The position numbers and the translations under genes were made by a program. From positions 1-49,283 of the IMG/VR virus record IMGVR_UViG_3300007276_000077: a DNA stretch of 49,283 bases; one strand, written 5' to 3'. Shown in pieces: positions 1-49,283 of this stretch. Each line of letters starts with the position of its first letter. Positions within the stretch are counted from its first letter, which is position 1. Source of the stretch: a virus. The notes beneath the pieces are model-generated. The model did no database searches. It saw only the letters and a list, made by a program, of their open reading frames with translations, and was not told the DNA's origin.

Positions 1-246
1 GGCAATTGCCCGTGGTGTGACAAAGCCAAAGCGCTTTTGACCGAGAAGGGTTTGGAGTTTCGCGCAACACCGCTCGATACGCCTGAAAAGCGGAGCGGCT
101 TCAAGGCGGCTGGCTTCACCAAGGTTCCGCAGATTTGGCACAACGGCAACCACATCGGCGGCTTCACGGAGCTGGATAAATATCTCCAACACTCTGTCCT
201 GCCACTGTCTTCTCACGCAACCCGTTCAGTTTTTGCTATAAAGTAA
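1..246 (+). CDS. Glutaredoxin, 5' end cut by window edge
   Basis: Thiol-disulfide oxidoreductase of the glutaredoxin fold. The readable protein begins Gly-Asn and shows the redox motif CPWC, then the cis-proline segment VPQIW and the glutathione/target loop GGFTELDKYL. The start codon lies left of the window. Next to thyX and dut it probably reduces a ribonucleotide reductase encoded outside the window; that pairing is inference. The last codons (ATRSVFAIK) are read from the early promoter block, and the stop TAA sits between its -10 box and the operator. Confidence 0.9.
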   Translation, partial: GNCPWCDKAKALLTEKGLEFRATPLDTPEKRSGFKAAGFTKVPQIWHNGNHIGGFTELDKYLQHSVLPLSSHATRSVFAIK

Positions 247-260
247 GTAGCAACTGATTA
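216..260 (+). promoter_or_regulatory. Early promoter/operator cassette P1
   Basis: Conserved block CGCAACCCGTTC, a -10-like GCTATAAA and then AAGTAAGTAGCAACTGATTA at 241-260. It lies directly upstream of the 275 gene. Same cassette as at 2891, 4061, 5126, 9625, 10413 and 12404. Confidence 0.7.
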
Positions 261-274
261 TTTCGAGGAACGCA

Positions 275-568
275 ATGGCTAATGCGATCAATTTTGTAGG
301 CGCAAACGTCCGCTACAAGGCCCCTAAAGACGATGAGGATCGCGTCAACGATCTGATGGTCATGAAAACGGACCACTTCATAACCTCCTGCTGGGAGATT
401 GGGCCAGCGGAAATGAACGAGATCATACGCAGCGGTAAAGTTTACCTCACCGTGATGTCTCAAACCCAATGCCCCGCCTTTGTTGGTGGGGAACTCTCAA
501 CGCGCGCGATCACCGCTGATTACGGCAAGTCGCTTCCGAAACAAACAGCACAGAAAGCCCCATCATGA
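275..568 (+). CDS. Hypothetical protein
   Basis: 97-residue soluble protein; I do not recognise the family. The start is supported by a purine-rich ribosome site (GAGGAACGC) just upstream and by the cassette at 216-260. It overlaps the thyX start by 4 bases (ATGA), so the two are probably translationally coupled. First gene of a thyX-dut-kinase operon, so a role in nucleotide supply is possible but unproven. The C-terminus (KSLPKQTAQKAPS) is low complexity and probably disordered. Confidence 0.75.
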   Translation: MANAINFVGANVRYKAPKDDEDRVNDLMVMKTDHFITSCWEIGPAEMNEIIRSGKVYLTVMSQTQCPAFVGGELSTRAITADYGKSLPKQTAQKAPS

Positions 569-1566
569 ACGCAATGACAAATCCGGCAGTTGAGTGGGAT
601 AAAGTGTTCCGCTTCAACAGCTTCGAGGCCGAGGTAATTCTCGCCTCTGTCTCTGAAAACTCCCCTCCGATCTACACTGTCCGGCTCCGTTACTGGCGCG
701 CGCTGCATGGTGAAATCATGACCCACCGTGTGTTCAACCGTAACGCACGCTCCTCGCGCGCTGTGCCGGTCGCTAAGATGATCGCCGAAGTGCGCGATAC
801 GCCGTTTGTGCCGTGGCACTGGGGTAAGAACCAGAAGGGCATGCAGGCGTCCGAGGAATGCTCAAACCATATTGAGAATTTTCTGCATACCGGAAACGAC
901 AATGACCAAATCATACTGACGCGCGAAGAGGGATGGGTGCAGGCTGCAAACTCTGCCGCGGATCACGCTCAAGCCTATTCAAACGCAGGCTATCACAAGC
1001 AATTGTGCAACCGCATTCTTGAGCCCTTCTCCTTCATCGACACGCTGATCACCGCAACAGACTGGAACAACTTCTTCCATCTGCGCGATCATGCCGATGC
1101 AGAGCCACACTTCGGCGATCTGGCGCGCATAGTGAAGCAGGCGATTGATGCAGTTGAACCTGACTTCCTCGGCCCTGATCAATGGCACCTACCCTACATC
1201 ACCAATAACGATTTCAAGTGGGCGATATCGAAGCATGGTCCGGCCGCTGTTGCTGTGCTGCGCAAGATCAGTGCTGCCCGTTGTGCGCGTATCTCATACG
1301 CACCCTTCGACGGCAACGCGTCCTATGAGGCTGAAATAGAGCGCTACGACATGCTGGTAGGCTCAAGTGCAGTTCATGCAAGCCCGCTTGAGCATCAGGC
1401 GTCGCCGGACAGAATGTCGATTTACCGTGTGACCAAAACTGACGACGCAGGTTTCGTCACCGAGGTTAGCAATTCTTACGACTGGGACAATCCCAAACTG
1501 CACGGATCACTGCGCGGTTGGGTTCAGCACCGCAAACTCGTGCCGAACGAGGCTGTCTATGGGTAA
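565..1566 (+). CDS. thyX: Flavin-dependent thymidylate synthase (ThyX-like)
   Basis: Makes dTMP from dUMP using methylene-tetrahydrofolate, with FAD and NADPH. The signature HRVFNRNARSSR lies at residues 54-65 and matches the family pattern RHRxxSxNxxSxR except for a threonine at the first Arg and Asn at the first Ser. At 333 residues it is longer than the usual 220-250, with extra sequence in the middle and at the C-terminus (GSLRGWVQHRKL near the end). ATGA overlap with the gene before and an 8-base overlap with the gene after place it in one operon. Pairing with dUTPase is common in phages. The exact active-site roles are inferred from the family. Confidence 0.85.
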   Translation: MNAMTNPAVEWDKVFRFNSFEAEVILASVSENSPPIYTVRLRYWRALHGEIMTHRVFNRNARSSRAVPVAKMIAEVRDTPFVPWHWGKNQKGMQASEECSNHIENFLHTGNDNDQIILTREEGWVQAANSAADHAQAYSNAGYHKQLCNRILEPFSFIDTLITATDWNNFFHLRDHADAEPHFGDLARIVKQAIDAVEPDFLGPDQWHLPYITNNDFKWAISKHGPAAVAVLRKISAARCARISYAPFDGNASYEAEIERYDMLVGSSAVHASPLEHQASPDRMSIYRVTKTDDAGFVTEVSNSYDWDNPKLHGSLRGWVQHRKLVPNEAVYG

Positions 1567-1771
1567 AGCACGAAGAGAGCCCAACCTGTCGGCAGAGACT
1601 TTCCGCTCTGCCGACGATGGCAAGTTTTATTGCCACGTTAATGAGGGATCAAGCGAACTTGAGGTGCTTGGTCCCTACCTCACTGATGAAGCCGCAACAC
1701 AGGCCGGCGTCGACCATGTCTGTGACCTTTTCGAACAACTTATTCTAGATGCCCTTGGCATCGCCGCTTAG
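1559..1771 (+). CDS. Hypothetical protein
   Basis: 70 residues. The start ATG lies inside the last codons of thyX (8-base overlap), suggesting coupled translation. The sequence reads as a compact domain with a central segment EVLGPYLTDEAATQAGVDH and a hydrophobic C-terminal helix ending LDALGIAA. No family recognised. A competing frame from 1518 is less likely because it lacks a ribosome site and this coupling. Confidence 0.65.
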   Translation: MGKARREPNLSAETFRSADDGKFYCHVNEGSSELEVLGPYLTDEAATQAGVDHVCDLFEQLILDALGIAA

Positions 1772-1782
1772 AAAGCCCGATC

Positions 1783-2250
1783 ATGACTAATCCTATCACT
1801 GTTCTTTTCAAGAAGACCCATAGCGACGCGCATTTGCCCGAATACATGACGAAAGGCGCCGCTGGCGCTGATCTTTATGCGGTCATGGACAACTGCGACT
1901 TCGTGCGTATCCCTGTTATGGCGCGCGCAATCATTCCTTGCGGCTTTGCTGTAGAGATCCCCGAAGGTTTTGAAATGCAAATTCGACCACGTTCCGGCCT
2001 TGCTCTGAAACAAGGGCTGACCGTGCTGAACGCGCCGGGAACTGTTGACTCCGACTATCGCGGCGAGATTGGCGTTCTGCTTGTGAACCTTGGCAACTCT
2101 GATGCCATTGTGAAAACAGGCGATCGTATCGCCCAGATGGTTATTGCGCCGGTCTCACAGCCGAAGCTGGAATGGACCCAAAGCGAACTGGGTGAAACAG
2201 GTCGCGGCCAGGGTGGCTTTGGGTCTACAGGGGTTAGTGTGGCCGCATGA
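1783..2250 (+). CDS. dut: dUTP diphosphatase (trimeric dUTPase)
   Basis: Hydrolyses dUTP to dUMP and pyrophosphate, keeping uracil out of phage DNA and feeding ThyX. All five trimeric dUTPase motifs are present in order: GADLYA (28-33), RPRSGLALK (68-76), GTVDSDYRGEI (86-96) with the catalytic Asp and the uracil-stacking Tyr, GDRIAQMV (113-120) and the glycine-rich RGQGGFGSTG (141-150). Its 155 residues match the family length. ATGA overlap with the following kinase gene. Confidence 0.96.
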   Translation: MTNPITVLFKKTHSDAHLPEYMTKGAAGADLYAVMDNCDFVRIPVMARAIIPCGFAVEIPEGFEMQIRPRSGLALKQGLTVLNAPGTVDSDYRGEIGVLLVNLGNSDAIVKTGDRIAQMVIAPVSQPKLEWTQSELGETGRGQGGFGSTGVSVAA

Positions 2251-2864
2251 TCTACGGATTGATCGGCGCCTCTGGCACTGGGAAGACAACACTGGCCCAA
2301 GATGTGGTCGAGGCGCTTAACCTGAATATGGTTATCACCTCGATCACAGACAGCGCACGGCGTCACGGTGTTGAAGCCGTGGCAAACTTGCCCCTTGATA
2401 AGCGGATCAAGCTGCAACGGCACCTACTGGATGATCACGCGAAACTGTTGGCCGCTGTAAAGGCGCCATCGATCACAGACCGGACGCCCATCGATATGAT
2501 TGGCTATCTGATGTGTGAAATCGGGATGCATTCGCATGAGCAGGTGTCACAGGAGATGCTGCGCGAGGCGAATAAGTATGTGAACGACTGCAAGGTGTTG
2601 ACCAAAGAGCGCTACGATATGGTGTTCATGTTGAGCCCTTTGCTTGACTATGAGCCAGATCCGAAGCGCCCGTCCGTCAATCCCGCATACCAGCGGCATA
2701 CTGATCTTGTGATGCGCGGTGCGCTGCACGAAATGACCGAGATGGCGTTTGCGACGATTGTCTCGCAGTCACGCACGGTGCGGTTCAACTACGTCTGCGA
2801 GACAATCGTCGAACGCCTGGATTGGCACGATGATTTTCGCAAGAAGGCGAAGCACATAAACTAA
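2247..2864 (+). CDS. P-loop nucleotide kinase-like protein (AAA_28 type)
   Basis: 205 residues with a Walker A motif GASGTGKTT at residues 7-15 near the N-terminus, typical of small phage nucleoside or nucleotide kinases. Residues DRTPIDMIGYL (about 77-87) resemble the DR.. lid and substrate region of this group. The start overlaps the dut stop (ATGA). With ThyX, dUTPase and an HD phosphohydrolase in the same block, a role in deoxynucleotide supply is likely. The substrate cannot be read from sequence, and NadR-like kinases are an alternative. Confidence 0.75.
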   Translation: MIYGLIGASGTGKTTLAQDVVEALNLNMVITSITDSARRHGVEAVANLPLDKRIKLQRHLLDDHAKLLAAVKAPSITDRTPIDMIGYLMCEIGMHSHEQVSQEMLREANKYVNDCKVLTKERYDMVFMLSPLLDYEPDPKRPSVNPAYQRHTDLVMRGALHEMTEMAFATIVSQSRTVRFNYVCETIVERLDWHDDFRKKAKHIN

Positions 2865-2871
2865 GCCAATG

Positions 2872-2905
2872 TGTGCGGCATGCAGATGCCGCGCACACCC
2901 TGACG
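2872..2905 (+). repeat. Hairpin ahead of early promoter P2
   Basis: The arms GTGTGCGGCAT and ATGCCGCGCACAC pair with a 2-base bulge around GCAG. It follows the kinase stop directly but has no T run, so it is at best a weak or Rho-assisted terminator. Confidence 0.4.
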
Positions 2906-2945
2906 CAACCCGTTCACTGCTCTGTTATAAGTAAGCATTGAACGA
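2891..2945 (+). promoter_or_regulatory. Early promoter/operator cassette P2
   Basis: Upstream block CCCTGACGCAACCCG, -10-like TGTTATAA at 2923-2930 and operator AAGTAAGCATTGAACGA at 2929-2945. It drives the HD phosphohydrolase operon. Confidence 0.75.
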
Positions 2946-2964
2946 AGTCTAATCAGGAGCAGTT

Positions 2965-3588
2965 ATGCATAAGACCATCGATCGGCCACTGGCAGATATC
3001 TACATGCACGTCAGTTCAGGCAAGAAATACTATCCCTTCGCGCCAATGGCGCGGGAGATCGATATCGAGGTGATCGCGCATCATCTTGCAACCCGTGCGC
3101 GCTGGAATGGTGCCACACAACACCGAACACGCTCTGACCTCATCTTCTACTCCGTGGCTGAGCATTCAGTCTATGTGTCGCGGTATGTCGAAGAGGTGCT
3201 GGAGCGCCCTGATCTGGCTTTGATGGCGCTGCTCCATGATGCCTCAGAAGCCTACAATGGCGATCTGATCCGGCCTTTGAAATACTCCGAAGCGTTCGCG
3301 GCACCATTCAAGGCGGTCGAGGATCTGAACGAGCAAGAGATTGCCTTCGCGTTCGACCTGCCTTGGCCTTGTGCTCCAGAGGTGAAGCTGGCTGACGAGG
3401 CCGTCTGTAATGCCGAATATCAGTCAATCATCCCGCGTGATCCTGATCTGGATTGGTCCGCAGGCATGTTGCACGAAACCACAAACACTGCGCCATATGT
3501 GATTGAAATGATGTTGCCCGCTCAGGCGCGCGACTACTTCATGGGTCACTATTGGAGCATCATGAACCGCGTGGAGCCAGCAGCATGA
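2965..3588 (+). CDS. HD-domain phosphohydrolase (YfbR-like 5'-deoxynucleotidase)
   Basis: 207 residues with the metal-binding HD pattern: RWNG (46-49), His67 in VAEHSVYVS, His91-Asp92 in LLHDASEAYNGD and a later Asp in LADEAVC. This matches YfbR-like enzymes that release phosphate from deoxynucleoside 5'-monophosphates. SD-like AGGAGC lies upstream, and the P2 cassette is 20 bases before the start. It fits the nucleotide-metabolism block. The substrate is inferred from the family. Confidence 0.85.
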   Translation: MHKTIDRPLADIYMHVSSGKKYYPFAPMAREIDIEVIAHHLATRARWNGATQHRTRSDLIFYSVAEHSVYVSRYVEEVLERPDLALMALLHDASEAYNGDLIRPLKYSEAFAAPFKAVEDLNEQEIAFAFDLPWPCAPEVKLADEAVCNAEYQSIIPRDPDLDWSAGMLHETTNTAPYVIEMMLPAQARDYFMGHYWSIMNRVEPAA

Positions 3589-3833
3589 ACTGGTTTTTTC
3601 TAATCAGAAAGCGGTTTGCGATTAGCCGCAGAAATCGCGCCCGCCGGGCATTGATCCGTGAGCAAAAGCGTATGGCGTCGTATGACTGTGGCCGCGCTTT
3701 GTATAACCAAATCAGCAATGGGCGTTTGGCCGCCGCCGAGCGGTTTCACATCGATACCTGTAAGGCGGTTGATCGGCTCATGGGTGAGCAGATTGCCCAC
3801 TTTGCTAACTTGAGAACAGGTGGTCTGTTATGA
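3585..3833 (+). CDS. Hypothetical basic protein
   Basis: 82 residues starting at the ATG that overlaps the HD gene stop (ATGA). The N-terminus is hydrophobic then strongly basic (FFLIRKRFAISRRNRARR), the rest helical. An in-frame start at 3552 exists but would overlap the HD gene more deeply. It could be a membrane-peripheral or nucleic-acid-binding protein; no family recognised. Confidence 0.6.
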   Translation: MNWFFLIRKRFAISRRNRARRALIREQKRMASYDCGRALYNQISNGRLAAAERFHIDTCKAVDRLMGEQIAHFANLRTGGLL

Positions 3834-4057
3834 GCGCCGAAGGTTCAGACGATTGGCCGTCACATAACGCCGAACTGAGCCGCAAAACATCGGCACAGAT
3901 TGACAAGTGGAGTCGGGCGTTCGCGGCCGACTCCATCACCAAGCGCGAGTTCTATATCACCGTGTCCGCGCTTTACGACGCCACATCAGGGCTGATCGAC
4001 AAGGATATCTCCGACCTGATGGTGAACATTCACGCCGAGTTGCGGCAACCAAGCTGA
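3830..4057 (+). CDS. Hypothetical protein
   Basis: 75-residue acidic helical protein, start overlapping the previous stop (ATGA). Last gene of the operon before the next promoter cassette at 4061. No recognisable motif. Confidence 0.6.
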   Translation: MSAEGSDDWPSHNAELSRKTSAQIDKWSRAFAADSITKREFYITVSALYDATSGLIDKDISDLMVNIHAELRQPS

Positions 4058-4060
4058 TAC

Positions 4061-4121
4061 CACGCGATCCCTGCCGCAACCCTCTGCGCTGCGTGTTAAA
4101 TTGTAAGTAAGCACAAACTTA
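4061..4121 (+). promoter_or_regulatory. Early promoter/operator cassette P3
   Basis: CGCGATCCCTGCCGCAACCC block, -10-like GTGTTAAAT and operator GTAAGTAAGCACAAACTTA at 4103-4121, whose ends TAAGT and ACTTA form an inverted repeat. Confidence 0.75.
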
Positions 4122-4139
4122 GGACAGGAAGTATCATTT

Positions 4140-4250
4140 ATGGAAGTTTCATCACTCGCAGGTCTGACACGCAAGCAGGTCTGGCCGATGTTCGAGTTTC
4201 ACCGTGTGCCATCAAATGCGGTGCTTGCTTCGACGTGGATCACAGAGTGA
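4140..4250 (+). CDS. Small hypothetical protein
   Basis: 36 codons beginning MEVSSLAGLTRKQVWPMFEF, preceded by AGGACAGGAAG as a ribosome site and cassette P3. It overlaps the GTG start of the HNH gene by 16 bases, so it may be a leader that couples translation. The frame of the HNH gene is also open across this whole stretch, so an unrecognised frameshift fusion is possible. Confidence 0.45.
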   Translation: MEVSSLAGLTRKQVWPMFEFHRVPSNAVLASTWITE

Positions 4251-4786
4251 CCGTCGAGTTTCAAAAGGACCAGTGGATCAAGCTGGCACTGGTCCGCCTC
4301 TATCTGATCGTCAAGACAGACGGCGTGATCTTGCGCGCCCGAAAGTGCAGTGAAGAAGGCTTTGTCGATACGACCAAGTTTTACGGCACGGTCAAGCAGC
4401 AGGTTCATAAGAAGTCAGGCCGCGTTTACTTCAACCTGAAATTCATGGGCATCACGAAGTCCGTGCTTGTGAACCGCGTTGTTGCGCTGCGCTTTCTGCC
4501 CAATCCGGACAATCTGCCGGTTGTGAATCACATCGACGGCGACAAAGAGAACAACGCCCTGCTCAATCTGGAATGGTCGACGAACTCGGACAACGAGAAG
4601 CACGCCCACCAGACGGGGCTCAAGTCAGGCCGAGGCAGCGCAAACAGCAATGCCAAGCTAACCGCAACCGATGTGCTGAATATCCGCGCGTCAAATTTGG
4701 ACTTAGGAACGCAAGCGCGACAGCTTGGCGTCTCTGTCTCAACCATCAAGTCTGTGCTTGCCGGCAAGACTTGGCAGCATTTGTAA
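4235..4786 (+). CDS. HNH homing-type endonuclease with C-terminal HTH
   Basis: 183 residues, GTG start. A beta-rich N-terminal region leads to an HNH core (VNHIDGDKENNALLNLEW) ending with the Asn-His segment NSDNEKHAHQTG. A C-terminal helix-turn-helix (TARQLGVSVSTIKSVL-like) probably recognises DNA. This order is that of phage free-standing homing endonucleases, which nick or cut DNA at specific sites and spread into sister genomes. A second, unrelated HNH gene follows directly. Confidence 0.85.
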   Translation: MDHRVTVEFQKDQWIKLALVRLYLIVKTDGVILRARKCSEEGFVDTTKFYGTVKQQVHKKSGRVYFNLKFMGITKSVLVNRVVALRFLPNPDNLPVVNHIDGDKENNALLNLEWSTNSDNEKHAHQTGLKSGRGSANSNAKLTATDVLNIRASNLDLGTQARQLGVSVSTIKSVLAGKTWQHL

Positions 4787-4796
4787 AGGAAGCCGT

Positions 4797-5144
4797 ATGA
4801 GCCCTGATCTTGCAGTCACCCTGCCAATATCCAGGCGTGAGGAGATCATTGGCCGGCTGATGGCGCGTGTCGAACTTGACCGGCACACGCAGTGTTGGAA
4901 CTGGCAGGGGCCAACGTCAGGCGATGGTCGTGGTGGTGGTTATGGCCGCATGTCACTGGGCAGTCAGACGGTCGCAACGCACATCGTCAGCTACACCCAC
5001 TTCTACGGATACATTCCAGGCAAGAAGCAGGTTGATCACAAGTGCCATAACCGGTTGTGCTGCAACCCTGTTCACTTGGAGCTGGTCACACATCGCGAAA
5101 ACCAGAAGCGCCGCGCGAATAGTAATACAACCCGTTCGATTTGA
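4797..5144 (+). CDS. HNH endonuclease, short type
   Basis: 115 residues. ATG 4797 is chosen because AAAGGAAG lies at ribosome-site distance. The core reads CWNWQGP, GYGRM, then VDHKCHNRLCCNPVHLELV with paired cysteines that probably bind structural zinc, and ends TQ-like REN. This is the short HNH_3-like class in phages. Only 10 bases separate it from the previous HNH gene. Its last codons (NTTRSI) are read from promoter cassette P4. Confidence 0.85.
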   Translation: MSPDLAVTLPISRREEIIGRLMARVELDRHTQCWNWQGPTSGDGRGGGYGRMSLGSQTVATHIVSYTHFYGYIPGKKQVDHKCHNRLCCNPVHLELVTHRENQKRRANSNTTRSI

Positions 5145-5171
5145 CGTTATAAGTAAGTAAGCGATGAATTA
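5126..5171 (+). promoter_or_regulatory. Early promoter/operator cassette P4
   Basis: TACAACCCGTTCG block, -10-like CGTTATAA and operator AAGTAAGTAAGCGATGAATT at 5151-5170. It overlaps the 3' end of the short HNH gene. Confidence 0.75.
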
Positions 5172-5182
5172 TGGAGAAAGTA

Positions 5183-5392
5183 ATGCTAGGATTTAACAAG
5201 ATGTTTGGTGCGTTGGCGGGCCTACTCACGGTCTCAATGGCAGATAGCGCAGAGGTGCCGATGGCAGAGAGGCGCGAGATCGGTGAGCGCAAGCACCGCA
5301 ATGTGGGTCGGCCACTGGACGATCTAAAGCCGGAAGTTAAGGCGAGGAGCGCAAGCCTTCGCCGCATGTTGAAAAGCAAATCACGCAGATAG
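5183..5392 (+). CDS. Hypothetical small protein
   Basis: 69 residues. Start ATG 5183 fits the ribosome site GGAGAAAG; an in-frame ATG at 5171 overlaps that site and is less likely. The N-terminus is hydrophobic (MLGFNKMFGALAGLLTV) and the C-terminus very basic (SLRRMLKSKSRR), so it may attach to membrane or nucleic acid. No family recognised. It ends with TAG. Confidence 0.55.
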   Translation: MLGFNKMFGALAGLLTVSMADSAEVPMAERREIGERKHRNVGRPLDDLKPEVKARSASLRRMLKSKSRR

Positions 5393-5400
5393 GATCTGAA

Positions 5401-5967
5401 ATGTCAGTAGAAGCCGCCCTCGATCTTGAAACAACAGGTCTACTCGATCCCGATCACCGCATCATTGAGGTCTACATCGGCCTTTACCGTGATGATAAGC
5501 TGATCTGGGAATATGATCAGCGGATCGATCCACAACGTGGTATCGCAGCTGACGCCTCGCGCGTTCACGGTATTGTTGCCGCTGATCTGTTCGGCAAGCC
5601 GACATGGGACGAAGTTGGACCGATTGTGCATGGCATTCTGCAACGCGCAGATGGCTACGTTTGGCACAATGGCGACGACTTTGATGGCAAGTTCTTGCAT
5701 CAGGAGTTTGTTCGGATCGGCCTAAGCGGTCTGCCACCCAAGCCAGCCGTGGATACGATGAAACAAGGTGTCTGGGCCACGCATGACGGCAAGTCACCGC
5801 GGCTCGAAGAACTCTGCTTCGCCTGTGGCGTGCCATACGATCAATCCCTTTCACACGAAGCCAAGTATGACGTGGACGTGATGATGGCGTGCTATCTGAA
5901 AGCCAAAAAGTGGGGCTACTTTGAGGCGCCCCATGCTTCTGACCAGCCAATTAAGTTGGCAGCTTAG
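5401..5967 (+). CDS. DnaQ-like 3'-5' exonuclease (DEDDh)
   Basis: 188 residues with the three exonuclease motifs of the DnaQ/epsilon superfamily: ExoI DLETTG (8-13), ExoII with HN (89-90) and FDGKFL (94-99), and ExoIII His152...Asp157 in HEAKYDVDV, the DEDDh pattern. It removes nucleotides from 3' ends using two metals, possibly proofreading or nucleotide recycling. No polymerase gene is visible in the window, so its partner is unknown. Confidence 0.9.
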   Translation: MSVEAALDLETTGLLDPDHRIIEVYIGLYRDDKLIWEYDQRIDPQRGIAADASRVHGIVAADLFGKPTWDEVGPIVHGILQRADGYVWHNGDDFDGKFLHQEFVRIGLSGLPPKPAVDTMKQGVWATHDGKSPRLEELCFACGVPYDQSLSHEAKYDVDVMMACYLKAKKWGYFEAPHASDQPIKLAA

Positions 5968-6000
5968 AGCCTGCCAGAAGCCACTCAAAACAACAACAAT

Positions 6001-6045
6001 CCAGCCGACTGCCTCAAACGATTGCTGTATAAAGAAAGAATAAGA
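6001..6045 (+). promoter_or_regulatory. Weak early promoter P5
   Basis: Position and spacing match the early cassette (CCGACTGCCTCAAACG, then GCTGTATAAAG), but the AAGTAAG operator is replaced by AAGAAAGAATAAG. Confidence 0.45.
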
Positions 6046-6080
6046 AGCAACGAAAACAAGCACATAGCTAGGAGCATGTC

Positions 6081-6866
6081 ATGTCTAATAAATCAAACCA
6101 AACCGTAGAATCCGTCAACGATGAACTTGATGCCATCATGGCGATTTCGCAACTGAATGAGACCAAAGAAGTGGCTATTGAAGAAGAAATTGACGAGATG
6201 GAGATGATGCTCAACGAGTTGGAGCTTGAAGAAATTGAAGCAGCCGATGTGCTTGAAGACGCGGCAGTGACCATTGAAGATGATGCCGAGTTGGATGAAA
6301 CCTCCTTGCGCGAACTTGATGCGGCCGTGGCACGTAAAGAAGTCTACGAGAGCCAGAAATCTGCCGCCGTTGCGACTGCGGACAAGAAAGAAACAACCGC
6401 TGGCGGTAAGAAGCCAAAAGCTGCGCGTGGCCCTGCGACACCGCGTGTCGAGCGTGACCTTGTGTCTATCGGCGCAGAGTTCTTCGTTCTGTCCAACGAC
6501 AACGTGGCTTTGACCGACGCGGACATGGAAGCGATGAAGGTAACAACCCTCGCCGCCAAGCCTGCACAGGTGAAAATCGCAGAGAAATTCGAGAACCTGT
6601 TTCAAGCAATCTCCGCCGGCAAGGTGCCGTCACGCTACACGACGATCGCCTTCAATCTGCTTGATACGAACAAGACCATCTCCAGCGCCGATCTGATCGC
6701 AGCTTACCGCGCGAACGGATGTGGTGATGGCACTGCACGGTCCCAGACTGGGCAGATGATGGTTCTCTTCAATACCACACGCATCGCTGATCGCGTTGGT
6801 CACTCACTTACGCTCCGCACCGAAAGTCTGCTCGCGGAGCGTCTGCGCACGATCCTAACTGCCTGA
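6081..6866 (+). CDS. Acidic phage protein with basic linker, unknown function
   Basis: 261 residues in three parts: a very acidic Glu-rich helical N-terminus (about 1-85), an Ala/Lys linker (KKETTAGGKKPKAARG, about 105-120) and a C-terminal domain (about 125-261). The C-terminal part has a helical pattern (SQTGQMM..., closing LRTILTA) that weakly resembles the end of the 14835 protein (TQTSSTMN..., closing EVLAA). SD-like AGGAG precedes the start. The acidic arm could mimic DNA or bind a basic partner; this is inference. Confidence 0.7.
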   Translation: MSNKSNQTVESVNDELDAIMAISQLNETKEVAIEEEIDEMEMMLNELELEEIEAADVLEDAAVTIEDDAELDETSLRELDAAVARKEVYESQKSAAVATADKKETTAGGKKPKAARGPATPRVERDLVSIGAEFFVLSNDNVALTDADMEAMKVTTLAAKPAQVKIAEKFENLFQAISAGKVPSRYTTIAFNLLDTNKTISSADLIAAYRANGCGDGTARSQTGQMMVLFNTTRIADRVGHSLTLRTESLLAERLRTILTA

Positions 6867-6881
6867 TAGGATCTGAGCGAA

Positions 6882-6922
6882 CTCCAGGCGGGTGGTGTCT
6901 GTCCCACATAGCCTGCCTGGAG
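6882..6922 (+). repeat. Intergenic hairpin
   Basis: Arms CTCCAGGCGGG and CCTGCCTGGAG (one mismatch) around a 19-base loop, between the acidic protein gene and the secreted protein gene. No T run, so it is more likely an mRNA-stability or regulatory hairpin than an intrinsic terminator. Confidence 0.55.
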
Positions 6923-6957
6923 CAACAACTTAACCGCTAATCCCACGAGGAAGCAAA

Positions 6958-7476
6958 ATGAAGAAAATTATCGCCTTTATGTCCTGCTTGGCGGCCTCAC
7001 CCGCTGTCGCATCGCCTCAAATGCTCTACGAGGCAGACAATTGGAAAGTGGCTGTCGCTACCAGCGACGCTGGTGTGCTGACTTGCACCATGATTGGTTT
7101 GAGCAACGAGCCAGGCGCTTTCATGGCCTTCGGAGTTGACGAGGATGACTTCTACACAACGGCCTTCAAAATCACGACCGCACAGCCGCGTGGGTATTCG
7201 AACAGCGTTACGATTGATATCTATATCGACGCCAATTTGTGGACGCTGAGCGATGGCACCGAAGTGCCTCTCTCGACTGGTATTTATTACACGATCAACA
7301 CCGGCTACGGCAACGACCCTGTAACGTCAGATTTTATCCGTGACCTGATGCGCAGCAACTTTCTGCGGATCAATTCAGACACAGGCTCCTCACTGTTCAC
7401 GCTACCGCTGGCCGGAAGCGCGAAAGCTATCGTGGCTCTGGAGCAGTGCCGCGGCTTGATTGCGCGGACATACTGA
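6958..7476 (+). CDS. Secreted periplasmic protein, IalB-like ending
   Basis: 172 residues with a clear signal peptide (MKKIIAFMSCLAASPAVA, probable cleavage after Ala18). The mature part is beta-rich and ends FTLPLAGSAKAIVALEQC, resembling the tail of IalB-like secreted proteins of alphaproteobacteria. SD GAGGAAGC precedes the start. A phage gene with an export signal may alter the host envelope, for example in superinfection exclusion or lysis control, but no function can be assigned. The look of a host-derived gene supports an alphaproteobacterial host. Confidence 0.7.
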   Translation: MKKIIAFMSCLAASPAVASPQMLYEADNWKVAVATSDAGVLTCTMIGLSNEPGAFMAFGVDEDDFYTTAFKITTAQPRGYSNSVTIDIYIDANLWTLSDGTEVPLSTGIYYTINTGYGNDPVTSDFIRDLMRSNFLRINSDTGSSLFTLPLAGSAKAIVALEQCRGLIARTY

Positions 7477-7477
7477 T

Positions 7478-7753
7478 ATGTCAAATCTATACCTAATCAG
7501 TGTCAGCACGGACGAAGGCGAAGATAAATCTCTTTTTGTCTCCGCAGACACGCCAGTTGACGCGGTTCAACTCTGGTCCACACACTTCGAGCAGGACATT
7601 GAGATTGAGCGCACCGAAATCACTCATCCGGGACGCGAAATGCGCTTTGGAACCTGGATGAGTGTTCGCGAAGTTCCAACTGCTGATCACACCGTGATCT
7701 TTAGCTGGGATGACGTTGCGACCACCTATCTGCTGGTGAAACTTGATGGGTAA
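7478..7753 (+). CDS. Hypothetical protein
   Basis: 91 residues; ATG 7478 lies 1 base after the previous stop. The protein reads as a small beta-alpha domain (YLISVSTDEGEDKSLFVSA, then GTWMSVREVP). No family recognised. The transcript ends at the strong terminator 7779-7803. Confidence 0.65.
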   Translation: MSNLYLISVSTDEGEDKSLFVSADTPVDAVQLWSTHFEQDIEIERTEITHPGREMRFGTWMSVREVPTADHTVIFSWDDVATTYLLVKLDG

Positions 7754-7778
7754 AGCCTTCGCCCGTAAGTGATACAGC

Positions 7779-7803
7779 AAGGCGCTCTTCGGAGCGCCTT
7801 TTT
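7779..7803 (+). terminator. Rho-independent terminator
   Basis: Perfect 9-bp stem AAGGCGCTC / GAGCGCCTT with TTCG tetraloop, running into TTTTT. Ends the 6958-7753 operon. Confidence 0.92.
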
Positions 7804-7840
7804 GCTGGCCTGACCGTCGATCCCATAGAGATTGCGTATC

Positions 7841-7893
7841 CGCGCGATGCCTGCCGTAGTCCTCTCAAGTCTCTGATATATTGAGAATATAAA
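7841..7893 (+). promoter_or_regulatory. Early promoter P6
   Basis: CGCGCGATGCCTGCCGTAGT block followed by GATATATTGAGAATATAAAG. The upstream block is well conserved; the AAGTAAG operator is missing. Confidence 0.6.
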
Positions 7894-7917
7894 GCAGCAA
7901 ATCAAAGGAAAACGAGA

Positions 7918-8319
7918 ATGAAAATCACCTCTATCGACCGCGCAACACACCGGCAGTTGTCTAGTGAAATCGCCACAACTCTTGCAGCTCTTGGCACCAA
8001 GTATGGCGTCACCTTCGAGGAGTTCGGTGGCCAATACGGCATGGAAGCTTTCTTCAAGATCAAAGCAACCGTCGTTGACACAGGCGCAGGCTTGAGCAGT
8101 GCAGAGGCGCTGTTCCGGCGTCATGCGGCCTGGTCCGGGATCGATCCTGATGCGTTCGGAAAGACCTTCGTGTTCAGAGGTGATGTCTGCACAGTGACCG
8201 GTTGGCGACCATCTGCGCCAAAGTATCCTGTCATTGGCACATGCAAAGGCAAAACATTCTACTTTATGACGGATACGCTGACGAAGAAGTATCCCCGGCC
8301 CATCGTGGTCGCCGCATAA
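7918..8319 (+). CDS. Hypothetical phage protein
   Basis: 133 residues. SD AAGGAAAACG sits upstream. The C-terminal half contains FVFRGDVCTVTGWRPSAPKY followed by a hydrophobic strand and aromatic residues, a pattern I associate with small conserved phage proteins of unknown role, but I cannot name the family. Preceded by promoter P6. Confidence 0.65.
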   Translation: MKITSIDRATHRQLSSEIATTLAALGTKYGVTFEEFGGQYGMEAFFKIKATVVDTGAGLSSAEALFRRHAAWSGIDPDAFGKTFVFRGDVCTVTGWRPSAPKYPVIGTCKGKTFYFMTDTLTKKYPRPIVVAA

Positions 8320-8368
8320 CAAGACCAACGGGAACTGCAATCACCTTGCGGTTCCCGCGCGTATTCAC

Positions 8369-8404
8369 TGCGCGCCCTACCAAGAGCCTGTTATAACTAA
8401 ACAT
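8369..8404 (+). promoter_or_regulatory. Early promoter P7
   Basis: TGCGCGCCCTACCAAGAGCC followed by TGTTATAACTAAAC. The -10 box is conserved; the operator is degenerate. Confidence 0.5.
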
Positions 8405-8430
8405 GAAGCAAATAAACAAAGGCTCAAAAT

Positions 8431-8778
8431 ATGTCTGATCAACCAAGCGTCACGAACTTTCCAATGTCTCACGTCGATCCTGCAAAGCAGATCAAAGCTG
8501 GTGATATGGCTGTTATCGTGCGTCTCGACGGCACAATCTCAACACTGGCATTCGAAGCGAATGTGGATCTGCTCAAAAAGGATCCAGAAACGCTCGACGA
8601 TGCCGAACTCGACGAGTTGGAATGTATCGTCAATCAAGGCGAGACCGTCTTCGCTCTGACACTGGCGGCGACCAATCCCTTGCTGATGAAGATCCTGAAG
8701 GATGTGGCCAGTAACCCCGATCTGGTCAATCTTGATGAAATCAACAAGGCAGCGCAACGCGCAGCACGTCCGAACTGA
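8431..8778 (+). CDS. Hypothetical protein
   Basis: 115-residue acidic protein with an N-terminal beta hairpin (MAVIVRLDGTISTLAFE) and helical remainder (LDDAELDELECIVNQGE). The start follows AAAGGCTC. The next gene begins 2 bases after its stop. Family unknown. Confidence 0.65.
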   Translation: MSDQPSVTNFPMSHVDPAKQIKAGDMAVIVRLDGTISTLAFEANVDLLKKDPETLDDAELDELECIVNQGETVFALTLAATNPLLMKILKDVASNPDLVNLDEINKAAQRAARPN

Positions 8779-8780
8779 TC

Positions 8781-9038
8781 ATGGCAAAAGCCAGTCGCCT
8801 TCGACTGCGCTTTGCCACTGCCGGGTTTCTGGCTGAAATGCGTAAGCAATTCGCCAGCGCCCGGCCAGGCGAGGACTGTCCGGTCAAGAACCTGGAGGAT
8901 TATTCCTCGGAACAGCGCTCGGCTATTATGGCGGGCGTTGAAAAGGCACTTCAGTATGGATCGGACGACTCTGACGCCATCTTCGCACGATGGGTCGAGA
9001 TACAAAATGAACGCGAAAACACCCCCTTTGGAGATTAG
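8781..9038 (+). CDS. Hypothetical protein
   Basis: 85 residues, N-terminus basic (MAKASRLRLRFATAGFLAEM), rest helical. Immediately downstream of the previous gene and 1 base before the next, so co-translated. No recognisable domain. Confidence 0.6.
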   Translation: MAKASRLRLRFATAGFLAEMRKQFASARPGEDCPVKNLEDYSSEQRSAIMAGVEKALQYGSDDSDAIFARWVEIQNERENTPFGD

Positions 9039-9039
9039 A

Positions 9040-9306
9040 ATGGCAAACAGGATAATTGGCGACATTATGCGCGCCACAAGGGTCACGACCATAGATGATA
9101 TGGGTGATCCGGAGCATACCGATCGCAGCTATGTGGCTGATGTTTTGGTTAGGAACCAATGGTTCAGCGGCAAGATCGAAAAATTCGAGGAGAAAAACGG
9201 CTACATCGTTATGAAGCAGGGACCAGACATCGCCGAGGTCTGGATTGCGGTGGACGCTATTGATGCGGTCCGGGTCACATGGTCGATGGAAGAAGTTGCC
9301 GCATAA
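9040..9306 (+). CDS. Hypothetical protein
   Basis: 88 residues. ATG 9040 is preferred because GGAGATTAG lies upstream; in-frame starts at 8812 and 9007 overlap the previous gene. The pattern suggests a small beta barrel (SYVADVLVRNQWFSGKIEKF, YIVMKQGPDIAEVWIAVDAI). Function unknown. Confidence 0.65.
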   Translation: MANRIIGDIMRATRVTTIDDMGDPEHTDRSYVADVLVRNQWFSGKIEKFEEKNGYIVMKQGPDIAEVWIAVDAIDAVRVTWSMEEVAA

Positions 9307-9310
9307 GCGC

Positions 9311-9350
9311 GCAAGAGCCCCGTCATTTTTCGTGTTATAAAATGAGACAA
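9311..9350 (+). promoter_or_regulatory. Early promoter P8
   Basis: GAGCCCCGTC then CGTGTTATAAAATGAGAC. The -10 core is conserved; the operator is degenerate. Confidence 0.5.
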
Positions 9351-9371
9351 TCAGCGCACACTAGGATCTAC

Positions 9372-9623
9372 ATGCCATACATCATTATTCTCGCGATCGC
9401 CGCGATCTTCTACGTGACCGGTTTCAGTGACACCGACGGGACAGAGCGGCTACTGCATGAGAGCGGCTACAAGAGCGTTCAGGTGCAGGGGTATGCATTC
9501 GTGGGCTGTGACGAGGGTCATCACTACCGAACAGCGTTTACGGCCGTTACAGAGGCCGGTGAGAGCATTGCGGGGTCTGTCTGTGCGACACGCTTCGGCA
9601 CGCCGGTTATAAACCTACACTAA
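9372..9623 (+). CDS. Small membrane-anchored phage protein
   Basis: 83 residues from ATG 9372. The N-terminal hydrophobic segment (MPYIIILAIAAIFYVTGF) acts as membrane anchor or uncleaved signal. The soluble part has GYKSVQVQGYAFVGCDEG and a second cysteine in GSVCATRFG that could form a disulfide. This layout recurs in many phage and prophage small membrane proteins of unknown function. SD-like AGGATC upstream. An envelope or lysis-related role is conceivable. Confidence 0.65.
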   Translation: MPYIIILAIAAIFYVTGFSDTDGTERLLHESGYKSVQVQGYAFVGCDEGHHYRTAFTAVTEAGESIAGSVCATRFGTPVINLH

Positions 9624-9624
9624 G

Positions 9625-9690
9625 ATGCCGCGCGACACCTGCCGCAGCCCGTTTCGAACTCTGCTATATTAAATAAGTAAACACATATTC
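9625..9690 (+). promoter_or_regulatory. Early promoter/operator cassette P9
   Basis: ATGCCGCGCGACACCTGCCG block, -10-like GCTATATT and operator-like AAATAAGTAAACACATATT. Confidence 0.72.
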
Positions 9691-9702
9691 AAGGATGCAG
9701 CT

Positions 9703-10410
9703 ATGTCTGACCAAAACTCCTCATGCACTTTACGTCTGATCGGCACGATCGAAAAGCTAAAGCTGGCGGCGTTGGCTGCCAAGCTGGACTTTGAGTTCGA
9801 GGATCTCGAAGACGGCATCGTGTTCACCGAAAATGCTGATGGTGGTGAAATGCCCAACGACTGGGCAAAGGCTGTGATCGACGCAGGGCTTAGCTACTGC
9901 TGGACCTGCGATTATCGGATGAATGGCCAACCGAGCGTGGAGCTTTACAACGCCGATATTGGGGAAGTTTTCACCAGCATATGGAACGAGCAGCAGATTT
10001 GTATCACCGCGGCCGACTTACGGCGCTGGAAGCGCGTCGACCGTGTCTTACTTTGGGACAAGTGGCTGCGTTTAGCGACGTTTACCGTGACCGAAGGTGC
10101 CGTAAAGGTGCCAGAGAAAATGGTGAAGCTGACGGTAATCGTGCAAGAAGTCTCGACGCCCTTCCCGCCAGCGCATCCTGATCCATTGATCTACACGGTC
10201 GATGTTGCGGAAGCTATGATCGAAGGCTTGACCGTGCATTCGTTCAACGAAGTCCTTGAGGCGGAGATTGTCCGTCAGGTGGTGCAAGAGCGCTATGAGG
10301 AGCTTGATGGCGATGGCGGCCACGGCGTGCTTGCTGAAATCCGCGATGGGTTGAGGGTGCTGTTCGTGTTCAAGGGTGACATTCCGCCAGCGTTCGACTT
10401 CCGCAAATAA
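9703..10410 (+). CDS. Hypothetical protein
   Basis: 235-residue acidic protein with no recognisable family. The first 120 residues look alpha/beta with two nearby cysteines (SYCWTCDYRM). The last third is helical with an acidic loop (EELDGDGGHG). It starts 14 bases after cassette P9, with GGATGCAG as a possible ribosome site. Confidence 0.65.
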   Translation: MSDQNSSCTLRLIGTIEKLKLAALAAKLDFEFEDLEDGIVFTENADGGEMPNDWAKAVIDAGLSYCWTCDYRMNGQPSVELYNADIGEVFTSIWNEQQICITAADLRRWKRVDRVLLWDKWLRLATFTVTEGAVKVPEKMVKLTVIVQEVSTPFPPAHPDPLIYTVDVAEAMIEGLTVHSFNEVLEAEIVRQVVQERYEELDGDGGHGVLAEIRDGLRVLFVFKGDIPPAFDFRK

Positions 10411-10412
10411 GC

Positions 10413-10473
10413 CACGCGACACCTGCCGCAGTCCTAATCTCTGCGTGTTATAAAGTAAGTAAGTAGAAACTTG
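10413..10473 (+). promoter_or_regulatory. Early promoter/operator cassette P10
   Basis: Best-conserved copy: CACGCGACACCTGCCGCAGT, TGTTATAAAG and operator AAGTAAGTAAGTAGAAACTT. Confidence 0.8.
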
Positions 10474-10491
10474 ATTAAGGAGATATTGAGC

Positions 10492-10725
10492 ATGCCCATA
10501 AAAGCTGAACTCTATGGCGGGGAGCTTCTGACCAATCCGGCAGGAGTTATCAACGGTGAGAACTGGGATGTGATCCAGGAGGACGTCCTGCTCGCTATGG
10601 AAAGCGGCATGCTTGTTTGCATGCTGAATACAGACTTCGCCGTTCCCGAGCATAGGCGCGACGAAATGAACGCGGAAGTCAGGCGCCGCGTCACCTCTGC
10701 TGTCGATAAGGGGAAGCTGTCATGA
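10492..10725 (+). CDS. Hypothetical protein
   Basis: 77 residues. ATG 10492 chosen for the strong SD AAGGAGAT. The C-terminus is helical and charged (RRDEMNAEVRRRVTSAVDKG). First gene of a block leading to the SleB-type lysin; the stop overlaps the start of the next mini-gene (ATGA). Confidence 0.65.
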   Translation: MPIKAELYGGELLTNPAGVINGENWDVIQEDVLLAMESGMLVCMLNTDFAVPEHRRDEMNAEVRRRVTSAVDKGKLS

Positions 10726-10811
10726 TCGGTATTCCCAAGATCCTCTACGAACAGCTGCCGAACTATCTGCGGCCGTTCTACTTCTGTCTTCCACTGGGAT
10801 TTATGAAGTGA
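10722..10811 (+). CDS. Mini-protein upstream of lysin
   Basis: 29 codons (MIGIPKILYEQLPNYLRPFY, then a hydrophobic end FCLPLGFMK). The start overlaps the previous stop (ATGA) and its stop overlaps the GTG of the lysin gene (GTGA), so it is tightly coupled. It may be a leader or a tiny lysis-helper membrane peptide; nothing in the sequence decides. Confidence 0.4.
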   Translation: MIGIPKILYEQLPNYLRPFYFCLPLGFMK

Positions 10812-11182
10812 TTGCGACGGCGGCGGTCTGTCTCGCAATGAACATATATCACGAGGCGCGTGGCGAAAGCATTGATGGTATGATCGCTGTCGCTCAGGTC
10901 ACTCTTAACCGGGTTGAGGCGTCAGAGTATCCGGATGATATTTGTGAGGTCGTCTATCAGCGAAAGCAGTTCAGCTGGACCGCTGACCCGAACGATATTG
11001 ATGATGTGGAAAGTTACACTCTTGCCGCGTTGATCGCAGAAGAGGTGATCGATGGGCGCACCGCTGATTTGGTTTACGGAGCGCTTCATTATTACGCACC
11101 TCACGCCGCGGATCCCTACTGGGCGAATGATTTCGTTATCGCGGCCCAGATCGGTCGTCATGTTTTTCTGGTTGAGGATTAA
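10808..11182 (+). CDS. Cell wall hydrolase, SleB / Hydrolase_2 family (endolysin candidate)
   Basis: 124 residues, GTG start. The family pattern is clear: AMNIYHEARGES (11-21) with the probable catalytic Glu16, VAQVTLNRV, YPDDICEVVYQ and KQFSWTADP, then HYYAPHAADP.W. These enzymes cleave peptidoglycan glycan strands, so it is the best endolysin candidate here. The N-terminus is weakly hydrophobic without a clear signal peptide, so release may need a holin. A related domain sits inside the tape measure protein. Confidence 0.88.
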   Translation: MIATAAVCLAMNIYHEARGESIDGMIAVAQVTLNRVEASEYPDDICEVVYQRKQFSWTADPNDIDDVESYTLAALIAEEVIDGRTADLVYGALHYYAPHAADPYWANDFVIAAQIGRHVFLVED

Positions 11183-11193
11183 TCGTGACAATT

Positions 11194-11310
11194 GTTACAA
11201 AACTGTAACCGTTCGTCATATTGGTATTTAAGGCATAATTATCAATATCTTACCTCGAAACACCAGCCGCAAACCGCTGCATTTTGTGCTAAATTTAGAC
11301 AACTAAAAAA
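11194..11310 (+). promoter_or_regulatory. Intergenic region with early-type promoter
   Basis: 148-base gap. It holds a short inverted repeat GTTACA/TGTAAC (11194-11209) and, at 11261-11305, an early-type promoter (CACCAGCCGCAAACCG, then TGTGCTAAATTTAG) without the AAGTAAG operator. Confidence 0.5.
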
Positions 11311-11330
11311 GCGATGAATAGGAAAATAAA

Positions 11331-11564
11331 ATGCTTAAAATTAGTCAAATTCAGATCGGCGATGTTGTCGCTGTGCGCCTCGACTTTGGCACAGGCCGGA
11401 TGGTGCATGGCATGGTTAAAGCCGTGGAAGAAGATATCAAAGGTGGGCATCCCGGCATCGACTTCGAAATTGTGGTTGTGGCGGGTGAGGTTTCGCAGCC
11501 GCGTTGGGCATATCTGCACCAAGTCGACTACATGGTCTCGAAAGCTTTGCAGGTGGCAGCATGA
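11331..11564 (+). CDS. Hypothetical protein
   Basis: 77-residue beta-rich protein (IQIGDVVAVRLDFGTGRMVH), probably a small SH3-like or KOW-like barrel. Two further small beta proteins follow in the operon. Upstream AGGAAAATAA could be the ribosome site. Function unknown. Confidence 0.6.
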   Translation: MLKISQIQIGDVVAVRLDFGTGRMVHGMVKAVEEDIKGGHPGIDFEIVVVAGEVSQPRWAYLHQVDYMVSKALQVAA

Positions 11565-11920
11565 CTTTCACCATCAAAGAGATCCGCGAACAAGCAACCA
11601 TGCTGCTCGACGTGCCTGGCGAATACATCGCCTACGAGCATCCGACCAAGGGTGATATGGCGCCGTGCATCTTCTACGATCTGAAAAGCCACGATCTGAA
11701 CGGCGACACCTATTGGGACGCCGGTCCAGAGGAAGAAATCATCGAGTGGCTCGCGGTCGAGCGCGCAGACAAATTGGCGCGCACCTTCATGGATCTGCGC
11801 TCGGATCTGACAAAGCTGTCCTTGGATGAGTGGCTTATCGAACACAACGACGTGCTGACCGAGGCGGAACGCGCCATCGGCAGCGAAATCCTGAAACATC
11901 ACCCACAGAATTGGACATAA
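11561..11920 (+). CDS. Hypothetical protein
   Basis: 119 residues from the ATG overlapping the previous stop (ATGA). Acidic, mixed alpha/beta, with helical segments EEEIIEWLAVERADKLARTF and LDEWLIEHNDVLTEAERAI. No family recognised. A longer in-frame start at 11504 would lie inside the previous gene. Confidence 0.65.
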   Translation: MTFTIKEIREQATMLLDVPGEYIAYEHPTKGDMAPCIFYDLKSHDLNGDTYWDAGPEEEIIEWLAVERADKLARTFMDLRSDLTKLSLDEWLIEHNDVLTEAERAIGSEILKHHPQNWT

Positions 11921-11921
11921 C

Positions 11922-12317
11922 GTGACTGCCCAGTCCTATCACCGGCACATGAAGCAGAGCGGCTACGACAGGCGGCTCAAGCGCTGGTATCGCCGCCCAA
12001 TGACACATCGCTGGTCCAGGTGTTCTCTACCGGATCCGCGTCAAGATGAAACAGGGAGTTTCGATATGAAGAAAGAAGACCTACTCTTCAAAAAGGGCGA
12101 CAAGATCAAGCTGACACATATGGGTGACGATCCTGATCCGATTCCAGTCGGAACAACCGGCACGATCCTGTCAATCAGCGGTCCTTTTCGCGGAGAAGCC
12201 TCCGTTACGGTCAAATGGGACATTCGGCGCTCGTTGTCGCTGATCTGGCCTATTGACCAGTTCGAGGTGCTACCCGCCGATCCCATCACAACAGCGCCAG
12301 AGGAGGCTGTAGAATGA
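11922..12317 (+). CDS. DUF4314-like small protein (two possible starts)
   Basis: The C-terminal part (from Met at 12066) reads FKKGDKIKLTHMGDDPDPIP, GTTGTILSI, VKWD...LSLIWPIDQFEVL, matching the DUF4314 pattern of a small beta barrel found in phages. ATG 12066 has a good SD (CAGGGAG) and gives 83 residues. A GTG at 11922, one base after the previous stop, gives 131 residues with a very basic N-terminus rich in Tyr and Arg. I give the longer span but think the 12066 start is at least as likely. Confidence 0.55.
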   Translation: MTAQSYHRHMKQSGYDRRLKRWYRRPMTHRWSRCSLPDPRQDETGSFDMKKEDLLFKKGDKIKLTHMGDDPDPIPVGTTGTILSISGPFRGEASVTVKWDIRRSLSLIWPIDQFEVLPADPITTAPEEAVE

Positions 12318-12454
12318 CATACGACCTTAAGACCATACGAGCCATGCCGGACGAGGAGCTTGCGCGTATAAAGGCCGGGATACTGGCACGCTGGGACGAA
12401 AAGCCGCGCGACACCTGCCGCACTCCGTATCTGATCGTGCTAAAAAGTAAGTAA
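12314..12454 (+). CDS. Small hypothetical protein running into promoter P11
   Basis: 46 codons starting at the ATG that overlaps the previous stop. The sequence begins MTYDLKTIRAMPDEELARIK. The last 14 residues (DTCRTPYLIVLKSK) are encoded by the conserved promoter block, and the stop is one of the TAA triplets of the operator. Confidence 0.5.
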   Translation: MTYDLKTIRAMPDEELARIKAGILARWDEKPRDTCRTPYLIVLKSK

Positions 12455-12465
12455 GAGAAAACTTA
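12404..12465 (+). promoter_or_regulatory. Early promoter/operator cassette P11
   Basis: CGCGCGACACCTGCCGCACT block, -10-like GTGCTAAAA and operator AAGTAAGTAAGAGAAAACTT ending in TA. Overlaps the 3' end of the preceding small gene. Confidence 0.75.
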
Positions 12466-12480
12466 GCATAGGACAGAAAA

Positions 12481-12873
12481 ATGCAAGACCTTAACAATCT
12501 CACAGACCTCGCAGCCGTTCTGCGCCAAATCGCGCAAGACGATAGCAAAACCGAAATCGCCTTCGATATGAACCGCGAGTATGAGTTCCGCGGATCTACC
12601 GATCATCCTTGCGGTTCAGCCTGCTGCATTGGTGGTTGGGTGCAGCTGTTGCGCCCTGAACTGCGCGACAAGACACTGATTGAGGCCGTGCATGCCATTG
12701 CCCCAAGCATCAGCGTCTCCGAGATCGACCAACTTTGCTGGCCGGAGTCGGATACGGATGAAACCAGTTACGTCTGGGCCGCAACACCGGAGCAGGCAGC
12801 CCTTGCTGTCGAAATTCTACGCGACACCGGCAAATGTGACTGGGACCGTGCTATGGCGGAGGGCGCAGCGTAA
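12481..12873 (+). CDS. Hypothetical protein
   Basis: 130 residues. Two cysteine pairs occur in HPCGSACCIGGW (residues about 43-54), a sequence I associate with conserved small phage and bacterial proteins, followed by acidic helices. The AGGACAG ribosome site is close to P11. Function unknown; metal binding by the cysteines is possible. Confidence 0.65.
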   Translation: MQDLNNLTDLAAVLRQIAQDDSKTEIAFDMNREYEFRGSTDHPCGSACCIGGWVQLLRPELRDKTLIEAVHAIAPSISVSEIDQLCWPESDTDETSYVWAATPEQAALAVEILRDTGKCDWDRAMAEGAA

Positions 12874-13130
12874 TGGCGTATTCACACCCATACGACCAAA
12901 TCAAGCAGTTGATGGCTCAGGGCGATGCGTTCGTCCTGACCAAGACAAGCTGGAACGGTTATTCGAGCAACTCCGGCCTTTGGGAGTTCGCAGTGCTGGA
13001 CGCTGGACGCAAGTGGATCCGGATACAGGCGATCCACAACGGCTCACGATCATACGATACCAGTGAAAAAGCCGGTTTGCCTATGTGGATCACATGGACG
13101 CAGTTTGGCTCCTTCGGGGTGCAGCTATGA
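12873..13130 (+). CDS. Hypothetical protein
   Basis: 85-residue beta-rich protein. The start overlaps the previous stop by one base (TAATG). Rich in aromatic residues (SWNGYSSNSGLWEF, MWITWTQFG). No family recognised. Confidence 0.6.
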   Translation: MAYSHPYDQIKQLMAQGDAFVLTKTSWNGYSSNSGLWEFAVLDAGRKWIRIQAIHNGSRSYDTSEKAGLPMWITWTQFGSFGVQL

Positions 13131-13305
13131 AGAGGTTTCTGATTATGGACAATAAAGGCTTCGAGTTTGACAGCTTCGACACCGTCGAGGATGCCGAAAG
13201 CACGCCGTGATTGATGCTGAAGTTACCAATGAGGATCGTGAGGTTTGGGATCTTCAGAGCCGCGACCTTAAGCCTGTCATTCGGGCGCATTTGCTTCACA
13301 TCTAA
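13127..13305 (+). pseudogene. Small gene apparently split by a one-base frameshift
   Basis: The ATG at 13127 (overlapping the previous stop) encodes MKRFLIMDNKGFEFDSFDTV and stops at 13210. A GTG at 13207 overlaps that stop and continues as IDAEVTNEDREVWDL to 13305. The parts look like one protein of about 59 residues, with the join near EDAES/VIDAE and a -1 change restoring the frame. It may be a one-base deletion, a sequencing error, or two coupled mini-genes. Confidence 0.45.
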
Positions 13306-13311
13306 AAGCCC

Positions 13312-13531
13312 AATCTGGTTGCATAAGGTTGCCTAAATGCCGTTTTGTGACAGGATAGCGTCACTTTATGTAACCTCTATGCAACCAAAACGTAAACAAC
13401 CCTTCAGCTATGCATCACGAAATGCAACCAAAACGTAAACCGATATGTAACCAAATCAATTACTTAGCCGATCTGGTTGCCTAAAATCGACAAAACCTTT
13501 TTTTCCAGCTTTCTATGCAACCAAAACAGAC
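13312..13531. repeat. Iteron-like ATGCAACC cluster
   Basis: ATGCAACCAAAACGTAAAC occurs twice exactly (13379-13397, 13422-13440). Variants ATGTAACC (13368, 13445) and ATGCAACCAAAACAGAC (13515) occur as well as inverted forms GGTTGCAT and GGTTGCCTAAA (13317-13337, 13475-13485). At least seven related sites in 220 bases. Confidence 0.65.
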
Positions 13532-13654
13532 CTCAAAACGACCGGAACATCTGACTGAACTCAGGCTTTTGAGAGAGCGAAATTCTCCACATCCGGATCA
13601 TATGAACCAAGGAGAACTGAGGCTCAAAAACTATGGATAAACCACACCAACAAA

Positions 13655-13722
13655 AAAGCCGTCTCTCTTCTCTTAAAGAAAGAAAGAAAGAAAGTAAGAA
13701 AGGTAGAGAGACGGACTTTTCA
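13655..13722. repeat. Purine/pyrimidine hairpin element, copy 1
   Basis: AAAAGCCGTCTCTCT (13655-13669) pairs with AGAGAGACGGACTTTT around a GAAA-repeat loop. The 17-mer CCGTCTCTCTTCTCTTA at 13659-13675 recurs inverted at 27572-27588. Confidence 0.6.
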
Positions 13723-13862
13723 AACACATCAAGATCCTCATCCGGCATAGAAGATCAAACCCATATTCATATAAGCAATAAGACAAGGACGAACCAATAA
13801 AAGCACACCGGCACCAAAGAAGCTCACCAGACACGAACCTAAGCATCTAGCAGCACCGACAC

Positions 13863-13886
13863 AGCTACATAGCTAGGAAGCTACCC
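13863..13886. repeat. Octad array O1
   Basis: Three 8-bp units in exact register matching RGCTANAT (first unit AGCTACAT). Leftmost member of the octad family found at eight places up to 23.8 kb. Confidence 0.55.
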
Positions 13887-14078
13887 AGTGACGCTTATAT
13901 CGAGGCTCAGCACACAAAGCACACCAAACGATAGACCTCGGTAACAGAGACGAGAACGTATGACCGAAAGAAGCATACATGCTTCGGACAAGAGAACCTC
14001 GGTATGAGAGGCGTGTAGATGCGTAGGAGCGCTTAGGAACGAGAGGAAGCCTGTGTGTAGGATAGATCGTTTATACCA

Positions 14079-14216
14079 AGAAAGCTGGTGTGCGAGATAT
14101 GTGTCGAATGGTAAGAAAGCGCTAAGGAAGTTCTAAGGAAGCTGGTGTATGAGATAGGTCTGTTAATGCTAAGGAAGCTGGTGTGTAGGATATGTGTTAA
14201 ATGCCGAGGAAGCTGG
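14079..14216. repeat. Imperfect direct repeats of about 36 bp
   Basis: GGAAGCTGGTGT or a close variant starts units at about 14079, 14136, 14172 and 14207 (spacing 57, 36, 35). Two 11-base partial units fill the first gap. A truncated variant may precede at 14041. Confidence 0.6.
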
Positions 14217-14300
14217 AAAGTTGCCGCGCCTCATCCATTCCACACCCAAGCACCAACCCCGGCCACCACTGCCCCAGGCATATCCATATCCACAAAAGTG

Positions 14301-14352
14301 CCGCGCGATGCCTGTATCTATCCGCAAATGTGCGTGTTATAACTTAATTCTA
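14301..14352 (+). promoter_or_regulatory. Early promoter P12 driving a small RNA candidate
   Basis: CCGCGCGATGCCTGTATCTA, then GCGTGTTATAAC at 14332-14343. Same upstream block and -10 as other early promoters, but what follows is a structured RNA rather than a clear gene. Confidence 0.6.
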
Positions 14353-14490
14353 GTCGAAAGAGCGTGATGTGGCGCTCGACGCGAGACACTTGTCTGTGCG
14401 TCCTCTTTTCAAATAACGGTCAACACATCTTGCCCGTCACCTCTTCAGAGGCATGCTGCGAGTAACATCCGGCATGCCTCTTTTTTTTGG
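14350..14490 (+). ncRNA. Candidate phage small RNA
   Basis: Bounded by promoter P12 and a strong terminator, so a transcript of about 140 nt is expected. A first hairpin pairs GACGC (14378-14382) and AGAC with GTCT and GCGTC (14398-14402), followed by CTCTTTT. The 3' hairpin is the terminator at 14447-14488. A 32-codon frame at 14368 lacks a good ribosome site and ends inside the terminator loop, so coding is less likely. No known RNA family recognised. Confidence 0.55.
14447..14488 (+). terminator. Rho-independent terminator
   Basis: 10-bp stem AGAGGCATGC / GCATGCCTCT with a 15-base loop, followed by eight T residues. Confidence 0.92.
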
Positions 14491-14555
14491 CTCATGAAAT
14501 CACGGGCAAGGAATGGACAGACTTAAACAGGGGAACTGGTGGGGTGGATCAGCCA

Positions 14556-14607
14556 TTCCCATGGGTTTCCATGCTTATCCTCGGTCATCTACGGAAACCC
14601 ATGGGAA
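14556..14607. repeat. Inverted repeat with CCCATGGG cores
   Basis: Perfect 15-bp arms TTCCCATGGGTTTCC (14556-14570) and GGAAACCCATGGGAA (14593-14607) with a 22-base spacer. The core CCCATGGG recurs at 15589 and 15629 beyond the next gene. Confidence 0.7.
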
Positions 14608-14744
14608 CCCGAGTGGCGCCCCTAGGAGAAAACCCACTATTGTCCATGGAAATCATAGGGTTACAAAAACCCCTATTTTCGCAGGCAGACCGCAGGGAGC
14701 CGCCAGATGCTCAGGCTCCGCAAGGCACATGCACACCCCAGTAA

Positions 14745-14790
14745 GACCCTGCCGCAATCCTCATAAGACACTGATATAAATAAAGAATAG
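14745..14790 (+). promoter_or_regulatory. Early promoter P13
   Basis: GACCCTGCCGCAATCC block, then CTGATATAAATAAAGAATAG. Drives the 14835 gene. Confidence 0.65.
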
Positions 14791-14834
14791 ATCGAAGCAT
14801 AACGCGGAGACTATCAGTCAATGAGGACAGATCA

Positions 14835-15467
14835 ATGACAAAGAAAAATATCAAGACCTTCGCAAAGCTGGTCGCAGCCGTCACCGCAGAGCAGATGCAG
14901 GCACATGCCGCAAGCGTCGCAAATGAGTTTGACGACCGGATGACCTTCGAGAACGTGGCACGCCCGGGCAACATGAGCATCCAGGTCAAGCTGGTAAAGT
15001 CTAAGGCACGGCTCACATCCTTGGGGATGTGCGCGAACATGATCGCCGCAGACATGAATGTGAATTTCGTGAACCGCTCTTTGAACGAGGGTAAGCGCTT
15101 TAACGTTTACGCCTTTGACAAGCTGATCGACGTTCTGACCGGTGTCGGCACATCCGGCTTGATGAGGAATGCCATCAATGTGGCGATCCTGCGGTCCATG
15201 ATTGCCTGCGAGACTGCAACTGTGCCGTTCACCGGCGAACTTGCAGCGGCCTCGGTGTCGGACAAGATCAAGCTAAAGGCAGAGTTTGCAAAGCTGCTGA
15301 CCCGGCACACCGTGAGCGCTGCAACTGCCCCGACGCAGACGAGCAGCACCATGAACGCCTTGATGGTCGCAGGTATTGTGATCAACACCGGCCTGGCACG
15401 TATGCCGGTCTATCAAATGACCCAGACGCCAGCGGCGCTCAGGATCCGCGAGGTGCTTGCGGCATAG
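14835..15467 (+). CDS. Helical protein of unknown function, possible paralogue of 17816 product
   Basis: 210 residues, mostly helical, Ala-rich, no membrane segment. The order and spacing of K.R..SL.M.A, ...VYAFDKLIDVL and FTGELAAASV recall the minus-strand protein at 17816-18364 (KKRASALAMLA, LYLTEKVLKCADAL, FASDLLKAAI), and the C-terminal TQTSSTMNALMVAGI and EVLAA recall the 6081 protein. A start at 14821 is out of frame; AGGACAG is the ribosome site. A terminator follows. Function unknown. Confidence 0.65.
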   Translation: MTKKNIKTFAKLVAAVTAEQMQAHAASVANEFDDRMTFENVARPGNMSIQVKLVKSKARLTSLGMCANMIAADMNVNFVNRSLNEGKRFNVYAFDKLIDVLTGVGTSGLMRNAINVAILRSMIACETATVPFTGELAAASVSDKIKLKAEFAKLLTRHTVSAATAPTQTSSTMNALMVAGIVINTGLARMPVYQMTQTPAALRIREVLAA

Positions 15468-15491
15468 AATTGTTGCGCGGTTAACGAGTAT

Positions 15492-15522
15492 GAGGGGCGT
15501 CAGAAATGGCGCCTCTCTTTTT
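15492..15522 (+). terminator. Rho-independent terminator
   Basis: GAGGGGCG ... CGCCTC stem with a one-base bulge, then CTTTTT. Ends the 14835 gene. The following 240 bases hold two CCCATGGG sites and the leader of the 15760 gene. Confidence 0.75.
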
Positions 15523-15588
15523 GGCAGGGTGTGAGGGGTAGGAATGGCTTAGGGTCAAGGGACTTGTCGATGGTCAGGCGCTTGGGTT

Positions 15589-15636
15589 CCCATGGGCAGC
15601 CATACACAGCCGCGGTCAGACATGCGTTCCCATGGG
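15589..15636. repeat. CCCATGGG pair
   Basis: Two GTTCCCATGGG sites at 15587-15596 and 15627-15636, 40 bases apart, mirroring the inverted pair at 14556-14607 on the other side of the 14835 gene. Confidence 0.6.
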
Positions 15637-15704
15637 TAGGCACGGGTCAGGGGAGCCACCGATCAGATGCCAGCATCATCCTTTTGAGTGCCATCAATGC
15701 GCAT

Positions 15705-15759
15705 GCGAATGTGAGTTATCAGAAACGCGCAAAAGCGCAGATAGCGAAAAGAGAACAAA
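15705..15759 (+). promoter_or_regulatory. Shared leader of the 15760 gene
   Basis: The 24-base segment 15705-15728 recurs with one mismatch, inverted, at 16879-16902. It is followed by GCGC-AAAA-GCGC and GAAAAGAGA, elements also found before the 16251 and 17816 genes. Confidence 0.55.
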
Positions 15760-16131
15760 ATGTCGGATCATGAATTAGAGATCGCACTGCTGAAAAATGA
15801 AATCACCGAGATCGATACAATCATCGGCATAGGCGACTACACCAACACAGCCGTTGAGGGGCTCCGGGGCGTATGTAAGGATATCCAACGCCGGATTGAC
15901 CTGTTGGAAGCTCCGGATGAATATCGCTCGATCAAAGTTTCCTTCATGAAGGAATACTTCGAGCGTGACGGGAAGAAGGTCGAACGCATGATCGTGTGGC
16001 ATCGTGATCATGACACAGGGGCTGATTACGTCGCGGACATTCTTGAGAGCGAGAAAGGCAACACCGAGTGGTTCGCTAAGCATATGCGCAATGAGGTGCG
16101 TTCGCTCTATGCAAAGAAAGTGAGGCGCTAA
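15760..16131 (+). CDS. Hypothetical protein
   Basis: 123 residues. The N-terminal half is probably coiled coil (LEIALLKNEITEIDTIIGIG), the second half basic and alpha/beta (VSFMKEYFERDGKKVERMIV). GAAAAGAGA is the ribosome site and belongs to a leader shared with two minus-strand genes. Function unknown. Confidence 0.65.
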   Translation: MSDHELEIALLKNEITEIDTIIGIGDYTNTAVEGLRGVCKDIQRRIDLLEAPDEYRSIKVSFMKEYFERDGKKVERMIVWHRDHDTGADYVADILESEKGNTEWFAKHMRNEVRSLYAKKVRR

Positions 16132-16250
16132 AGGAAAGGTCAGGCCGGGGCTCAGGCTCCGGCACACGCCCGTCGGCAAGTCCCTGCCCCTCCCCTGCCC
16201 CGCTATTTCAGGCACGAGAGTAGGCGCCGTAGCGCTTACTCAGGTCTTTC

Positions 16251-16631
16251 TTAGTTCAGTGTTGCAAGGTGCTTTGCACGGCGCGCATTACGCGCTTCGT
16301 TCATCAGCAAGGTCTGTGCGGCGCGCTCACGATTGAGACGCACGGCGCGTGCGCGCATGATGTTCAAGGCGCGTGTCTCATTGTGCAACTCGTCAATCCG
16401 GACTGCGACGTATGTCGAAACCGCCGATTGCTGCTCGTCAGTGAATTGACCGAGCAGTTCGCCCATGCGGCCTTCGACGACAGCTTGTGCAATACGGGCG
16501 CGCTCTTGAATTGTCTGCGCATGCTCCGGATCGACGCTGATGCTGATGCGGCCGAGGTCTGCCCAATACATATCAAGGTTGACGAGTGCGTCGAGGGCTG
16601 GGCGTGCGGTGTTAAGGTTCAGGTGAGTCAT
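16251..16631 (-). CDS. Hypothetical helical, Arg-rich protein
   Basis: 126 residues, almost all helix, with Arg/Glu-rich C-terminal half (MRARAVRLNRERAAQTLL). GAAAAGAGA leader as in 15760 and 17816. A spacer-operator promoter lies at 16681-16709. A plus-strand frame over the same bases has no ribosome site. Function unknown; nucleic-acid binding is possible from charge. Confidence 0.65.
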   Translation of the reverse strand: MTHLNLNTARPALDALVNLDMYWADLGRISISVDPEHAQTIQERARIAQAVVEGRMGELLGQFTDEQQSAVSTYVAVRIDELHNETRALNIMRARAVRLNRERAAQTLLMNEARNARRAKHLATLN

Positions 16632-16664
16632 GTCGTTCTCTTTTCAAGTTTGGCGCTTTGCGCT
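16632..16664 (-). promoter_or_regulatory. Shared leader of the 16251 gene
   Basis: Read on the minus strand: GCGCAAAGCGCC, then AACTTGAAAAGAGA before the ATG. Nearly the same as the leader at 18365-18400. Confidence 0.55.
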
Positions 16665-16680
16665 CTGTTTCGATATATTA

Positions 16681-16709
16681 ACTATATGCTGACTTACTAA
16701 TCAGCGCAA
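16681..16709 (-). promoter_or_regulatory. Promoter with operator in the spacer
   Basis: Minus strand: TTGCGC (16709-16704), 17-base spacer holding TTAGTAAGTCAG, then TATAGT (16686-16681). The operator arm AGTAAGTCAG matches the phage-wide family. Confidence 0.6.
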
Positions 16710-16859
16710 AAGGTGAGTGACGGCTTTTGCGACATCATCGGCGCTATCAACGCCGACAAGGATCACAAGAAAGGCTGCGGCGAGCAGGGCGAAGAGGCTC
16801 ACGTCGAGCAGGAAGTTGCGGATGCGACCGGCGTTCGGGTTGTAGGATGATTTTTTCAT
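16701..16859 (-). CDS. Small single-pass membrane protein
   Basis: 52 codons on the minus strand: basic N-terminus MKKSSYNPNAGRIRNFLL, one transmembrane helix (SLFALLAAAFLVILVGV), short acidic then amphipathic end (DSADDVAKAVTHLLR). Predicted N-in, C-out. It could be a holin or other envelope protein, but only one transmembrane helix is seen. The leader contains the 24-base repeat at 16879-16902. It lies on the same strand as a longer overlapping frame (16747-17052) that I judge spurious. Confidence 0.6.
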   Translation of the reverse strand: MKKSSYNPNAGRIRNFLLDVSLFALLAAAFLVILVGVDSADDVAKAVTHLLR

Positions 16860-16878
16860 AACTTGGACTTTCGCGTTT

Positions 16879-16902
16879 GCGTTTCTGATAACTCACAATC
16901 GC
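16879..16902 (-). repeat. 24-bp leader repeat, inverted copy
   Basis: Reverse complement matches 15705-15728 with one mismatch. It sits about 20 bases before the ATG of the membrane protein, as the other copy precedes the 15760 gene. Confidence 0.6.
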
Positions 16903-16941
16903 ACGTCTCGATGAGGCAGTCGCATGGCGAACGCTGGCGTA

Positions 16942-17024
16942 TTTAGGAACGGATTGTTCAAGGGACCGACGGGAAAGGATATGGATAGGTAAACAGGGGT
17001 TTAGGAACGGATTGTTCAAGGGAC
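16942..17024. repeat. Perfect 25-bp direct repeat
   Basis: TTTAGGAACGGATTGTTCAA followed by GGGAC occurs at 16942-16966 and 17000-17024, 58 bases apart, in a gene-free stretch. Confidence 0.8.
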
Positions 17025-17026
17025 GC

Positions 17027-17052
17027 GTGGAAAGACCTTGGGGTCTTTCCAC
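17027..17052. repeat. Hairpin
   Basis: Perfect 11-bp arms GTGGAAAGACC / GGTCTTTCCAC with loop TTGG. No T run on either side; possible bidirectional barrier or Rho-type end for the minus-strand operon from 17457. Confidence 0.55.
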
Positions 17053-17090
17053 TTATACTGCCCTCCCCTGCCCCACAGGGGTTTGCATGT

Positions 17091-17138
17091 GGCTAAATAG
17101 CCATGTGGCTGGATAACCACACGGCTAGATGGCTCAAT
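17091..17138. repeat. Octad array O2
   Basis: Six 8-bp units in register (GGCTAAAT first); every second unit is closer to the consensus, giving an apparent 16-bp period. It ends inside the 3' end of the 17134 gene. Confidence 0.7.
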
Positions 17139-17457
17139 AGGTCTTAAGGACGATCCTCACATCGCGCTCCAGCTCAGCCAGCATAGCCTGGGCTTCCATG
17201 ATGGCATCCGCATCTTCCGGCGTTTTAAGCAGCCGGACACGGAGATCTTGGTTTAGCTGGTCGGTCAGGTGCCGGATCTCGGTGATATACGTGGAAATCA
17301 TATTCACGGTTGCCTGCTCGGCTGGCGTATATACAGGGCCAGGCGGCCGCGTATAAGATCTGGCGCGCTCCAGCTTCCGGCGTATGCGCTCCAGTGGCGT
17401 TAATGCCAGGATCTTGGCGCGCCGTTCAGCCTGGCGCTGGCTATCGGTTTTCGGCAT
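17134..17457 (-). CDS. Hypothetical basic helical protein
   Basis: 107 residues: basic N-terminal half (MPKTDSQRQAERRAKILAL), a Pro-rich link (YTRPPGPVYTPAE) and a helical C-terminal half (EIRHLTDQLNQDLRVRLL). Overlaps the gene upstream by 17 bases, so probably coupled. No family recognised. Confidence 0.6.
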   Translation of the reverse strand: MPKTDSQRQAERRAKILALTPLERIRRKLERARSYTRPPGPVYTPAEQATVNMISTYITEIRHLTDQLNQDLRVRLLKTPEDADAIMEAQAMLAELERDVRIVLKTY

Positions 17458-17740
17458 AGGTAACTTCCTTGGTTGTTAGGCTGATATATTCGGCCTCGGT
17501 GATGCAATCAAAATCGGCGTCTGTTGAGTGGCTCAAGGTTGCCGCATAGTAGAGGCAAGATCTCCGGTCCTCGAATTTGTTGAAACGATCGGCGGTTATC
17601 ACTTGGCCTGCCAGCACGACCACGGCAATGAGGCTCAAGGCTTCGGACTTCTGGAAAGGGCGGACATAGAATGGATCTCCATTTGGGGGTTTAGACACGG
17701 GTGCGTATTGTTCGCCTGCGGGACGCCCCGGCTGTGGCAT
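17441..17740 (-). CDS. Hypothetical membrane-anchored protein
   Basis: 99 residues from the ATG at 17740 (MPQPGRPAGEQYAPVSKPPN...). A cytoplasmic Pro-rich start is followed by one hydrophobic helix (ALSLIAVVVLAGQVITA, about 35-51) and a soluble C-terminus with two cysteines (DRRSCLYYAATL, DFDCITEAEY). A TTG start at 17791 would add 17 residues but lies in a hairpin. The layout resembles an i-spanin or other envelope protein; unproven. Confidence 0.55.
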   Translation of the reverse strand: MPQPGRPAGEQYAPVSKPPNGDPFYVRPFQKSEALSLIAVVVLAGQVITADRFNKFEDRRSCLYYAATLSHSTDADFDCITEAEYISLTTKEVTYAENR

Positions 17741-17780
17741 TTTTGTCACTGTGTCTCTTTTGAGACACTCGCATAAAGCT

Positions 17781-17807
17781 GTGACGCGCAATTATCTTGC
17801 GCGTCAC
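17781..17807 (-). terminator. Hairpin after the 17816 gene
   Basis: Perfect 11-bp arms GTGACGCGCAA / TTGCGCGTCAC with loop TTATC, 9 bases past the stop of the minus-strand gene. U run is weak on the minus strand (CTTTAT). A second hairpin GTGTCTC-TTTT-GAGACAC follows at 17751-17768. Confidence 0.55.
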
Positions 17808-17815
17808 TTTGTTGC

Positions 17816-18364
17816 TTATATCTGCGCAGTCGCAAGCTTTTGTTGCGCAGTCACAAGCGCGTGACTGTCAGCGTTTGTCTTGACTTGCGTTTTATTGACA
17901 CGTCCAACAATGTTCATAACTTCGCACATTTTGACGTTCAGTTGTTCTTGACGTGTTGCGCTGATCAGTGACGCGCGACGATAACAGAAAGCGCTGTCAG
18001 CTTCACTCACTTTAAAGTTGTTCGAGATTGCGGCTTTCAACAAGTCACTTGCGAACAATTCGCGTTCAGCGTTTAGCAGCACAGTCTTGAGCGCGCAGAA
18101 CGTGTTTTCGTTAAAATCTGCGCTTGTGATCGTGTCTTGTGACAGCGCGTCAGCGCATTTCAAAACTTTTTCTGTCAGATAAAGATCTGACACAATGTCA
18201 ACTGATACGTTGCAAGCTTCTAAGAATGTCGCAACGCGTTCAGTGCGAGCGAGCATTGCAAGCGCGCTTGCACGCTTCTTATTCGTGTCTGACAGCTTGC
18301 GCGCTTCTACGTTCAAAGCGTCAGCGAAAGCGTTTGCAGCGAGAGTGTTGATTGTCTTAGTCAT
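17816..18364 (-). CDS. Helical protein without Pro or Trp, in GG/CC-free DNA
   Basis: 182 residues, predicted all helix; it contains no proline, no tryptophan and one glycine, as expected if GGN, CCN and TGG codons are avoided. Regions KKRASALAMLA, LYLTEKVLKCADAL and FASDLLKAAI recall the 14835 protein, which does use Gly and Pro. GAAAAGAGA leader before ATG 18364. Coding is supported by the leader and an open frame of normal length. Function unknown. Confidence 0.7.
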   Translation of the reverse strand: MTKTINTLAANAFADALNVEARKLSDTNKKRASALAMLARTERVATFLEACNVSVDIVSDLYLTEKVLKCADALSQDTITSADFNENTFCALKTVLLNAERELFASDLLKAAISNNFKVSEADSAFCYRRASLISATRQEQLNVKMCEVMNIVGRVNKTQVKTNADSHALVTAQQKLATAQI

Positions 18365-18400
18365 AATAGTCTCTTTTCAAGTTGTGCGCTTGTGCGCTTG
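18365..18400 (-). promoter_or_regulatory. Shared leader of the 17816 gene
   Basis: Minus strand: GCGCACAAGCGCACAACTTG, then AAAAGAGA before the ATG, like the leaders at 15725 and 16632. Further upstream, AATCACTACTGACTGAT (18462-18478) resembles the phage operator. Confidence 0.5.
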
Positions 18401-18796
18401 TTTGTCAGCGTGTCTTTGCTGATGTCTGTTTCTCGCATTTGTCGTGACGTATAGCAATCACTAAATCACTACTGACTGATCACGAAATGTTACAGATATG
18501 CGTCACGCTATTGAGCGCTTCTAAGCGCTTCTAAGCGCTTGCGTGACGTTGCGCTGTGCTAGTCTATCAATTCACGTCATCGCGCTTAGACACGCGTTGC
18601 AGCGCGTCTAACGATGCATTCCACTGCGCTGATATGCTGCGCGCGATTGATGCACGAAGTCTTAGAGATAAAACGCGATGTTGATGGGGATGCCCTCCTC
18701 CGCGCCAAGCGTTTTAAAACATATCCACCGCAGAGAGATATCCCGGTTTCATGTCCACCGCCCTGCCCTGCCCTGCCACCCGATCACCCGTCACCC

Positions 18797-18828
18797 AGCT
18801 ACCCAGCCAAATAGCTATATGCGTGGAT
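18797..18828. repeat. Octad array O3
   Basis: Four units in 8-bp register (AGCTACCC first, AGCTATAT third), just upstream of the operator of the 18900 operon. Confidence 0.65.
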
Positions 18829-18834
18829 GATGAT

Positions 18835-18851
18835 AAGTAAGCGTTGACTTT
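18835..18851 (+). promoter_or_regulatory. Operator of the 18900 operon
   Basis: AAGTAAGCGTTGACTTT, a near match to the family, preceded by GATGATAAG as a possible -10. No clear -35; the octads occupy its place. Confidence 0.6.
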
Positions 18852-18899
18852 GCCTTGCGTGGATGGGAAAAGTGGCACAACGCTTTAAGGAGCCTCTGA

Positions 18900-19226
18900 G
18901 TGACCAAAATTACAGTGCCATCTGATAACCCGATCAAGGGTTACACGAAACCTACACCCGAACAGGTCGCATTGGTCAACGAGAACAAGGTGCTGGAAGA
19001 ACTCTGCCTCCGCCAGATCGATCGCATCAGCCTTACGAACTCCGTTCGTAACCCTGCTGTTGATCCACGTTGGTTAGCATTGGCACGCACCGGCATCCAG
19101 CAATCATTCATGGATCTGAACCGCGCTGTGTTTCAGTCGCAACGTATCGAGGGCGACCTCGACGCTCTACCGTTGATCGCGTTTCTGGCATCAGATCCAG
19201 ATGTGGAGACCAAAAATGGGCGTTGA
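18900..19226 (+). CDS. Acb2/Tad1-like hairpin-domain protein (candidate cyclic-nucleotide sponge)
   Basis: 108 residues, GTG start after AAGGAGCC. The core DPRWLALARTGIQQSFM then DLNRAVF (55-78) is two helices with the pattern of the Acb2/Tad1 hairpin domain of phage proteins that bind immune signal nucleotides. In Acb2 this blocks CBASS, and in Tad1 it blocks Thoeris. The protein is close to the usual small size. It is followed by RyR and Ntn-hydrolase genes in one operon. The family call rests on motif memory, not a search. Confidence 0.65.
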   Translation: MTKITVPSDNPIKGYTKPTPEQVALVNENKVLEELCLRQIDRISLTNSVRNPAVDPRWLALARTGIQQSFMDLNRAVFQSQRIEGDLDALPLIAFLASDPDVETKNGR

Positions 19227-19560
19227 TGTCGATAAGATCGCAGAGACTTGCCACGAAATTAACCGCGTTTACTGCGAAGGTATTGGCGATATGAGCCAGC
19301 CTAAATGGAAAGATGCACCGGAATGGCAGCGCGAGAGCGCACGCAAAGGTGTGCTGTTTCGCATGACCAACCGCAACGCCGGCCCTTCCAACTCTCACGA
19401 GAACTGGCTCAAGGACAAGATTGCCGATGGTTGGGTTTGGGGCGAAGTGAAAGATCCTGAACTCAAGACGCATCCGTGCATCCGGCCTTATCGGCAGCTG
19501 CCTAAAGAGCAACAGGTTAAGGATGATCTGTTCTGCACCCTCGTAAAGTTGCTGGCATGA
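19216..19560 (+). CDS. RyR-domain protein
   Basis: 114 residues, almost entirely one RyR domain: IAETCHEINRVYCEGIGD, SQPKWKDAPEWQ, NSHENWLKDKIADGW, KTHPCIRPYRQLP and KDDLFCTLV. The name comes from ryanodine receptors; bacterial and phage copies have been proposed to sense nucleotide ligands. The start overlaps the previous gene by 11 bases and its stop overlaps the next start (ATGA). Likely function together with the hairpin protein in handling host signals; inference. Confidence 0.85.
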   Translation: MGVDVDKIAETCHEINRVYCEGIGDMSQPKWKDAPEWQRESARKGVLFRMTNRNAGPSNSHENWLKDKIADGWVWGEVKDPELKTHPCIRPYRQLPKEQQVKDDLFCTLVKLLA

Positions 19561-20087
19561 CCACGATTGCTTACAAAGACGGCCTGCTGGTCTCTGATAG
19601 TCGCGCCTACTCCGGCAGCTCTTTACCGATCGGCAACAAGCGTAAGATGATTATTCTGGATGATGGCAGTGCGGTTGCTGTCTCTACGACGCAGCCTGGT
19701 TTGGCCGAGAAGATCATGCGCTGGTATGACGATGTGCTGCACTGTGAAGAGGATGAAGAGGTCCAGATTCCGCAAGTCGAGGGCAATAACTTCTACATGC
19801 TGCTGATTGATGCGGATGACGGCGTATTCTTTAGCAACGACAGTATGGATCTCTCTGGGCCGTTGACTGCGGATTACTTCGCGATCGGCTCTGGCTCGGA
19901 TTATGCAATGGGCGCGATGGCGATGGGTGCAAATGCGATCGAGGCTGTAGCGGCTTCGATCAAGCATGATGTTTATTCCGGCTGGCCTTTGCTGGTGATC
20001 AACCGAAACGAGAATACCGAGATGTGGCTGAGTGAGGCGGATTATCATGCCGCGCACGCAGAGCCTGCTCTTATCGAGACTCCGTAG
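19557..20087 (+). CDS. HslV/proteasome-like Ntn-hydrolase
   Basis: 176 residues. MTTIAYKDGLLVSDSRA at the N-terminus places Thr2 as the likely nucleophile after Met removal, as in HslV and proteasome beta subunits. FAIGSGSDYAMGAMAMGANA (about 115-134) is the conserved glycine-rich segment of the family, followed by AIEAVAASIKHD. No AAA unfoldase is seen nearby, so it may work alone, use a host ATPase, or be a non-proteolytic relative. Last gene before the terminator 20111. Confidence 0.82.
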   Translation: MTTIAYKDGLLVSDSRAYSGSSLPIGNKRKMIILDDGSAVAVSTTQPGLAEKIMRWYDDVLHCEEDEEVQIPQVEGNNFYMLLIDADDGVFFSNDSMDLSGPLTADYFAIGSGSDYAMGAMAMGANAIEAVAASIKHDVYSGWPLLVINRNENTEMWLSEADYHAAHAEPALIETP

Positions 20088-20110
20088 CGCCTCCCTTGCG
20101 ATGGATAACT

Positions 20111-20149
20111 GGGTGTTGGTGAGATATCTCAACCAACACCCTTTTTTTT
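20111..20149 (+). terminator. Rho-independent terminator
   Basis: GGGTGTTGGT / ACCAACACCC 10-bp arms around the palindrome GAGATATCTC, then eight T. Ends the 18900-20087 operon. Confidence 0.93.
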
Positions 20150-20164
20150 ATGCTTTGATGAAAA

Positions 20165-20188
20165 AGCTAAATAGCTAGATAGCTGGTT
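20165..20188. repeat. Octad array O4
   Basis: Three perfect-register units (AGCTAAAT, then AGCTAGAT, then a weaker one) between the terminator and the 3' end of the RHH gene. Confidence 0.75.
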
Positions 20189-20426
20189 ACTTACCATGCT
20201 CGCGTTTGTAGGCAGCGTAACTGTCTTGCAGCAGCTCCTTCATAGAGATACCGCGCACGGCCGCCTCCATCTTGAACTCAAGGTGCCAGCTGCGTGGCAT
20301 GTTGAAGGTCATCGGCGCCAGGCGCTCACCGTTCATGTTGTCAGCCGCACCTACCGCCACATGCTCCGGCAGAAAGCTTTTCTTCTTAGGTGGTGGCACA
20401 TTTGCCCGGGTTGGTTTGTCTGTCAT
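20187..20426 (-). CDS. Ribbon-helix-helix DNA-binding protein (partition partner / regulator)
   Basis: 79 residues. A flexible basic N-terminus (MTDKPTRANVPPPKKKSF) precedes a ribbon-helix-helix domain: strand APMTFNMP, helix RSWHLEFKMEAAVRG and helix SMKELLQDSYAAYKRE. Start overlaps the parA stop (ATGA). In ParA loci with RHH partners, such as TP228 ParG and the pSM19035 omega protein, this protein binds the centromere and represses the operon. The octad arrays are its most likely sites; inference. Confidence 0.82.
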   Translation of the reverse strand: MTDKPTRANVPPPKKKSFLPEHVAVGAADNMNGERLAPMTFNMPRSWHLEFKMEAAVRGISMKELLQDSYAAYKREHGK

Positions 20427-21070
20427 GCGCTTGCTCCTTCCATCTGGTTAATGCGTGCGACGATCTCCGCGGCCAGTAGATCTGCGCGTTCTTCCAGCTT
20501 GCCGACGGCCTTACCGACCTCTGATAGTGCCAGCCCGTGGTTCTGAGCGCGCTGGTAGCTCGTCTTGGCGCTGATGTCCTGCTCTGCCACATCGAAGCCG
20601 CCCAAATAGTCGCGTGCCTCTGAGACAGCCACTGCGCTCTCGGTGGTCTTGTTCAGCACAAACAGTATGCGATGCTTGGCGACGCCTTTTTCGACCAGCT
20701 CGTTGGCGAACATCAGCTGCGGCTCCAGATCATCCAGGCTCAGGCCGGTTGGCACGATGACCAGTGTTGAGATCCGCGCGATGTCAAGGCTGGTTTGGTC
20801 ACTGTCCGGCCGGCCGTCAGCCACAACCAGATCCGCGGTGTCGCGTTTCATCAGTGTGGGTGAGTTAAATGGCTGGGTAGCTATATGAGGCTTTTGCTTT
20901 ACAGCTGCGCGGATCTGGCCCCATTTGACCGAGGTCAGCTGCGTGGTGTTGAAGTCGGCGATCTTCACAGACCAACCGGCGGCCGCGTAGGTCCGTGCGA
21001 TTAGTCTGGCGATGGTGGATTTGCCGACGCCGCCTTTCTGCGAAAGACAACTGATGATCAGGTCTGCCAT
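20423..21070 (-). CDS. parA: ParA-family partition ATPase
   Basis: 215 residues. Deviant Walker A KGGVGKST (12-19) at the N-terminus, Walker B region DLVVADGRPDSDQ and VVPTGLSLDDLEPQ typical of short type Ib ParA proteins without a DNA-binding N-terminal extension. ATP-driven DNA segregation with the RHH protein in the same operon is expected. SD GAGGGAG before ATG 21070. Octads O5 lie inside the gene (HIATQPFN region) and O6 right upstream. In a phage this suggests plasmid-like maintenance; alternatives are regulatory use or subcellular DNA positioning. Confidence 0.92.
   Translation of the reverse strand: MADLIISCLSQKGGVGKSTIARLIARTYAAAGWSVKIADFNTTQLTSVKWGQIRAAVKQKPHIATQPFNSPTLMKRDTADLVVADGRPDSDQTSLDIARISTLVIVPTGLSLDDLEPQLMFANELVEKGVAKHRILFVLNKTTESAVAVSEARDYLGGFDVAEQDISAKTSYQRAQNHGLALSEVGKAVGKLEERADLLAAEIVARINQMEGASA
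20863..20886. repeat. Octad array O5 inside parA
   Basis: Three 8-bp units in register (AGTTAAAT, GGCTGGGT, then AGCTATAT), coding on the minus strand for HIATQPFN. Weakest array because it is in coding DNA. Confidence 0.45.
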
Positions 21071-21086
21071 GATTACTCCCTCATAT

Positions 21087-21118
21087 AGCTATTTGCTTTA
21101 TTGGCTATATGGCTAGAG
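21087..21118. repeat. Octad array O6 (parA operator)
   Basis: Four 8-bp units (AGCTATTT first, GGCTATAT third) ending 17 bases before the parA start codon, so they cover its promoter and could mediate autorepression. Confidence 0.7.
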
Positions 21119-21135
21119 CATCATGGCAGGGCTGT

Positions 21136-21531
21136 CTATACCGGCTCGAAGTAGTCCAGATCGAACAATACTTCGCCGTCGTGATGATTGACCTCAATCG
21201 CATCCCAACTGGCGCGATAGACACGGCAGTCCTTTTCGATATTTTCAAACTGCACGACCTTGGCATAGTCTGGCGCTGCGTTGCGTGGGAAAGCGTCCGC
21301 GATGCTACCAAACCGCTTGAGCTTGTGATTAGGAACCTCGATCTGAACTTTGCGCTCCGTGATTTCGAAGGTTAGGGTCCGCTCACCTAGTTCCAGATCG
21401 ATGTCCTCGTCAGTGTCCGAGTTCCAGATCGCGTCCGGAGTATCCATCATCAGCGCCAGCTTGAAAAACTTGCCCTGAACCTTCTGGCGCAGCGTGCCAG
21501 CAACCTCACCTGCGATGATAACCTGGATCAC
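21136..21531 (-). CDS. Hypothetical protein
   Basis: 131 residues, beta-rich in the first half (MIQVIIAGEVAGTLRQKVQG; TLTFEITERKVQIEVPNH), acidic. Start overlaps the stop of the kinase gene (ATGA). Function unknown; co-expression with a kinase and parA is the only clue. Confidence 0.65.
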   Translation of the reverse strand: MIQVIIAGEVAGTLRQKVQGKFFKLALMMDTPDAIWNSDTDEDIDLELGERTLTFEITERKVQIEVPNHKLKRFGSIADAFPRNAAPDYAKVVQFENIEKDCRVYRASWDAIEVNHHDGEVLFDLDYFEPV

Positions 21532-22064
21532 GTTGCGGCTCGTGTCAGCGCGGCATCGAGCATGATCGCCAACATGCCCAGATCGTCATCATTGGGGACG
21601 ACGTGGTCCACGGCATCAGGATTGAACCGATCGAAGGCGAATTTTGAGGGTAGGGCGGTCGCACGCCGGATCTCAAACACAGCCGCGCCTCGCTTCTTCC
21701 AAAAGAAACCCTGTTCGCGCCGCACGGAGCCCATCACGTAGCGTTTTTCGGGGTCCATGCCGCGCAGAGACATATACGGCACGGAATCTTCGCCGAACTT
21801 TTCCTCAAAAGCGTTGCCGATCTCGCCGAGAATCTCGCGTGCTGCAAACTTGCGACCGGCGATGTCGACCATCTCCATTTTGCCGTCTTGCGTGAAGACC
21901 TGGTCCGGTGTGAGGCCAAGATGCTCCATTGCGATCTTTCGCAAGGGCAGGCCGTCATCAAGCAGCGTATAGCCGTAACGGTCGCAGAGGATTTGAGCGG
22001 CGGTTGTTTTGCCTGAGTCTGGATTACCGCACAGGGCAATGAGACGGGGAAGGTTTGAGGGCAT
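21528..22064 (-). CDS. P-loop deoxynucleoside monophosphate kinase-like protein
   Basis: 178 residues. Walker A GNPDSGKT (13-20), then ILCDRYGYTLLDDGLPLRKI with the Asp-Gly-Leu segment of phage dNMP kinases, and an SRR-like SVRREQ near the lid. These enzymes phosphorylate dNMPs for phage DNA synthesis. The palindrome 22071-22110 sits between the start and upstream DNA. A second, different P-loop kinase is at 2247. Confidence 0.78.
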   Translation of the reverse strand: MPSNLPRLIALCGNPDSGKTTAAQILCDRYGYTLLDDGLPLRKIAMEHLGLTPDQVFTQDGKMEMVDIAGRKFAAREILGEIGNAFEEKFGEDSVPYMSLRGMDPEKRYVMGSVRREQGFFWKKRGAAVFEIRRATALPSKFAFDRFNPDAVDHVVPNDDDLGMLAIMLDAALTRAAT

Positions 22065-22070
22065 GGATTC

Positions 22071-22110
22071 ACCTGTTGTTATAAGTAATCGCTTACTTAT
22101 AACAACAGGT
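22071..22110. repeat. 40-bp perfect palindrome carrying two facing operators
   Basis: Arms of 18 bp (ACCTGTTGTTATAAGTAA and complement) with loop TCGC. Each arm contains the early-promoter core TTATAAGTAA, so promoter-like elements face each other. It ends 6 bases before the kinase ATG, so the RNA 5' end would fold into a hairpin near the start. Confidence 0.9.
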
Positions 22111-22124
22111 GGTGAGCATTGAAT

Positions 22125-22156
22125 AGCTAAATACGCGGATAGCTATTTAGCCTTAT
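22125..22156. repeat. Octad array O7
   Basis: Four units in register (AGCTAAAT first, AGCTATTT third) between the palindrome and the stop of the helicase gene, overlapping its last codons. Confidence 0.65.
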
Positions 22157-23726
22157 GAGTTATGGCAAATTTGTTCCAGGGGAAGTCAGTGCCTTCAGGC
22201 AGTATGCCTTCGACAAAGCCTGGCGTGGCACGAATGATACCTTCGCGTTGACGAGCGTGATCGCGCAGCGTGGCGTTAAAGTTGCACGAATAGTCCGCGA
22301 TAAACGCGATGTTCGGACCAAACTTCTTGCGGCGCAAACCACGGCCGCAGCGCTGGCGCAGAGCAACCTGCGCTTTCATACCGCCACAAAGCTGCACCAA
22401 GCCGATTGCTGGCAAGTCAACACCGACATCGAGAATGGTTGTGCCAATGATGCCGTCGATCCGGCCAGCAAGCAGATCAGCCATCGTCTCGTTGCGTTGT
22501 TTCAGATTATCTTCGCCTTGCAAGAACACAAACCGTAGTCCAGCCGCCTTGTAAGCCGCCAAGAGCGCGTCGCCGTGCTTCTTGCGTGCAACCAGTGCCA
22601 AAACGGGTAGACCGCGATCACGCGCTCTCACAGCGTCTGCAATGATCAGATCGTGCATCTCCTCGTTTTCGGTGTAACCCAGCAAATAGGCGCGCTCGAA
22701 AGGTGAGGTGCGGTGCAGCTTCTTTGGATGCGGCGCGTCAACGAACTTGAAGAACGGCTTGGCAAGAATGCCGCGGTCGATCAGCAGCTTCTCGGAAACG
22801 TCGATCAATACCGGTCCGAAGGCTGCCATGAGACGCATGTTGTCTGCCGCAGAGCTGCGCATAAACGGTGTCGCTGTCAAAGCGATCCGGATGTGAGCGT
22901 TCTTGCAGTAGCGCAGGATCTCGTAATAGCTGGAGCCGCCGGCCTCATGCGCTTCTTCGCCGATCACAACCTCGATCAGCTCCAAAAACTTGATGATCGC
23001 GATGCGCTTGCGCTGTTTGCGGTCGTAATTGGTCTGGGCGATCTTTGCGATCTCCGCGGCGGGCATATTCTCGTCTTTGTTTTTGGCCGTGTGAATGGAG
23101 CTGATCACCGCGCGGCGCTCTTTGTCGAGAGTTGTCTTCTCAAGCGCCTGAACCAGCGTTTGGATCATGCCCAGGTTCACGCCTTTGACAGCGCGCATCT
23201 CTCCATCACCGATCTGACCGGTTACGAGCCCCATCTCTTTGAGCTGCTTGTCCATCTGGTAAAGCAAAACGCCGCGCGTGGTCACAAAGAGCGTCATGCG
23301 GTCGTAACGCGCCATGATCAGCTTTGCGATTTTGGATTTACCACCACCAGTGGCAACCCGGATGATCCCGGCGCCGTGCTTTTCGACCTGACGCAGCGTG
23401 CGCATCTGATAATCGTAATCTGGATTGTCATTGCCATGCTCATCAACAATCGGACTTTCTGGGCCGAGCGGAGCGGGCAGGGGGCGTGCGATCATGTGAA
23501 CGGTGTGGCCGATTGCTTGCAGCTCTTGCTGCACCAGATACGCAAAGCCCGCCGGAAACGTATTGTTCCCGATCGAGAAGAACGAACTCTTGCCCGAGAA
23601 GCCGCCAGCAAAGGTGCTGTTGTCTGTCTCATAGGACAGCAATGAGTTGACGAAGTTGCGCACCTCGCGCGTCGGCTCAACCAATTTAGCGATGACTGCG
23701 TTTCGGGCGATACGGACTGTAACCAT
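22143..23726 (-). CDS. SF2 helicase, UvsW-like
   Basis: 527 residues. Motif I ATGGGKSK (125-132), motif II as EEAH (257-260, Glu instead of Asp in DEAH), motif III TATP (284-287) and motif VI QRCGRGLRR (458-466). An N-terminal domain of about 110 residues precedes the motor, as in phage T4 UvsW, which remodels branched DNA in recombination-dependent replication. It probably unwinds or remodels phage DNA. Octads O7 and O8 flank the gene. Confidence 0.88.
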   Translation of the reverse strand: MVTVRIARNAVIAKLVEPTREVRNFVNSLLSYETDNSTFAGGFSGKSSFFSIGNNTFPAGFAYLVQQELQAIGHTVHMIARPLPAPLGPESPIVDEHGNDNPDYDYQMRTLRQVEKHGAGIIRVATGGGKSKIAKLIMARYDRMTLFVTTRGVLLYQMDKQLKEMGLVTGQIGDGEMRAVKGVNLGMIQTLVQALEKTTLDKERRAVISSIHTAKNKDENMPAAEIAKIAQTNYDRKQRKRIAIIKFLELIEVVIGEEAHEAGGSSYYEILRYCKNAHIRIALTATPFMRSSAADNMRLMAAFGPVLIDVSEKLLIDRGILAKPFFKFVDAPHPKKLHRTSPFERAYLLGYTENEEMHDLIIADAVRARDRGLPVLALVARKKHGDALLAAYKAAGLRFVFLQGEDNLKQRNETMADLLAGRIDGIIGTTILDVGVDLPAIGLVQLCGGMKAQVALRQRCGRGLRRKKFGPNIAFIADYSCNFNATLRDHARQREGIIRATPGFVEGILPEGTDFPWNKFAITHKAK

Positions 23727-23754
23727 GATTATTTGACACCAATTCGGTTCTGAA

Positions 23755-23794
23755 AGCTATTTAGCTCTTTACTCTTCCAGCTATATAGCTGGTT
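23755..23794. repeat. Octad array O8
   Basis: Five units in 8-bp register, best ones AGCTATTT and AGCTATAT. It lies just upstream of the helicase start on one side and the ParB operon promoter on the other. Confidence 0.75.
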
Positions 23795-23799
23795 TTCCC

Positions 23800-23849
23800 T
23801 TGCCATATCCAGCGGTAATGGCATATTGTCCAAAGTAAGCACTGACTTA
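23800..23849 (+). promoter_or_regulatory. Promoter and operator of the ParB operon
   Basis: TTGCCA (23800-23805), 18-base spacer, TATTGT (23824-23829), then operator AAGTAAGCACTGACTTA (23833-23849) over the expected start of transcription. Confidence 0.7.
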
Positions 23850-23863
23850 ACAACTGGGACAAC

Positions 23864-24583
23864 ATGCAAGCCATAGATTTCAAGACCGTTCCGGCGAGTG
23901 AGCTTCGGAAAAACCCGTGGAACACAAACCGTGTATCGGCTGACCACGAGCTGAAGATCCGCAAGAGCCTTGAGCGCAACGGTATGTTCAAGCCGATTAT
24001 CGTGCGCCAGTTTCCGGGTGTCGATGGATACGAAATCCTTGGCGGCGAGCATCGCTGGGAGCAGGCTGTTGAGCTTGGCTACACAGAGGTGCCGATCGCA
24101 AACCTTGGTTTTATCGACGATCGCCGCGCGAAAGAGATCGGTGTGATCGACAACACGCGCTACGGTGCCGACGACACATTGAGTTTCGCGGATCTTCTCA
24201 AAGAAATTGGTGATCTGGACGAGCTTCAAGATTTTCTTCCCTACGGCAGCGCCGACCTCGACGCGATTTTCTCTTCTTCAGATATATCACTCGAAGAGTT
24301 GGATTTGCCTGGGAACTTGATCGAGGAAGAAGAAACCCAGCAAGAACTGCCGGCTGAAAAAGCGCAGAAGACGCACCAAGTGATGCGCTTCAAAATTCCA
24401 CTTGGCGATGCCGAGCGCCTGACCGCGCTGATCGCATCAACCAAGAACGCGCACGGATACAAGGACGAAGACGACCTCACCAACGCCGGTGACGCGCTCA
24501 TTCACCTTATCGCATCACAACTTCCGGCAGCCGGAGACGCTCTTGAGCGCCTGGAAGAAGCTCTCAAGGAGAACGAGGCATGA
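23864..24583 (+). CDS. ParB-N domain protein
   Basis: 239 residues. ParB-N/sulfiredoxin-like fold: ELRKNPWNTNRVS, KIRKSLERNGMFKPIIVR and nucleotide-binding GGEHR (60-64), then a long helical and acidic C-terminus instead of a ParB DNA-binding HTH. Such phage ParB-N proteins near terminase have been linked to DNA modification or nuclease roles. Stop overlaps the next start (ATGA). No starting ParA partner is adjacent on this strand. Confidence 0.82.
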   Translation: MQAIDFKTVPASELRKNPWNTNRVSADHELKIRKSLERNGMFKPIIVRQFPGVDGYEILGGEHRWEQAVELGYTEVPIANLGFIDDRRAKEIGVIDNTRYGADDTLSFADLLKEIGDLDELQDFLPYGSADLDAIFSSSDISLEELDLPGNLIEEEETQQELPAEKAQKTHQVMRFKIPLGDAERLTALIASTKNAHGYKDEDDLTNAGDALIHLIASQLPAAGDALERLEEALKENEA

Positions 24584-25263
24584 CCGAAGCTGCACGCGCA
24601 ATTCAGATTTGGAACGTATCGGACCTGATCCCTTATGAGGCCAACGCTAAAAAGCACCCAGAAGAGCAGGTCGCGAAACTGGCGAACCTGATCAGCAAGT
24701 TTGGCTGGACCCAGCCAATCATAGTTTGGGGTAATGGTTAGATCATCGCTGGCCACGGGCGCCGCATGGCCGCCTTGCACCTTGGTCTGGAAAAGATTCC
24801 GGTCATCGTCCGCGACGATCTGACCAAAGCCGAAGCTGATGCACTGCGTCTGGCAGATAACCGCGTGACATCCACAGATTACGACCAGGCAATGATTGGC
24901 GACGAGCTGCGCCGGCTGAACGAAGCTCTTGGTTTAGATGGCAAAGGCATCGAGCTGAGCGATCTTGGCTTTGATACCAAAGAGCTGGACTTCACACTTG
25001 CGGATATGTCCGAGATTGATGACAGCTTTTTCGTCGATGACGTATCTGAAGCCGTCGAAAACCAGAAATCCGAAAATGAAACCGTGTCGCAAGACATTGA
25101 TGACAGCGCAGCGCCGATTGGTGACGCCCTGGGCTTCAAGCGCGTCACTGTCGCGCAGTCGCGCACGATCCGTGATCTGATGGGTCGTCTTGTGACGGCG
25201 ACAGGGCAGGGCGGTGTCGAGGGTTTGATTATCGCCCTAGAGCGGGCGGGGAACCGCGTATGA
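24580..25263 (+). pseudogene. Second ParB-N protein with in-frame amber stop
   Basis: Start ATG 24580 overlaps the previous stop. It reads through IWNVSDLIPYEANAKKHPEE and GWTQPIIVWGNG, meets TAG at 24739-24741, and continues in frame as IIAGHGRRMAALHLGLEKIP to 25263. The stop falls just before the conserved GHGR motif, where family members usually have an acidic or small residue; GAG to TAG is one change. Restarting at ATG 24766 would lose the ParB-N half. It may be a nonsense mutation, a sequencing error or readthrough. Confidence 0.75.
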
Positions 25264-25682
25264 CCGACGGTAGGGTAATCTCTTTCGGCACGCGCAAGCC
25301 GCTGATCGATGAGCAAAAGCAAGCTGAAGCCGAAAAGGCGCTGGACGATGCTGCGGAGCAAGACGAGGCCGAGTTGCACTTCACGCGCATGCATGAGGTT
25401 TTGGGCAACATTGTCGGCATGAGTGACGCCGGCAAGATGAGCAGCTTTGTGTTCATGGGTCGCCACGAAAACAATGGTCCTTTTCTGACAGAATTTAGCC
25501 TCGATCCGCGCAAAATGTCCCAGTTCGACATCTACTCGTGGATTGGCGCGATCGAAATTCTCAAGCAGGAGCTGATCGATCTGGCAGCGATGGCGCCGAT
25601 TATGACCGGTGATGGCACAGTCCTCGACTCTGCGTATTCCAAATACGACGGCGTTCCTATGTTTGACGAGTATGACGAATGA
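25260..25682 (+). CDS. Hypothetical acidic protein
   Basis: 140 residues, start overlapping the previous stop (ATGA) and stop overlapping the ABC ATPase start. N-terminal helix rich in Gln/Glu (DEQKQAEAEKALDDAAEQDE), then a mixed domain (SSFVFMGRHENNGPFLTEF). No family recognised. Confidence 0.65.
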   Translation: MTDGRVISFGTRKPLIDEQKQAEAEKALDDAAEQDEAELHFTRMHEVLGNIVGMSDAGKMSSFVFMGRHENNGPFLTEFSLDPRKMSQFDIYSWIGAIEILKQELIDLAAMAPIMTGDGTVLDSAYSKYDGVPMFDEYDE

Positions 25683-26344
25683 CCGAATATACCATTTCAA
25701 AGAGCTTTACATCTTCAGTCGACCGCACCGAGCGCGTTCTGGAGATCGCCGAAGCGTTCGGCCTTGGTTTGGCTGACAAAGAGTTTGTCATCTACGACAA
25801 TCTGGTCGTCGATGTGAAACCTGCCGACGTTGTCTACATCACCGGTCAGTCTGGTTCCGGCAAATCACTGCTGTTGCGCGAGCTGGCCAGCCAGATTCGT
25901 GCGCAGGGGCTCAAGGTCACAGATCTGAACGAAATCGTTCTGCCTGAGAAGCCGGTCATCGATCAGCTGGGCAAGAATACATCCGAAGCCGCAGATCTGC
26001 TTGCAAAAGCCGGGATCTCTGACGCCTGGATCTACATTCGCAAACCATCCGAGCTTTCGGACGGCCAGCGCTACCGTCTGAAACTGGCCCTGGTCATGGA
26101 AAGCGATGCAGATGTCTGGGTGGCTGACGAGTTTGGCGCCGTTCTGGACCGCACCACAGCCCGGGTTGTGGCTTTCAACATGCAAAAGGTTGCACGCCGC
26201 ACGGGCAAGACCCTGATCGTCGCAACCACGCACACCGACATGATCGAAGAGCTTGCGCCTGATCTGATGGTCACGAAGCGCTTCAAGGAAAAAATCGAGA
26301 TCGCAACGAAGTCAAACGCAGACGCAGGTGAGCTAGTCGAATGA
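25679..26344 (+). CDS. Stand-alone ABC-type ATPase
   Basis: 221 residues with Walker A GQSGSGKS (56-63), ABC signature LSDGQ (126-130), Walker B VWVADE (146-151) and an H-loop His in VATTHTD. No membrane segments. Stop overlaps the start of the GNAT gene (ATGA). Stand-alone ABC ATPases beside GNAT and ParB-N genes occur in phage cassettes predicted to modify DNA. Its role, possibly DNA or nucleotide handling, is inference. Confidence 0.85.
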   Translation: MTEYTISKSFTSSVDRTERVLEIAEAFGLGLADKEFVIYDNLVVDVKPADVVYITGQSGSGKSLLLRELASQIRAQGLKVTDLNEIVLPEKPVIDQLGKNTSEAADLLAKAGISDAWIYIRKPSELSDGQRYRLKLALVMESDADVWVADEFGAVLDRTTARVVAFNMQKVARRTGKTLIVATTHTDMIEELAPDLMVTKRFKEKIEIATKSNADAGELVE

Positions 26345-27267
26345 CGTTCATTTCGCTCTCTGACCCGTCAAATCGCTTGCTACAGTCAATCCATGACAAT
26401 TCTGACGTGACTACTCACGTCGAACGCATAAACGCGCCTAGCGCGCGCTTTGCGCTGATGGATGAAATGTGGGTGGAGCGTGGCGACAAGTCCGATTGGG
26501 ATCTGTTGCACGACCTGCACTACAAAGCCGAGAAGCTCCCGCTTGGTCCGCACTTCTGGAAACTGACGCTGCACGGCGAGACGATCGGTGTGCTGGTGAC
26601 GGCGCTGCCAAAAGGGATGCTCCGAGAGCGGCACAAGGTTTTCCCGAACCTCAAGCCTGGCGCCGGCGAGACACGTCTGACCAACACCAACCGCTATTAC
26701 TGGATCAACGACAATTTGCGCGTCGTCTCCCGCTTCGTTGTGGACACGATGTATCGCGGTATTGGCGCCGGCTACCGGATGATGAACCTGACCAGTCGCC
26801 TGGAGGGTTTGCCGTTCATGGAGATCCAATCATCAATGTCGAAGTTTAACACCTTCGGTCAATCAGCTGGGTTTCGCTTTGTGCGCCCACTGAACGCCAA
26901 CAAGTTTGAAGCGGTCATGAAATTCTTCCGGCTGAACTTTACAGCCAACCCGCAAGACTTCGAGGCGATCGTATCAGAGGTCGCGCTTAAGACGCCGGCC
27001 GAGCAGGAGCGCATACTGAATTTGTGCCGAGATTTCTATCTGCGCAACTCAGCGCTGGAGAATACATCCGTCAGCGGCCGCGAGAACTCAGCACGACGTG
27101 TTGCGGCGATGGATTTGCGCACGACCGTCAAGGGTATTCAAGCGATCGGCCTGGGCTCGCCTATGTATGGCATCTGGAAGTGTCCGGATCCACTGGGCAG
27201 CCTGCCGGATCGCTTACCGTTATCTGCGTTCGACCGTCAGGGTCCGAACGAGAAGCTGAAGGTGTAA
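26341..27267 (+). CDS. GNAT-family acyltransferase-like protein (Mom-like?)
   Basis: 308 residues. GNAT core: HFWKLTLHGETIGVLV strands and the acyl-CoA loop RGIGAGYR (139-146), with SMSKFNTFGQSAGFRF behind, followed by a helical C-terminal half. Phage Mu Mom, which makes N6-acetamido-type adenine, also has a GNAT fold. The setting beside ABC ATPase and ParB-N genes fits a base-modification cassette, but this could be a protein acetyltransferase. Confidence 0.75.
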   Translation: MTFISLSDPSNRLLQSIHDNSDVTTHVERINAPSARFALMDEMWVERGDKSDWDLLHDLHYKAEKLPLGPHFWKLTLHGETIGVLVTALPKGMLRERHKVFPNLKPGAGETRLTNTNRYYWINDNLRVVSRFVVDTMYRGIGAGYRMMNLTSRLEGLPFMEIQSSMSKFNTFGQSAGFRFVRPLNANKFEAVMKFFRLNFTANPQDFEAIVSEVALKTPAEQERILNLCRDFYLRNSALENTSVSGRENSARRVAAMDLRTTVKGIQAIGLGSPMYGIWKCPDPLGSLPDRLPLSAFDRQGPNEKLKV

Positions 27268-27268
27268 C

Positions 27269-27526
27269 ATGGCAAACCGTCCTTACCGTAGCAAGAACCA
27301 GCGCGAACTTATGGGGATCATCTTGGCCGAAGCAGGTCTGGGTAATTTTCTGAACATGACAGAGCTGCACGCCCGGATCACTTACGATTCATCTTATGGT
27401 GCTGTGCGAACATCTCTGCGTTTCTTGGAGCGTGCCGAGATGATTGAAAAGAAGAAATCCGGTGTGTTCACACTCTTGGTTCCAACACAGAAAGGATTTG
27501 ACTGGTTCCGGCCTAAACAGCCGTGA
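27269..27526 (+). CDS. Winged-helix DNA-binding protein
   Basis: 85 residues: KNQRELMGIILAEAGLGN, LNMTELHARITYDSSYGAV with recognition helix RTSLRFLERAEMIEKK, then a wing (SGVFTLLVPTQKG). Starts one base after the GNAT stop. Placed just before the terminase genes, it is a candidate regulator of late genes or of the operator family; inference. Confidence 0.78.
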   Translation: MANRPYRSKNQRELMGIILAEAGLGNFLNMTELHARITYDSSYGAVRTSLRFLERAEMIEKKKSGVFTLLVPTQKGFDWFRPKQP

Positions 27527-27535
27527 CATTTCGAT

Positions 27536-27588
27536 CCTACTCTCTACTCTTTCTTTCTTTCTTAAGAGAAGTAAGAGAAGAGAGACGG
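27536..27588. repeat. Purine/pyrimidine hairpin element, copy 2
   Basis: TTTCTTTCTTTC tract and TAAGAGAAGAGAGACGG (27572-27588), an inverted copy of the 13655-13722 element. It lies 26 bases before the small terminase start. Confidence 0.6.
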
Positions 27589-27614
27589 ATCTGAATGCAC
27601 ACCGGTCCTTCATC

Positions 27615-28220
27615 ATGACAGATACTCCGGACGAAGAAGAAGAAAAGTCCACTCACAAGCTCAGCGATGACGATTGGAAAGAGGCATCCCGGCTTTATGA
27701 AGTCGAGGATCAAAACCTTGTAGACATCGCGGACAAGTTCGGCGTGTCACGGCAGGCGTTGTCGAAGCGGTTCAAAGCTTCCGGCGTTGTGCGTGGCGCA
27801 AAGAAACCTGCTGTTGGCCCCGTTACGGCTCCAGAGCCCGACCGTTTCTCGAACAAACGCGAGGAGTGGATCGAAGAAACGCGGATGGAAGGCTACAACA
27901 GCCTTCGGCAAGCTTCCATGCTGGCGCGTAAAATTGTCATCGATGCGATGAAGGCTAAAATAAAGATCGACGCCGTGGAAGATCAGATCCGGGCGGCCCA
28001 GCGGTATAGCCGCTTGCTTCAGGACAACCTGGCGGCACGGCTGACACTGCTTGATGCGGCCGGATACGTTGGCGGCGAAGATCTGCCGATGCTTCAGATC
28101 GAAGACTTGACCGACGAAGAGATCCTTCAGCACCACAAGAACACCGGCGTCTACGACGAGAGCGTCACGGTTGAGGATATGCTGCAAGAAGAGATCGAAC
28201 TGGGGAACCTTGACGAATGA
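27615..28220 (+). CDS. terS: Terminase small subunit
   Basis: 201 residues from ATG 27615; the frame is open further left but without a better start. Acidic beginning (DTPDEEEEKSTHKL), a helix-turn-helix (VDIADKFGVSRQALSKRFK), then helical core (QASMLARKIVIDAMKAKIK) and acidic end. TerS binds the packaging site and activates the large subunit. Stop overlaps the terL start (ATGA). The element at 27536-27588 may be part of the packaging site. Confidence 0.8.
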   Translation: MTDTPDEEEEKSTHKLSDDDWKEASRLYEVEDQNLVDIADKFGVSRQALSKRFKASGVVRGAKKPAVGPVTAPEPDRFSNKREEWIEETRMEGYNSLRQASMLARKIVIDAMKAKIKIDAVEDQIRAAQRYSRLLQDNLAARLTLLDAAGYVGGEDLPMLQIEDLTDEEILQHHKNTGVYDESVTVEDMLQEEIELGNLDE

Positions 28221-29515
28221 GTGTCATGGTTGCCCCACCGCCGACCAAGCGCATCATCAGATCGCTCAAGGTCCACAAATACCAGAAGGTCGTTATGCGA
28301 TCCAAGGCGCGTTTTCGCGTCGTTGTGGCTGGTCGTCGATGGGGCAAGACGCAAGTTTCAAAGATCTCGCTGGTCATCCAGGCTGCCGCGAAACGCAATC
28401 AGCTCGTTTGGTATGTCGCTCCGACGTATCAGATGGCACGCGACATTATGTGGGACGATCTGACGGCGTCCATTCCAGATAAGTGGATCCGGACGATCTA
28501 CGAAAACCGCATGGTCATCTATTTGATCAACGGCTCCAAGATCCACCTCAAAGGCGCCGACAAGCCAGACTCGCTCCGCGGTGTCGGTCTGAACTTCGTC
28601 GTCATCGATGAGGCGCAGGACATCAAAGAAGAAACTTGGGAGATGGTTCTTCAGCCAACCCTGGCAACTACCAACGGTCAAGCGATCTTCATCGGCACAC
28701 CAAAGTCATACAACTGGCTCTATCATCGCTACATGCTGGGCAAACGCGGTGTGATGGTTGAAGACGCACGCGGCAAGATGGTCAAGAACGAATGGGAGAG
28801 CTGGCAGTTCCCGACGATCACCTCACCGTTCATTCCGGCCCGAGAAATCGTTGCACGTCGGCGCGATATGGATCCGAAGTCGTTCCGACAGGAGTTCGAG
28901 GCCAGCTTCGAGGTTATGTCCGGACGGGTTTACTACGCTTTTGACCGCACTTTGCATGTTGGCAAATACCCGTTCAACCCAAAGCTACCGATCTACATCG
29001 GTATGGACTTTAACATCGACCCGATGTCCGCAATTGTCTGCCAGGAGCAGGCAAACGGTGAAATCTGGGTCGTGGATGAGTGCGTGCTTTACGGATCGAA
29101 CGTCCAGGAGATCGCGGACGAACTGGTGCGGCGCTATTACCGCTACATCAACCAGATCTCGCTTTATCCTGACCCTGCCGGCAACAACCGAAATCAGGGC
29201 AGGGGTGAGACATCGCTGGATATCCTGCGCGAAGCCGGTTTCAAATCGATCTACTTCAAGCGCAAGCACCCAGCCGTGCAAGACCGTGTCAACGCGGTCA
29301 ACCGTCTGTTTCAGACAGCAGAAGGCACCGTGCGTTTGCGGATCAACGATACGTGTCGCCGGTTTATCGATAGCGCCGAGCAAACCATCTACAAGGAGAA
29401 CTCAAGCGAGGTCGATAAGAGCCAGGGCAAAGAGCATGAAATGGACGCTTTTGGCTATTTGGCAGACTTCCGCCACCCGATGCGCAAGATGACAATTTTG
29501 GGTGTATCGGTTTGA
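28217..29515 (+). CDS. terL: Terminase large subunit
   Basis: 432 residues: packaging ATPase with Walker A GRRWGKTQ (39-46), Walker B FVVIDEAQD (127-135), motif III-like FIGTPKSYN, then an RNase H-like nuclease with GMDFNIDP (262-269), DPAGNN and a late Asp in MDAFGYLADF. It pumps DNA into proheads and cuts concatemers. Length fits typical TerL. Confidence 0.97.
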   Translation: MSVMVAPPPTKRIIRSLKVHKYQKVVMRSKARFRVVVAGRRWGKTQVSKISLVIQAAAKRNQLVWYVAPTYQMARDIMWDDLTASIPDKWIRTIYENRMVIYLINGSKIHLKGADKPDSLRGVGLNFVVIDEAQDIKEETWEMVLQPTLATTNGQAIFIGTPKSYNWLYHRYMLGKRGVMVEDARGKMVKNEWESWQFPTITSPFIPAREIVARRRDMDPKSFRQEFEASFEVMSGRVYYAFDRTLHVGKYPFNPKLPIYIGMDFNIDPMSAIVCQEQANGEIWVVDECVLYGSNVQEIADELVRRYYRYINQISLYPDPAGNNRNQGRGETSLDILREAGFKSIYFKRKHPAVQDRVNAVNRLFQTAEGTVRLRINDTCRRFIDSAEQTIYKENSSEVDKSQGKEHEMDAFGYLADFRHPMRKMTILGVSV

Positions 29516-29517
29516 TC

Positions 29518-29546
29518 TTGCTATTCAGTAACTGCTGACTTATTCT
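29518..29546 (+). promoter_or_regulatory. Late promoter L1 (portal)
   Basis: TTGCTA (29518-29523), 17-base spacer, TATTCT (29541-29546). Operator CAGTAACTGCTGACTTA sits in the spacer. Confidence 0.7.
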
Positions 29547-29569
29547 AGGAACTGTAATTTGGAGTTATC

Positions 29570-31174
29570 ATGGCACGAGCGGTCACTAAATCTCAAGTCG
29601 AGACGGCGCAGGACGATGGTCTGCGTGCGTTCTACGATCGCCGTCATCCTGGCTATCAGGACGCGCTTGGACATTGGAACTTCCTGGATCTGTGCTACCG
29701 CGGCGGCCGTGAATGGTTTGCGACGAACATTTGGAAGTATCACAAAGAAGGCACCAAGGAATACGCAGATCGCCTCGATCGCGCATACCGTTTCAACCAC
29801 ACACGCGAAGTCGTGGAGCTGGTTCACAAGTATCTCTACAAGGCTGGCGTCACTCGCAATGAGGTTGACGCGCCTGACGAGGTCAAGAAATTCTGGAAAA
29901 ACGCAACCCTGAAGGGGTTAGGCGTCGATCAGATGATGCGGCAGAACTCTGTCGGCAACTCTATCGGTGGTCGGGTCGCAATCGTGATCGACAACAACAT
30001 CGTAACCGAGGTCATGACGGAAAGCGGCACAGCGCGCAAGCTGAGCAAGAAAGAGTCCGAAAAGCTGGGCGGCCGTGTTTATGGCTACGTTGTGCCGGTC
30101 AAAGATATTCTTGATTACGCCTTTGACGAAGATGGCGACGGAAATCTGCTTTGGATCAAATTGCGCGAGCTGGTTCGTGATGACTCAGATCCGATAAATT
30201 CAACCGGCGAATACGTCTCGCGCGTTCGGCTTTGGACACGCACGTCATGGCAGCTCTACGAAGAGATCGCCGACGGCAACGCAAACTCTGACAAAGCCAA
30301 GATGAATGTCAAACTGTATGACCAGGGTGATCACAACCTCGGCTTCGTGCCGGTCTACCTGTCCGATCACACAATCGGCGACGACCCGTATCACGCACCT
30401 GGGCTGATCGATGACATCGCCTATCTGGATCGCGCCGTTGCGAACTATCTCAGCTCGCTCGATGCGATCATTCAGGACCAGACATTCAGCCAGTTGGCTA
30501 TTCCGGCGCAGTCGGTTCAGCAGGGCGATGATATGTTCAAAAAAGTCATGGAGATGGGAACCAAGCGGATCTTCGTCTATGACGGCGGCGCTGGCTCTTC
30601 AGCTGTGCCTGTTTACCTGAGCCCGGACCCAAAACAAGCTGGCGTGATCCTTTCGGTGATCAGCAAGATTATCAACGAGATCTACCATACAATCGGTCTC
30701 GCCGGTGAGCGCACCAAGGAAGATAACTCTGTCGGTATCGACAACTCTTCCGGTGTGGCCAAGGCGTATGACTTTGAGCGGGTGAACTCGCTGCTACTGA
30801 CGAAGGCTCAGTCTTCCGAAGCGGTTGAGAACTGGATCGTGAACACTGTTTTGGCGTGGCATAAAAAGGCCCCACCAGCTGAGCCGCTGGTTGTTTACCC
30901 AACAACTTTCGACGTTATGCGCCTGATCGATGACTTGGTCACAGCGGAAGCGCTTGCAAAGGTCGAAGCACCAATTGAAGTGCGCCGTCTTCACATGCGC
31001 GGAACAGTTTCGAAACTCTTCCCGCAAATTTCGATCGAGGAGCGCAAGAAACTCGAAGCGTCCATCGACGATTGGCTCGAAGGCACAGATCAACTTCTTC
31101 CACCAACCGACTTTGGCGGGGCGCCCGTAGCGGCTCCTAACCGTCAGGGCTCGGTTACAGCAGATACAGAATAA
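29570..31174 (+). CDS. Portal protein
   Basis: 534 residues, placed between terL and the scaffold, the usual portal position and size. It has a helical N-terminal part (HTREVVELVHKYLYKAG), a beta-rich wing, SSLDAIIQDQTFSQLAIP and NEIYHTIGL near the stem/crown, and a long C-terminal helix region (EALAKVEAPIEVRRLHMRG). A dodecamer forms the DNA channel at one vertex. Called from pattern and synteny. Confidence 0.88.
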   Translation: MARAVTKSQVETAQDDGLRAFYDRRHPGYQDALGHWNFLDLCYRGGREWFATNIWKYHKEGTKEYADRLDRAYRFNHTREVVELVHKYLYKAGVTRNEVDAPDEVKKFWKNATLKGLGVDQMMRQNSVGNSIGGRVAIVIDNNIVTEVMTESGTARKLSKKESEKLGGRVYGYVVPVKDILDYAFDEDGDGNLLWIKLRELVRDDSDPINSTGEYVSRVRLWTRTSWQLYEEIADGNANSDKAKMNVKLYDQGDHNLGFVPVYLSDHTIGDDPYHAPGLIDDIAYLDRAVANYLSSLDAIIQDQTFSQLAIPAQSVQQGDDMFKKVMEMGTKRIFVYDGGAGSSAVPVYLSPDPKQAGVILSVISKIINEIYHTIGLAGERTKEDNSVGIDNSSGVAKAYDFERVNSLLLTKAQSSEAVENWIVNTVLAWHKKAPPAEPLVVYPTTFDVMRLIDDLVTAEALAKVEAPIEVRRLHMRGTVSKLFPQISIEERKKLEASIDDWLEGTDQLLPPTDFGGAPVAAPNRQGSVTADTE

Positions 31175-31290
31175 CAAGGTCGTAGCGAGAAACTGCACAA
31201 CGACCTGCCACAGAGTTCGGCCAAGATACCGGCCACACCGCGCATCACGCGCACAACAGAACGCCCGAGATACTGGGCAAGGAGAAGATC
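31175..31290. other. Portal-scaffold intergenic segment
   Basis: 116 bases with a short hairpin AGGTCGT/ACGACCT, several CGCGC steps and AAGGAGAAG as ribosome site of the next gene. No promoter seen. Confidence 0.4.
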
Positions 31291-32190
31291 ATGTTTAACT
31301 ACCGTAGTTCTATGGCATATGGCCAACGTCAAATCACATTCGATAAGCCAGGTGAAGGCAATCCTGGTGATGCGGCTGACGCAGCTGCAACCGAGGCGGC
31401 TGCTAAGGTCGCCGCAGATGCAGCAATCGCAAAAGCTGCCGCAGATGCAGCCGAAGCGAAAACCGCAGCCGATAAAGCCGCCGCAGATCTTGCCGCTGCC
31501 GAAGCTGCAAAGAAAGACGTTCCTCCTGCAACTGATGCGGAGAAGGCTGATCTTCTGCGCGAAGTTATGGACAAGAAGGCCAAGCTGAAAGAGGCGCAAG
31601 ATGCGCTGAAGCTTTTTGATGGCATCGACCCTGTAAAGGTGCGCGAGCTGCTCAAGAAAGAAGCTGACGCCGAAGTGGCCGCTGCCGAAGCGCGCGGCGA
31701 ATTTGACCGCGTCAAAGAAATGATGGCTACCGAACATACGAAGGACATGGACAAGCTTAAGGCTGACATGGAAGCGCTGCGCACAGTTGACGGCGAGAAG
31801 AACTCCCTGATCGACAAGCTCACACTGGGCAATGACTTCGGCACATCCTCGTTCATCAAAGAGAAGACGATTTTGTCCGTCGACAAAGCACGCAAGCTTT
31901 ACGGCGATCACTTCGAAGTCAAAGATGGTCGCACGGTTGCGTTCGACAAGCCTGTTGGCGCAGTCAACCGCACGATGTTTGTGGATAGCTCCGGCAACGC
32001 TCTGGCGTTCGACGAGGCGATTTCGCGCATCATCAATGCAGATCCGGACAAGGATACGATGGTTCGTGTTGATGCTCTACCAGGTGGTGGCTCACGCTCC
32101 GACCCGGGCAGCAAGTTGACGCCAAAGCCGGCAGATACCGGTTTACGCGGCGCATCACGTATCGCAGCTGCGATCAAAGGCGACTTCTAA
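31291..32190 (+). CDS. Scaffold-like protein
   Basis: 299 residues: Ala/Lys/Asp-rich low complexity (about 25-85), a long coiled coil (about 85-165) and a C-terminal domain (about 170-299) with SSFIKEKTILSVDKARKLYG. This is the look of phage scaffolding proteins that guide capsid assembly and leave before packaging. Located between portal and capsid genes. AAGGAGAAG ribosome site. Confidence 0.85.
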   Translation: MFNYRSSMAYGQRQITFDKPGEGNPGDAADAAATEAAAKVAADAAIAKAAADAAEAKTAADKAAADLAAAEAAKKDVPPATDAEKADLLREVMDKKAKLKEAQDALKLFDGIDPVKVRELLKKEADAEVAAAEARGEFDRVKEMMATEHTKDMDKLKADMEALRTVDGEKNSLIDKLTLGNDFGTSSFIKEKTILSVDKARKLYGDHFEVKDGRTVAFDKPVGAVNRTMFVDSSGNALAFDEAISRIINADPDKDTMVRVDALPGGGSRSDPGSKLTPKPADTGLRGASRIAAAIKGDF

Positions 32191-32218
32191 AACCTCAACG
32201 GTTTATTACGATTGCTAA

Positions 32219-32249
32219 AAAGCGGGGGCATCTGAATGGTGTCTCCGCT
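32219..32249 (+). repeat. GU-tolerant hairpin before the capsid promoter
   Basis: AGCGGGGGCAT pairs with GTGTCTCCGCT when G-U pairs are allowed. A weak T run follows later (TTTATTTTTC); possible partial terminator. Confidence 0.4.
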
Positions 32250-32299
32250 ATAAAATAAGCTGTTGTTTATTTTTCTTCTTGAGCTTCTGGTCCTAAGTG

Positions 32300-32328
32300 T
32301 GGTAAATAAGTCACAACTGACTTACTCA
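32300..32328 (+). promoter_or_regulatory. Late promoter L2 (major capsid)
   Basis: TGGTAA, 17-base spacer, TACTCA. Spacer operator AAGTCA-CAAC-TGACTT (32308-32323) has perfect 6-bp inverted arms. Confidence 0.65.
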
Positions 32329-32349
32329 GATGATCTTAAGGAGACACTG

Positions 32350-33252
32350 ATGCCACTTTTGGAAGCCGAAGCCCTAAAGCTGTCTATGGAAGACCGCCAG
32401 CGTGGCGTTATTGAAGAGATCATCGACAAAGATGAGCTTTTCGCCCTTTTCCCTTTTACACAAGCAACTGACCTGACCTACAGCTACGTCCGTGAAAAGA
32501 CTGCTGCTGGTGGCGCATGGTTCTCTGCTTACGAAACTCTCGAAGAGAGCGCGTCCGAGTTCGACCCTGTGAACGTTACGCTGAAGCGTATCGCTGGTCA
32601 GGTCGACATCGACAACTTCCAAGCGGAAGTCCAATCTGGTCTGAACGATCAGGTTGCTATTCAGTTGGCGCAAAAAGCCAAAGGTATGGGTCGTCAATTC
32701 CGCGCCGCTCTGGTCAATGGCGACTCCGCTGTAGATGTCAAAACTTTTGACGGTTTGAAGAAGCTGACACCAGCCGCTCAGACACTCTACACCGGCGTAA
32801 ACGGCGGTCCAGTTTCTTTCTCGATGCTCGATGAGCTGAAAGATGCCGTGAAACTTGGCGCTGATGCATTCATGATGCGTCAAGGCACATGGCGTGCAAT
32901 CCGCGAACTGAACCGCGCAATGGGCGGTAACATGGCGGATCACATCATGTTGAACAACTTCGGCATGCCGGTTAAAGCGTTCGATGGCACACCTGTCATC
33001 ATCAACGACTTCCTGCCTATCGACGAAGTTCGTGGCACAGAAACAGCATCAACTTCGATCTACGCACTGCGTTTGAACGAAGTCGACGGTTTCCACGGTC
33101 TCTTCGGCGGTCCTGCTGCTGGTTTCCGGATGGAAAAAGTCGGCCTGCTTGAGACCAAAGACGCGACACGCTGGCGGATGAAGTGGTATGTTGCTGCTGC
33201 TCTGAAAGCGACACATGCTGTATCCCGCCTTGGTGGTGTTACGAACATCTAA
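32350..33252 (+). CDS. Major capsid protein (HK97-fold likely)
   Basis: 300 residues from ATG 32350 with SD AAGGAGAC; an in-frame start at 32263 would begin with a hydrophobic stretch inside the promoter region and is rejected. SYVREKTAAGGAWFSAYETL, a beta-rich P domain and GTPVIINDFLPIDEVRG, a typical A-domain strand-loop of HK97-type capsids. Position after the scaffold and its own promoter and terminator support the call. Confidence 0.9.
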   Translation: MPLLEAEALKLSMEDRQRGVIEEIIDKDELFALFPFTQATDLTYSYVREKTAAGGAWFSAYETLEESASEFDPVNVTLKRIAGQVDIDNFQAEVQSGLNDQVAIQLAQKAKGMGRQFRAALVNGDSAVDVKTFDGLKKLTPAAQTLYTGVNGGPVSFSMLDELKDAVKLGADAFMMRQGTWRAIRELNRAMGGNMADHIMLNNFGMPVKAFDGTPVIINDFLPIDEVRGTETASTSIYALRLNEVDGFHGLFGGPAAGFRMEKVGLLETKDATRWRMKWYVAAALKATHAVSRLGGVTNI

Positions 33253-33253
33253 C

Positions 33254-33282
33254 TTGTCAGTAAGTCCTGACTGATCTATGAT
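33254..33282 (+). promoter_or_regulatory. Late promoter L3 overlapping a terminator
   Basis: TTGTCA (33254-33259), 17-base spacer with AGTAAGTCCTGACTGAT, and TATGAT (33277-33282). Transcription would start inside the terminator stem that follows. Confidence 0.72.
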
Positions 33283-33284
33283 GA

Positions 33285-33309
33285 GGGGCGGGTCACACCG
33301 CCCCTTTTT
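33285..33309 (+). terminator. Rho-independent terminator after the capsid gene
   Basis: 7-bp arms GGGGCGG / CCGCCCC, loop GTCACA, then TTTTT. Confidence 0.9.
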
Positions 33310-33322
33310 CGTTTGAGGTAGC

Positions 33323-33577
33323 ATGAAGCATATCGAAATCTACGGACAAGCAGATACGCCCCGCATGTTAGAGGCGGAATCCTTCTGTTTGAGGGCCGGA
33401 TACGCTCATGTTCTTCGAAACACGCGCGGCGACGATCATAACTTTCAAGAGTTTATGCGGCGCTCACCGCGAATGGGTTCGTTCCCACAAATCTTTATCG
33501 GCTCTGAAAAGATCGGCTCGCTGCGCGATCTTCAAAATCTTGAGTCTTACATTGTGCAGCAGAAAATCAACGGATAA
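33323..33577 (+). CDS. Glutaredoxin-fold protein lacking both active-site cysteines
   Basis: 84 residues. It keeps the glutaredoxin shape: strand IEIYGQ, then ADTPRM where active members have DCPxC, and a cis-Pro segment SFPQIFIGSEKIGSLRDL (53-70). The two expected cysteines are Thr12 and Met15. A redox role is therefore unlikely. Its place between capsid and connector genes suggests a structural or assembly use of the fold, possibly derived from a relative of the enzyme at the left window edge. Confidence 0.75.
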   Translation: MKHIEIYGQADTPRMLEAESFCLRAGYAHVLRNTRGDDHNFQEFMRRSPRMGSFPQIFIGSEKIGSLRDLQNLESYIVQQKING

Positions 33578-33580
33578 ATT

Positions 33581-34333
33581 ATGGATCACAAGCACCTCAA
33601 GTTCAACAACACCACTCATACCAATTTCGATGGAAACATCGGCGTTCATACCTTCAAGGGTGGTGTTTCGGTAGAAAAGATTTCTCGCGTCGAACGCGAC
33701 CGTCTTTCTGCGGCTATGAACTTTCACGAAATCAATGAAGACGGCTCATCCCACCCCGCTGGCCCAGCTTATCGTCTGGTTGCAGAGGCCGCCACACGCG
33801 CGCCAGTTCTCGTAGACCTGGAGCGCCAGACCGAGATGGGAAAAGCGGCTGAAGTGATCAAGATGTCGCAGGAAACCTCTTTCAATCCGCCAATCTACAC
33901 ATACGAAGAGCTTACAGCTATCGCTGATAAGAGCGGCATCACTGGTATTCGCGAAGTTGCAATTCATTGGAACGTCAAACACCGCGCGCTGGTCGTTCTA
34001 ATCCAGATGATCTTGGACTCGCAGCAGCTCTTCGAAGAGGCAAAGCAGTCTCGCGTTGACGCGAAAGCGGCACAGGAGGCGGAGAAGGCAAAGGTCAACG
34101 CGCCGGCGATTGACTCGACGACCGCTGCACGATTGGCCAAAGAACTCAACGACGCCGAAGATGCCGCAGCTGACGCGGATCTGGTGCAGCCGGTTGGCGA
34201 TGTCCAGACGGAAGTCGAGAATGTGGATATCCTGGCAGCAGCTGTGTCTGGCGATCTGGGCGCCGCGCTCGTTGAACCAACCGATGTCGAAACTGTTGAG
34301 CCTGCGGTCGTCACTCCGGCCGAGGTGAAGTAA
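33581..34333 (+). CDS. Virion-module protein, unknown
   Basis: 250 residues. Mixed alpha/beta in the first 150 (GNIGVHTFKGGVSVEKISRV, PPIYTYEELTAIADKSGITG), then a low-complexity acidic helix and tail (AKAAQEAEKAKVNA). Head-decoration or connector role is possible from position. No family recognised. Confidence 0.65.
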   Translation: MDHKHLKFNNTTHTNFDGNIGVHTFKGGVSVEKISRVERDRLSAAMNFHEINEDGSSHPAGPAYRLVAEAATRAPVLVDLERQTEMGKAAEVIKMSQETSFNPPIYTYEELTAIADKSGITGIREVAIHWNVKHRALVVLIQMILDSQQLFEEAKQSRVDAKAAQEAEKAKVNAPAIDSTTAARLAKELNDAEDAAADADLVQPVGDVQTEVENVDILAAAVSGDLGAALVEPTDVETVEPAVVTPAEVK

Positions 34334-34334
34334 G

Positions 34335-35129
34335 ATGACAACTGGGTTGAAATTTTATCCTGAGAACTTCACCGTCGAGGTCGTCGTCCCGTTTGTCGAT
34401 CTAAACGGTGCGACATTCGTGCCAACCGCGATATCAGCACAGCTGTTCAACGGCGAAGACGAATTGCTGGAGGTTTTCGACCCAGTTGTCTTTAATATCG
34501 CCGATGTATCGGCAACGATCACAGTCTTGCCGATGTATAACCAGATCATGGGTGGCACGCGCGAGGCGCGTATTCTTCGGGTCACGCTCACTTCGGCGCT
34601 TGGAGATATCACTAAGAATTTAAGCTACGTCATTGAGACAGACCAACGCTTAGTCACGATGACAAACACCTTTCAGTCATATGAGGCCGCTGAGATCCTG
34701 GCTCTGGATACGGTCAACGCGTTTGGATGGAAGGATGCGGACGAAGAGGCGCGAAAAGTCGCCCTGGCCGACGCGTATCGGCGTTTGACCAATATCCCAA
34801 TGACATACGGCATCAAGAACATAGATGGTGTCGTTGTTCAGGATTACGTGATCGAGCGCGATGAATGGATAGAGATCAACTCCGACGTCTTTGCGGCATT
34901 TCCTACCCACTTCAAACGCGCGCTGCGCTTGGCTCAGGTTGTAGAAGCGGCCGAGTTGCTTTCGGGTGACGAGATCGCAGCAAAGCGCCGGTCCGGTGTT
35001 ATCACCGAAACGATCGGTGAAAGCTCTTTGACCTTGCAGAGTGGCGGTGTTGATTACGGTATCAGCGCTATGACGCGCACCGCGCTGGCTGGGTATCTGC
35101 ATTTCAATATGCGGATTGCGAGAGCGTAA
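34335..35129 (+). CDS. Head-tail connector-like protein
   Basis: 264 residues: beta-rich N-terminal domain (FTVEVVVPFVDLNGATFVPT), then helical C-terminal half (EEARKVALADAYRRLTNIPM, FPTHFKRALRLAQVVEAAEL) like head-tail adaptor proteins. One base after the previous stop. Call rests mainly on position and helical pattern. Confidence 0.6.
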   Translation: MTTGLKFYPENFTVEVVVPFVDLNGATFVPTAISAQLFNGEDELLEVFDPVVFNIADVSATITVLPMYNQIMGGTREARILRVTLTSALGDITKNLSYVIETDQRLVTMTNTFQSYEAAEILALDTVNAFGWKDADEEARKVALADAYRRLTNIPMTYGIKNIDGVVVQDYVIERDEWIEINSDVFAAFPTHFKRALRLAQVVEAAELLSGDEIAAKRRSGVITETIGESSLTLQSGGVDYGISAMTRTALAGYLHFNMRIARA

Positions 35130-35130
35130 C

Positions 35131-35874
35131 ATGATCAACGAAATCGCCTATGCCGCACAAAGTCGCTACGCCACCCTAATCGATGGCTGGCGTTCGATCT
35201 TTACCGCAGAGTTGATGTCGTCCGACTTCTCGGCATCAGCGACGCGCGCCCGTGTTGGTCGGCGAGCCTGGGCGATGGCGTTTGATCTTTACTACAAAGG
35301 CGAGCGCAAGTTGATTGCGGAAGAGATAAGCCGTGTCTCAGAAACAGCTCAGGGAGCGCTTCTTAGTGTTTTGACTGACACACAGCGCAAAACAGTGAAG
35401 GACGCGCTGATACAGCACCAGAATGCGTCTGTCGCGTATTTGAACGTCGAGATTGAGATGCTTGTGCGTCTTGATGTCGTCACCCTGAAGCAACGCTTCA
35501 TGGAAAGCGTCATCGACATAGAACGGCGGTCGCGTCTTCGTGGTATTCCAAAGCAGCAAGCGTTGATCGAAATCGAAATGACACGGCCACAAATCGGCCG
35601 CCGTGATAGCGCAGGCCGCCTGTTCAGCTCTGATATTGTCGCACGCAACGCTTGGCGGCTCACACTGCTGGGTATTCAGAACGAGATTGTTCTACAGGTC
35701 GCAACTGCACTGGGCGCGCGCCGAGTGAAGATTATGAAACCAGATCGCGCCGGTCCGGTTCTGCAAGGACACGTCTCTCTTGATGGCTTAACCGACGGGC
35801 TCGACTTTGAAACTGCGCGGCGCCAGTTCTTTCACCCCAATTCAAATGCCTATTTGGAGATCGAAAATGTTTAG
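35131..35874 (+). CDS. Virion morphogenesis protein, unknown
   Basis: 247 residues from ATG 35131, one base after the previous stop. Helical throughout with Arg-rich segments (SVIDIERRSRLRGIPKQQAL). A minor head protein is possible. It ends in TAG, which overlaps the next start region. Confidence 0.65.
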   Translation: MINEIAYAAQSRYATLIDGWRSIFTAELMSSDFSASATRARVGRRAWAMAFDLYYKGERKLIAEEISRVSETAQGALLSVLTDTQRKTVKDALIQHQNASVAYLNVEIEMLVRLDVVTLKQRFMESVIDIERRSRLRGIPKQQALIEIEMTRPQIGRRDSAGRLFSSDIVARNAWRLTLLGIQNEIVLQVATALGARRVKIMKPDRAGPVLQGHVSLDGLTDGLDFETARRQFFHPNSNAYLEIENV

Positions 35875-36211
35875 ACCGAACTCAATGGGTATATTGCGCT
35901 CAATTGAAAGCCGTGACGTGCATGGTCGCGAGAACTGGGGCGTGGAGAGATCTTGTGCGTTCGCGCCGGTCAATCTGAACGTCCGCACGCAGAAGACGAC
36001 CGTGCGTGCGGACAGCTCTGCTTCGCGCGGATCTGCGGATGAGAAGGTTTCGGATCGCGCGAAGATCTTGGTTGGAAAAGCGACAAGCATAAAAATCTCT
36101 GACAACTTCTATTTTGACGGTATCTCCTATGAGGTCGTCTCTGTGCATTACCGCCGGTCTGTCACCGGAAGGGTCGACCATATTGAATGCGGCTTGGCGC
36201 TGTTGCCGTGA
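35867..36211 (+). CDS. Head closure / stopper-like protein
   Basis: 114 residues from ATG 35867, SD GGAG; overlaps the previous gene by 8 bases. Beta-rich with the segment ISDNFYFDGISYEVVSVHYR, which looks like small head-closure barrels (SPP1 gp16 type). Position between adaptor and tail completion genes supports this. Confidence 0.6.
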   Translation: MFRPNSMGILRSIESRDVHGRENWGVERSCAFAPVNLNVRTQKTTVRADSSASRGSADEKVSDRAKILVGKATSIKISDNFYFDGISYEVVSVHYRRSVTGRVDHIECGLALLP

Positions 36212-36678
36212 AAATGTCCTTCAAGGCATCTGGTGTCGGCCGTGTCGCAGCTGAGCTACGTCAGGTTGCCGAGCGCACCTCTGACGGCGCCCGGGGCCAG
36301 ATGAAGCGCGCCGCGGCTCGTATCGTAGACCGCGCACAAATCTATGTGCCTGAAGACACGACGGCTCTGCGCGAGTCTATCCGGATCGAGAAGACATATG
36401 AGGGCAGGGGGCGCCTGGCGATCGATGTCGTTGCAGGTAACGCGACCGCGATCATGGAGAGCGGTAAGCTTATCAACCTCGATCAATACGCCTGGATTAT
36501 TCATGAGCGCTACTCGCAGTTCAAGCCAGGGCGCCGCACGCGCGAAAAGATGTCAGAAAACCCGACCGCGCAGATTGGCGAAGGATTTATGACGCGCGCC
36601 TATGAGGATGAAGAAGAACGCCTTGAGCGTCAGATGGTTGAAACGGTCACAAATATCATTCGGAGCATTATGGTATGA
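36208..36678 (+). CDS. HK97 gp10-like tail completion protein
   Basis: 156 residues from GTG 36208 (GTGA overlap with the previous stop); ATG 36214 is an alternative. RVAAELRQVAERTSDGARGQ, AARIVDRAQIYVPEDTTALR.S and GEGFMTRAYEDEEE follow the HK97 gp10 pattern (helix, Pro-x-x-T-x-x-L-R-x-S, C-terminal helix). Joins tail to head. Confidence 0.8.
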   Translation: MKMSFKASGVGRVAAELRQVAERTSDGARGQMKRAAARIVDRAQIYVPEDTTALRESIRIEKTYEGRGRLAIDVVAGNATAIMESGKLINLDQYAWIIHERYSQFKPGRRTREKMSENPTAQIGEGFMTRAYEDEEERLERQMVETVTNIIRSIMV

Positions 36679-37097
36679 TTTACGATATTCTTGAGCAAAA
36701 GATTACAACGAGCTGGGCGGATCTGACCCCGGGCGTGAGCCTGTTTCGACACATGCTTCCTTCGGAGTGTGATTTCGGTGTGATGACACGCGGTCCGTCG
36801 GCGGGCGTCGTCATCGATGAATACATTCCTGGTTGGTATAAGACAGATATTCAGGTCGTCACGCGGCATACCGATCCTGTGAAGGGTTACAATCTTGCGA
36901 GCCAAATCGCACGGGCGCTGAAGGTTGAAGCGGAGGAGGTCTATCCTCCATCTGAGGAGCGCGACAGGACCGTCATCAAGGTCTTTCAGGCGAAAACATT
37001 GCCTATCCAGTTTCCCCGACTGGAAGGTAACGGTTACGAATTTTCGCAACACTTTCTGGCGTGCTTCAGTTTTGAATCCATTGACCGCAATTTGTAA
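36675..37097 (+). CDS. Tail terminator-like protein
   Basis: 140 residues, start overlapping the previous stop. Order, size and pattern (MIYDILEQKITTSWADLTPG; KVFQAKTLPIQFPRLEGNGY; SQHFLACFSFE) fit a lambda gpU / minor capsid-type tail terminator, which caps the tail tube. Confidence 0.7.
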   Translation: MIYDILEQKITTSWADLTPGVSLFRHMLPSECDFGVMTRGPSAGVVIDEYIPGWYKTDIQVVTRHTDPVKGYNLASQIARALKVEAEEVYPPSEERDRTVIKVFQAKTLPIQFPRLEGNGYEFSQHFLACFSFESIDRNL

Positions 37098-37120
37098 ATA
37101 TGTTAGCACTTACTTACTAA
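37092..37120 (+). promoter_or_regulatory. Late promoter L4
   Basis: TTGTAA (37092-37097), 17-base spacer, TACTAA (37115-37120). Operator in reverse orientation (TTAGCACTTACTTACTAA). Confidence 0.7.
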
Positions 37121-37135
37121 TTTTCAGAGGGCATT

Positions 37136-37456
37136 ATGGCGTTCAAACAGGGTGACACTTTCGATTTTGCCGGGACCGCCGCACTTGTTGTGAACGGTAA
37201 GCCTCTTATTGACATGACGGGATGGACAGCGATCTCTCAAGTGAGAACGAAGAGTGACGCTTTGATTGCAGACCTCACAGTTGAGTGGTTGGATATTACG
37301 AAATCCAGCATCAGGGTTTTTATGAATGGCTCCACACAAGCTTGGCCGCCCGAGACCTTAAATATCGATGTTCAGTTTACGTCTCCATCTGGTGGTGTTG
37401 TTTCCACAGAGACATCTCAGATCAATGTTGGTCGAGACGTGTCGAGAAATGCTTAA
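37136..37456 (+). CDS. Hypothetical virion protein
   Basis: 106-residue beta-rich protein (DTFDFAGTAALVVNGKPLID). AGAGGGC ribosome site. Small Ig-like or baseplate-type domain possible; no family certain. Confidence 0.6.
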   Translation: MAFKQGDTFDFAGTAALVVNGKPLIDMTGWTAISQVRTKSDALIADLTVEWLDITKSSIRVFMNGSTQAWPPETLNIDVQFTSPSGGVVSTETSQINVGRDVSRNA

Positions 37457-37661
37457 TCTTAAACCCGTCACATCAGTTTCTGTCACTTTAGAGGCAACAA
37501 TCACCGGCTCTCTTTCCCTGGTTAGCAGTAGCAGCGTCAGCCTTATTTTGAAAAAGGCAGGGACGGGGATTTTGAAGTTTGGTGCGGCGGACACGACTAT
37601 AAGCGCAGCTCTGTATCCGTTTGTCAGTGGCGGCGGCGATCTTCTGATTACGGAGTGGTGA
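37449..37661 (+). CDS. Hypothetical beta-rich protein
   Basis: 70 residues from ATG 37449, overlapping the previous stop. Repeated strands with Ser/Thr/Val (VTSVSVTLEATITGSLSLVS). Probably a small surface or fibre-associated protein. Confidence 0.55.
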   Translation: MLNLKPVTSVSVTLEATITGSLSLVSSSSVSLILKKAGTGILKFGAADTTISAALYPFVSGGGDLLITEW

Positions 37662-37662
37662 C

Positions 37663-38010
37663 GTGCCGAGATACAATATCGCGAAGACGGCCGCGCTGCC
37701 TGAAGTTTTCACGCCAAACACTCTCTACCTTGTCAAGCGAGACTCTGGTTTCGACTTCTACGTTTCGGACAACGATGGAGTAGGCGTTCGGCCAATAAAT
37801 GCCGAGCCTGACGTAGATCCCGGCGCGTCAACATTTTCCTATAACGCGGATGCCCTTTCTCGAGTGAATTTCGAGAACGGCGATAGTAAGGTTTTCACAT
37901 ACATTGACGACTTGCTCATGTCTGTGACCAGCGCGACCTCAAGTGGTGTCATTGTGACATCATTTGAATACGACACCGATGGGGTTCTCGTCGGTATATC
38001 TAAGGCATAA
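37663..38010 (+). CDS. Hypothetical protein with YD-like strands
   Basis: 115 residues, GTG start one base after the previous stop. LYLVKRDSGFDFYVSDNDGV then strands (SYNADALSRVNFENGDSKVF, SFEYDTDGVLVGI) resembling short YD/RHS-type repeats. Virion surface role likely from place. Confidence 0.55.
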   Translation: MPRYNIAKTAALPEVFTPNTLYLVKRDSGFDFYVSDNDGVGVRPINAEPDVDPGASTFSYNADALSRVNFENGDSKVFTYIDDLLMSVTSATSSGVIVTSFEYDTDGVLVGISKA

Positions 38011-38020
38011 GAGGAAAAAA

Positions 38021-38545
38021 ATGCCCCACAAATCTATCGTAAATAAGCTGCTCATTACCGCAGCCGACGCAGGTATTTCCACAAACGGCACCTACGATCT
38101 TTTCGTTTCGCCTACTTTCAATGCGCCAAGTGACTACGCGGCCGGCGATGCAAGTCTTGAGCTTGTTATCTTGTATGAGGACAACCTTCCGGACCCTGAG
38201 CAAGTTGTTGCAAAATACTCCCTATCTGCCATTCTTGAAACAGCAGATGGCGTTGGTAACTGGAACCCTTTTCATTACCAATTTCGTCCTTTCGTAAAGG
38301 CAGAAAGCGGCAACCGTTTCATCATTCAGCTGAGCCCGAACACGTTGATTTTCGATCAAGGTGTTCCTATTGACATCTTTGACGGCGTTCGCACGATCGC
38401 TTCGGAATGCCCAAAAGCAGGCCGCATGCCTGACGGCTTCCGTCTTCGCGTATTTGTGAATGAATTTGGCATGAACGTTGACGGCACGCCGTCAATTAGT
38501 TCATTCCAAAGCGTTGTTCTGACTTCGTCTTTCCGCACGTTCTAA
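38021..38545 (+). CDS. Structural protein, unknown
   Basis: 174 residues from ATG 38021 after GAGGA. Beta-rich (KSIVNKLLITAADAGISTNG; FHYQFRPFVKAESGNRFIIQ). Sits among surface-type proteins and before the large 523-residue protein; function unknown. Confidence 0.65.
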   Translation: MPHKSIVNKLLITAADAGISTNGTYDLFVSPTFNAPSDYAAGDASLELVILYEDNLPDPEQVVAKYSLSAILETADGVGNWNPFHYQFRPFVKAESGNRFIIQLSPNTLIFDQGVPIDIFDGVRTIASECPKAGRMPDGFRLRVFVNEFGMNVDGTPSISSFQSVVLTSSFRTF

Positions 38546-38563
38546 ACCTAGAAGGGTCTTGTT

Positions 38564-40135
38564 ATGCCTATTGCAGTTATCACAGCCGACAATTTTCGTC
38601 TCGAAGACGGTGAGACGAACAACGGCTGGGGTTCGCTCGGTGGCGGACCAAGCCCTTCTTCCGAGGGCTCGTTTTACTACCAGGGTGGAAATTTGGTAAA
38701 CAAGAAAATCACCGGAACAGGTGGTGTTACTTATGATCCAACGTCAGATGGTCAGGCGGGTGTTGATTTTACAGCGCCCACTACGCGTCATTGGTTGGCG
38801 AAGGTCATCGTTACGGACTATGGCGGTCTGGATGCTACATCCGGCTCGCGTTTGAGAATCGGGTCGGGCACTAATGCCTTCCATCAGGTGAACCTCGCTG
38901 GATCGGCCGCGGCGATCGATCGCCTAAAAACTTATCCCCAAAAGGGCGGCTTTATCGTGATGGCGGTGTCCCCTAACGTCCCCGGTTTCCGAGAGCTTAC
39001 AGTCGGTAACCCGATTTTAACCGCGGTTGATTATTTCGGTTTCGAAGCGAACTTTGCATCCTCGCAGGCAAAGTCTGAAAACGTTGGTATGGATGCGATT
39101 GATATCGGAACGGGTCTTACGCTTGTGGGTGGCGGGGCAGGGTCGCCTGCTGGAAACTGGCGAAGCTTTTTCGAAACAGACGAAGGTGTTATTGCAAACA
39201 GATGGGGATACGCCCAATCTATCGATAACTCGATTGCGCAGCTAACCGGCGCAATGAGAATTGGTGACGGCTCGACGCAGACTGAGTTTTCAGGATCAGG
39301 GTCTGTAATTTGGGTTGATGGATTGTTTGAGCCAGGATTTAGTTCCCCGGTGGTTGACCTGACGCTGTCCGGCGTAACATTTAAGGATGTCGCGACGCAC
39401 ACGTCCCTTGGTTCAGCTTCGATTTCAGACACCAGAGCTGATTTTACTTACGTGGGAACGACGCGCCTGGCAAATGTGTCTCACACTTTGGGAAACTTTC
39501 GAAACTACAATATGACCTCTTCCGTTACCGTGGATGATGGAACGATTAGCGTTGCCCGTATCAATCAAAATCTTGGCAGCATTGTGAATTCCGTCATAAA
39601 TTGCGTGTCTCTAGCGAACGAGGCTGTAATCATAGACCCCACATTTGCAAACCTTATCGGAAATACGTGGAACCAGAGGGGTCTCGGTCATGCGATAGAG
39701 ATAACAGCCCCTGGGTCATATAGCGTGGTTGGTCAAACCTTCGCGGGGTTTGGCGCCGATGAAACAGCCAATTCTGCGATCCACAATAACTCCGGCGGCC
39801 TCGTTACGATCAACGTAACCAGCGGATCCACACCGACCGTGACAAATGGCGCCGGCGCATCGACTGTTGTGAATAACCAAATCTCACTTACGTTGACGGG
39901 TGTTCAGCCTGGGTCCGACATAGTCATTTTAAGCGCCGGAACAGAGATCGTGCGTGCCGATGTGGATGCCAATGCTGGCACGACATACGCCTATTCGTAT
40001 CAGATTTTGGGCAATGTCGATATCGCCGTGTATCGGTCAGGGTATGTTCCTTTTGTTATTCGAGACTACCCACTGTCTTTAAGCAACGGATCTGTTCCTA
40101 TTGGTCAGCGCTTGGATCGTGCGTTTTTGAACTAA
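38564..40135 (+). CDS. Large surface / fibre-like structural protein
   Basis: 523 residues, Gly/Ser/Thr-rich with many short strands, suggesting a beta-helix or repeated beta domain in the middle and a C-terminal Ig-like end (SLTLTGVQPGSDIVILSAGT). AINNSGG-type ending before it recalls other phage surface proteins. Could decorate the virion or bind host glycans; no enzymatic motif seen. Confidence 0.7.
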   Translation: MPIAVITADNFRLEDGETNNGWGSLGGGPSPSSEGSFYYQGGNLVNKKITGTGGVTYDPTSDGQAGVDFTAPTTRHWLAKVIVTDYGGLDATSGSRLRIGSGTNAFHQVNLAGSAAAIDRLKTYPQKGGFIVMAVSPNVPGFRELTVGNPILTAVDYFGFEANFASSQAKSENVGMDAIDIGTGLTLVGGGAGSPAGNWRSFFETDEGVIANRWGYAQSIDNSIAQLTGAMRIGDGSTQTEFSGSGSVIWVDGLFEPGFSSPVVDLTLSGVTFKDVATHTSLGSASISDTRADFTYVGTTRLANVSHTLGNFRNYNMTSSVTVDDGTISVARINQNLGSIVNSVINCVSLANEAVIIDPTFANLIGNTWNQRGLGHAIEITAPGSYSVVGQTFAGFGADETANSAIHNNSGGLVTINVTSGSTPTVTNGAGASTVVNNQISLTLTGVQPGSDIVILSAGTEIVRADVDANAGTTYAYSYQILGNVDIAVYRSGYVPFVIRDYPLSLSNGSVPIGQRLDRAFLN

Positions 40136-40162
40136 ATAATCAGTTACCATTTACTTACTTTT
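40127..40162 (+). promoter_or_regulatory. Possible late promoter L5
   Basis: TTGAAC at 40127 and reverse-oriented operator CAGTTACCATTTACTTACTT at 40141-40160. The -10 box is not clear (TTACTT). Confidence 0.45.
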
Positions 40163-40214
40163 GTAGTATGGTTGTTAGAACCGCCTTTTGGCGAATAAAA
40201 AAATGGAGAACATC

Positions 40215-41585
40215 ATGGTTAAAATTACAGACGGTGACGATCTTAACGTAGGAGTTGAGATCACTATCGACACGACGGCGAGAACCTTTACTCTTATTGA
40301 GGCTGGGAATCTCATCGCAAAAGATGGCGTGACCCTTCAGGCTCTCTACTCGAAATTCATTAAGCTTTGGGAAACCTCCGCTTACAACAAATTCCCGTTT
40401 CCAATGTATGCGATTGACGCCAAATCGGGTCAGTTTCAGTTTGGCACCGATGGTGGTTCGTTTAACGGCTGGGCTCCGGCTGATGACGTAACGCGTCAGA
40501 TGCACCGCGACGGTGGCTGGTCAGAGTTCTCCGCGGCTTCTGACCTTCTTCGACAGCACGTTGGTGCTGTTTCTCTTGGCGAAGTTAGCGATGGCGCACA
40601 GCTTTACTACCAACGCGAAGCGAACGGCGCGGCGATTGACTTTACGTTTACTGACGAAGTTAACGAAGGCGTTCAGATCTATGGCGACGCAACCAATGGT
40701 AACTTCGACACTCGCGTATTTTTCAAAGCTTTTGTTCGCGAGCAGGGCTTTAAATACAAATCGTCCACCTTGGCCGACACAGCTCAGACAGCCACCGGCG
40801 CATCAACTCTGAACGTCCTTTTGTCAAACGAAGACGACCTGAAGATTACAGATACCGATGCGAACGTGGCGACAATTTTGCCATATACTGCCGTAACGGT
40901 TGAGTATTTCGGCGTCGACCAGACAACTTATGACATTGGCGCGTTCCCATTCCGGGTGATTGTCGACAACACTGCGGCAAACGCTACGCTCGAAGAGATC
41001 TATACTAAGATCCAATACCTTCTGCGCCAAAACATTGATATCGATGAAGGTCTAAGTGGCGTCATGGGTAAGACGGCTGACGAGCTTTGTTTCTTCGTTG
41101 GCGATACGCTTTATACAACTCGCGGCGTGTTTATCGACGGTGTTATTGCGGCCGATCTTAACCGCGTGGTGTTCCTCGACCAGAACGAACTTGAGCGTCT
41201 ATACGCATTTACATCCGCAGGCGCTTTGAACTTTAACAACTTCCTGGCAGCGGGTGCCGCTGGTTACTACATCATGTATTTCGCAAACGATGATGCTGGT
41301 GACGACCTTGGGGCCGACTACGCTACGGCAACTGCCGAAGTCGTGAATGACGCAACAGGAACGCCTATTCAGGGAACGATCTCTGCGGGTAGTCTGAACT
41401 TTACCTACGACTTTGACGGTAACGTTCAGCGTGGCGCCACCTCGTTCGGCACAGACGCTCCTGTCATTGTTGTTGCTGGTAACAAGGGCGTTGCGAAGCC
41501 CGTTGTTGCGACAGGAACGATCTCGCGCTCGAAGTCGAACAACGTAACGCTCGTCGCCGAGCAGGACCGCGCATACGTCGCGTAA
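40215..41585 (+). CDS. Large structural protein, unknown
   Basis: 456 residues from ATG 40215 with GGAG at ribosome-site distance; upstream starts in the same frame are less well placed. Opens with a beta-rich region (EITIDTTARTFTLIEAGNLI) and ends beta-rich (ISRSKSNNVTLVAEQDRAYV). No enzymatic motif. Probably a virion surface or tail protein. Confidence 0.65.
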   Translation: MVKITDGDDLNVGVEITIDTTARTFTLIEAGNLIAKDGVTLQALYSKFIKLWETSAYNKFPFPMYAIDAKSGQFQFGTDGGSFNGWAPADDVTRQMHRDGGWSEFSAASDLLRQHVGAVSLGEVSDGAQLYYQREANGAAIDFTFTDEVNEGVQIYGDATNGNFDTRVFFKAFVREQGFKYKSSTLADTAQTATGASTLNVLLSNEDDLKITDTDANVATILPYTAVTVEYFGVDQTTYDIGAFPFRVIVDNTAANATLEEIYTKIQYLLRQNIDIDEGLSGVMGKTADELCFFVGDTLYTTRGVFIDGVIAADLNRVVFLDQNELERLYAFTSAGALNFNNFLAAGAAGYYIMYFANDDAGDDLGADYATATAEVVNDATGTPIQGTISAGSLNFTYDFDGNVQRGATSFGTDAPVIVVAGNKGVAKPVVATGTISRSKSNNVTLVAEQDRAYVA

Positions 41586-41597
41586 CTGGAGGCAACT

Positions 41598-42053
41598 TTG
41601 CCTATCACAATTGACGGCCAAAGTAAGCTGATGACACTGGACTCCACTGCTGTAACGGCAGTGGAGCTTTGGTCGGCATGGGTCGACTGGCTAGAGATTT
41701 CGGAAAATAGAAAGTGGAGCCTGGCCTTCTCTTTGGTTGGCACGGACCCGCTTGGTGAAGGAATTTTCGTTCCTCCATATTTCTTCTTGCTAAACGGCTG
41801 GCGCGTTCGACCAATGGAGGCCGACCACGATCTAACCGTCGATGGAAACCTTTTTGTGCAAGGTGGCGGAGTTCCTGTCATCAGAACACTAGGTCAGTAT
41901 CAGGTCAACGTTAGATACGTTGTTCCGCTTGCAGCGCTTGCGTATGAGACCGGTGGGTCCACAGGGCCGACTGCTGAGCAGATAGCGGCAGCCGTAAGGG
42001 CCTCTATCGCTACAGAGCTTGCTTTAATCAGAACAATCCCCGCATTATTCTGA
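41598..42053 (+). CDS. Structural protein, unknown
   Basis: 151 residues, TTG start supported by GGAGGCAAC. LWSAWVDWLEISENRKWSLA, FLLNGWRVRPMEADHDLTV and GNLFVQGGGVPVIRTLG look like a small phage structural domain near fibres in other marine phages; I cannot name the family. Confidence 0.65.
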   Translation: MPITIDGQSKLMTLDSTAVTAVELWSAWVDWLEISENRKWSLAFSLVGTDPLGEGIFVPPYFFLLNGWRVRPMEADHDLTVDGNLFVQGGGVPVIRTLGQYQVNVRYVVPLAALAYETGGSTGPTAEQIAAAVRASIATELALIRTIPALF

Positions 42054-42085
42054 TCCTAAAACAATTTGCCTTTCGTGATCGCTTC

Positions 42086-42115
42086 TGGTAATTTAAGTCA
42101 ACACTGACTTATTTT
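42086..42115 (+). promoter_or_regulatory. Late promoter L6 (major tail)
   Basis: TGGTAA, 18-base spacer, TATTTT. Spacer operator AAGTCA-ACAC-TGACTT (42095-42110), perfect inverted arms, near identical to the capsid operator. Confidence 0.65.
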
Positions 42116-42134
42116 CTCTTTAAGGAGACACGAC

Positions 42135-42650
42135 ATGCCTTCATCCACCGATAACGTCAAGCTTGGCGTCTGTAGCATTCTGTTTGATGCCGTTGATCTT
42201 GGTTACACCAAAGGCGGCGTCGAAGTTGAGGTTTCCACCTCGACCCACGAAGTCAAAGTCGACCAGTTCGGCGAAACCCCGATCGGTGAGATTATCACTG
42301 GCCGTATGGTTAAAGCGACTGTTCCTTTGGCCGAAACAACTTTGGAAAACTTGGTCGCGATTATGCCAGGTGCGGTTCTAGTCACAGACGGCACTGATCC
42401 TCTGAAAAAGCGGGTCGATGTTCCAACTGGTGTGAACACTAACCTGTTGGCGATCGCCAAAGTCCTCGTTCTGCGCTCCAAAGGCACAACTGGTGGCGAA
42501 GACTTTACGATCCACTTGGCGGCTACCGCTGGTGCGCTTCAGTTCGGCTACATGCTGGACAAAGAGCGCGTCTATAACGTGGACTTCAAAGGTTACGCGG
42601 ACGAACTTGGTGCGCTTTTCTCCGTCGGTGACTTGACCGCCGTCGTTTAA
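42135..42650 (+). CDS. Major tail protein
   Basis: 171 residues, SD AAGGAGAC, own promoter. GVEVEVSTSTHEVKVDQFGE, TGRMVKATVPLAETTLENLV and DFKGYADE...LFSVGD match the tube-protein pattern in which a long beta hairpin builds the tail tube. Followed by the chaperone pair and tape measure as usual. Confidence 0.88.
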   Translation: MPSSTDNVKLGVCSILFDAVDLGYTKGGVEVEVSTSTHEVKVDQFGETPIGEIITGRMVKATVPLAETTLENLVAIMPGAVLVTDGTDPLKKRVDVPTGVNTNLLAIAKVLVLRSKGTTGGEDFTIHLAATAGALQFGYMLDKERVYNVDFKGYADELGALFSVGDLTAVV

Positions 42651-42718
42651 CGAACCTGGGGCCGACCACACGCGGTCGGCCCGAACCCTTCAACCTTACC
42701 CTTAAATCTGGATCTTTT

Positions 42719-43081
42719 ATGACCAAAATTATCAACTTCAACGACCTCGCTACACCTGCAAAGATCGCTCTTATGATTGGGGTAAAAGGTGCAGAGGTTC
42801 GTCACGAAATGGCAGAAGGCACTGTTCAGAACTTCATCGATAACGCGAAGCTCGTTCAAGACCTCGGCATGAGCCCTGATCCTGTCAAGGAAATGGAAGC
42901 TTACATCACGCTGGTCAGTCGCGGATTTCCGACAATTCCCGAAGCAGATATTCGCCTGTGGACTATTCCACAGACAATGGCCGTGACCGAGATGATCCAG
43001 ACACTTGGTGGCGAAACCGTCACCGATGACGCGGCAGAGGTTGCTAAAGCCAAAGCGGGAAACGACCAACCGGCGGCCTAA
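42719..43081 (+). CDS. Tail assembly chaperone G-like
   Basis: 120 residues. Helical protein between major tail and tape measure genes, the position of lambda G. Ends in an Ala/Lys-rich stretch with the slippery site near its end, so a fraction of ribosomes should make a longer G-T fusion. Both forms bind the tape measure before tube assembly. Confidence 0.85.
   Translation: MTKIINFNDLATPAKIALMIGVKGAEVRHEMAEGTVQNFIDNAKLVQDLGMSPDPVKEMEAYITLVSRGFPTIPEADIRLWTIPQTMAVTEMIQTLGGETVTDDAAEVAKAKAGNDQPAA
43057..43063 (+). other. Programmed -1 frameshift site
   Basis: G GGA AAC, a canonical X XXY YYZ heptamer in the frame of the G gene, 18 bases before its stop. The -1 frame is open from 43048 (after a TAA at 43045) through the downstream gene. 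Confidence 0.85.
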
Positions 43082-43437
43082 AGCAAGTCGATTTCGGCTT
43101 TCTGTTCGCCAGAGTTGTCAAAGAATACGGATTGAGCGTCCACGAAACGCTCAATCTTCACCCAAATAAATTCTGGTTCTTAGCCAATCAAATCGACCGG
43201 CTCAGGTCTGAAGCACTGATCGAACAGATCCATGCTCTCGGATCACAAGGTTCAAGCGAAGCCTACAACGGCGCGCTCAAGACCTTAAGCGAAAGAGTCG
43301 GCCAAATCTACGTCTGGAACGAAGACCTTCCGACGGTTGTAAGGGTAGAAGACCTCGGAGATGGATTTGATCCGGCCTTTGATCGCGACGCCCTGAATGC
43401 ACTGAAACAACGCCTGAGAGCCGAAAAGGCAAGGTAA
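43060..43437 (+). CDS. Tail assembly chaperone T-like, made by -1 frameshift
   Basis: After slipping at 43057-43063 the fused product reads KRPTGGLKQVDFGFLFARVV and goes on through SVHETLNLHPNKFWFLANQI to 43437. The internal TTG at 43132 has no ribosome site, so separate translation is less likely. Analogous to the lambda G-T fusion. Confidence 0.82.
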   Translation, partial: KRPTGGLKQVDFGFLFARVVKEYGLSVHETLNLHPNKFWFLANQIDRLRSEALIEQIHALGSQGSSEAYNGALKTLSERVGQIYVWNEDLPTVVRVEDLGDGFDPAFDRDALNALKQRLRAEKAR

Positions 43438-43454
43438 GCGTCAAGGTTAAGAGA

Positions 43455-46400
43455 ATGCCCGGTATTCGGATCGAACTTCAGCTCAGCGATGGGTCATTCA
43501 CGTCCGGCATGTTGCGTGCCGGACAGTCCCTGCGCCAGTTCCAGTCGGAGCTTGCACGCACTGATCCGCATTTTCGCAAACTCACCCAATCCAATCTTGC
43601 CTATGTGAAATCCGTCAAACAGGCGGATAAGTCCAGCCGCGGCTTTCTTGCTGGTCTGCGTGATGTGGCGATCGTTGCTGGTGGTCTAACGCTTGCCTTC
43701 TCCGCCATGACCGGCGCCTCGAACGGCCTGATCGGTAACATCGTCAAGATCAACGCCGACATGGAGCGCTTGCGCTTCCAGATGGAAGGTCTTGCGCAGT
43801 CCTCTGATCCGATCCGCGAAGCTGCGACAAACGTAGCTTACCTGCGTGAGCAGATCACCAAAATGCCGTTCTCCTTGAACGAGCTTTCCTCGACATTCGT
43901 TAAACTGCGTGCAACCGGCACAGATCCGATGGCAGGGTCGCTACAAGCGATCGCCGACGGTATCGCGGCCTTTGGTGGCACAGACGAGCAGCTGCACCGT
44001 GTGACACTGGGTATTACGCAGATGTCCGGTAAATCTGTGATCCAGATGGAAGAGATGCGTCAACAGCTCGGAGAATCGATGCCAGCTGCGATGCAGATCA
44101 TGGCACGCTCGATGGGTGTATCAATTGCTGAGCTGACAGCGGCTATCGCGACGGGTCGCCTTCAGGCTGGTCCGGCACTGAATGCATTCTACGCCGAGCT
44201 TGAGCGCACATTCGGTGGCTCAGCACTGCGGATGATGGAAACATTCTCCGGTCAGGTCACAAAGATGCGCGCGAACTTCCAGCAGCTTGCAACCGGCCCG
44301 GGTCTGAAATCCTTTGTTGATACGGCGCTGAAAGATGTTCTGAAGGAGTTTAACAGCTTCCTAGAGAGTGACCGCGCGCGTATCTGGGCTGATGAACTTG
44401 GCAACCTGTTGTCCAGCACAGCCAATCGGGTCGCCGCGGTGACACGATACCTGTTCGGCATGCGTGATGAGTTGATTTTGATCGCTAAGATTGCCGCTGC
44501 CGGTATTGGAATGATCGCTCTCAGAAGCGCCGCTGGCGCTTTCATGGGCTCTGTGCAGATGCTGAAACTTTCTTTGCAAGGCTTCAAATCTTCTATGGCA
44601 ACGGCTAGTCTGCAAGCGAGCTTATTCCGCGTGCAGATGAACGGCGTTGGCTTCTCGGCAGCTACGGCGGCCGCAACGGGTCTTCTAGCAGCACGCACAG
44701 CGATGATGGCACTTGGTTCGGCTATACTTGCTGCCGCCCCCTGGTTGATCGTTCTAGGCGGCGCGTTGGTGCTTGCTGGTAATCACTTCGGTTGGTTCAA
44801 GGATAAAGTCGTAGCGGCCTACACTGAGTTGGAGAAGTTCGGCGCAGAGTCGCAGGAAGCTGCCGCACGCATTGTCGAAGACCGTATCGAGCAGCTTCAA
44901 AAAGAGGTTGATCTGTATCAAAAGGCTGTTGATGGTGGCGGCCACTTAGGTCGCACGTCCGTTGATAATCTTGCGGAAGCAAAGGCTTCCTTGGAAAAGG
45001 TTATGGCTTCTCGTGATGGTATTCTTATGCGCGCAGGCGAGCGTGAGCGTGAAATCATCCGCCAAACTTTAAATTCCGAGATCAACGCACGCGAACTTAC
45101 ATCTCAGGAAGAATACCGACGCCGGGTGATCGAGCTTCAGGACTGGCAAACACTTCAGCTCGCCACGACCGAAGAGACCGGCCGGAGCCAGGCGTCCATC
45201 ACCAAAGAGTATGAAGATCTCCTTCTGACCGCTCAGCGTAAAATGAACCAGCAAATTTTGGACATGCGCGAAGGACTGCTTAGCTCAGCGATGGGTGAAG
45301 ACGAAGCGAGCAGAATGCTTGGCATTCCGACACCGCTTGGGCTGCGTGAGCGCTTGAGCGCTCTGCGTCAGTTGGTGATCGACGCGCGCGCCAACATGGT
45401 CAACGATAACATTCCAGATCTCAACATGGGTCCGGATATCGAGAACATGGAAGCAAAGGTCGCACGCGGCCAGAAGATCCTTGATGACCTCGTTGTGGAG
45501 ATTGCCGGTATGCGTTCGGAGCTGGAAGGCTCTGACGGTGCTATGGCGCAGTTGATGACACGTATCGAGCGTGGCGATTTCGGTTCTATCGAAGATGGTG
45601 GCGATACCGTTCGTGACCTGACCGATGCGCTCATTGAAGCGACTGCTCAAAAAGAAATCATGGACGCCATGATGAAAGGTCAGAAGGATCTGGAAGAAGA
45701 TCTGGAAGATCGATATCAGGATCTGCTCGAAGAGCGGCTTGAGCTTCTCAATGAGATTGCCGGCACTGAAATGAACGGCACCGAAACGATCATTCAAAGG
45801 CTCGCAGATGGCGGCTACGAGACGATGGGTTCGGCTGAACGTATTCGCGAAGCTCTAAGGTCGGCCGTCGGCATCACGAACATTCAAGGTGCAGCGATGA
45901 ACTCGCTGGCCGATGTGATGCAAGAGAACACGTTCGGTGATCCAACCATTGCGCGTATCGATGCTGTCACAAGCGCTATGGGTAGCATGCTGGGCATGAC
46001 CGGCCAGGTCAAAGGCGCTATGGCCGATCTTTCGATGGGTATCTTTAGCGACGGCTCGTTCGGTGGTGCTGGCTCGGCCGTGCCGATGACCGAAAGCGAC
46101 CTCATTCTGCTCGCCAAGACTATTCAAGCTGAAGCTGGTGGCGAAAGCGCCGATGGTATGCTGGCTGTTGGCTCTGTGATTGCGAACCGCGCACGCAACG
46201 GCAATTACGGTCAAGGTATCAGTGGCACGATCATGAAACCCGGGCAGTTCTCTGCTTGGAACGGCGTCACAGGCTATGCGAATGGCGAAGGCGCGCTTGA
46301 TATGGCGAACATGACGCCAAGCGCGGAAGCAATGGCTGCTGCGCGCAAGATCATGTATGGAAATTACTCAGATCCAACCGGTGGCGCGCTGAATTATTAC

Positions 46401-48020
46401 GCGCCTGGCACCGTCGAGCCTTCTTGGGGCTCAAGTGCTGGCGGCGAATGGCAGAATATCGGCAATCACCGGTTCGGCAATGCAGAAGGTAGTCCTGGCG
46501 CCAGCTCATCGGCACCGCGTTACGACAACGCCGGCATGGATGCGATGATTGAAGAATTTGTGGGCATGCAAGTGGCCGCCCAAACCTCAATCGTCGATGC
46601 CGCAATGTTGCTCAACGGGCCTCTTGAGAGCGAAGTTGCCGGTTTGCAGGACACACTCGCAATCAAGGACGAGTTGACCTCTCTGGCGGCTGATATCGCG
46701 ACCGCACGTCAAGCGGATGGTGGCTCTAACCTGCAAGCGCTGATCAATCTCATCGAAGCCGGTGATGTTGCCAGCTCGCGCGATGCGGAAAACCAGATGT
46801 ATGCCGGTTTGATCGCTAAGGCTAAAGAGTTGGACGCTGTCGAAGCTGAGATGGATCTTAAGAAGGATGCGCGCACTGACGCCGATCGTCAGCGCCTGAA
46901 GCTTGAGGAAGATCGTGTCGAGATTGCGCGGAAGCTCGTAGAGGAAACTGCACGTATGCAGGATCCAAACTACGAAGGTGACACAAATGCGCTGATCCAG
47001 CTTAACACTGAACTGACCAAATACGTCGAAAACGTCCGTGTGGCATTCGGCGAGGATAGTCCTGAGTTCGCAAACGCTGTGGCTCAGAAAGCCGCTGCTA
47101 TTCAGCAGAACCGTCAGCTCGAAGCAACATCGCGCGCCGCAGACATGGCCGCTGAGCGTCAGGATATGGAACGCGGATTGCTAAGTAAGCGTCAGCAGCG
47201 CCAGCTTGAGTTTCAGGATCGCATCGCCGGTGTTGACGCGTGGATGGATCGGGCGCGTCAAGCTGGTTTGGCTGAAGTTGAGATCGTGCGTCAAGCTGAA
47301 GCGCAGAAGGCTGCTATTCGTGGTGAATATTCTGCCGCTATGAACCCTATGATCGGGCAGATGGCAGAGTGGCGCGATTTTCAGGGCGCTCTGATCACAC
47401 AGTCAACGAACTGGACATCGAACCTTAGCTCTGGCCTCGCTGGTGTTGTGCGTGGCACGAACACAGCAAGCGCCGCTCTTTCTAGTTTGATCAACAACGT
47501 GCTTGACGGTCTGGCTGATATTGCCGTGAAGGGTATGATGGCTGGATTTTCGGACATCGCGAAGGGCGCGTCTGGCGGCACAAACATTCTCACATCCTTC
47601 ATTGGTGGTATGATGGGTGTTCCTGTCGCACACACCGGCGGCATCGTCGGTCAAACAAGGCTCACAACACGCATGGTATCGCCAAGTCTGTTTAATGGCG
47701 CACCTAAGTTTCACGGCGGCGGTATTGTCGGTGGTCCAAAGCTTGGTATCGGCGAAGTGCCTGTGATCACCAAAAAAGGCGAAGGTATCTTCACGACCGA
47801 GCAGATGTCTTCTTTGGGCGGTCAAATGGGCGGCAACAATCAAGCGATCTCCATCAACGCACCTGTCACGGTTAATGGGTCCGCTGGCACACCGGATCAG
47901 AACGACGATCTCGCGCGCAAGATGGCACGCGAAATGGAAAGCACAATGCGCGGTGCTGTAACGAGTGAACTACGGCGCCAGCTTAAGCCTGGCAACATGC
48001 TTAACAATGGGAAACGATAA
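43455..48020 (+). CDS. Tape measure protein with embedded SleB-like hydrolase domain
   Basis: 1521 residues, the longest gene; its length should set tail length. N-terminal tape-measure domain (about 70-280), hydrophobic helices near 70-95, 345-365 and 430-445, long coiled coils, and Gly-rich C-terminus. At about 878-1012 a SleB/Hydrolase_2 domain is seen: LAKTIQAEAGGESADGMLAV, SVIANRAR, KPGQFSAWNG and GGALNYYAPG. It could open peptidoglycan during DNA entry. Confidence 0.95.
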   Translation: MPGIRIELQLSDGSFTSGMLRAGQSLRQFQSELARTDPHFRKLTQSNLAYVKSVKQADKSSRGFLAGLRDVAIVAGGLTLAFSAMTGASNGLIGNIVKINADMERLRFQMEGLAQSSDPIREAATNVAYLREQITKMPFSLNELSSTFVKLRATGTDPMAGSLQAIADGIAAFGGTDEQLHRVTLGITQMSGKSVIQMEEMRQQLGESMPAAMQIMARSMGVSIAELTAAIATGRLQAGPALNAFYAELERTFGGSALRMMETFSGQVTKMRANFQQLATGPGLKSFVDTALKDVLKEFNSFLESDRARIWADELGNLLSSTANRVAAVTRYLFGMRDELILIAKIAAAGIGMIALRSAAGAFMGSVQMLKLSLQGFKSSMATASLQASLFRVQMNGVGFSAATAAATGLLAARTAMMALGSAILAAAPWLIVLGGALVLAGNHFGWFKDKVVAAYTELEKFGAESQEAAARIVEDRIEQLQKEVDLYQKAVDGGGHLGRTSVDNLAEAKASLEKVMASRDGILMRAGEREREIIRQTLNSEINARELTSQEEYRRRVIELQDWQTLQLATTEETGRSQASITKEYEDLLLTAQRKMNQQILDMREGLLSSAMGEDEASRMLGIPTPLGLRERLSALRQLVIDARANMVNDNIPDLNMGPDIENMEAKVARGQKILDDLVVEIAGMRSELEGSDGAMAQLMTRIERGDFGSIEDGGDTVRDLTDALIEATAQKEIMDAMMKGQKDLEEDLEDRYQDLLEERLELLNEIAGTEMNGTETIIQRLADGGYETMGSAERIREALRSAVGITNIQGAAMNSLADVMQENTFGDPTIARIDAVTSAMGSMLGMTGQVKGAMADLSMGIFSDGSFGGAGSAVPMTESDLILLAKTIQAEAGGESADGMLAVGSVIANRARNGNYGQGISGTIMKPGQFSAWNGVTGYANGEGALDMANMTPSAEAMAAARKIMYGNYSDPTGGALNYYAPGTVEPSWGSSAGGEWQNIGNHRFGNAEGSPGASSSAPRYDNAGMDAMIEEFVGMQVAAQTSIVDAAMLLNGPLESEVAGLQDTLAIKDELTSLAADIATARQADGGSNLQALINLIEAGDVASSRDAENQMYAGLIAKAKELDAVEAEMDLKKDARTDADRQRLKLEEDRVEIARKLVEETARMQDPNYEGDTNALIQLNTELTKYVENVRVAFGEDSPEFANAVAQKAAAIQQNRQLEATSRAADMAAERQDMERGLLSKRQQRQLEFQDRIAGVDAWMDRARQAGLAEVEIVRQAEAQKAAIRGEYSAAMNPMIGQMAEWRDFQGALITQSTNWTSNLSSGLAGVVRGTNTASAALSSLINNVLDGLADIAVKGMMAGFSDIAKGASGGTNILTSFIGGMMGVPVAHTGGIVGQTRLTTRMVSPSLFNGAPKFHGGGIVGGPKLGIGEVPVITKKGEGIFTTEQMSSLGGQMGGNNQAISINAPVTVNGSAGTPDQNDDLARKMAREMESTMRGAVTSELRRQLKPGNMLNNGKR

Positions 48021-48370
48021 TGCCACTGATTACATTTAGCCCTTCAATTGCACCGTCACCGGGCAACATGTCAAAACCCGAGGTGTCGCTCTTTAAGGCG
48101 GAGTTTGGCGATGGCTATACACAATCCGGCCCACGCGGCTTGAACCATATTCGTGAGCAGATTGATCTCAAGTGGGATGGTATCACACTGTTGCAAAAGC
48201 AAGAGCTGGATGCCTTCTTTAGAGAACGCGGCGGTTACAAGCCGTTCAGTTATCAGCCGTATGGATACTCTGCCTCGTTGAATTGGATATGTGTAGAGAG
48301 GAGTTCCAGCAGCAAGTCCCCGTTCACCTTTACGGCCAAGTTTAAACAGGACTTTTCCTTGGCATCTTAA
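48020..48370 (+). CDS. Minor tail protein, lambda M-like
   Basis: 116 residues, TAATG overlap with the tape measure. KAEFGDGYTQSGPRGLNHIR, then FFRERGGYKPFSYQP and SKSPFTFTAKFKQDF match the lambda gpM pattern of a tail-tip ring protein. Confidence 0.85.
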   Translation: MPLITFSPSIAPSPGNMSKPEVSLFKAEFGDGYTQSGPRGLNHIREQIDLKWDGITLLQKQELDAFFRERGGYKPFSYQPYGYSASLNWICVERSSSSKSPFTFTAKFKQDFSLAS

Positions 48371-48375
48371 TGTGC

Positions 48376-48404
48376 TTGATATTAGGTCAGTGCTGACTTA
48401 TTCT
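48376..48404 (+). promoter_or_regulatory. Late promoter L7
   Basis: TTGATA (48376-48381), exactly 17 bases, TATTCT (48399-48404). Operator AGGTCAGTGCTGACTTA in the spacer. Confidence 0.75.
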
Positions 48405-48425
48405 TGGTAAATCTGAGGGGATATT

Positions 48426-49148
48426 ATGTCCGGACATTTAGCTGAAATTCAAAGACTCGACCCAGGCGCAATTATTGCGCTTTTCTCCATCGATTGTTCG
48501 CCAATCGGTGGCACAATTCTGCGCTTTGTGAAGGGATCTGAGTCTAACGGACCAGTTTTCTATCAGGGTTTGGAATATACGCCGATCGATATTCAATTCG
48601 AAGGTCTGGAGACATCAGGGCAGGGTTCTTTACCGACACCAACGATTAGCATTGCTAACTCTGACTTTGCGCAGGGCGGTATCATCCAAGCGACGGTCAA
48701 TAGTTTTGGCGACCTGAACGGGTGTATCGTCACACGTATTCGGGTGTCAGAGCGTTTTCTTGATGGTCGGCCTGACGCTGATGCAGATGCATACTTTGGC
48801 CCTGATATTTATGCAGTCGAGCAGAAAACATCCGACACGCCGGAAGAGATCACATGGGAGCTGTCCGCAGCGATCGACCAAGCTGGTCGTATGATTCCTG
48901 GTCGCGCCGCTGTTCGTGACACATGCATTTGGCGATACCGTGTCTGGGATGCTGGCGTGGGGGCTTTCAATTATGACAAAGCTCAATGCCCATACACCGG
49001 CGGGAACCTCTTTGATGAGCTAGATCAGCCAGTGTTCAACCAGTCAGAAGACAAGCCTTCTCGGTCTACGAAATGCTGCAAGCTGCGTTTTGGCGCGGAT
49101 CAAGCGCTTCCGTTTGGTGGATTTCCTGGCATGGGTAGAGTTCGGTAA
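48426..49148 (+). CDS. Minor tail protein, lambda L-like
   Basis: 240 residues. Beta-rich start (GGTILRFVKGSESNGPVFYQG), then a cysteine pattern CIWRYR, CPYTGG and CCKLRFG in the last third that resembles lambda gpL, which holds an iron-sulfur cluster. Tail tip. GAGGGG ribosome site; the stop overlaps the next start (TAATG). Confidence 0.88.
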   Translation: MSGHLAEIQRLDPGAIIALFSIDCSPIGGTILRFVKGSESNGPVFYQGLEYTPIDIQFEGLETSGQGSLPTPTISIANSDFAQGGIIQATVNSFGDLNGCIVTRIRVSERFLDGRPDADADAYFGPDIYAVEQKTSDTPEEITWELSAAIDQAGRMIPGRAAVRDTCIWRYRVWDAGVGAFNYDKAQCPYTGGNLFDELDQPVFNQSEDKPSRSTKCCKLRFGADQALPFGGFPGMGRVR

Positions 49149-49283
49149 TGAGCGAAGATTTCAAACAGGCATACAACGACGCTAAGCAACACGCGCGAAA
49201 AGTCTTCCCGGTCGAAAGCTGCGGATTGATCGTAGATGGCATCTATGTTCCGTGTGAAAACAAGTCGGCCGATCCCTCCACCC
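49148..49283 (+). CDS. Tail tip protein, lambda K-like, 3' end cut by window edge
   Basis: Readable start AYNDAKQHARKVFPVESCGL then IVDGIYVPCENKSADPS, the Glu-Ser-Cys-Gly-Leu and Pro-Cys-x-Asn pattern of the JAB/MPN domain that opens lambda gpK; a peptidoglycan NlpC/P60 domain would follow to the right. Confidence 0.8.
   Translation, partial: MSEDFKQAYNDAKQHARKVFPVESCGLIVDGIYVPCENKSADPST

What the first reader, a model, noticed from the sequence alone, without database searches (positions are those of the whole stretch)
17738..18685. A 948-bp stretch almost free of GG and CC
By direct reading I count one GG and two CC, although G and C are plentiful as GCGC, CG, TGAC and GTCA. At this GC level dozens of each would be expected. 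The depletion crosses coding and non-coding DNA and both strands, so it acts at DNA level: the protein in it has no Pro, no Trp and one Gly as a consequence. Edges are sharp (TGG at 17735-17737, GGGG at 18686). Possible causes are escape from a defence that reads GG/CC (for example an NGG PAM), transfer from an element with that bias, or a functional sequence constraint. I know of no described element like it.
Basis: seen in the sequence. Interest (0 to 1): 0.93.

Follow-up and report, generated by a model that had tools for sequence, protein, structure and literature searches.

The report
GG/CC-purged zone in T5-like phages
A roughly 1,000-base stretch of this bacterial virus contains almost no GG or CC, related viruses keep the same purged zone at the same place, each lineage with its own forbidden 3-4-letter words, so something reads these short words and must find none here; what reads them is not yet known.

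Summary
It is not a composition quirk or an artefact. The same zone lies at the same place (about 10-16 kb upstream of the large terminase) in isolated T5-like phages (RHph_X66, V1VFA-S, N1_10, nickie) and in many IMG/VR contigs, once per genome. Its right edge is a conserved 43-nt site, GAAGTCYTAGA-N25-GCCTTCC. Lineages forbid different words on both strands: every GGN (window group, nickie); all but GGT; HGGA and HGGC only; GGC and GGG only. Allowed GG words occur at normal frequency. Paralogues of the zone gene elsewhere in the same genomes use GG normally, so the constraint belongs to the place, not the protein. One relative avoids CC on only one strand. NGG-PAM escape, imported bias and CC deamination are disfavoured. 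Best explanation: a zone purged of the recognition word of a phage enzyme, most likely its DnaG-type primase, beside an origin or genome terminus. The zone is well supported; the primase is inference (about 0.35). I found no described element like it.

The parts
17738..18685 (.). GG/CC-purged zone
   Evidence: 1 GG + 2 CC against ~105 expected; syntenic zones in relatives
17816..18364 (-). Zone gene, 182 aa, predicted helical N-terminal domain plus C-terminal winged helix; likely DNA-binding
   Evidence: ORF; profile of zone-gene relatives finds it and a paralogue; AlphaFold model pLDDT 82.9, relative L131 pLDDT 92.0; only weak Foldseek hits, several of them to ArsR-type winged-helix repressors
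18365..18655 (.). Purged non-coding upstream region of the zone gene; its first part shares the leader TCTCTTTTCAAGTT with 16631-16658
   Evidence: repeat D5; GG/CC count
18656..18698 (+). 43-nt composite site GAAGTCTTAGA-N25-GCCCTCC that marks the right edge of the zone; orientation toward the terminase
   Evidence: single copy per record in the 28 records searched, fixed spacing in nearly all lineages
18686..18830 (+). CC-rich flank to the right of the site; in relatives it carries direct repeats such as CCTTATACAGCC (three CCCCTTACACAACCA in nickie)
   Evidence: aligned flanks by eye; CC 49 per 500 nt on average right of the site against 5 just left
14835..15467 (+). Paralogue of the zone gene, outside the zone, with ordinary GG/CC use (73 against 101 expected)
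   Evidence: profile hit E = 1.2e-43; counts
16942..17024 (+). GG-containing 25-nt exact direct repeat (TTTAGGAACGGATTGTTCAAGGGAC, twice) left of the zone
   Evidence: repeat D7
28217..29515 (+). Large terminase subunit, the syntenic landmark used to find relatives
   Evidence: PHROG phrog_2 E = 1.5e-53; tblastn and viral contigs relatives

Best explanation
The stretch is a cis-acting, recognition-word-free zone. Selection removes from about 0.7-1.6 kb, on both strands and through coding and non-coding DNA, a 3-4-nt word read by an enzyme the phage itself uses. In this phage the word is any GGN/NCC; in relatives it is HGGA+HGGC, all GGN except GGT, or GGC+GGG. The zone ends sharply at a 43-nt site found once per genome, with CC-rich direct repeats beyond it and, in most lineages, a gene for a winged-helix protein inside it. 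Most likely reader (inferred): the phage's DnaG-type primase, whose class of enzyme recognises trinucleotides that differ between related phages. The zone would be a primer-free interval beside an origin or the genome terminus, so that no Okazaki primer is laid there and one strand stays single-stranded, or is copied continuously, for about one Okazaki-fragment length. SHOWN: the zone, its conservation, its uniqueness per genome, the lineage-specific words, the conserved site, independence from the protein, one clear case of strand asymmetry.
For: Same zone at the same locus in isolates and contigs: X66 7 vs 120 expected, V1VFA-S 1 vs 146, N1_10 5 vs 155, nickie 3 vs 138. Exact lineage-specific words: G005 has HGGT 26/27 but 0 of ~78 for all other GG words; G009 HGGT 23/20, the rest 0; G014, G015, L153, L145, L106 have 0 HGGM with normal HGGT; G010 has GGA 32/35 and GGT 22/35 but GGC and GGG 0 of ~89. 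Zone unique in seven complete genomes (one stray nickie window) and sharp at the site. The word is at normal frequency elsewhere in the genome, which fits an enzyme that needs the word elsewhere better than a nuclease. The G013 zone avoids KCCD on the terminase-sense strand (1 vs 17) but not HGGM (16 vs 19.5). DnaG-type primase (PF08275) in 25 of 26 records, the exception being the 49-kb window fragment; the zone phages share a distinctive zinc-binding domain that T5 lacks. Primases read trinucleotides and related phages differ: T7 GTC, SP6 GCA; plant Twinkle reads a GGA-containing word (PMC10557236). CTG, the E. coli DnaG word (from memory), is not depleted (203/215). No C5-methyltransferase found.
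Against: No direct evidence links the primase to the word; T5 also carries a DnaG_N hit yet has no zone. T7, whose primase word GTC is known, has no GTC-free zone, so phages do not generally need one. GC skew has its minimum at the zone in nickie but not in other genomes, so an origin is unproven. A PWM of the site does not find the T5 genome end, so identity with a terminus is unproven. A constraint on both strands in most lineages is more than a strictly lagging-strand model requires. ANB28 shows only a weaker HGGA-poor zone that is not adjacent to its GAAGTCTTAGA.
Confidence: 0.35

Rival explanations
1. Exposed-end model. The zone is the first DNA to enter the cell (T5-like first-step transfer). 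It is free of the words cut by a short-motif nuclease, of the host or of the phage's own host-takeover set; the rest enters later, when protected.
For: A related phage (Nickievirus Nican01) has long direct terminal repeats by PhageTerm (PMC11256456). In T5 relatives the first-injected DNA is the vulnerable part: Cas9 works only in the first 4.5 kb (PMC8108384) and a T5-like phage lacks EcoRI sites in its pre-early region (PMC13250531). Two of 28 contigs begin 34 and 58 nt left of the site, as if an end lay there.
Against: The N1_10 A1 homologue lies about 40 kb from the zone. No C5-methyltransferase is present to protect the rest from a GG/CC cutter, and the rest shows no avoidance. Hosts differ while rules are shared. 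Strand asymmetry in G013 is hard to explain for a double-strand cutter.
Confidence: 0.27
2. Binding-exclusion model. A phage DNA-binding protein (possibly the winged-helix family itself) coats or silences DNA through GGN/NCC words; the zone escapes it so that its promoter and gene stay active, and specificity drifts with the protein.
For: A winged-helix gene sits in nearly every zone; the right flank is rich in CC repeats that could be its high-affinity sites.
Against: In ANB28 the HGGA-poor zone holds other small genes. Many zones also hold a second, unrelated-looking gene. A double-strand binder does not readily give one-strand avoidance.
Confidence: 0.2
3. Escape from host CRISPR (NGG or CC PAM) or host restriction.
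For: GG/CC is read by Cas9 (NGG) and type I-F (CC PAM, from memory); the strict lineages cannot exclude it.
Against: Most relatives keep GGT and often GGG at normal frequency, which are full NGG PAMs; the locus and site are conserved across different hosts; the rest of the genome is not purged.
Confidence: 0.04
4. Local mutational bias, for example cytosine deamination at CC, rather than selection.
For: GC falls in the zone (47% in the zone against 53% for the window); a deaminase would have a short context with lineage drift.
Against: The products TC and CT are not enriched (GA/TC 540 vs 604, AG/CT 556 vs 525 expected) while GC and CG are (810 vs 490, 664 vs 468). Reading frames and GC-rich content are retained.
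Confidence: 0.05

Closest known systems
T5 first-step-transfer (pre-early) DNA and injection-stop region
   Same: T5-like terminase synteny; a special region upstream of the terminase; first-injected DNA of T5 relatives is the vulnerable part and one relative lacks EcoRI sites there (PMC13250531)
   Different: T5 has no GG/CC- or other trinucleotide-free zone; a PWM of the site does not hit the T5 end; the T5 region is about 10 kb and carries A1/A2/dmp
Iteron-type origins with the initiator gene alongside (phage lambda O, plasmid Rep), from memory
   Same: winged-helix gene next to a single conserved site followed by direct repeats
   Different: no known origin of this kind is purged of GG/CC; no skew support in most genomes; no sequence match to Rep or O families
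Primase recognition words (T7 GTC, SP6 GCA, plant Twinkle GGA-containing word)
   Same: 3-4-nt word, differing between relatives, read on single strands
   Different: I know of no phage with a primase-word-free zone; T7 has none
Chlorella virus nickase/methylase CviPII, word CCD (from memory)
   Same: KCCD in many lineages resembles CCD
   Different: no C5-methyltransferase found in 22 records; no nickase homologue searched
GpC-rich, GG/CC-poor ultraconserved elements of vertebrates (PMC9690913)
   Same: same dinucleotide direction
   Different: by its title a statistical excess and depletion in vertebrate non-coding elements, not a purge in coding phage DNA; only title and abstract start seen

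Membership tests
T5-like phage lineage (host of the zone) | T5-type large terminase and neighbouring synteny | tested here: met
   terminase relatives 53-77% to RHph_X66, nickie, ANB28 and E. coli T5-likes such as Cyrano; shared HslV/ParA/helicase/ParB order with X66
T5 first-step-transfer DNA | carries A1, A2 and dmp genes | tested here: not met
   N1_10 'A1 protein' at 50.2 kb, zone at 9.5-10.7 kb; the window dNMP phosphatase at 2965-3588 lies far from the zone
T5 first-step-transfer DNA | lies at the physical end of the genome within long terminal repeats | not testable with these tools
   long DTR reported for Nican01 without coordinates; PWM link to the T5 end failed
Escape from NGG PAM | all NGG/CCN removed irrespective of the next base | tested here: not met
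   HGGT and GGG kept at normal frequency in most relatives; met only in the strict lineages
Bidirectional replication origin | cumulative GC-skew minimum at the zone | tested here: inconclusive
   met in nickie, not in N1_10, G012, G014, G015, G024
Primase-word-free zone | phage encodes a DnaG-type primase | tested here: met
   25 of 26 records; absent only from the 49-kb window fragment
   needs biochemistry
Self-protected nuclease/methylase system (CviPII type) | C5-methyltransferase protecting the rest of the genome | tested here: not met
   PF00145 absent from 22 records while the control rang in 10 of 14 genomes; other methylase types not searched

The most novel reading that the evidence does not exclude
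Probability: 0.33. Interest if true: 0.94.

Novelty: categorically new. Interest (0 to 1): 0.88.

Why it matters
A strict word-level purge of a kilobase, kept through coding DNA in diverse phages and with lineage-specific words, means that some molecule reads 3-4-nt words there and that each occurrence costs fitness.

Tried and rejected
NGG-PAM escape. CC deamination (TC/CT not enriched). Protein-level explanation (recoding null; paralogues with normal GG, including G008 with two copies: GG 74/78 outside the zone, 9/40 inside). An mRNA-level explanation: asymmetry follows the physical strand rather than the gene (G013 gene on minus, weak-lineage genes mostly on plus). GCGC nick-site enrichment as in T5 (6 to 29 GCGC per zone, not consistent). 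Identity of the site with the T5 terminus: a by-eye 7/10 similarity failed an unbiased PWM scan. GC-skew origin test: inconclusive. Trinucleotide-free zones in T5 and T7: none. Protein searches of named phages with two zone proteins: no match; bacterial genomes: no relative. Rfam on 15000-20500: only two chance-level matches below the gathering score. PDB sequence and fold searches: nothing significant. Papers: no description of such a zone found.

Full report
WHAT IS THERE. The window is an IMG/VR virus record of 49,283 bases with a T5-like terminase. In 17738-18685 there are one GG and two CC where about 105 are expected (P = 3e-41; 5e-31 after allowing for the window's own mild GG/CC shortage). 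The purge runs through the minus-strand gene 17816-18364 and the non-coding DNA on both sides. With the same protein and the window's codon usage, 41.6 +/- 5.3 GG/CC would be expected in the gene; 2 are seen.

IT IS CONSERVED. I collected terminase relatives and scanned them. RHph_X66 (7 vs 120 expected), V1VFA-S (1 vs 146), N1_10 (5 vs 155) and nickie (3 vs 138), all isolates in GenBank, have the same zone at the equivalent place upstream of the terminase, as do many contigs. An assembly artefact is therefore excluded. In seven complete genomes it is the only such zone, apart from one stray 500-nt window in nickie.

A CONSERVED SITE AT THE EDGE. Every strong zone ends on its terminase-proximal side at GAAGTCYTAGA, followed in most lineages 25 nt later by GCCTTCC or a close variant (window 18656-18698; AAAGTCTTAGA in nickie). 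In the 28 records searched it occurs once each. Beyond it lies CC-rich DNA with, in many lineages, direct repeats like CCTTATACAGCC (read by eye). Averaged over about 25 loci, KCCD falls from about 20 per 500 nt just right of the site to 0.7 just left of it. A PWM of the site does not find the end of the T5 genome, so I do not claim it is a terminus.

LINEAGE-SPECIFIC WORDS. In many relatives GG is only partly depleted, but splitting GG by its neighbours shows sharp rules. Pooled over twelve such loci, AGGA 0/58, AGGC 0/51, CGGA 2/33, CGGC 1/50, TGGA 3/59, TGGC 1/65, whereas AGGT 40/48, CGGT 65/48, GGGN about 1.0. By lineage: strict (all GGN) in the window group, X66, V1VFA-S, N1_10, G012, nickie, G004; only HGGT left in G005 and G009; HGGA+HGGC gone but GGT kept in G006, G014, G015, L119, L145, L153, L106; GGC+GGG gone but GGA and GGT kept in G010. 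ANB28 has a region low in HGGA only (2 vs about 34), found post hoc and not adjacent to its site. L139, G007 and G013 are relaxed. Limits of some zones (G038-G050) were set from the depleted windows themselves, so totals there are optimistic; the zero classes in the others do not depend on this.

STRAND. G013 avoids KCCD on the terminase-sense strand (1 vs 17) but not HGGM (16 vs 19.5). In the pooled weak lineages ACCD is 130/176 and CCC 36/161, against HGGT 178/152 and GGG 78/178. The sign is the same for opposite gene directions (the G013 gene is on the minus strand, weak-lineage genes are mostly on plus), so the effect follows the physical strand. This is one clear case plus a weak trend, not proof.

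PLACE, NOT PROTEIN. The zone gene belongs to a family of winged-helix proteins (AlphaFold pLDDT 92.0 for L131 and 82.9 for the window protein), with PHROG matches of unknown function and no significant structural relative. The window (14835-15467), X66, V1VFA-S and G008 carry paralogues outside the zone with ordinary GG use; the N1_10 gene in the equivalent position also uses GG normally. In G008 one copy has 74 GG/CC (78 expected), the zone copy 9 (40 expected).

MECHANISM. What is shown is selection against a short, lineage-specific word in one defined zone, while the same word is normal in the rest of the genome. A nuclease or restriction reader would also threaten the rest of the genome, and no C5-methyltransferase was found. 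An enzyme that needs the word elsewhere but must not act here fits better. Zone phages encode a DnaG-type primase (25/26 records) with a shared zinc-binding domain unlike that of T5. Primases read trinucleotides and differ between related phages (PMC10557236), and CTG, the E. coli DnaG word from memory, is not depleted. Zone length, about 0.7-1.6 kb, is about one Okazaki fragment (from memory). I therefore favour a primer-free zone at about 0.35. The main rival is the exposed-end model (0.27), supported by what is known of first-injected DNA in T5 relatives and by a long DTR in a Nickievirus. A binding-exclusion model gets 0.2.

NOVELTY. Two literature searches found no description of such a zone; the library is open-access only.

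Noticed in passing
window 17738-18685 and other zones: GATC is also depleted in zones (24 vs 90 expected in the weak group, 24 vs 68 in the strict group), separate from GG/CC; unexplained.
   Followed up: no
window 15704-15762, 16626-16658, 16879-16903, 18359-18391: Shared leader-like sequences upstream of several genes: TCTCTTTTCAAG at two starts and inverted at a third, and TGCGAATGTGAGTTATCAGAAACGC / its 96% complement; perhaps a common regulatory leader.
   Followed up: no
window 13935-14216: Degenerate repeats (CTAAGGAAGCTGGTGTGTAGGATATGT-like) in apparently non-coding DNA (D1-D3).
   Followed up: no
L101:1001-2500 (Stenotrophomonas phage ANB28): HGGA-poor region (2 vs ~34) with normal HGGC/HGGT/HGGG, holding four small genes: a possible zone with a different word and different genes.
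   Followed up: partly
L101:2577-2819: Dense GTTCAGC/CTGAACG repeats next to a 200-aa gene whose C-terminus resembles the zone-gene winged helix by eye.
   Followed up: no
G020 and G021 contig starts: Two contigs begin 58 and 34 nt left of the 43-nt site; possibly a physical end or an assembly break there.
   Followed up: no
window 20423-21070, 23864-24583: ParA- and ParB-like genes in a lytic-looking T5-like phage.
   Followed up: no

Follow-up and report, generated by a model that had tools for sequence, protein, structure and literature searches.

What would three small overlapping genes, coding for a hairpin protein, a RyR-domain protein and a proteasome-like hydrolase, contribute together to the phage that carries them? 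A first-pass annotation of this locus proposed that they form a counter-defence module in which one protein binds an immune signal, one senses it and one destroys a target. The window, i.e., the whole stretch of DNA analysed here, is an entire virus record of 49,283 bases (IMGVR_UViG_3300007276_000077). Its helicase-ParA region resembles that of the Rhizobium phages RHEph10, V1VFA-S and B1VFA and of plasmids such as pLM21S1 (115-122 kb), and terminase, portal and major head genes are present. According to the accessible part of PMC5537653, pLM21S1 is a phage-plasmid related to RHEph10. Because of the helicase-ParA likeness and the terminase, portal and head genes, the window is read here as a fragment of a RHEph10/pLM21S1-like phage-plasmid, which on these sequence grounds would be an alphaproteobacterial phage. 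The three genes are flanked on one side by a stretch that has no convincing gene and on the other by a convergent parA operon.

Table 1. Features of the three-gene operon and the main evidence for each
Feature	Position	Strand	Evidence
Acb2-type hairpin protein, 108 aa, GTG start, AAGGAG upstream	18900..19226	+	PF24729, profile, fold, residues
RyR-domain protein, RyDEP family, 114 aa from ATG 19216	19216..19560	+	PF02026, four aligned residues
Proteasome-like Ntn hydrolase, PPH/RPC type, 176 aa	19557..20087	+	PHROG_1040, fold, residues
Intrinsic terminator, stem-loop 20111-20141 then T8 (20142-20149)	20111..20149	+	RNA fold, sequence

The three open reading frames do overlap on the plus strand as first described (Table 1). 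For the RyR gene the tabulated start is preferred because it is preceded by GGAG, the alternative being an ATG at 19201, and the start of the PPH gene shares an ATGA overlap with the RyR stop codon. The strong terminator assigned to the operon is equally real: the stem-loop has a folding energy of -25.5 kcal/mol (z -4.88) and none of 200 shuffled sequences folds as well. A consensus terminator scanner does not list it, and the two matches which that program returns upstream, at 18384-18424, correspond to the number expected by chance. The operator of its own that had been attributed to the operon found no support. The sole promoter-like match is located inside the first gene (19080-19107) and is within chance (1 found against 1.7 expected), while the palindrome TAGCTA recurs at 18812, 20172, 20878, 21086, 22124 and 22140 around the neighbouring par region and parA operon and is therefore not private to these genes. 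Six of the nine copies in the window, often in the form ATAGCTA, fall within 3.4 kb around the parA operon, and over the whole window the motif is not enriched (9 found against 10.5 expected). The cluster near parA is a candidate partition or repressor site. A further element, three 15-nt direct repeats (CGCTTCTAAGCGCTT-like) with a 10-nt spacing, is found upstream of the operon at 18506-18540 and is possibly the binding site of another regulator.

Acb2 is a hexameric inhibitor of CBASS that binds cyclic di- and trinucleotides. The first protein of the operon matches the Acb2/Tad1 hairpin family PF24729 at 7.6e-14 (52.1 bits; curated cut-off 27), so that the family assignment suggested earlier is borne out. 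Compared with the PDB as one sequence, the protein matches Acb2 only weakly (E 0.055), whereas a profile built from 20 family members reaches Acb2 of phage p26 (8h2j) at 2e-15 and T4 Vs.4 (7uq2) at 2e-11. Tyr15 and Lys30, which are invariant in 62/62 aligned relatives, align without a gap and with identical spacing with Y11 and K26 of Acb2, which we take to be pocket residues in contact with the cyclic dinucleotide. The predicted fold (pLDDT 84.5) follows the Acb2 plan of a short N-terminal segment and an antiparallel helix pair, with long helices at residues 20-46 and 56-77 and no N-terminal beta domain. In a Foldseek search of the model, ranks 1-8 are all Acb2 or Vs.4 (probability 0.99-1.00; E 0.0098-0.065, none below 0.001). 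VIA superimposes it on these proteins with Z scores of 8.5-8.8 (72-77 residues at an rmsd of 2.3-2.8; the first unrelated row has Z 7.5), values that helical folds can attain by chance and that make the fold alone not decisive. The protein had been called Acb2/Tad1-type; the first half of that label holds, given the profile match and the fold hits, and the second half does not. Tad1 possesses an N-terminal antiparallel beta-sheet part before its hairpin, as described in the accessible part of PMC12043709. This part is missing from the model, and the family profile reaches Tad1 at E 0.086 or weaker, in the hairpin region alone, so that Tad1 membership is rejected. The first protein is Acb2-type and, by its sequence, would be a sponge for cyclic di- or trinucleotides.

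The RyR assignment of the second protein was right: it matches PF02026 at 2e-12 (47.6 bits; cut-off 27.4), with 3.6e-13 in a repeat profile search. The role of a separate sensor that had been proposed for it is unlikely, since phage RyR proteins, as far as the available portion of a recent preprint goes (PMC13232231; 28-29 May 2026), cleave or sequester 2'cADPR and 3'cADPR and the window protein retains their four key residues. In the same portion of the preprint, gp78 of mycobacteriophage DyoEdafos (RyDEP) is a glycosidase that opens both signals and sits with NARP1 inside an NAD-related evasion operon; six of the eight homologs tested bind 2'cADPR/3'cADPR without cleaving them, two of these six overcoming Thoeris, and the remaining two formed no stable complex with the signals. 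When gp78 is aligned with the window protein and a further 11 RyR proteins of phages, H60, W63, H85 and D102 of the window (numbered from 19219) correspond to H75, W78, H100 and D117 of RyDEP. Each of these four residues is found in 84/85 aligned phage RyR sequences from the fetched loci, the remaining row being a gap. The second protein is thus a member of the RyDEP family, but membership is no guarantee of signal binding because two of the eight tested homologs formed no stable complex.

Whether such a protein would cleave the signal or merely retain it cannot be read from these positions, because cleaving and non-cleaving homologs share them. A catalytic glycosidase like that of DyoEdafos, feeding ADPR into NAD+ resynthesis, seems unlikely. 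The His and Asp of the dyad are indeed present, and 3/12 family records (L330, L331 and L332) encode a NAPRTase that resembles Namat, with 34-35% identity to DyoEdafos gp79. However, RyDEP was the only one of the tested homologs to cleave despite the conservation of these residues, at least in the part of PMC13232231 that is accessible; the window protein is only 31% identical to it; and the NAPRTase is absent from the window, itself a fragment, and from the L203 and L231 records. It is nearer to RyR proteins from phages of Pectobacterium (50% identity) and Ruegeria (48%), from which two characterised sponge types come, although the proteins compared may differ from the accessions tested. From these sequence comparisons a sponge is the better guess for the window protein. 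Elsewhere, in Vibrio phages and one contig of IMG/VR (L104:2686-3354, L109:2707-3363 and L099:3650-4339), a single protein combines the RyR domain with Phage_gp49_66 (PF13876), which may be another nucleotide-related domain worth testing.

The third protein had been described as HslV-like. Its proteasome-like fold is borne out, its identity with HslV is not. It matches the PHROG_1040 'peptidase HslV family' at 2.6e-29 and the Pfam Proteasome model with 18.8 bits, under the cut-off of 22.4. At E 0.1 no HslV family model of NCBIfam matches, the best model being TIGR03690 with 20.3 bits against a cut-off of 191.9, and HslV was rejected on this ground. The predicted fold (pLDDT 94.1) has BPH (5ovs) as its best Foldseek match at 3.4e-9, among 709 matches at E 0.001 or better that comprise BPH and proteasome beta subunits, and structure comparison gives Z scores of up to 18.4. 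The accessible part of PMC8665760 describes PPH and RPC as proteasome homologs of phages and their hosts that keep the proteasome-like core with Thr1/Ser1, Asp17 and Lys33 and lack the second helix H2; PPH have about 140 residues, and RPC carry a C-terminal extension. In the window protein the equivalents of Thr1, Asp and Lys are intact (T2, D14 and K30 of the open reading frame), and among 49 relatives Thr or Ser follows Met1 in 49/49, and D14 and K30 are each conserved in 49/49. The model, judged by eye, has one helix (49-62) at the H1-H2 position, followed by a loop to residue 78. Because of the Thr after Met1, D14, K30 and the single helix, the third protein is, on sequence and model, an intact member of the PPH/RPC group and not HslV. 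That part of PMC8665760 gives no function for PPH and describes no partner ATPase or adaptor, and in the open-licence literature we found neither a function for PPH nor a second paper on PPH in phages. A second protease family, 'peptidase S14' (ClpP), which seemed to occupy the same slot in pLM21S1 and two other plasmids, was dropped since all three proteins match the PPH profile; the pLM21S1 protein has no Pfam match. PPH genes with this label lie at L335:18730-19353, L336:4127-4636 and L339:3548-4000.

Do these genes belong together elsewhere? A survey of gene neighbourhoods supports the pairing of hairpin with PPH and also the placement of an inserted RyR gene between the two. Relatives of the hairpin protein occur in 18 GenBank phage records, in 10 of which a PPH gene starts no more than 3 bases from the hairpin match; all 10 are RHEph10-like Rhizobium phages and two of them are the same phage. 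Most of the relatives examined have the PPH gene immediately next to the hairpin gene, whereas in the window and two other contigs (L203 and L231) RyR is placed between them, in the same order. A first search for RyR in hairpin records, run without a working control, gave 0/17; a search with the window as positive control found it in 3/12 family records, namely these three. The terminases of L203 and L231 are 75-76% identical to that of the window, but among the three contigs the module proteins share only 50-53% identity for the hairpin, 53-68% for RyR and 39-44% for PPH. In L203 a small additional gene (L203:4279-4626) separates hairpin from RyR, and part of it is related to the N-terminal extension that the RyR protein of L231 carries (L231:4258-4809); no Pfam family passes its cut-off here. 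Among the loci searched, the arrangement of all three genes is confined to this one phage family. RyR may have entered the family once or more often: the hairpin and PPH trees have long branches, and the PPH tree and the joined tree place the window with the outgroup L030. The gene that precedes the hairpin in the Rhizobium phage RHph_X2_26 (L115:2423-2962) is annotated as TIR; Pfam identifies it as DUF1937 plus DUF4406, and a TIR domain was rejected.

The pairs reach further than the triad. The 84 distinct IMG/VR loci retrieved with the hairpin as bait comprise 7 with hairpin and PPH, 3 with hairpin and RyR, 2 with all three and 72 with neither partner. Every partner lies within 800 bp on the same strand (5/5 RyR, 9/9 PPH); under uniform placement in the fetched flanks, the probability that all would lie within 1 kb is about 0.002 for RyR and about 1e-5 for PPH. 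RyR genes are found in 287/50,697 GenBank phage records, so that five RyR neighbours among 84 loci are far above what rarity alone would give, bearing in mind that the collections differ and that the relatives are not independent. Hairpin-RyR pairs (L215, L245, L259 and L144; RyR comes first in L259 and L144) are found in what appear, by terminase sequence, to be unrelated phages and in either order: the window terminase has no match in L215, L245 and L259 and a weak one (3.3e-5) in L144. With Pfam, L215 and L245 were confirmed for both domains, L259 for RyR and L144 for the hairpin. With RyR as bait the hairpin turns up in 4/84 loci (one strong match and three weak ones with E above 1e-4) and PPH in 0/84. 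Cellular genomes retrieved with the hairpin contain PPH in 2/23 loci (L274 and L278) and RyR in 0/23. Adjacency of hairpin and RyR probably arose several times, and that of hairpin and PPH probably at least twice, in at least two phage groups.

PPH genes often lack a hairpin neighbour. PPH baits recover the hairpin in 13/80 loci, all within one of 19 PPH clusters, and a family-like PPH bait recovers it in 16/43; conversely, 67/80 and 27/43 PPH-bait loci have no hairpin. A strong statistical case for hairpin-PPH linkage across many PPH lineages was dropped because the 13 cases fall in a single cluster and the others mostly come from one phage family. These numbers bear on a reading in which the parA-side slot is an accessory-gene hot spot, its genes sharing a position and a transcript yet acting independently, with a PPH unrelated to defence signals (such as a hydrolase of virion assembly or one acting generally in late infection). 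The slot is variable, containing hairpin and PPH, all three genes, PPH alone or none: of six plasmid relatives, three have hairpin and PPH in the fetched stretches (pLM21S1, pRlX6 and p5), one from Shinella has PPH alone and two from Methylobacterium have neither. In Pseudomonas-type phages, too, the gene upstream of PPH varies, the hairpin being one option, and elsewhere PPH often follows apparent terminase, portal and head genes (neighbours judged by eye and not by profile). Such a hot spot has to account for hairpin and PPH genes that are adjacent in at least two phage groups and overlap, or nearly so, in most RHEph10-like cases; because they overlap, translational coupling is suggested. 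We consider it a serious alternative whose chances fall somewhat short of even.

We favour, with a probability of roughly 0.7, a translationally overlapping three-gene counter-defence cassette of a phage-plasmid, made up of a CBASS sponge, a binder of Thoeris signals and a co-expressed PPH. The hairpin protein would sequester the cyclic di- and trinucleotides of CBASS, the RyR protein would sequester or, less likely, hydrolyse the 2'cADPR/3'cADPR of Thoeris, and the PPH, with its active-site residues intact, is placed for co-expression with both. Ligand binding, inhibition of the two defences and any counter-defence role of the PPH are what we infer. Counter-defence, as first suggested, thus accounts best for two of the genes, and for the PPH such a role would be conjecture. 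Instead of binding, sensing and destroying, the operon most likely soaks up CBASS signals and soaks up or cleaves Thoeris signals, with a hydrolase in addition that might destroy a target.

In our view the RyR protein does not serve the other two as a sensor, and neither a fusion nor another indication of one joint machine was found. An arrangement of that kind, with the sponge or the RyR protein as a ligand-gated or adaptor part of a small compartmental PPH protease that degrades defence proteins only when the signal is present, appears very improbable. Conserved adjacency and overlap would suit it, and the relation between the L231 RyR extension and the extra L203 gene implies that parts have been fused and rearranged. 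However, in the surveyed loci PPH is fused neither to a hairpin nor to RyR, each component is also found where the other two are absent, and no partner ATPase or adaptor figures in the accessible part of PMC8665760. It is hardly more probable that the PPH is a counter-defence enzyme matched to the sponges, which would remove proteins activated by the signal or those that punish sponge carriage. Its overlap with, or abutment on, the sponge gene in most family members examined speaks for a dedicated role, and its frequent occurrence without a hairpin, after apparent terminase, portal and head genes, speaks against one. A hydrolase directed at a sponge-punishing guard is conceivable because Panoptes is a guard of this type: according to the accessible part of PMC12657218, sequestration of its decoy nucleotide by Acb2 or Tad1 sets it off. 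If true, sponge and peptidase would be a two-layer answer to signalling immunity, and the viral proteasome homolog would have a first function.

Each component of the operon is known, and the combination, together with the link of PPH to signal sponges, appears not to be in print, in keeping with the first-pass annotation, which had not seen it described as a unit. Among open-licence papers we found none that joins Acb2, Thoeris and RyR and none that joins anti-CBASS, proteasome and phage-encoded; the available portion of the RyDEP preprint (PMC13232231) contains 0 occurrences of Acb2 and 0 of proteasome. If the favoured reading is right, one operon holds inhibitors of two separate signalling immunities, CBASS and Thoeris, and the RyDEP family gains a recurrent genomic partner in Acb2-type sponges, which several unrelated phages encode before or after the RyR gene. 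PPH, the viral proteasome homolog, would likewise be linked with a signal sponge in two or more groups of phages, and its role would become directly testable.

How does the operon compare with known systems? With Acb2 (Pseudomonas phage p26, 8h2j; T4 Vs.4, 7uq2) the first protein shares the hairpin domain, the predicted fold and the positions of the pocket Tyr and Lys; it is 26-32% identical to these proteins in structural alignments and differs from Acb2 in being shorter between the conserved ends and in a C-terminal tail of about 25 residues. With Tad1 (Thoeris anti-defence 1) it has just the C-terminal hairpin in common, the beta-sheet part being absent here. The RyR protein resembles RyDEP, as presented in the accessible part of PMC13232231, in its PF02026 domain and in keeping the equivalents of H75, W78, H100 and D117, but it is encoded between a hairpin sponge and a PPH and not inside NARP1. 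The third protein is like the PPH/RPC proteins in the accessible part of PMC8665760 in its modelled proteasome-like fold without H2, the Thr after Met1 and the conserved Asp and Lys. It differs from PPH in its length (176 aa and not about 140, sizes being compared by description), its C-terminal extension and its place beside a signal sponge, and given this length and extension it is possibly RPC-like. As a whole, the operon recalls the RyDEP-NARP1 operon of DyoEdafos, in which RyDEP is likewise joined with other evasion genes in one operon; the partners there make NAD+, whereas here they are a sponge-like hairpin protein for other signals and a PPH.
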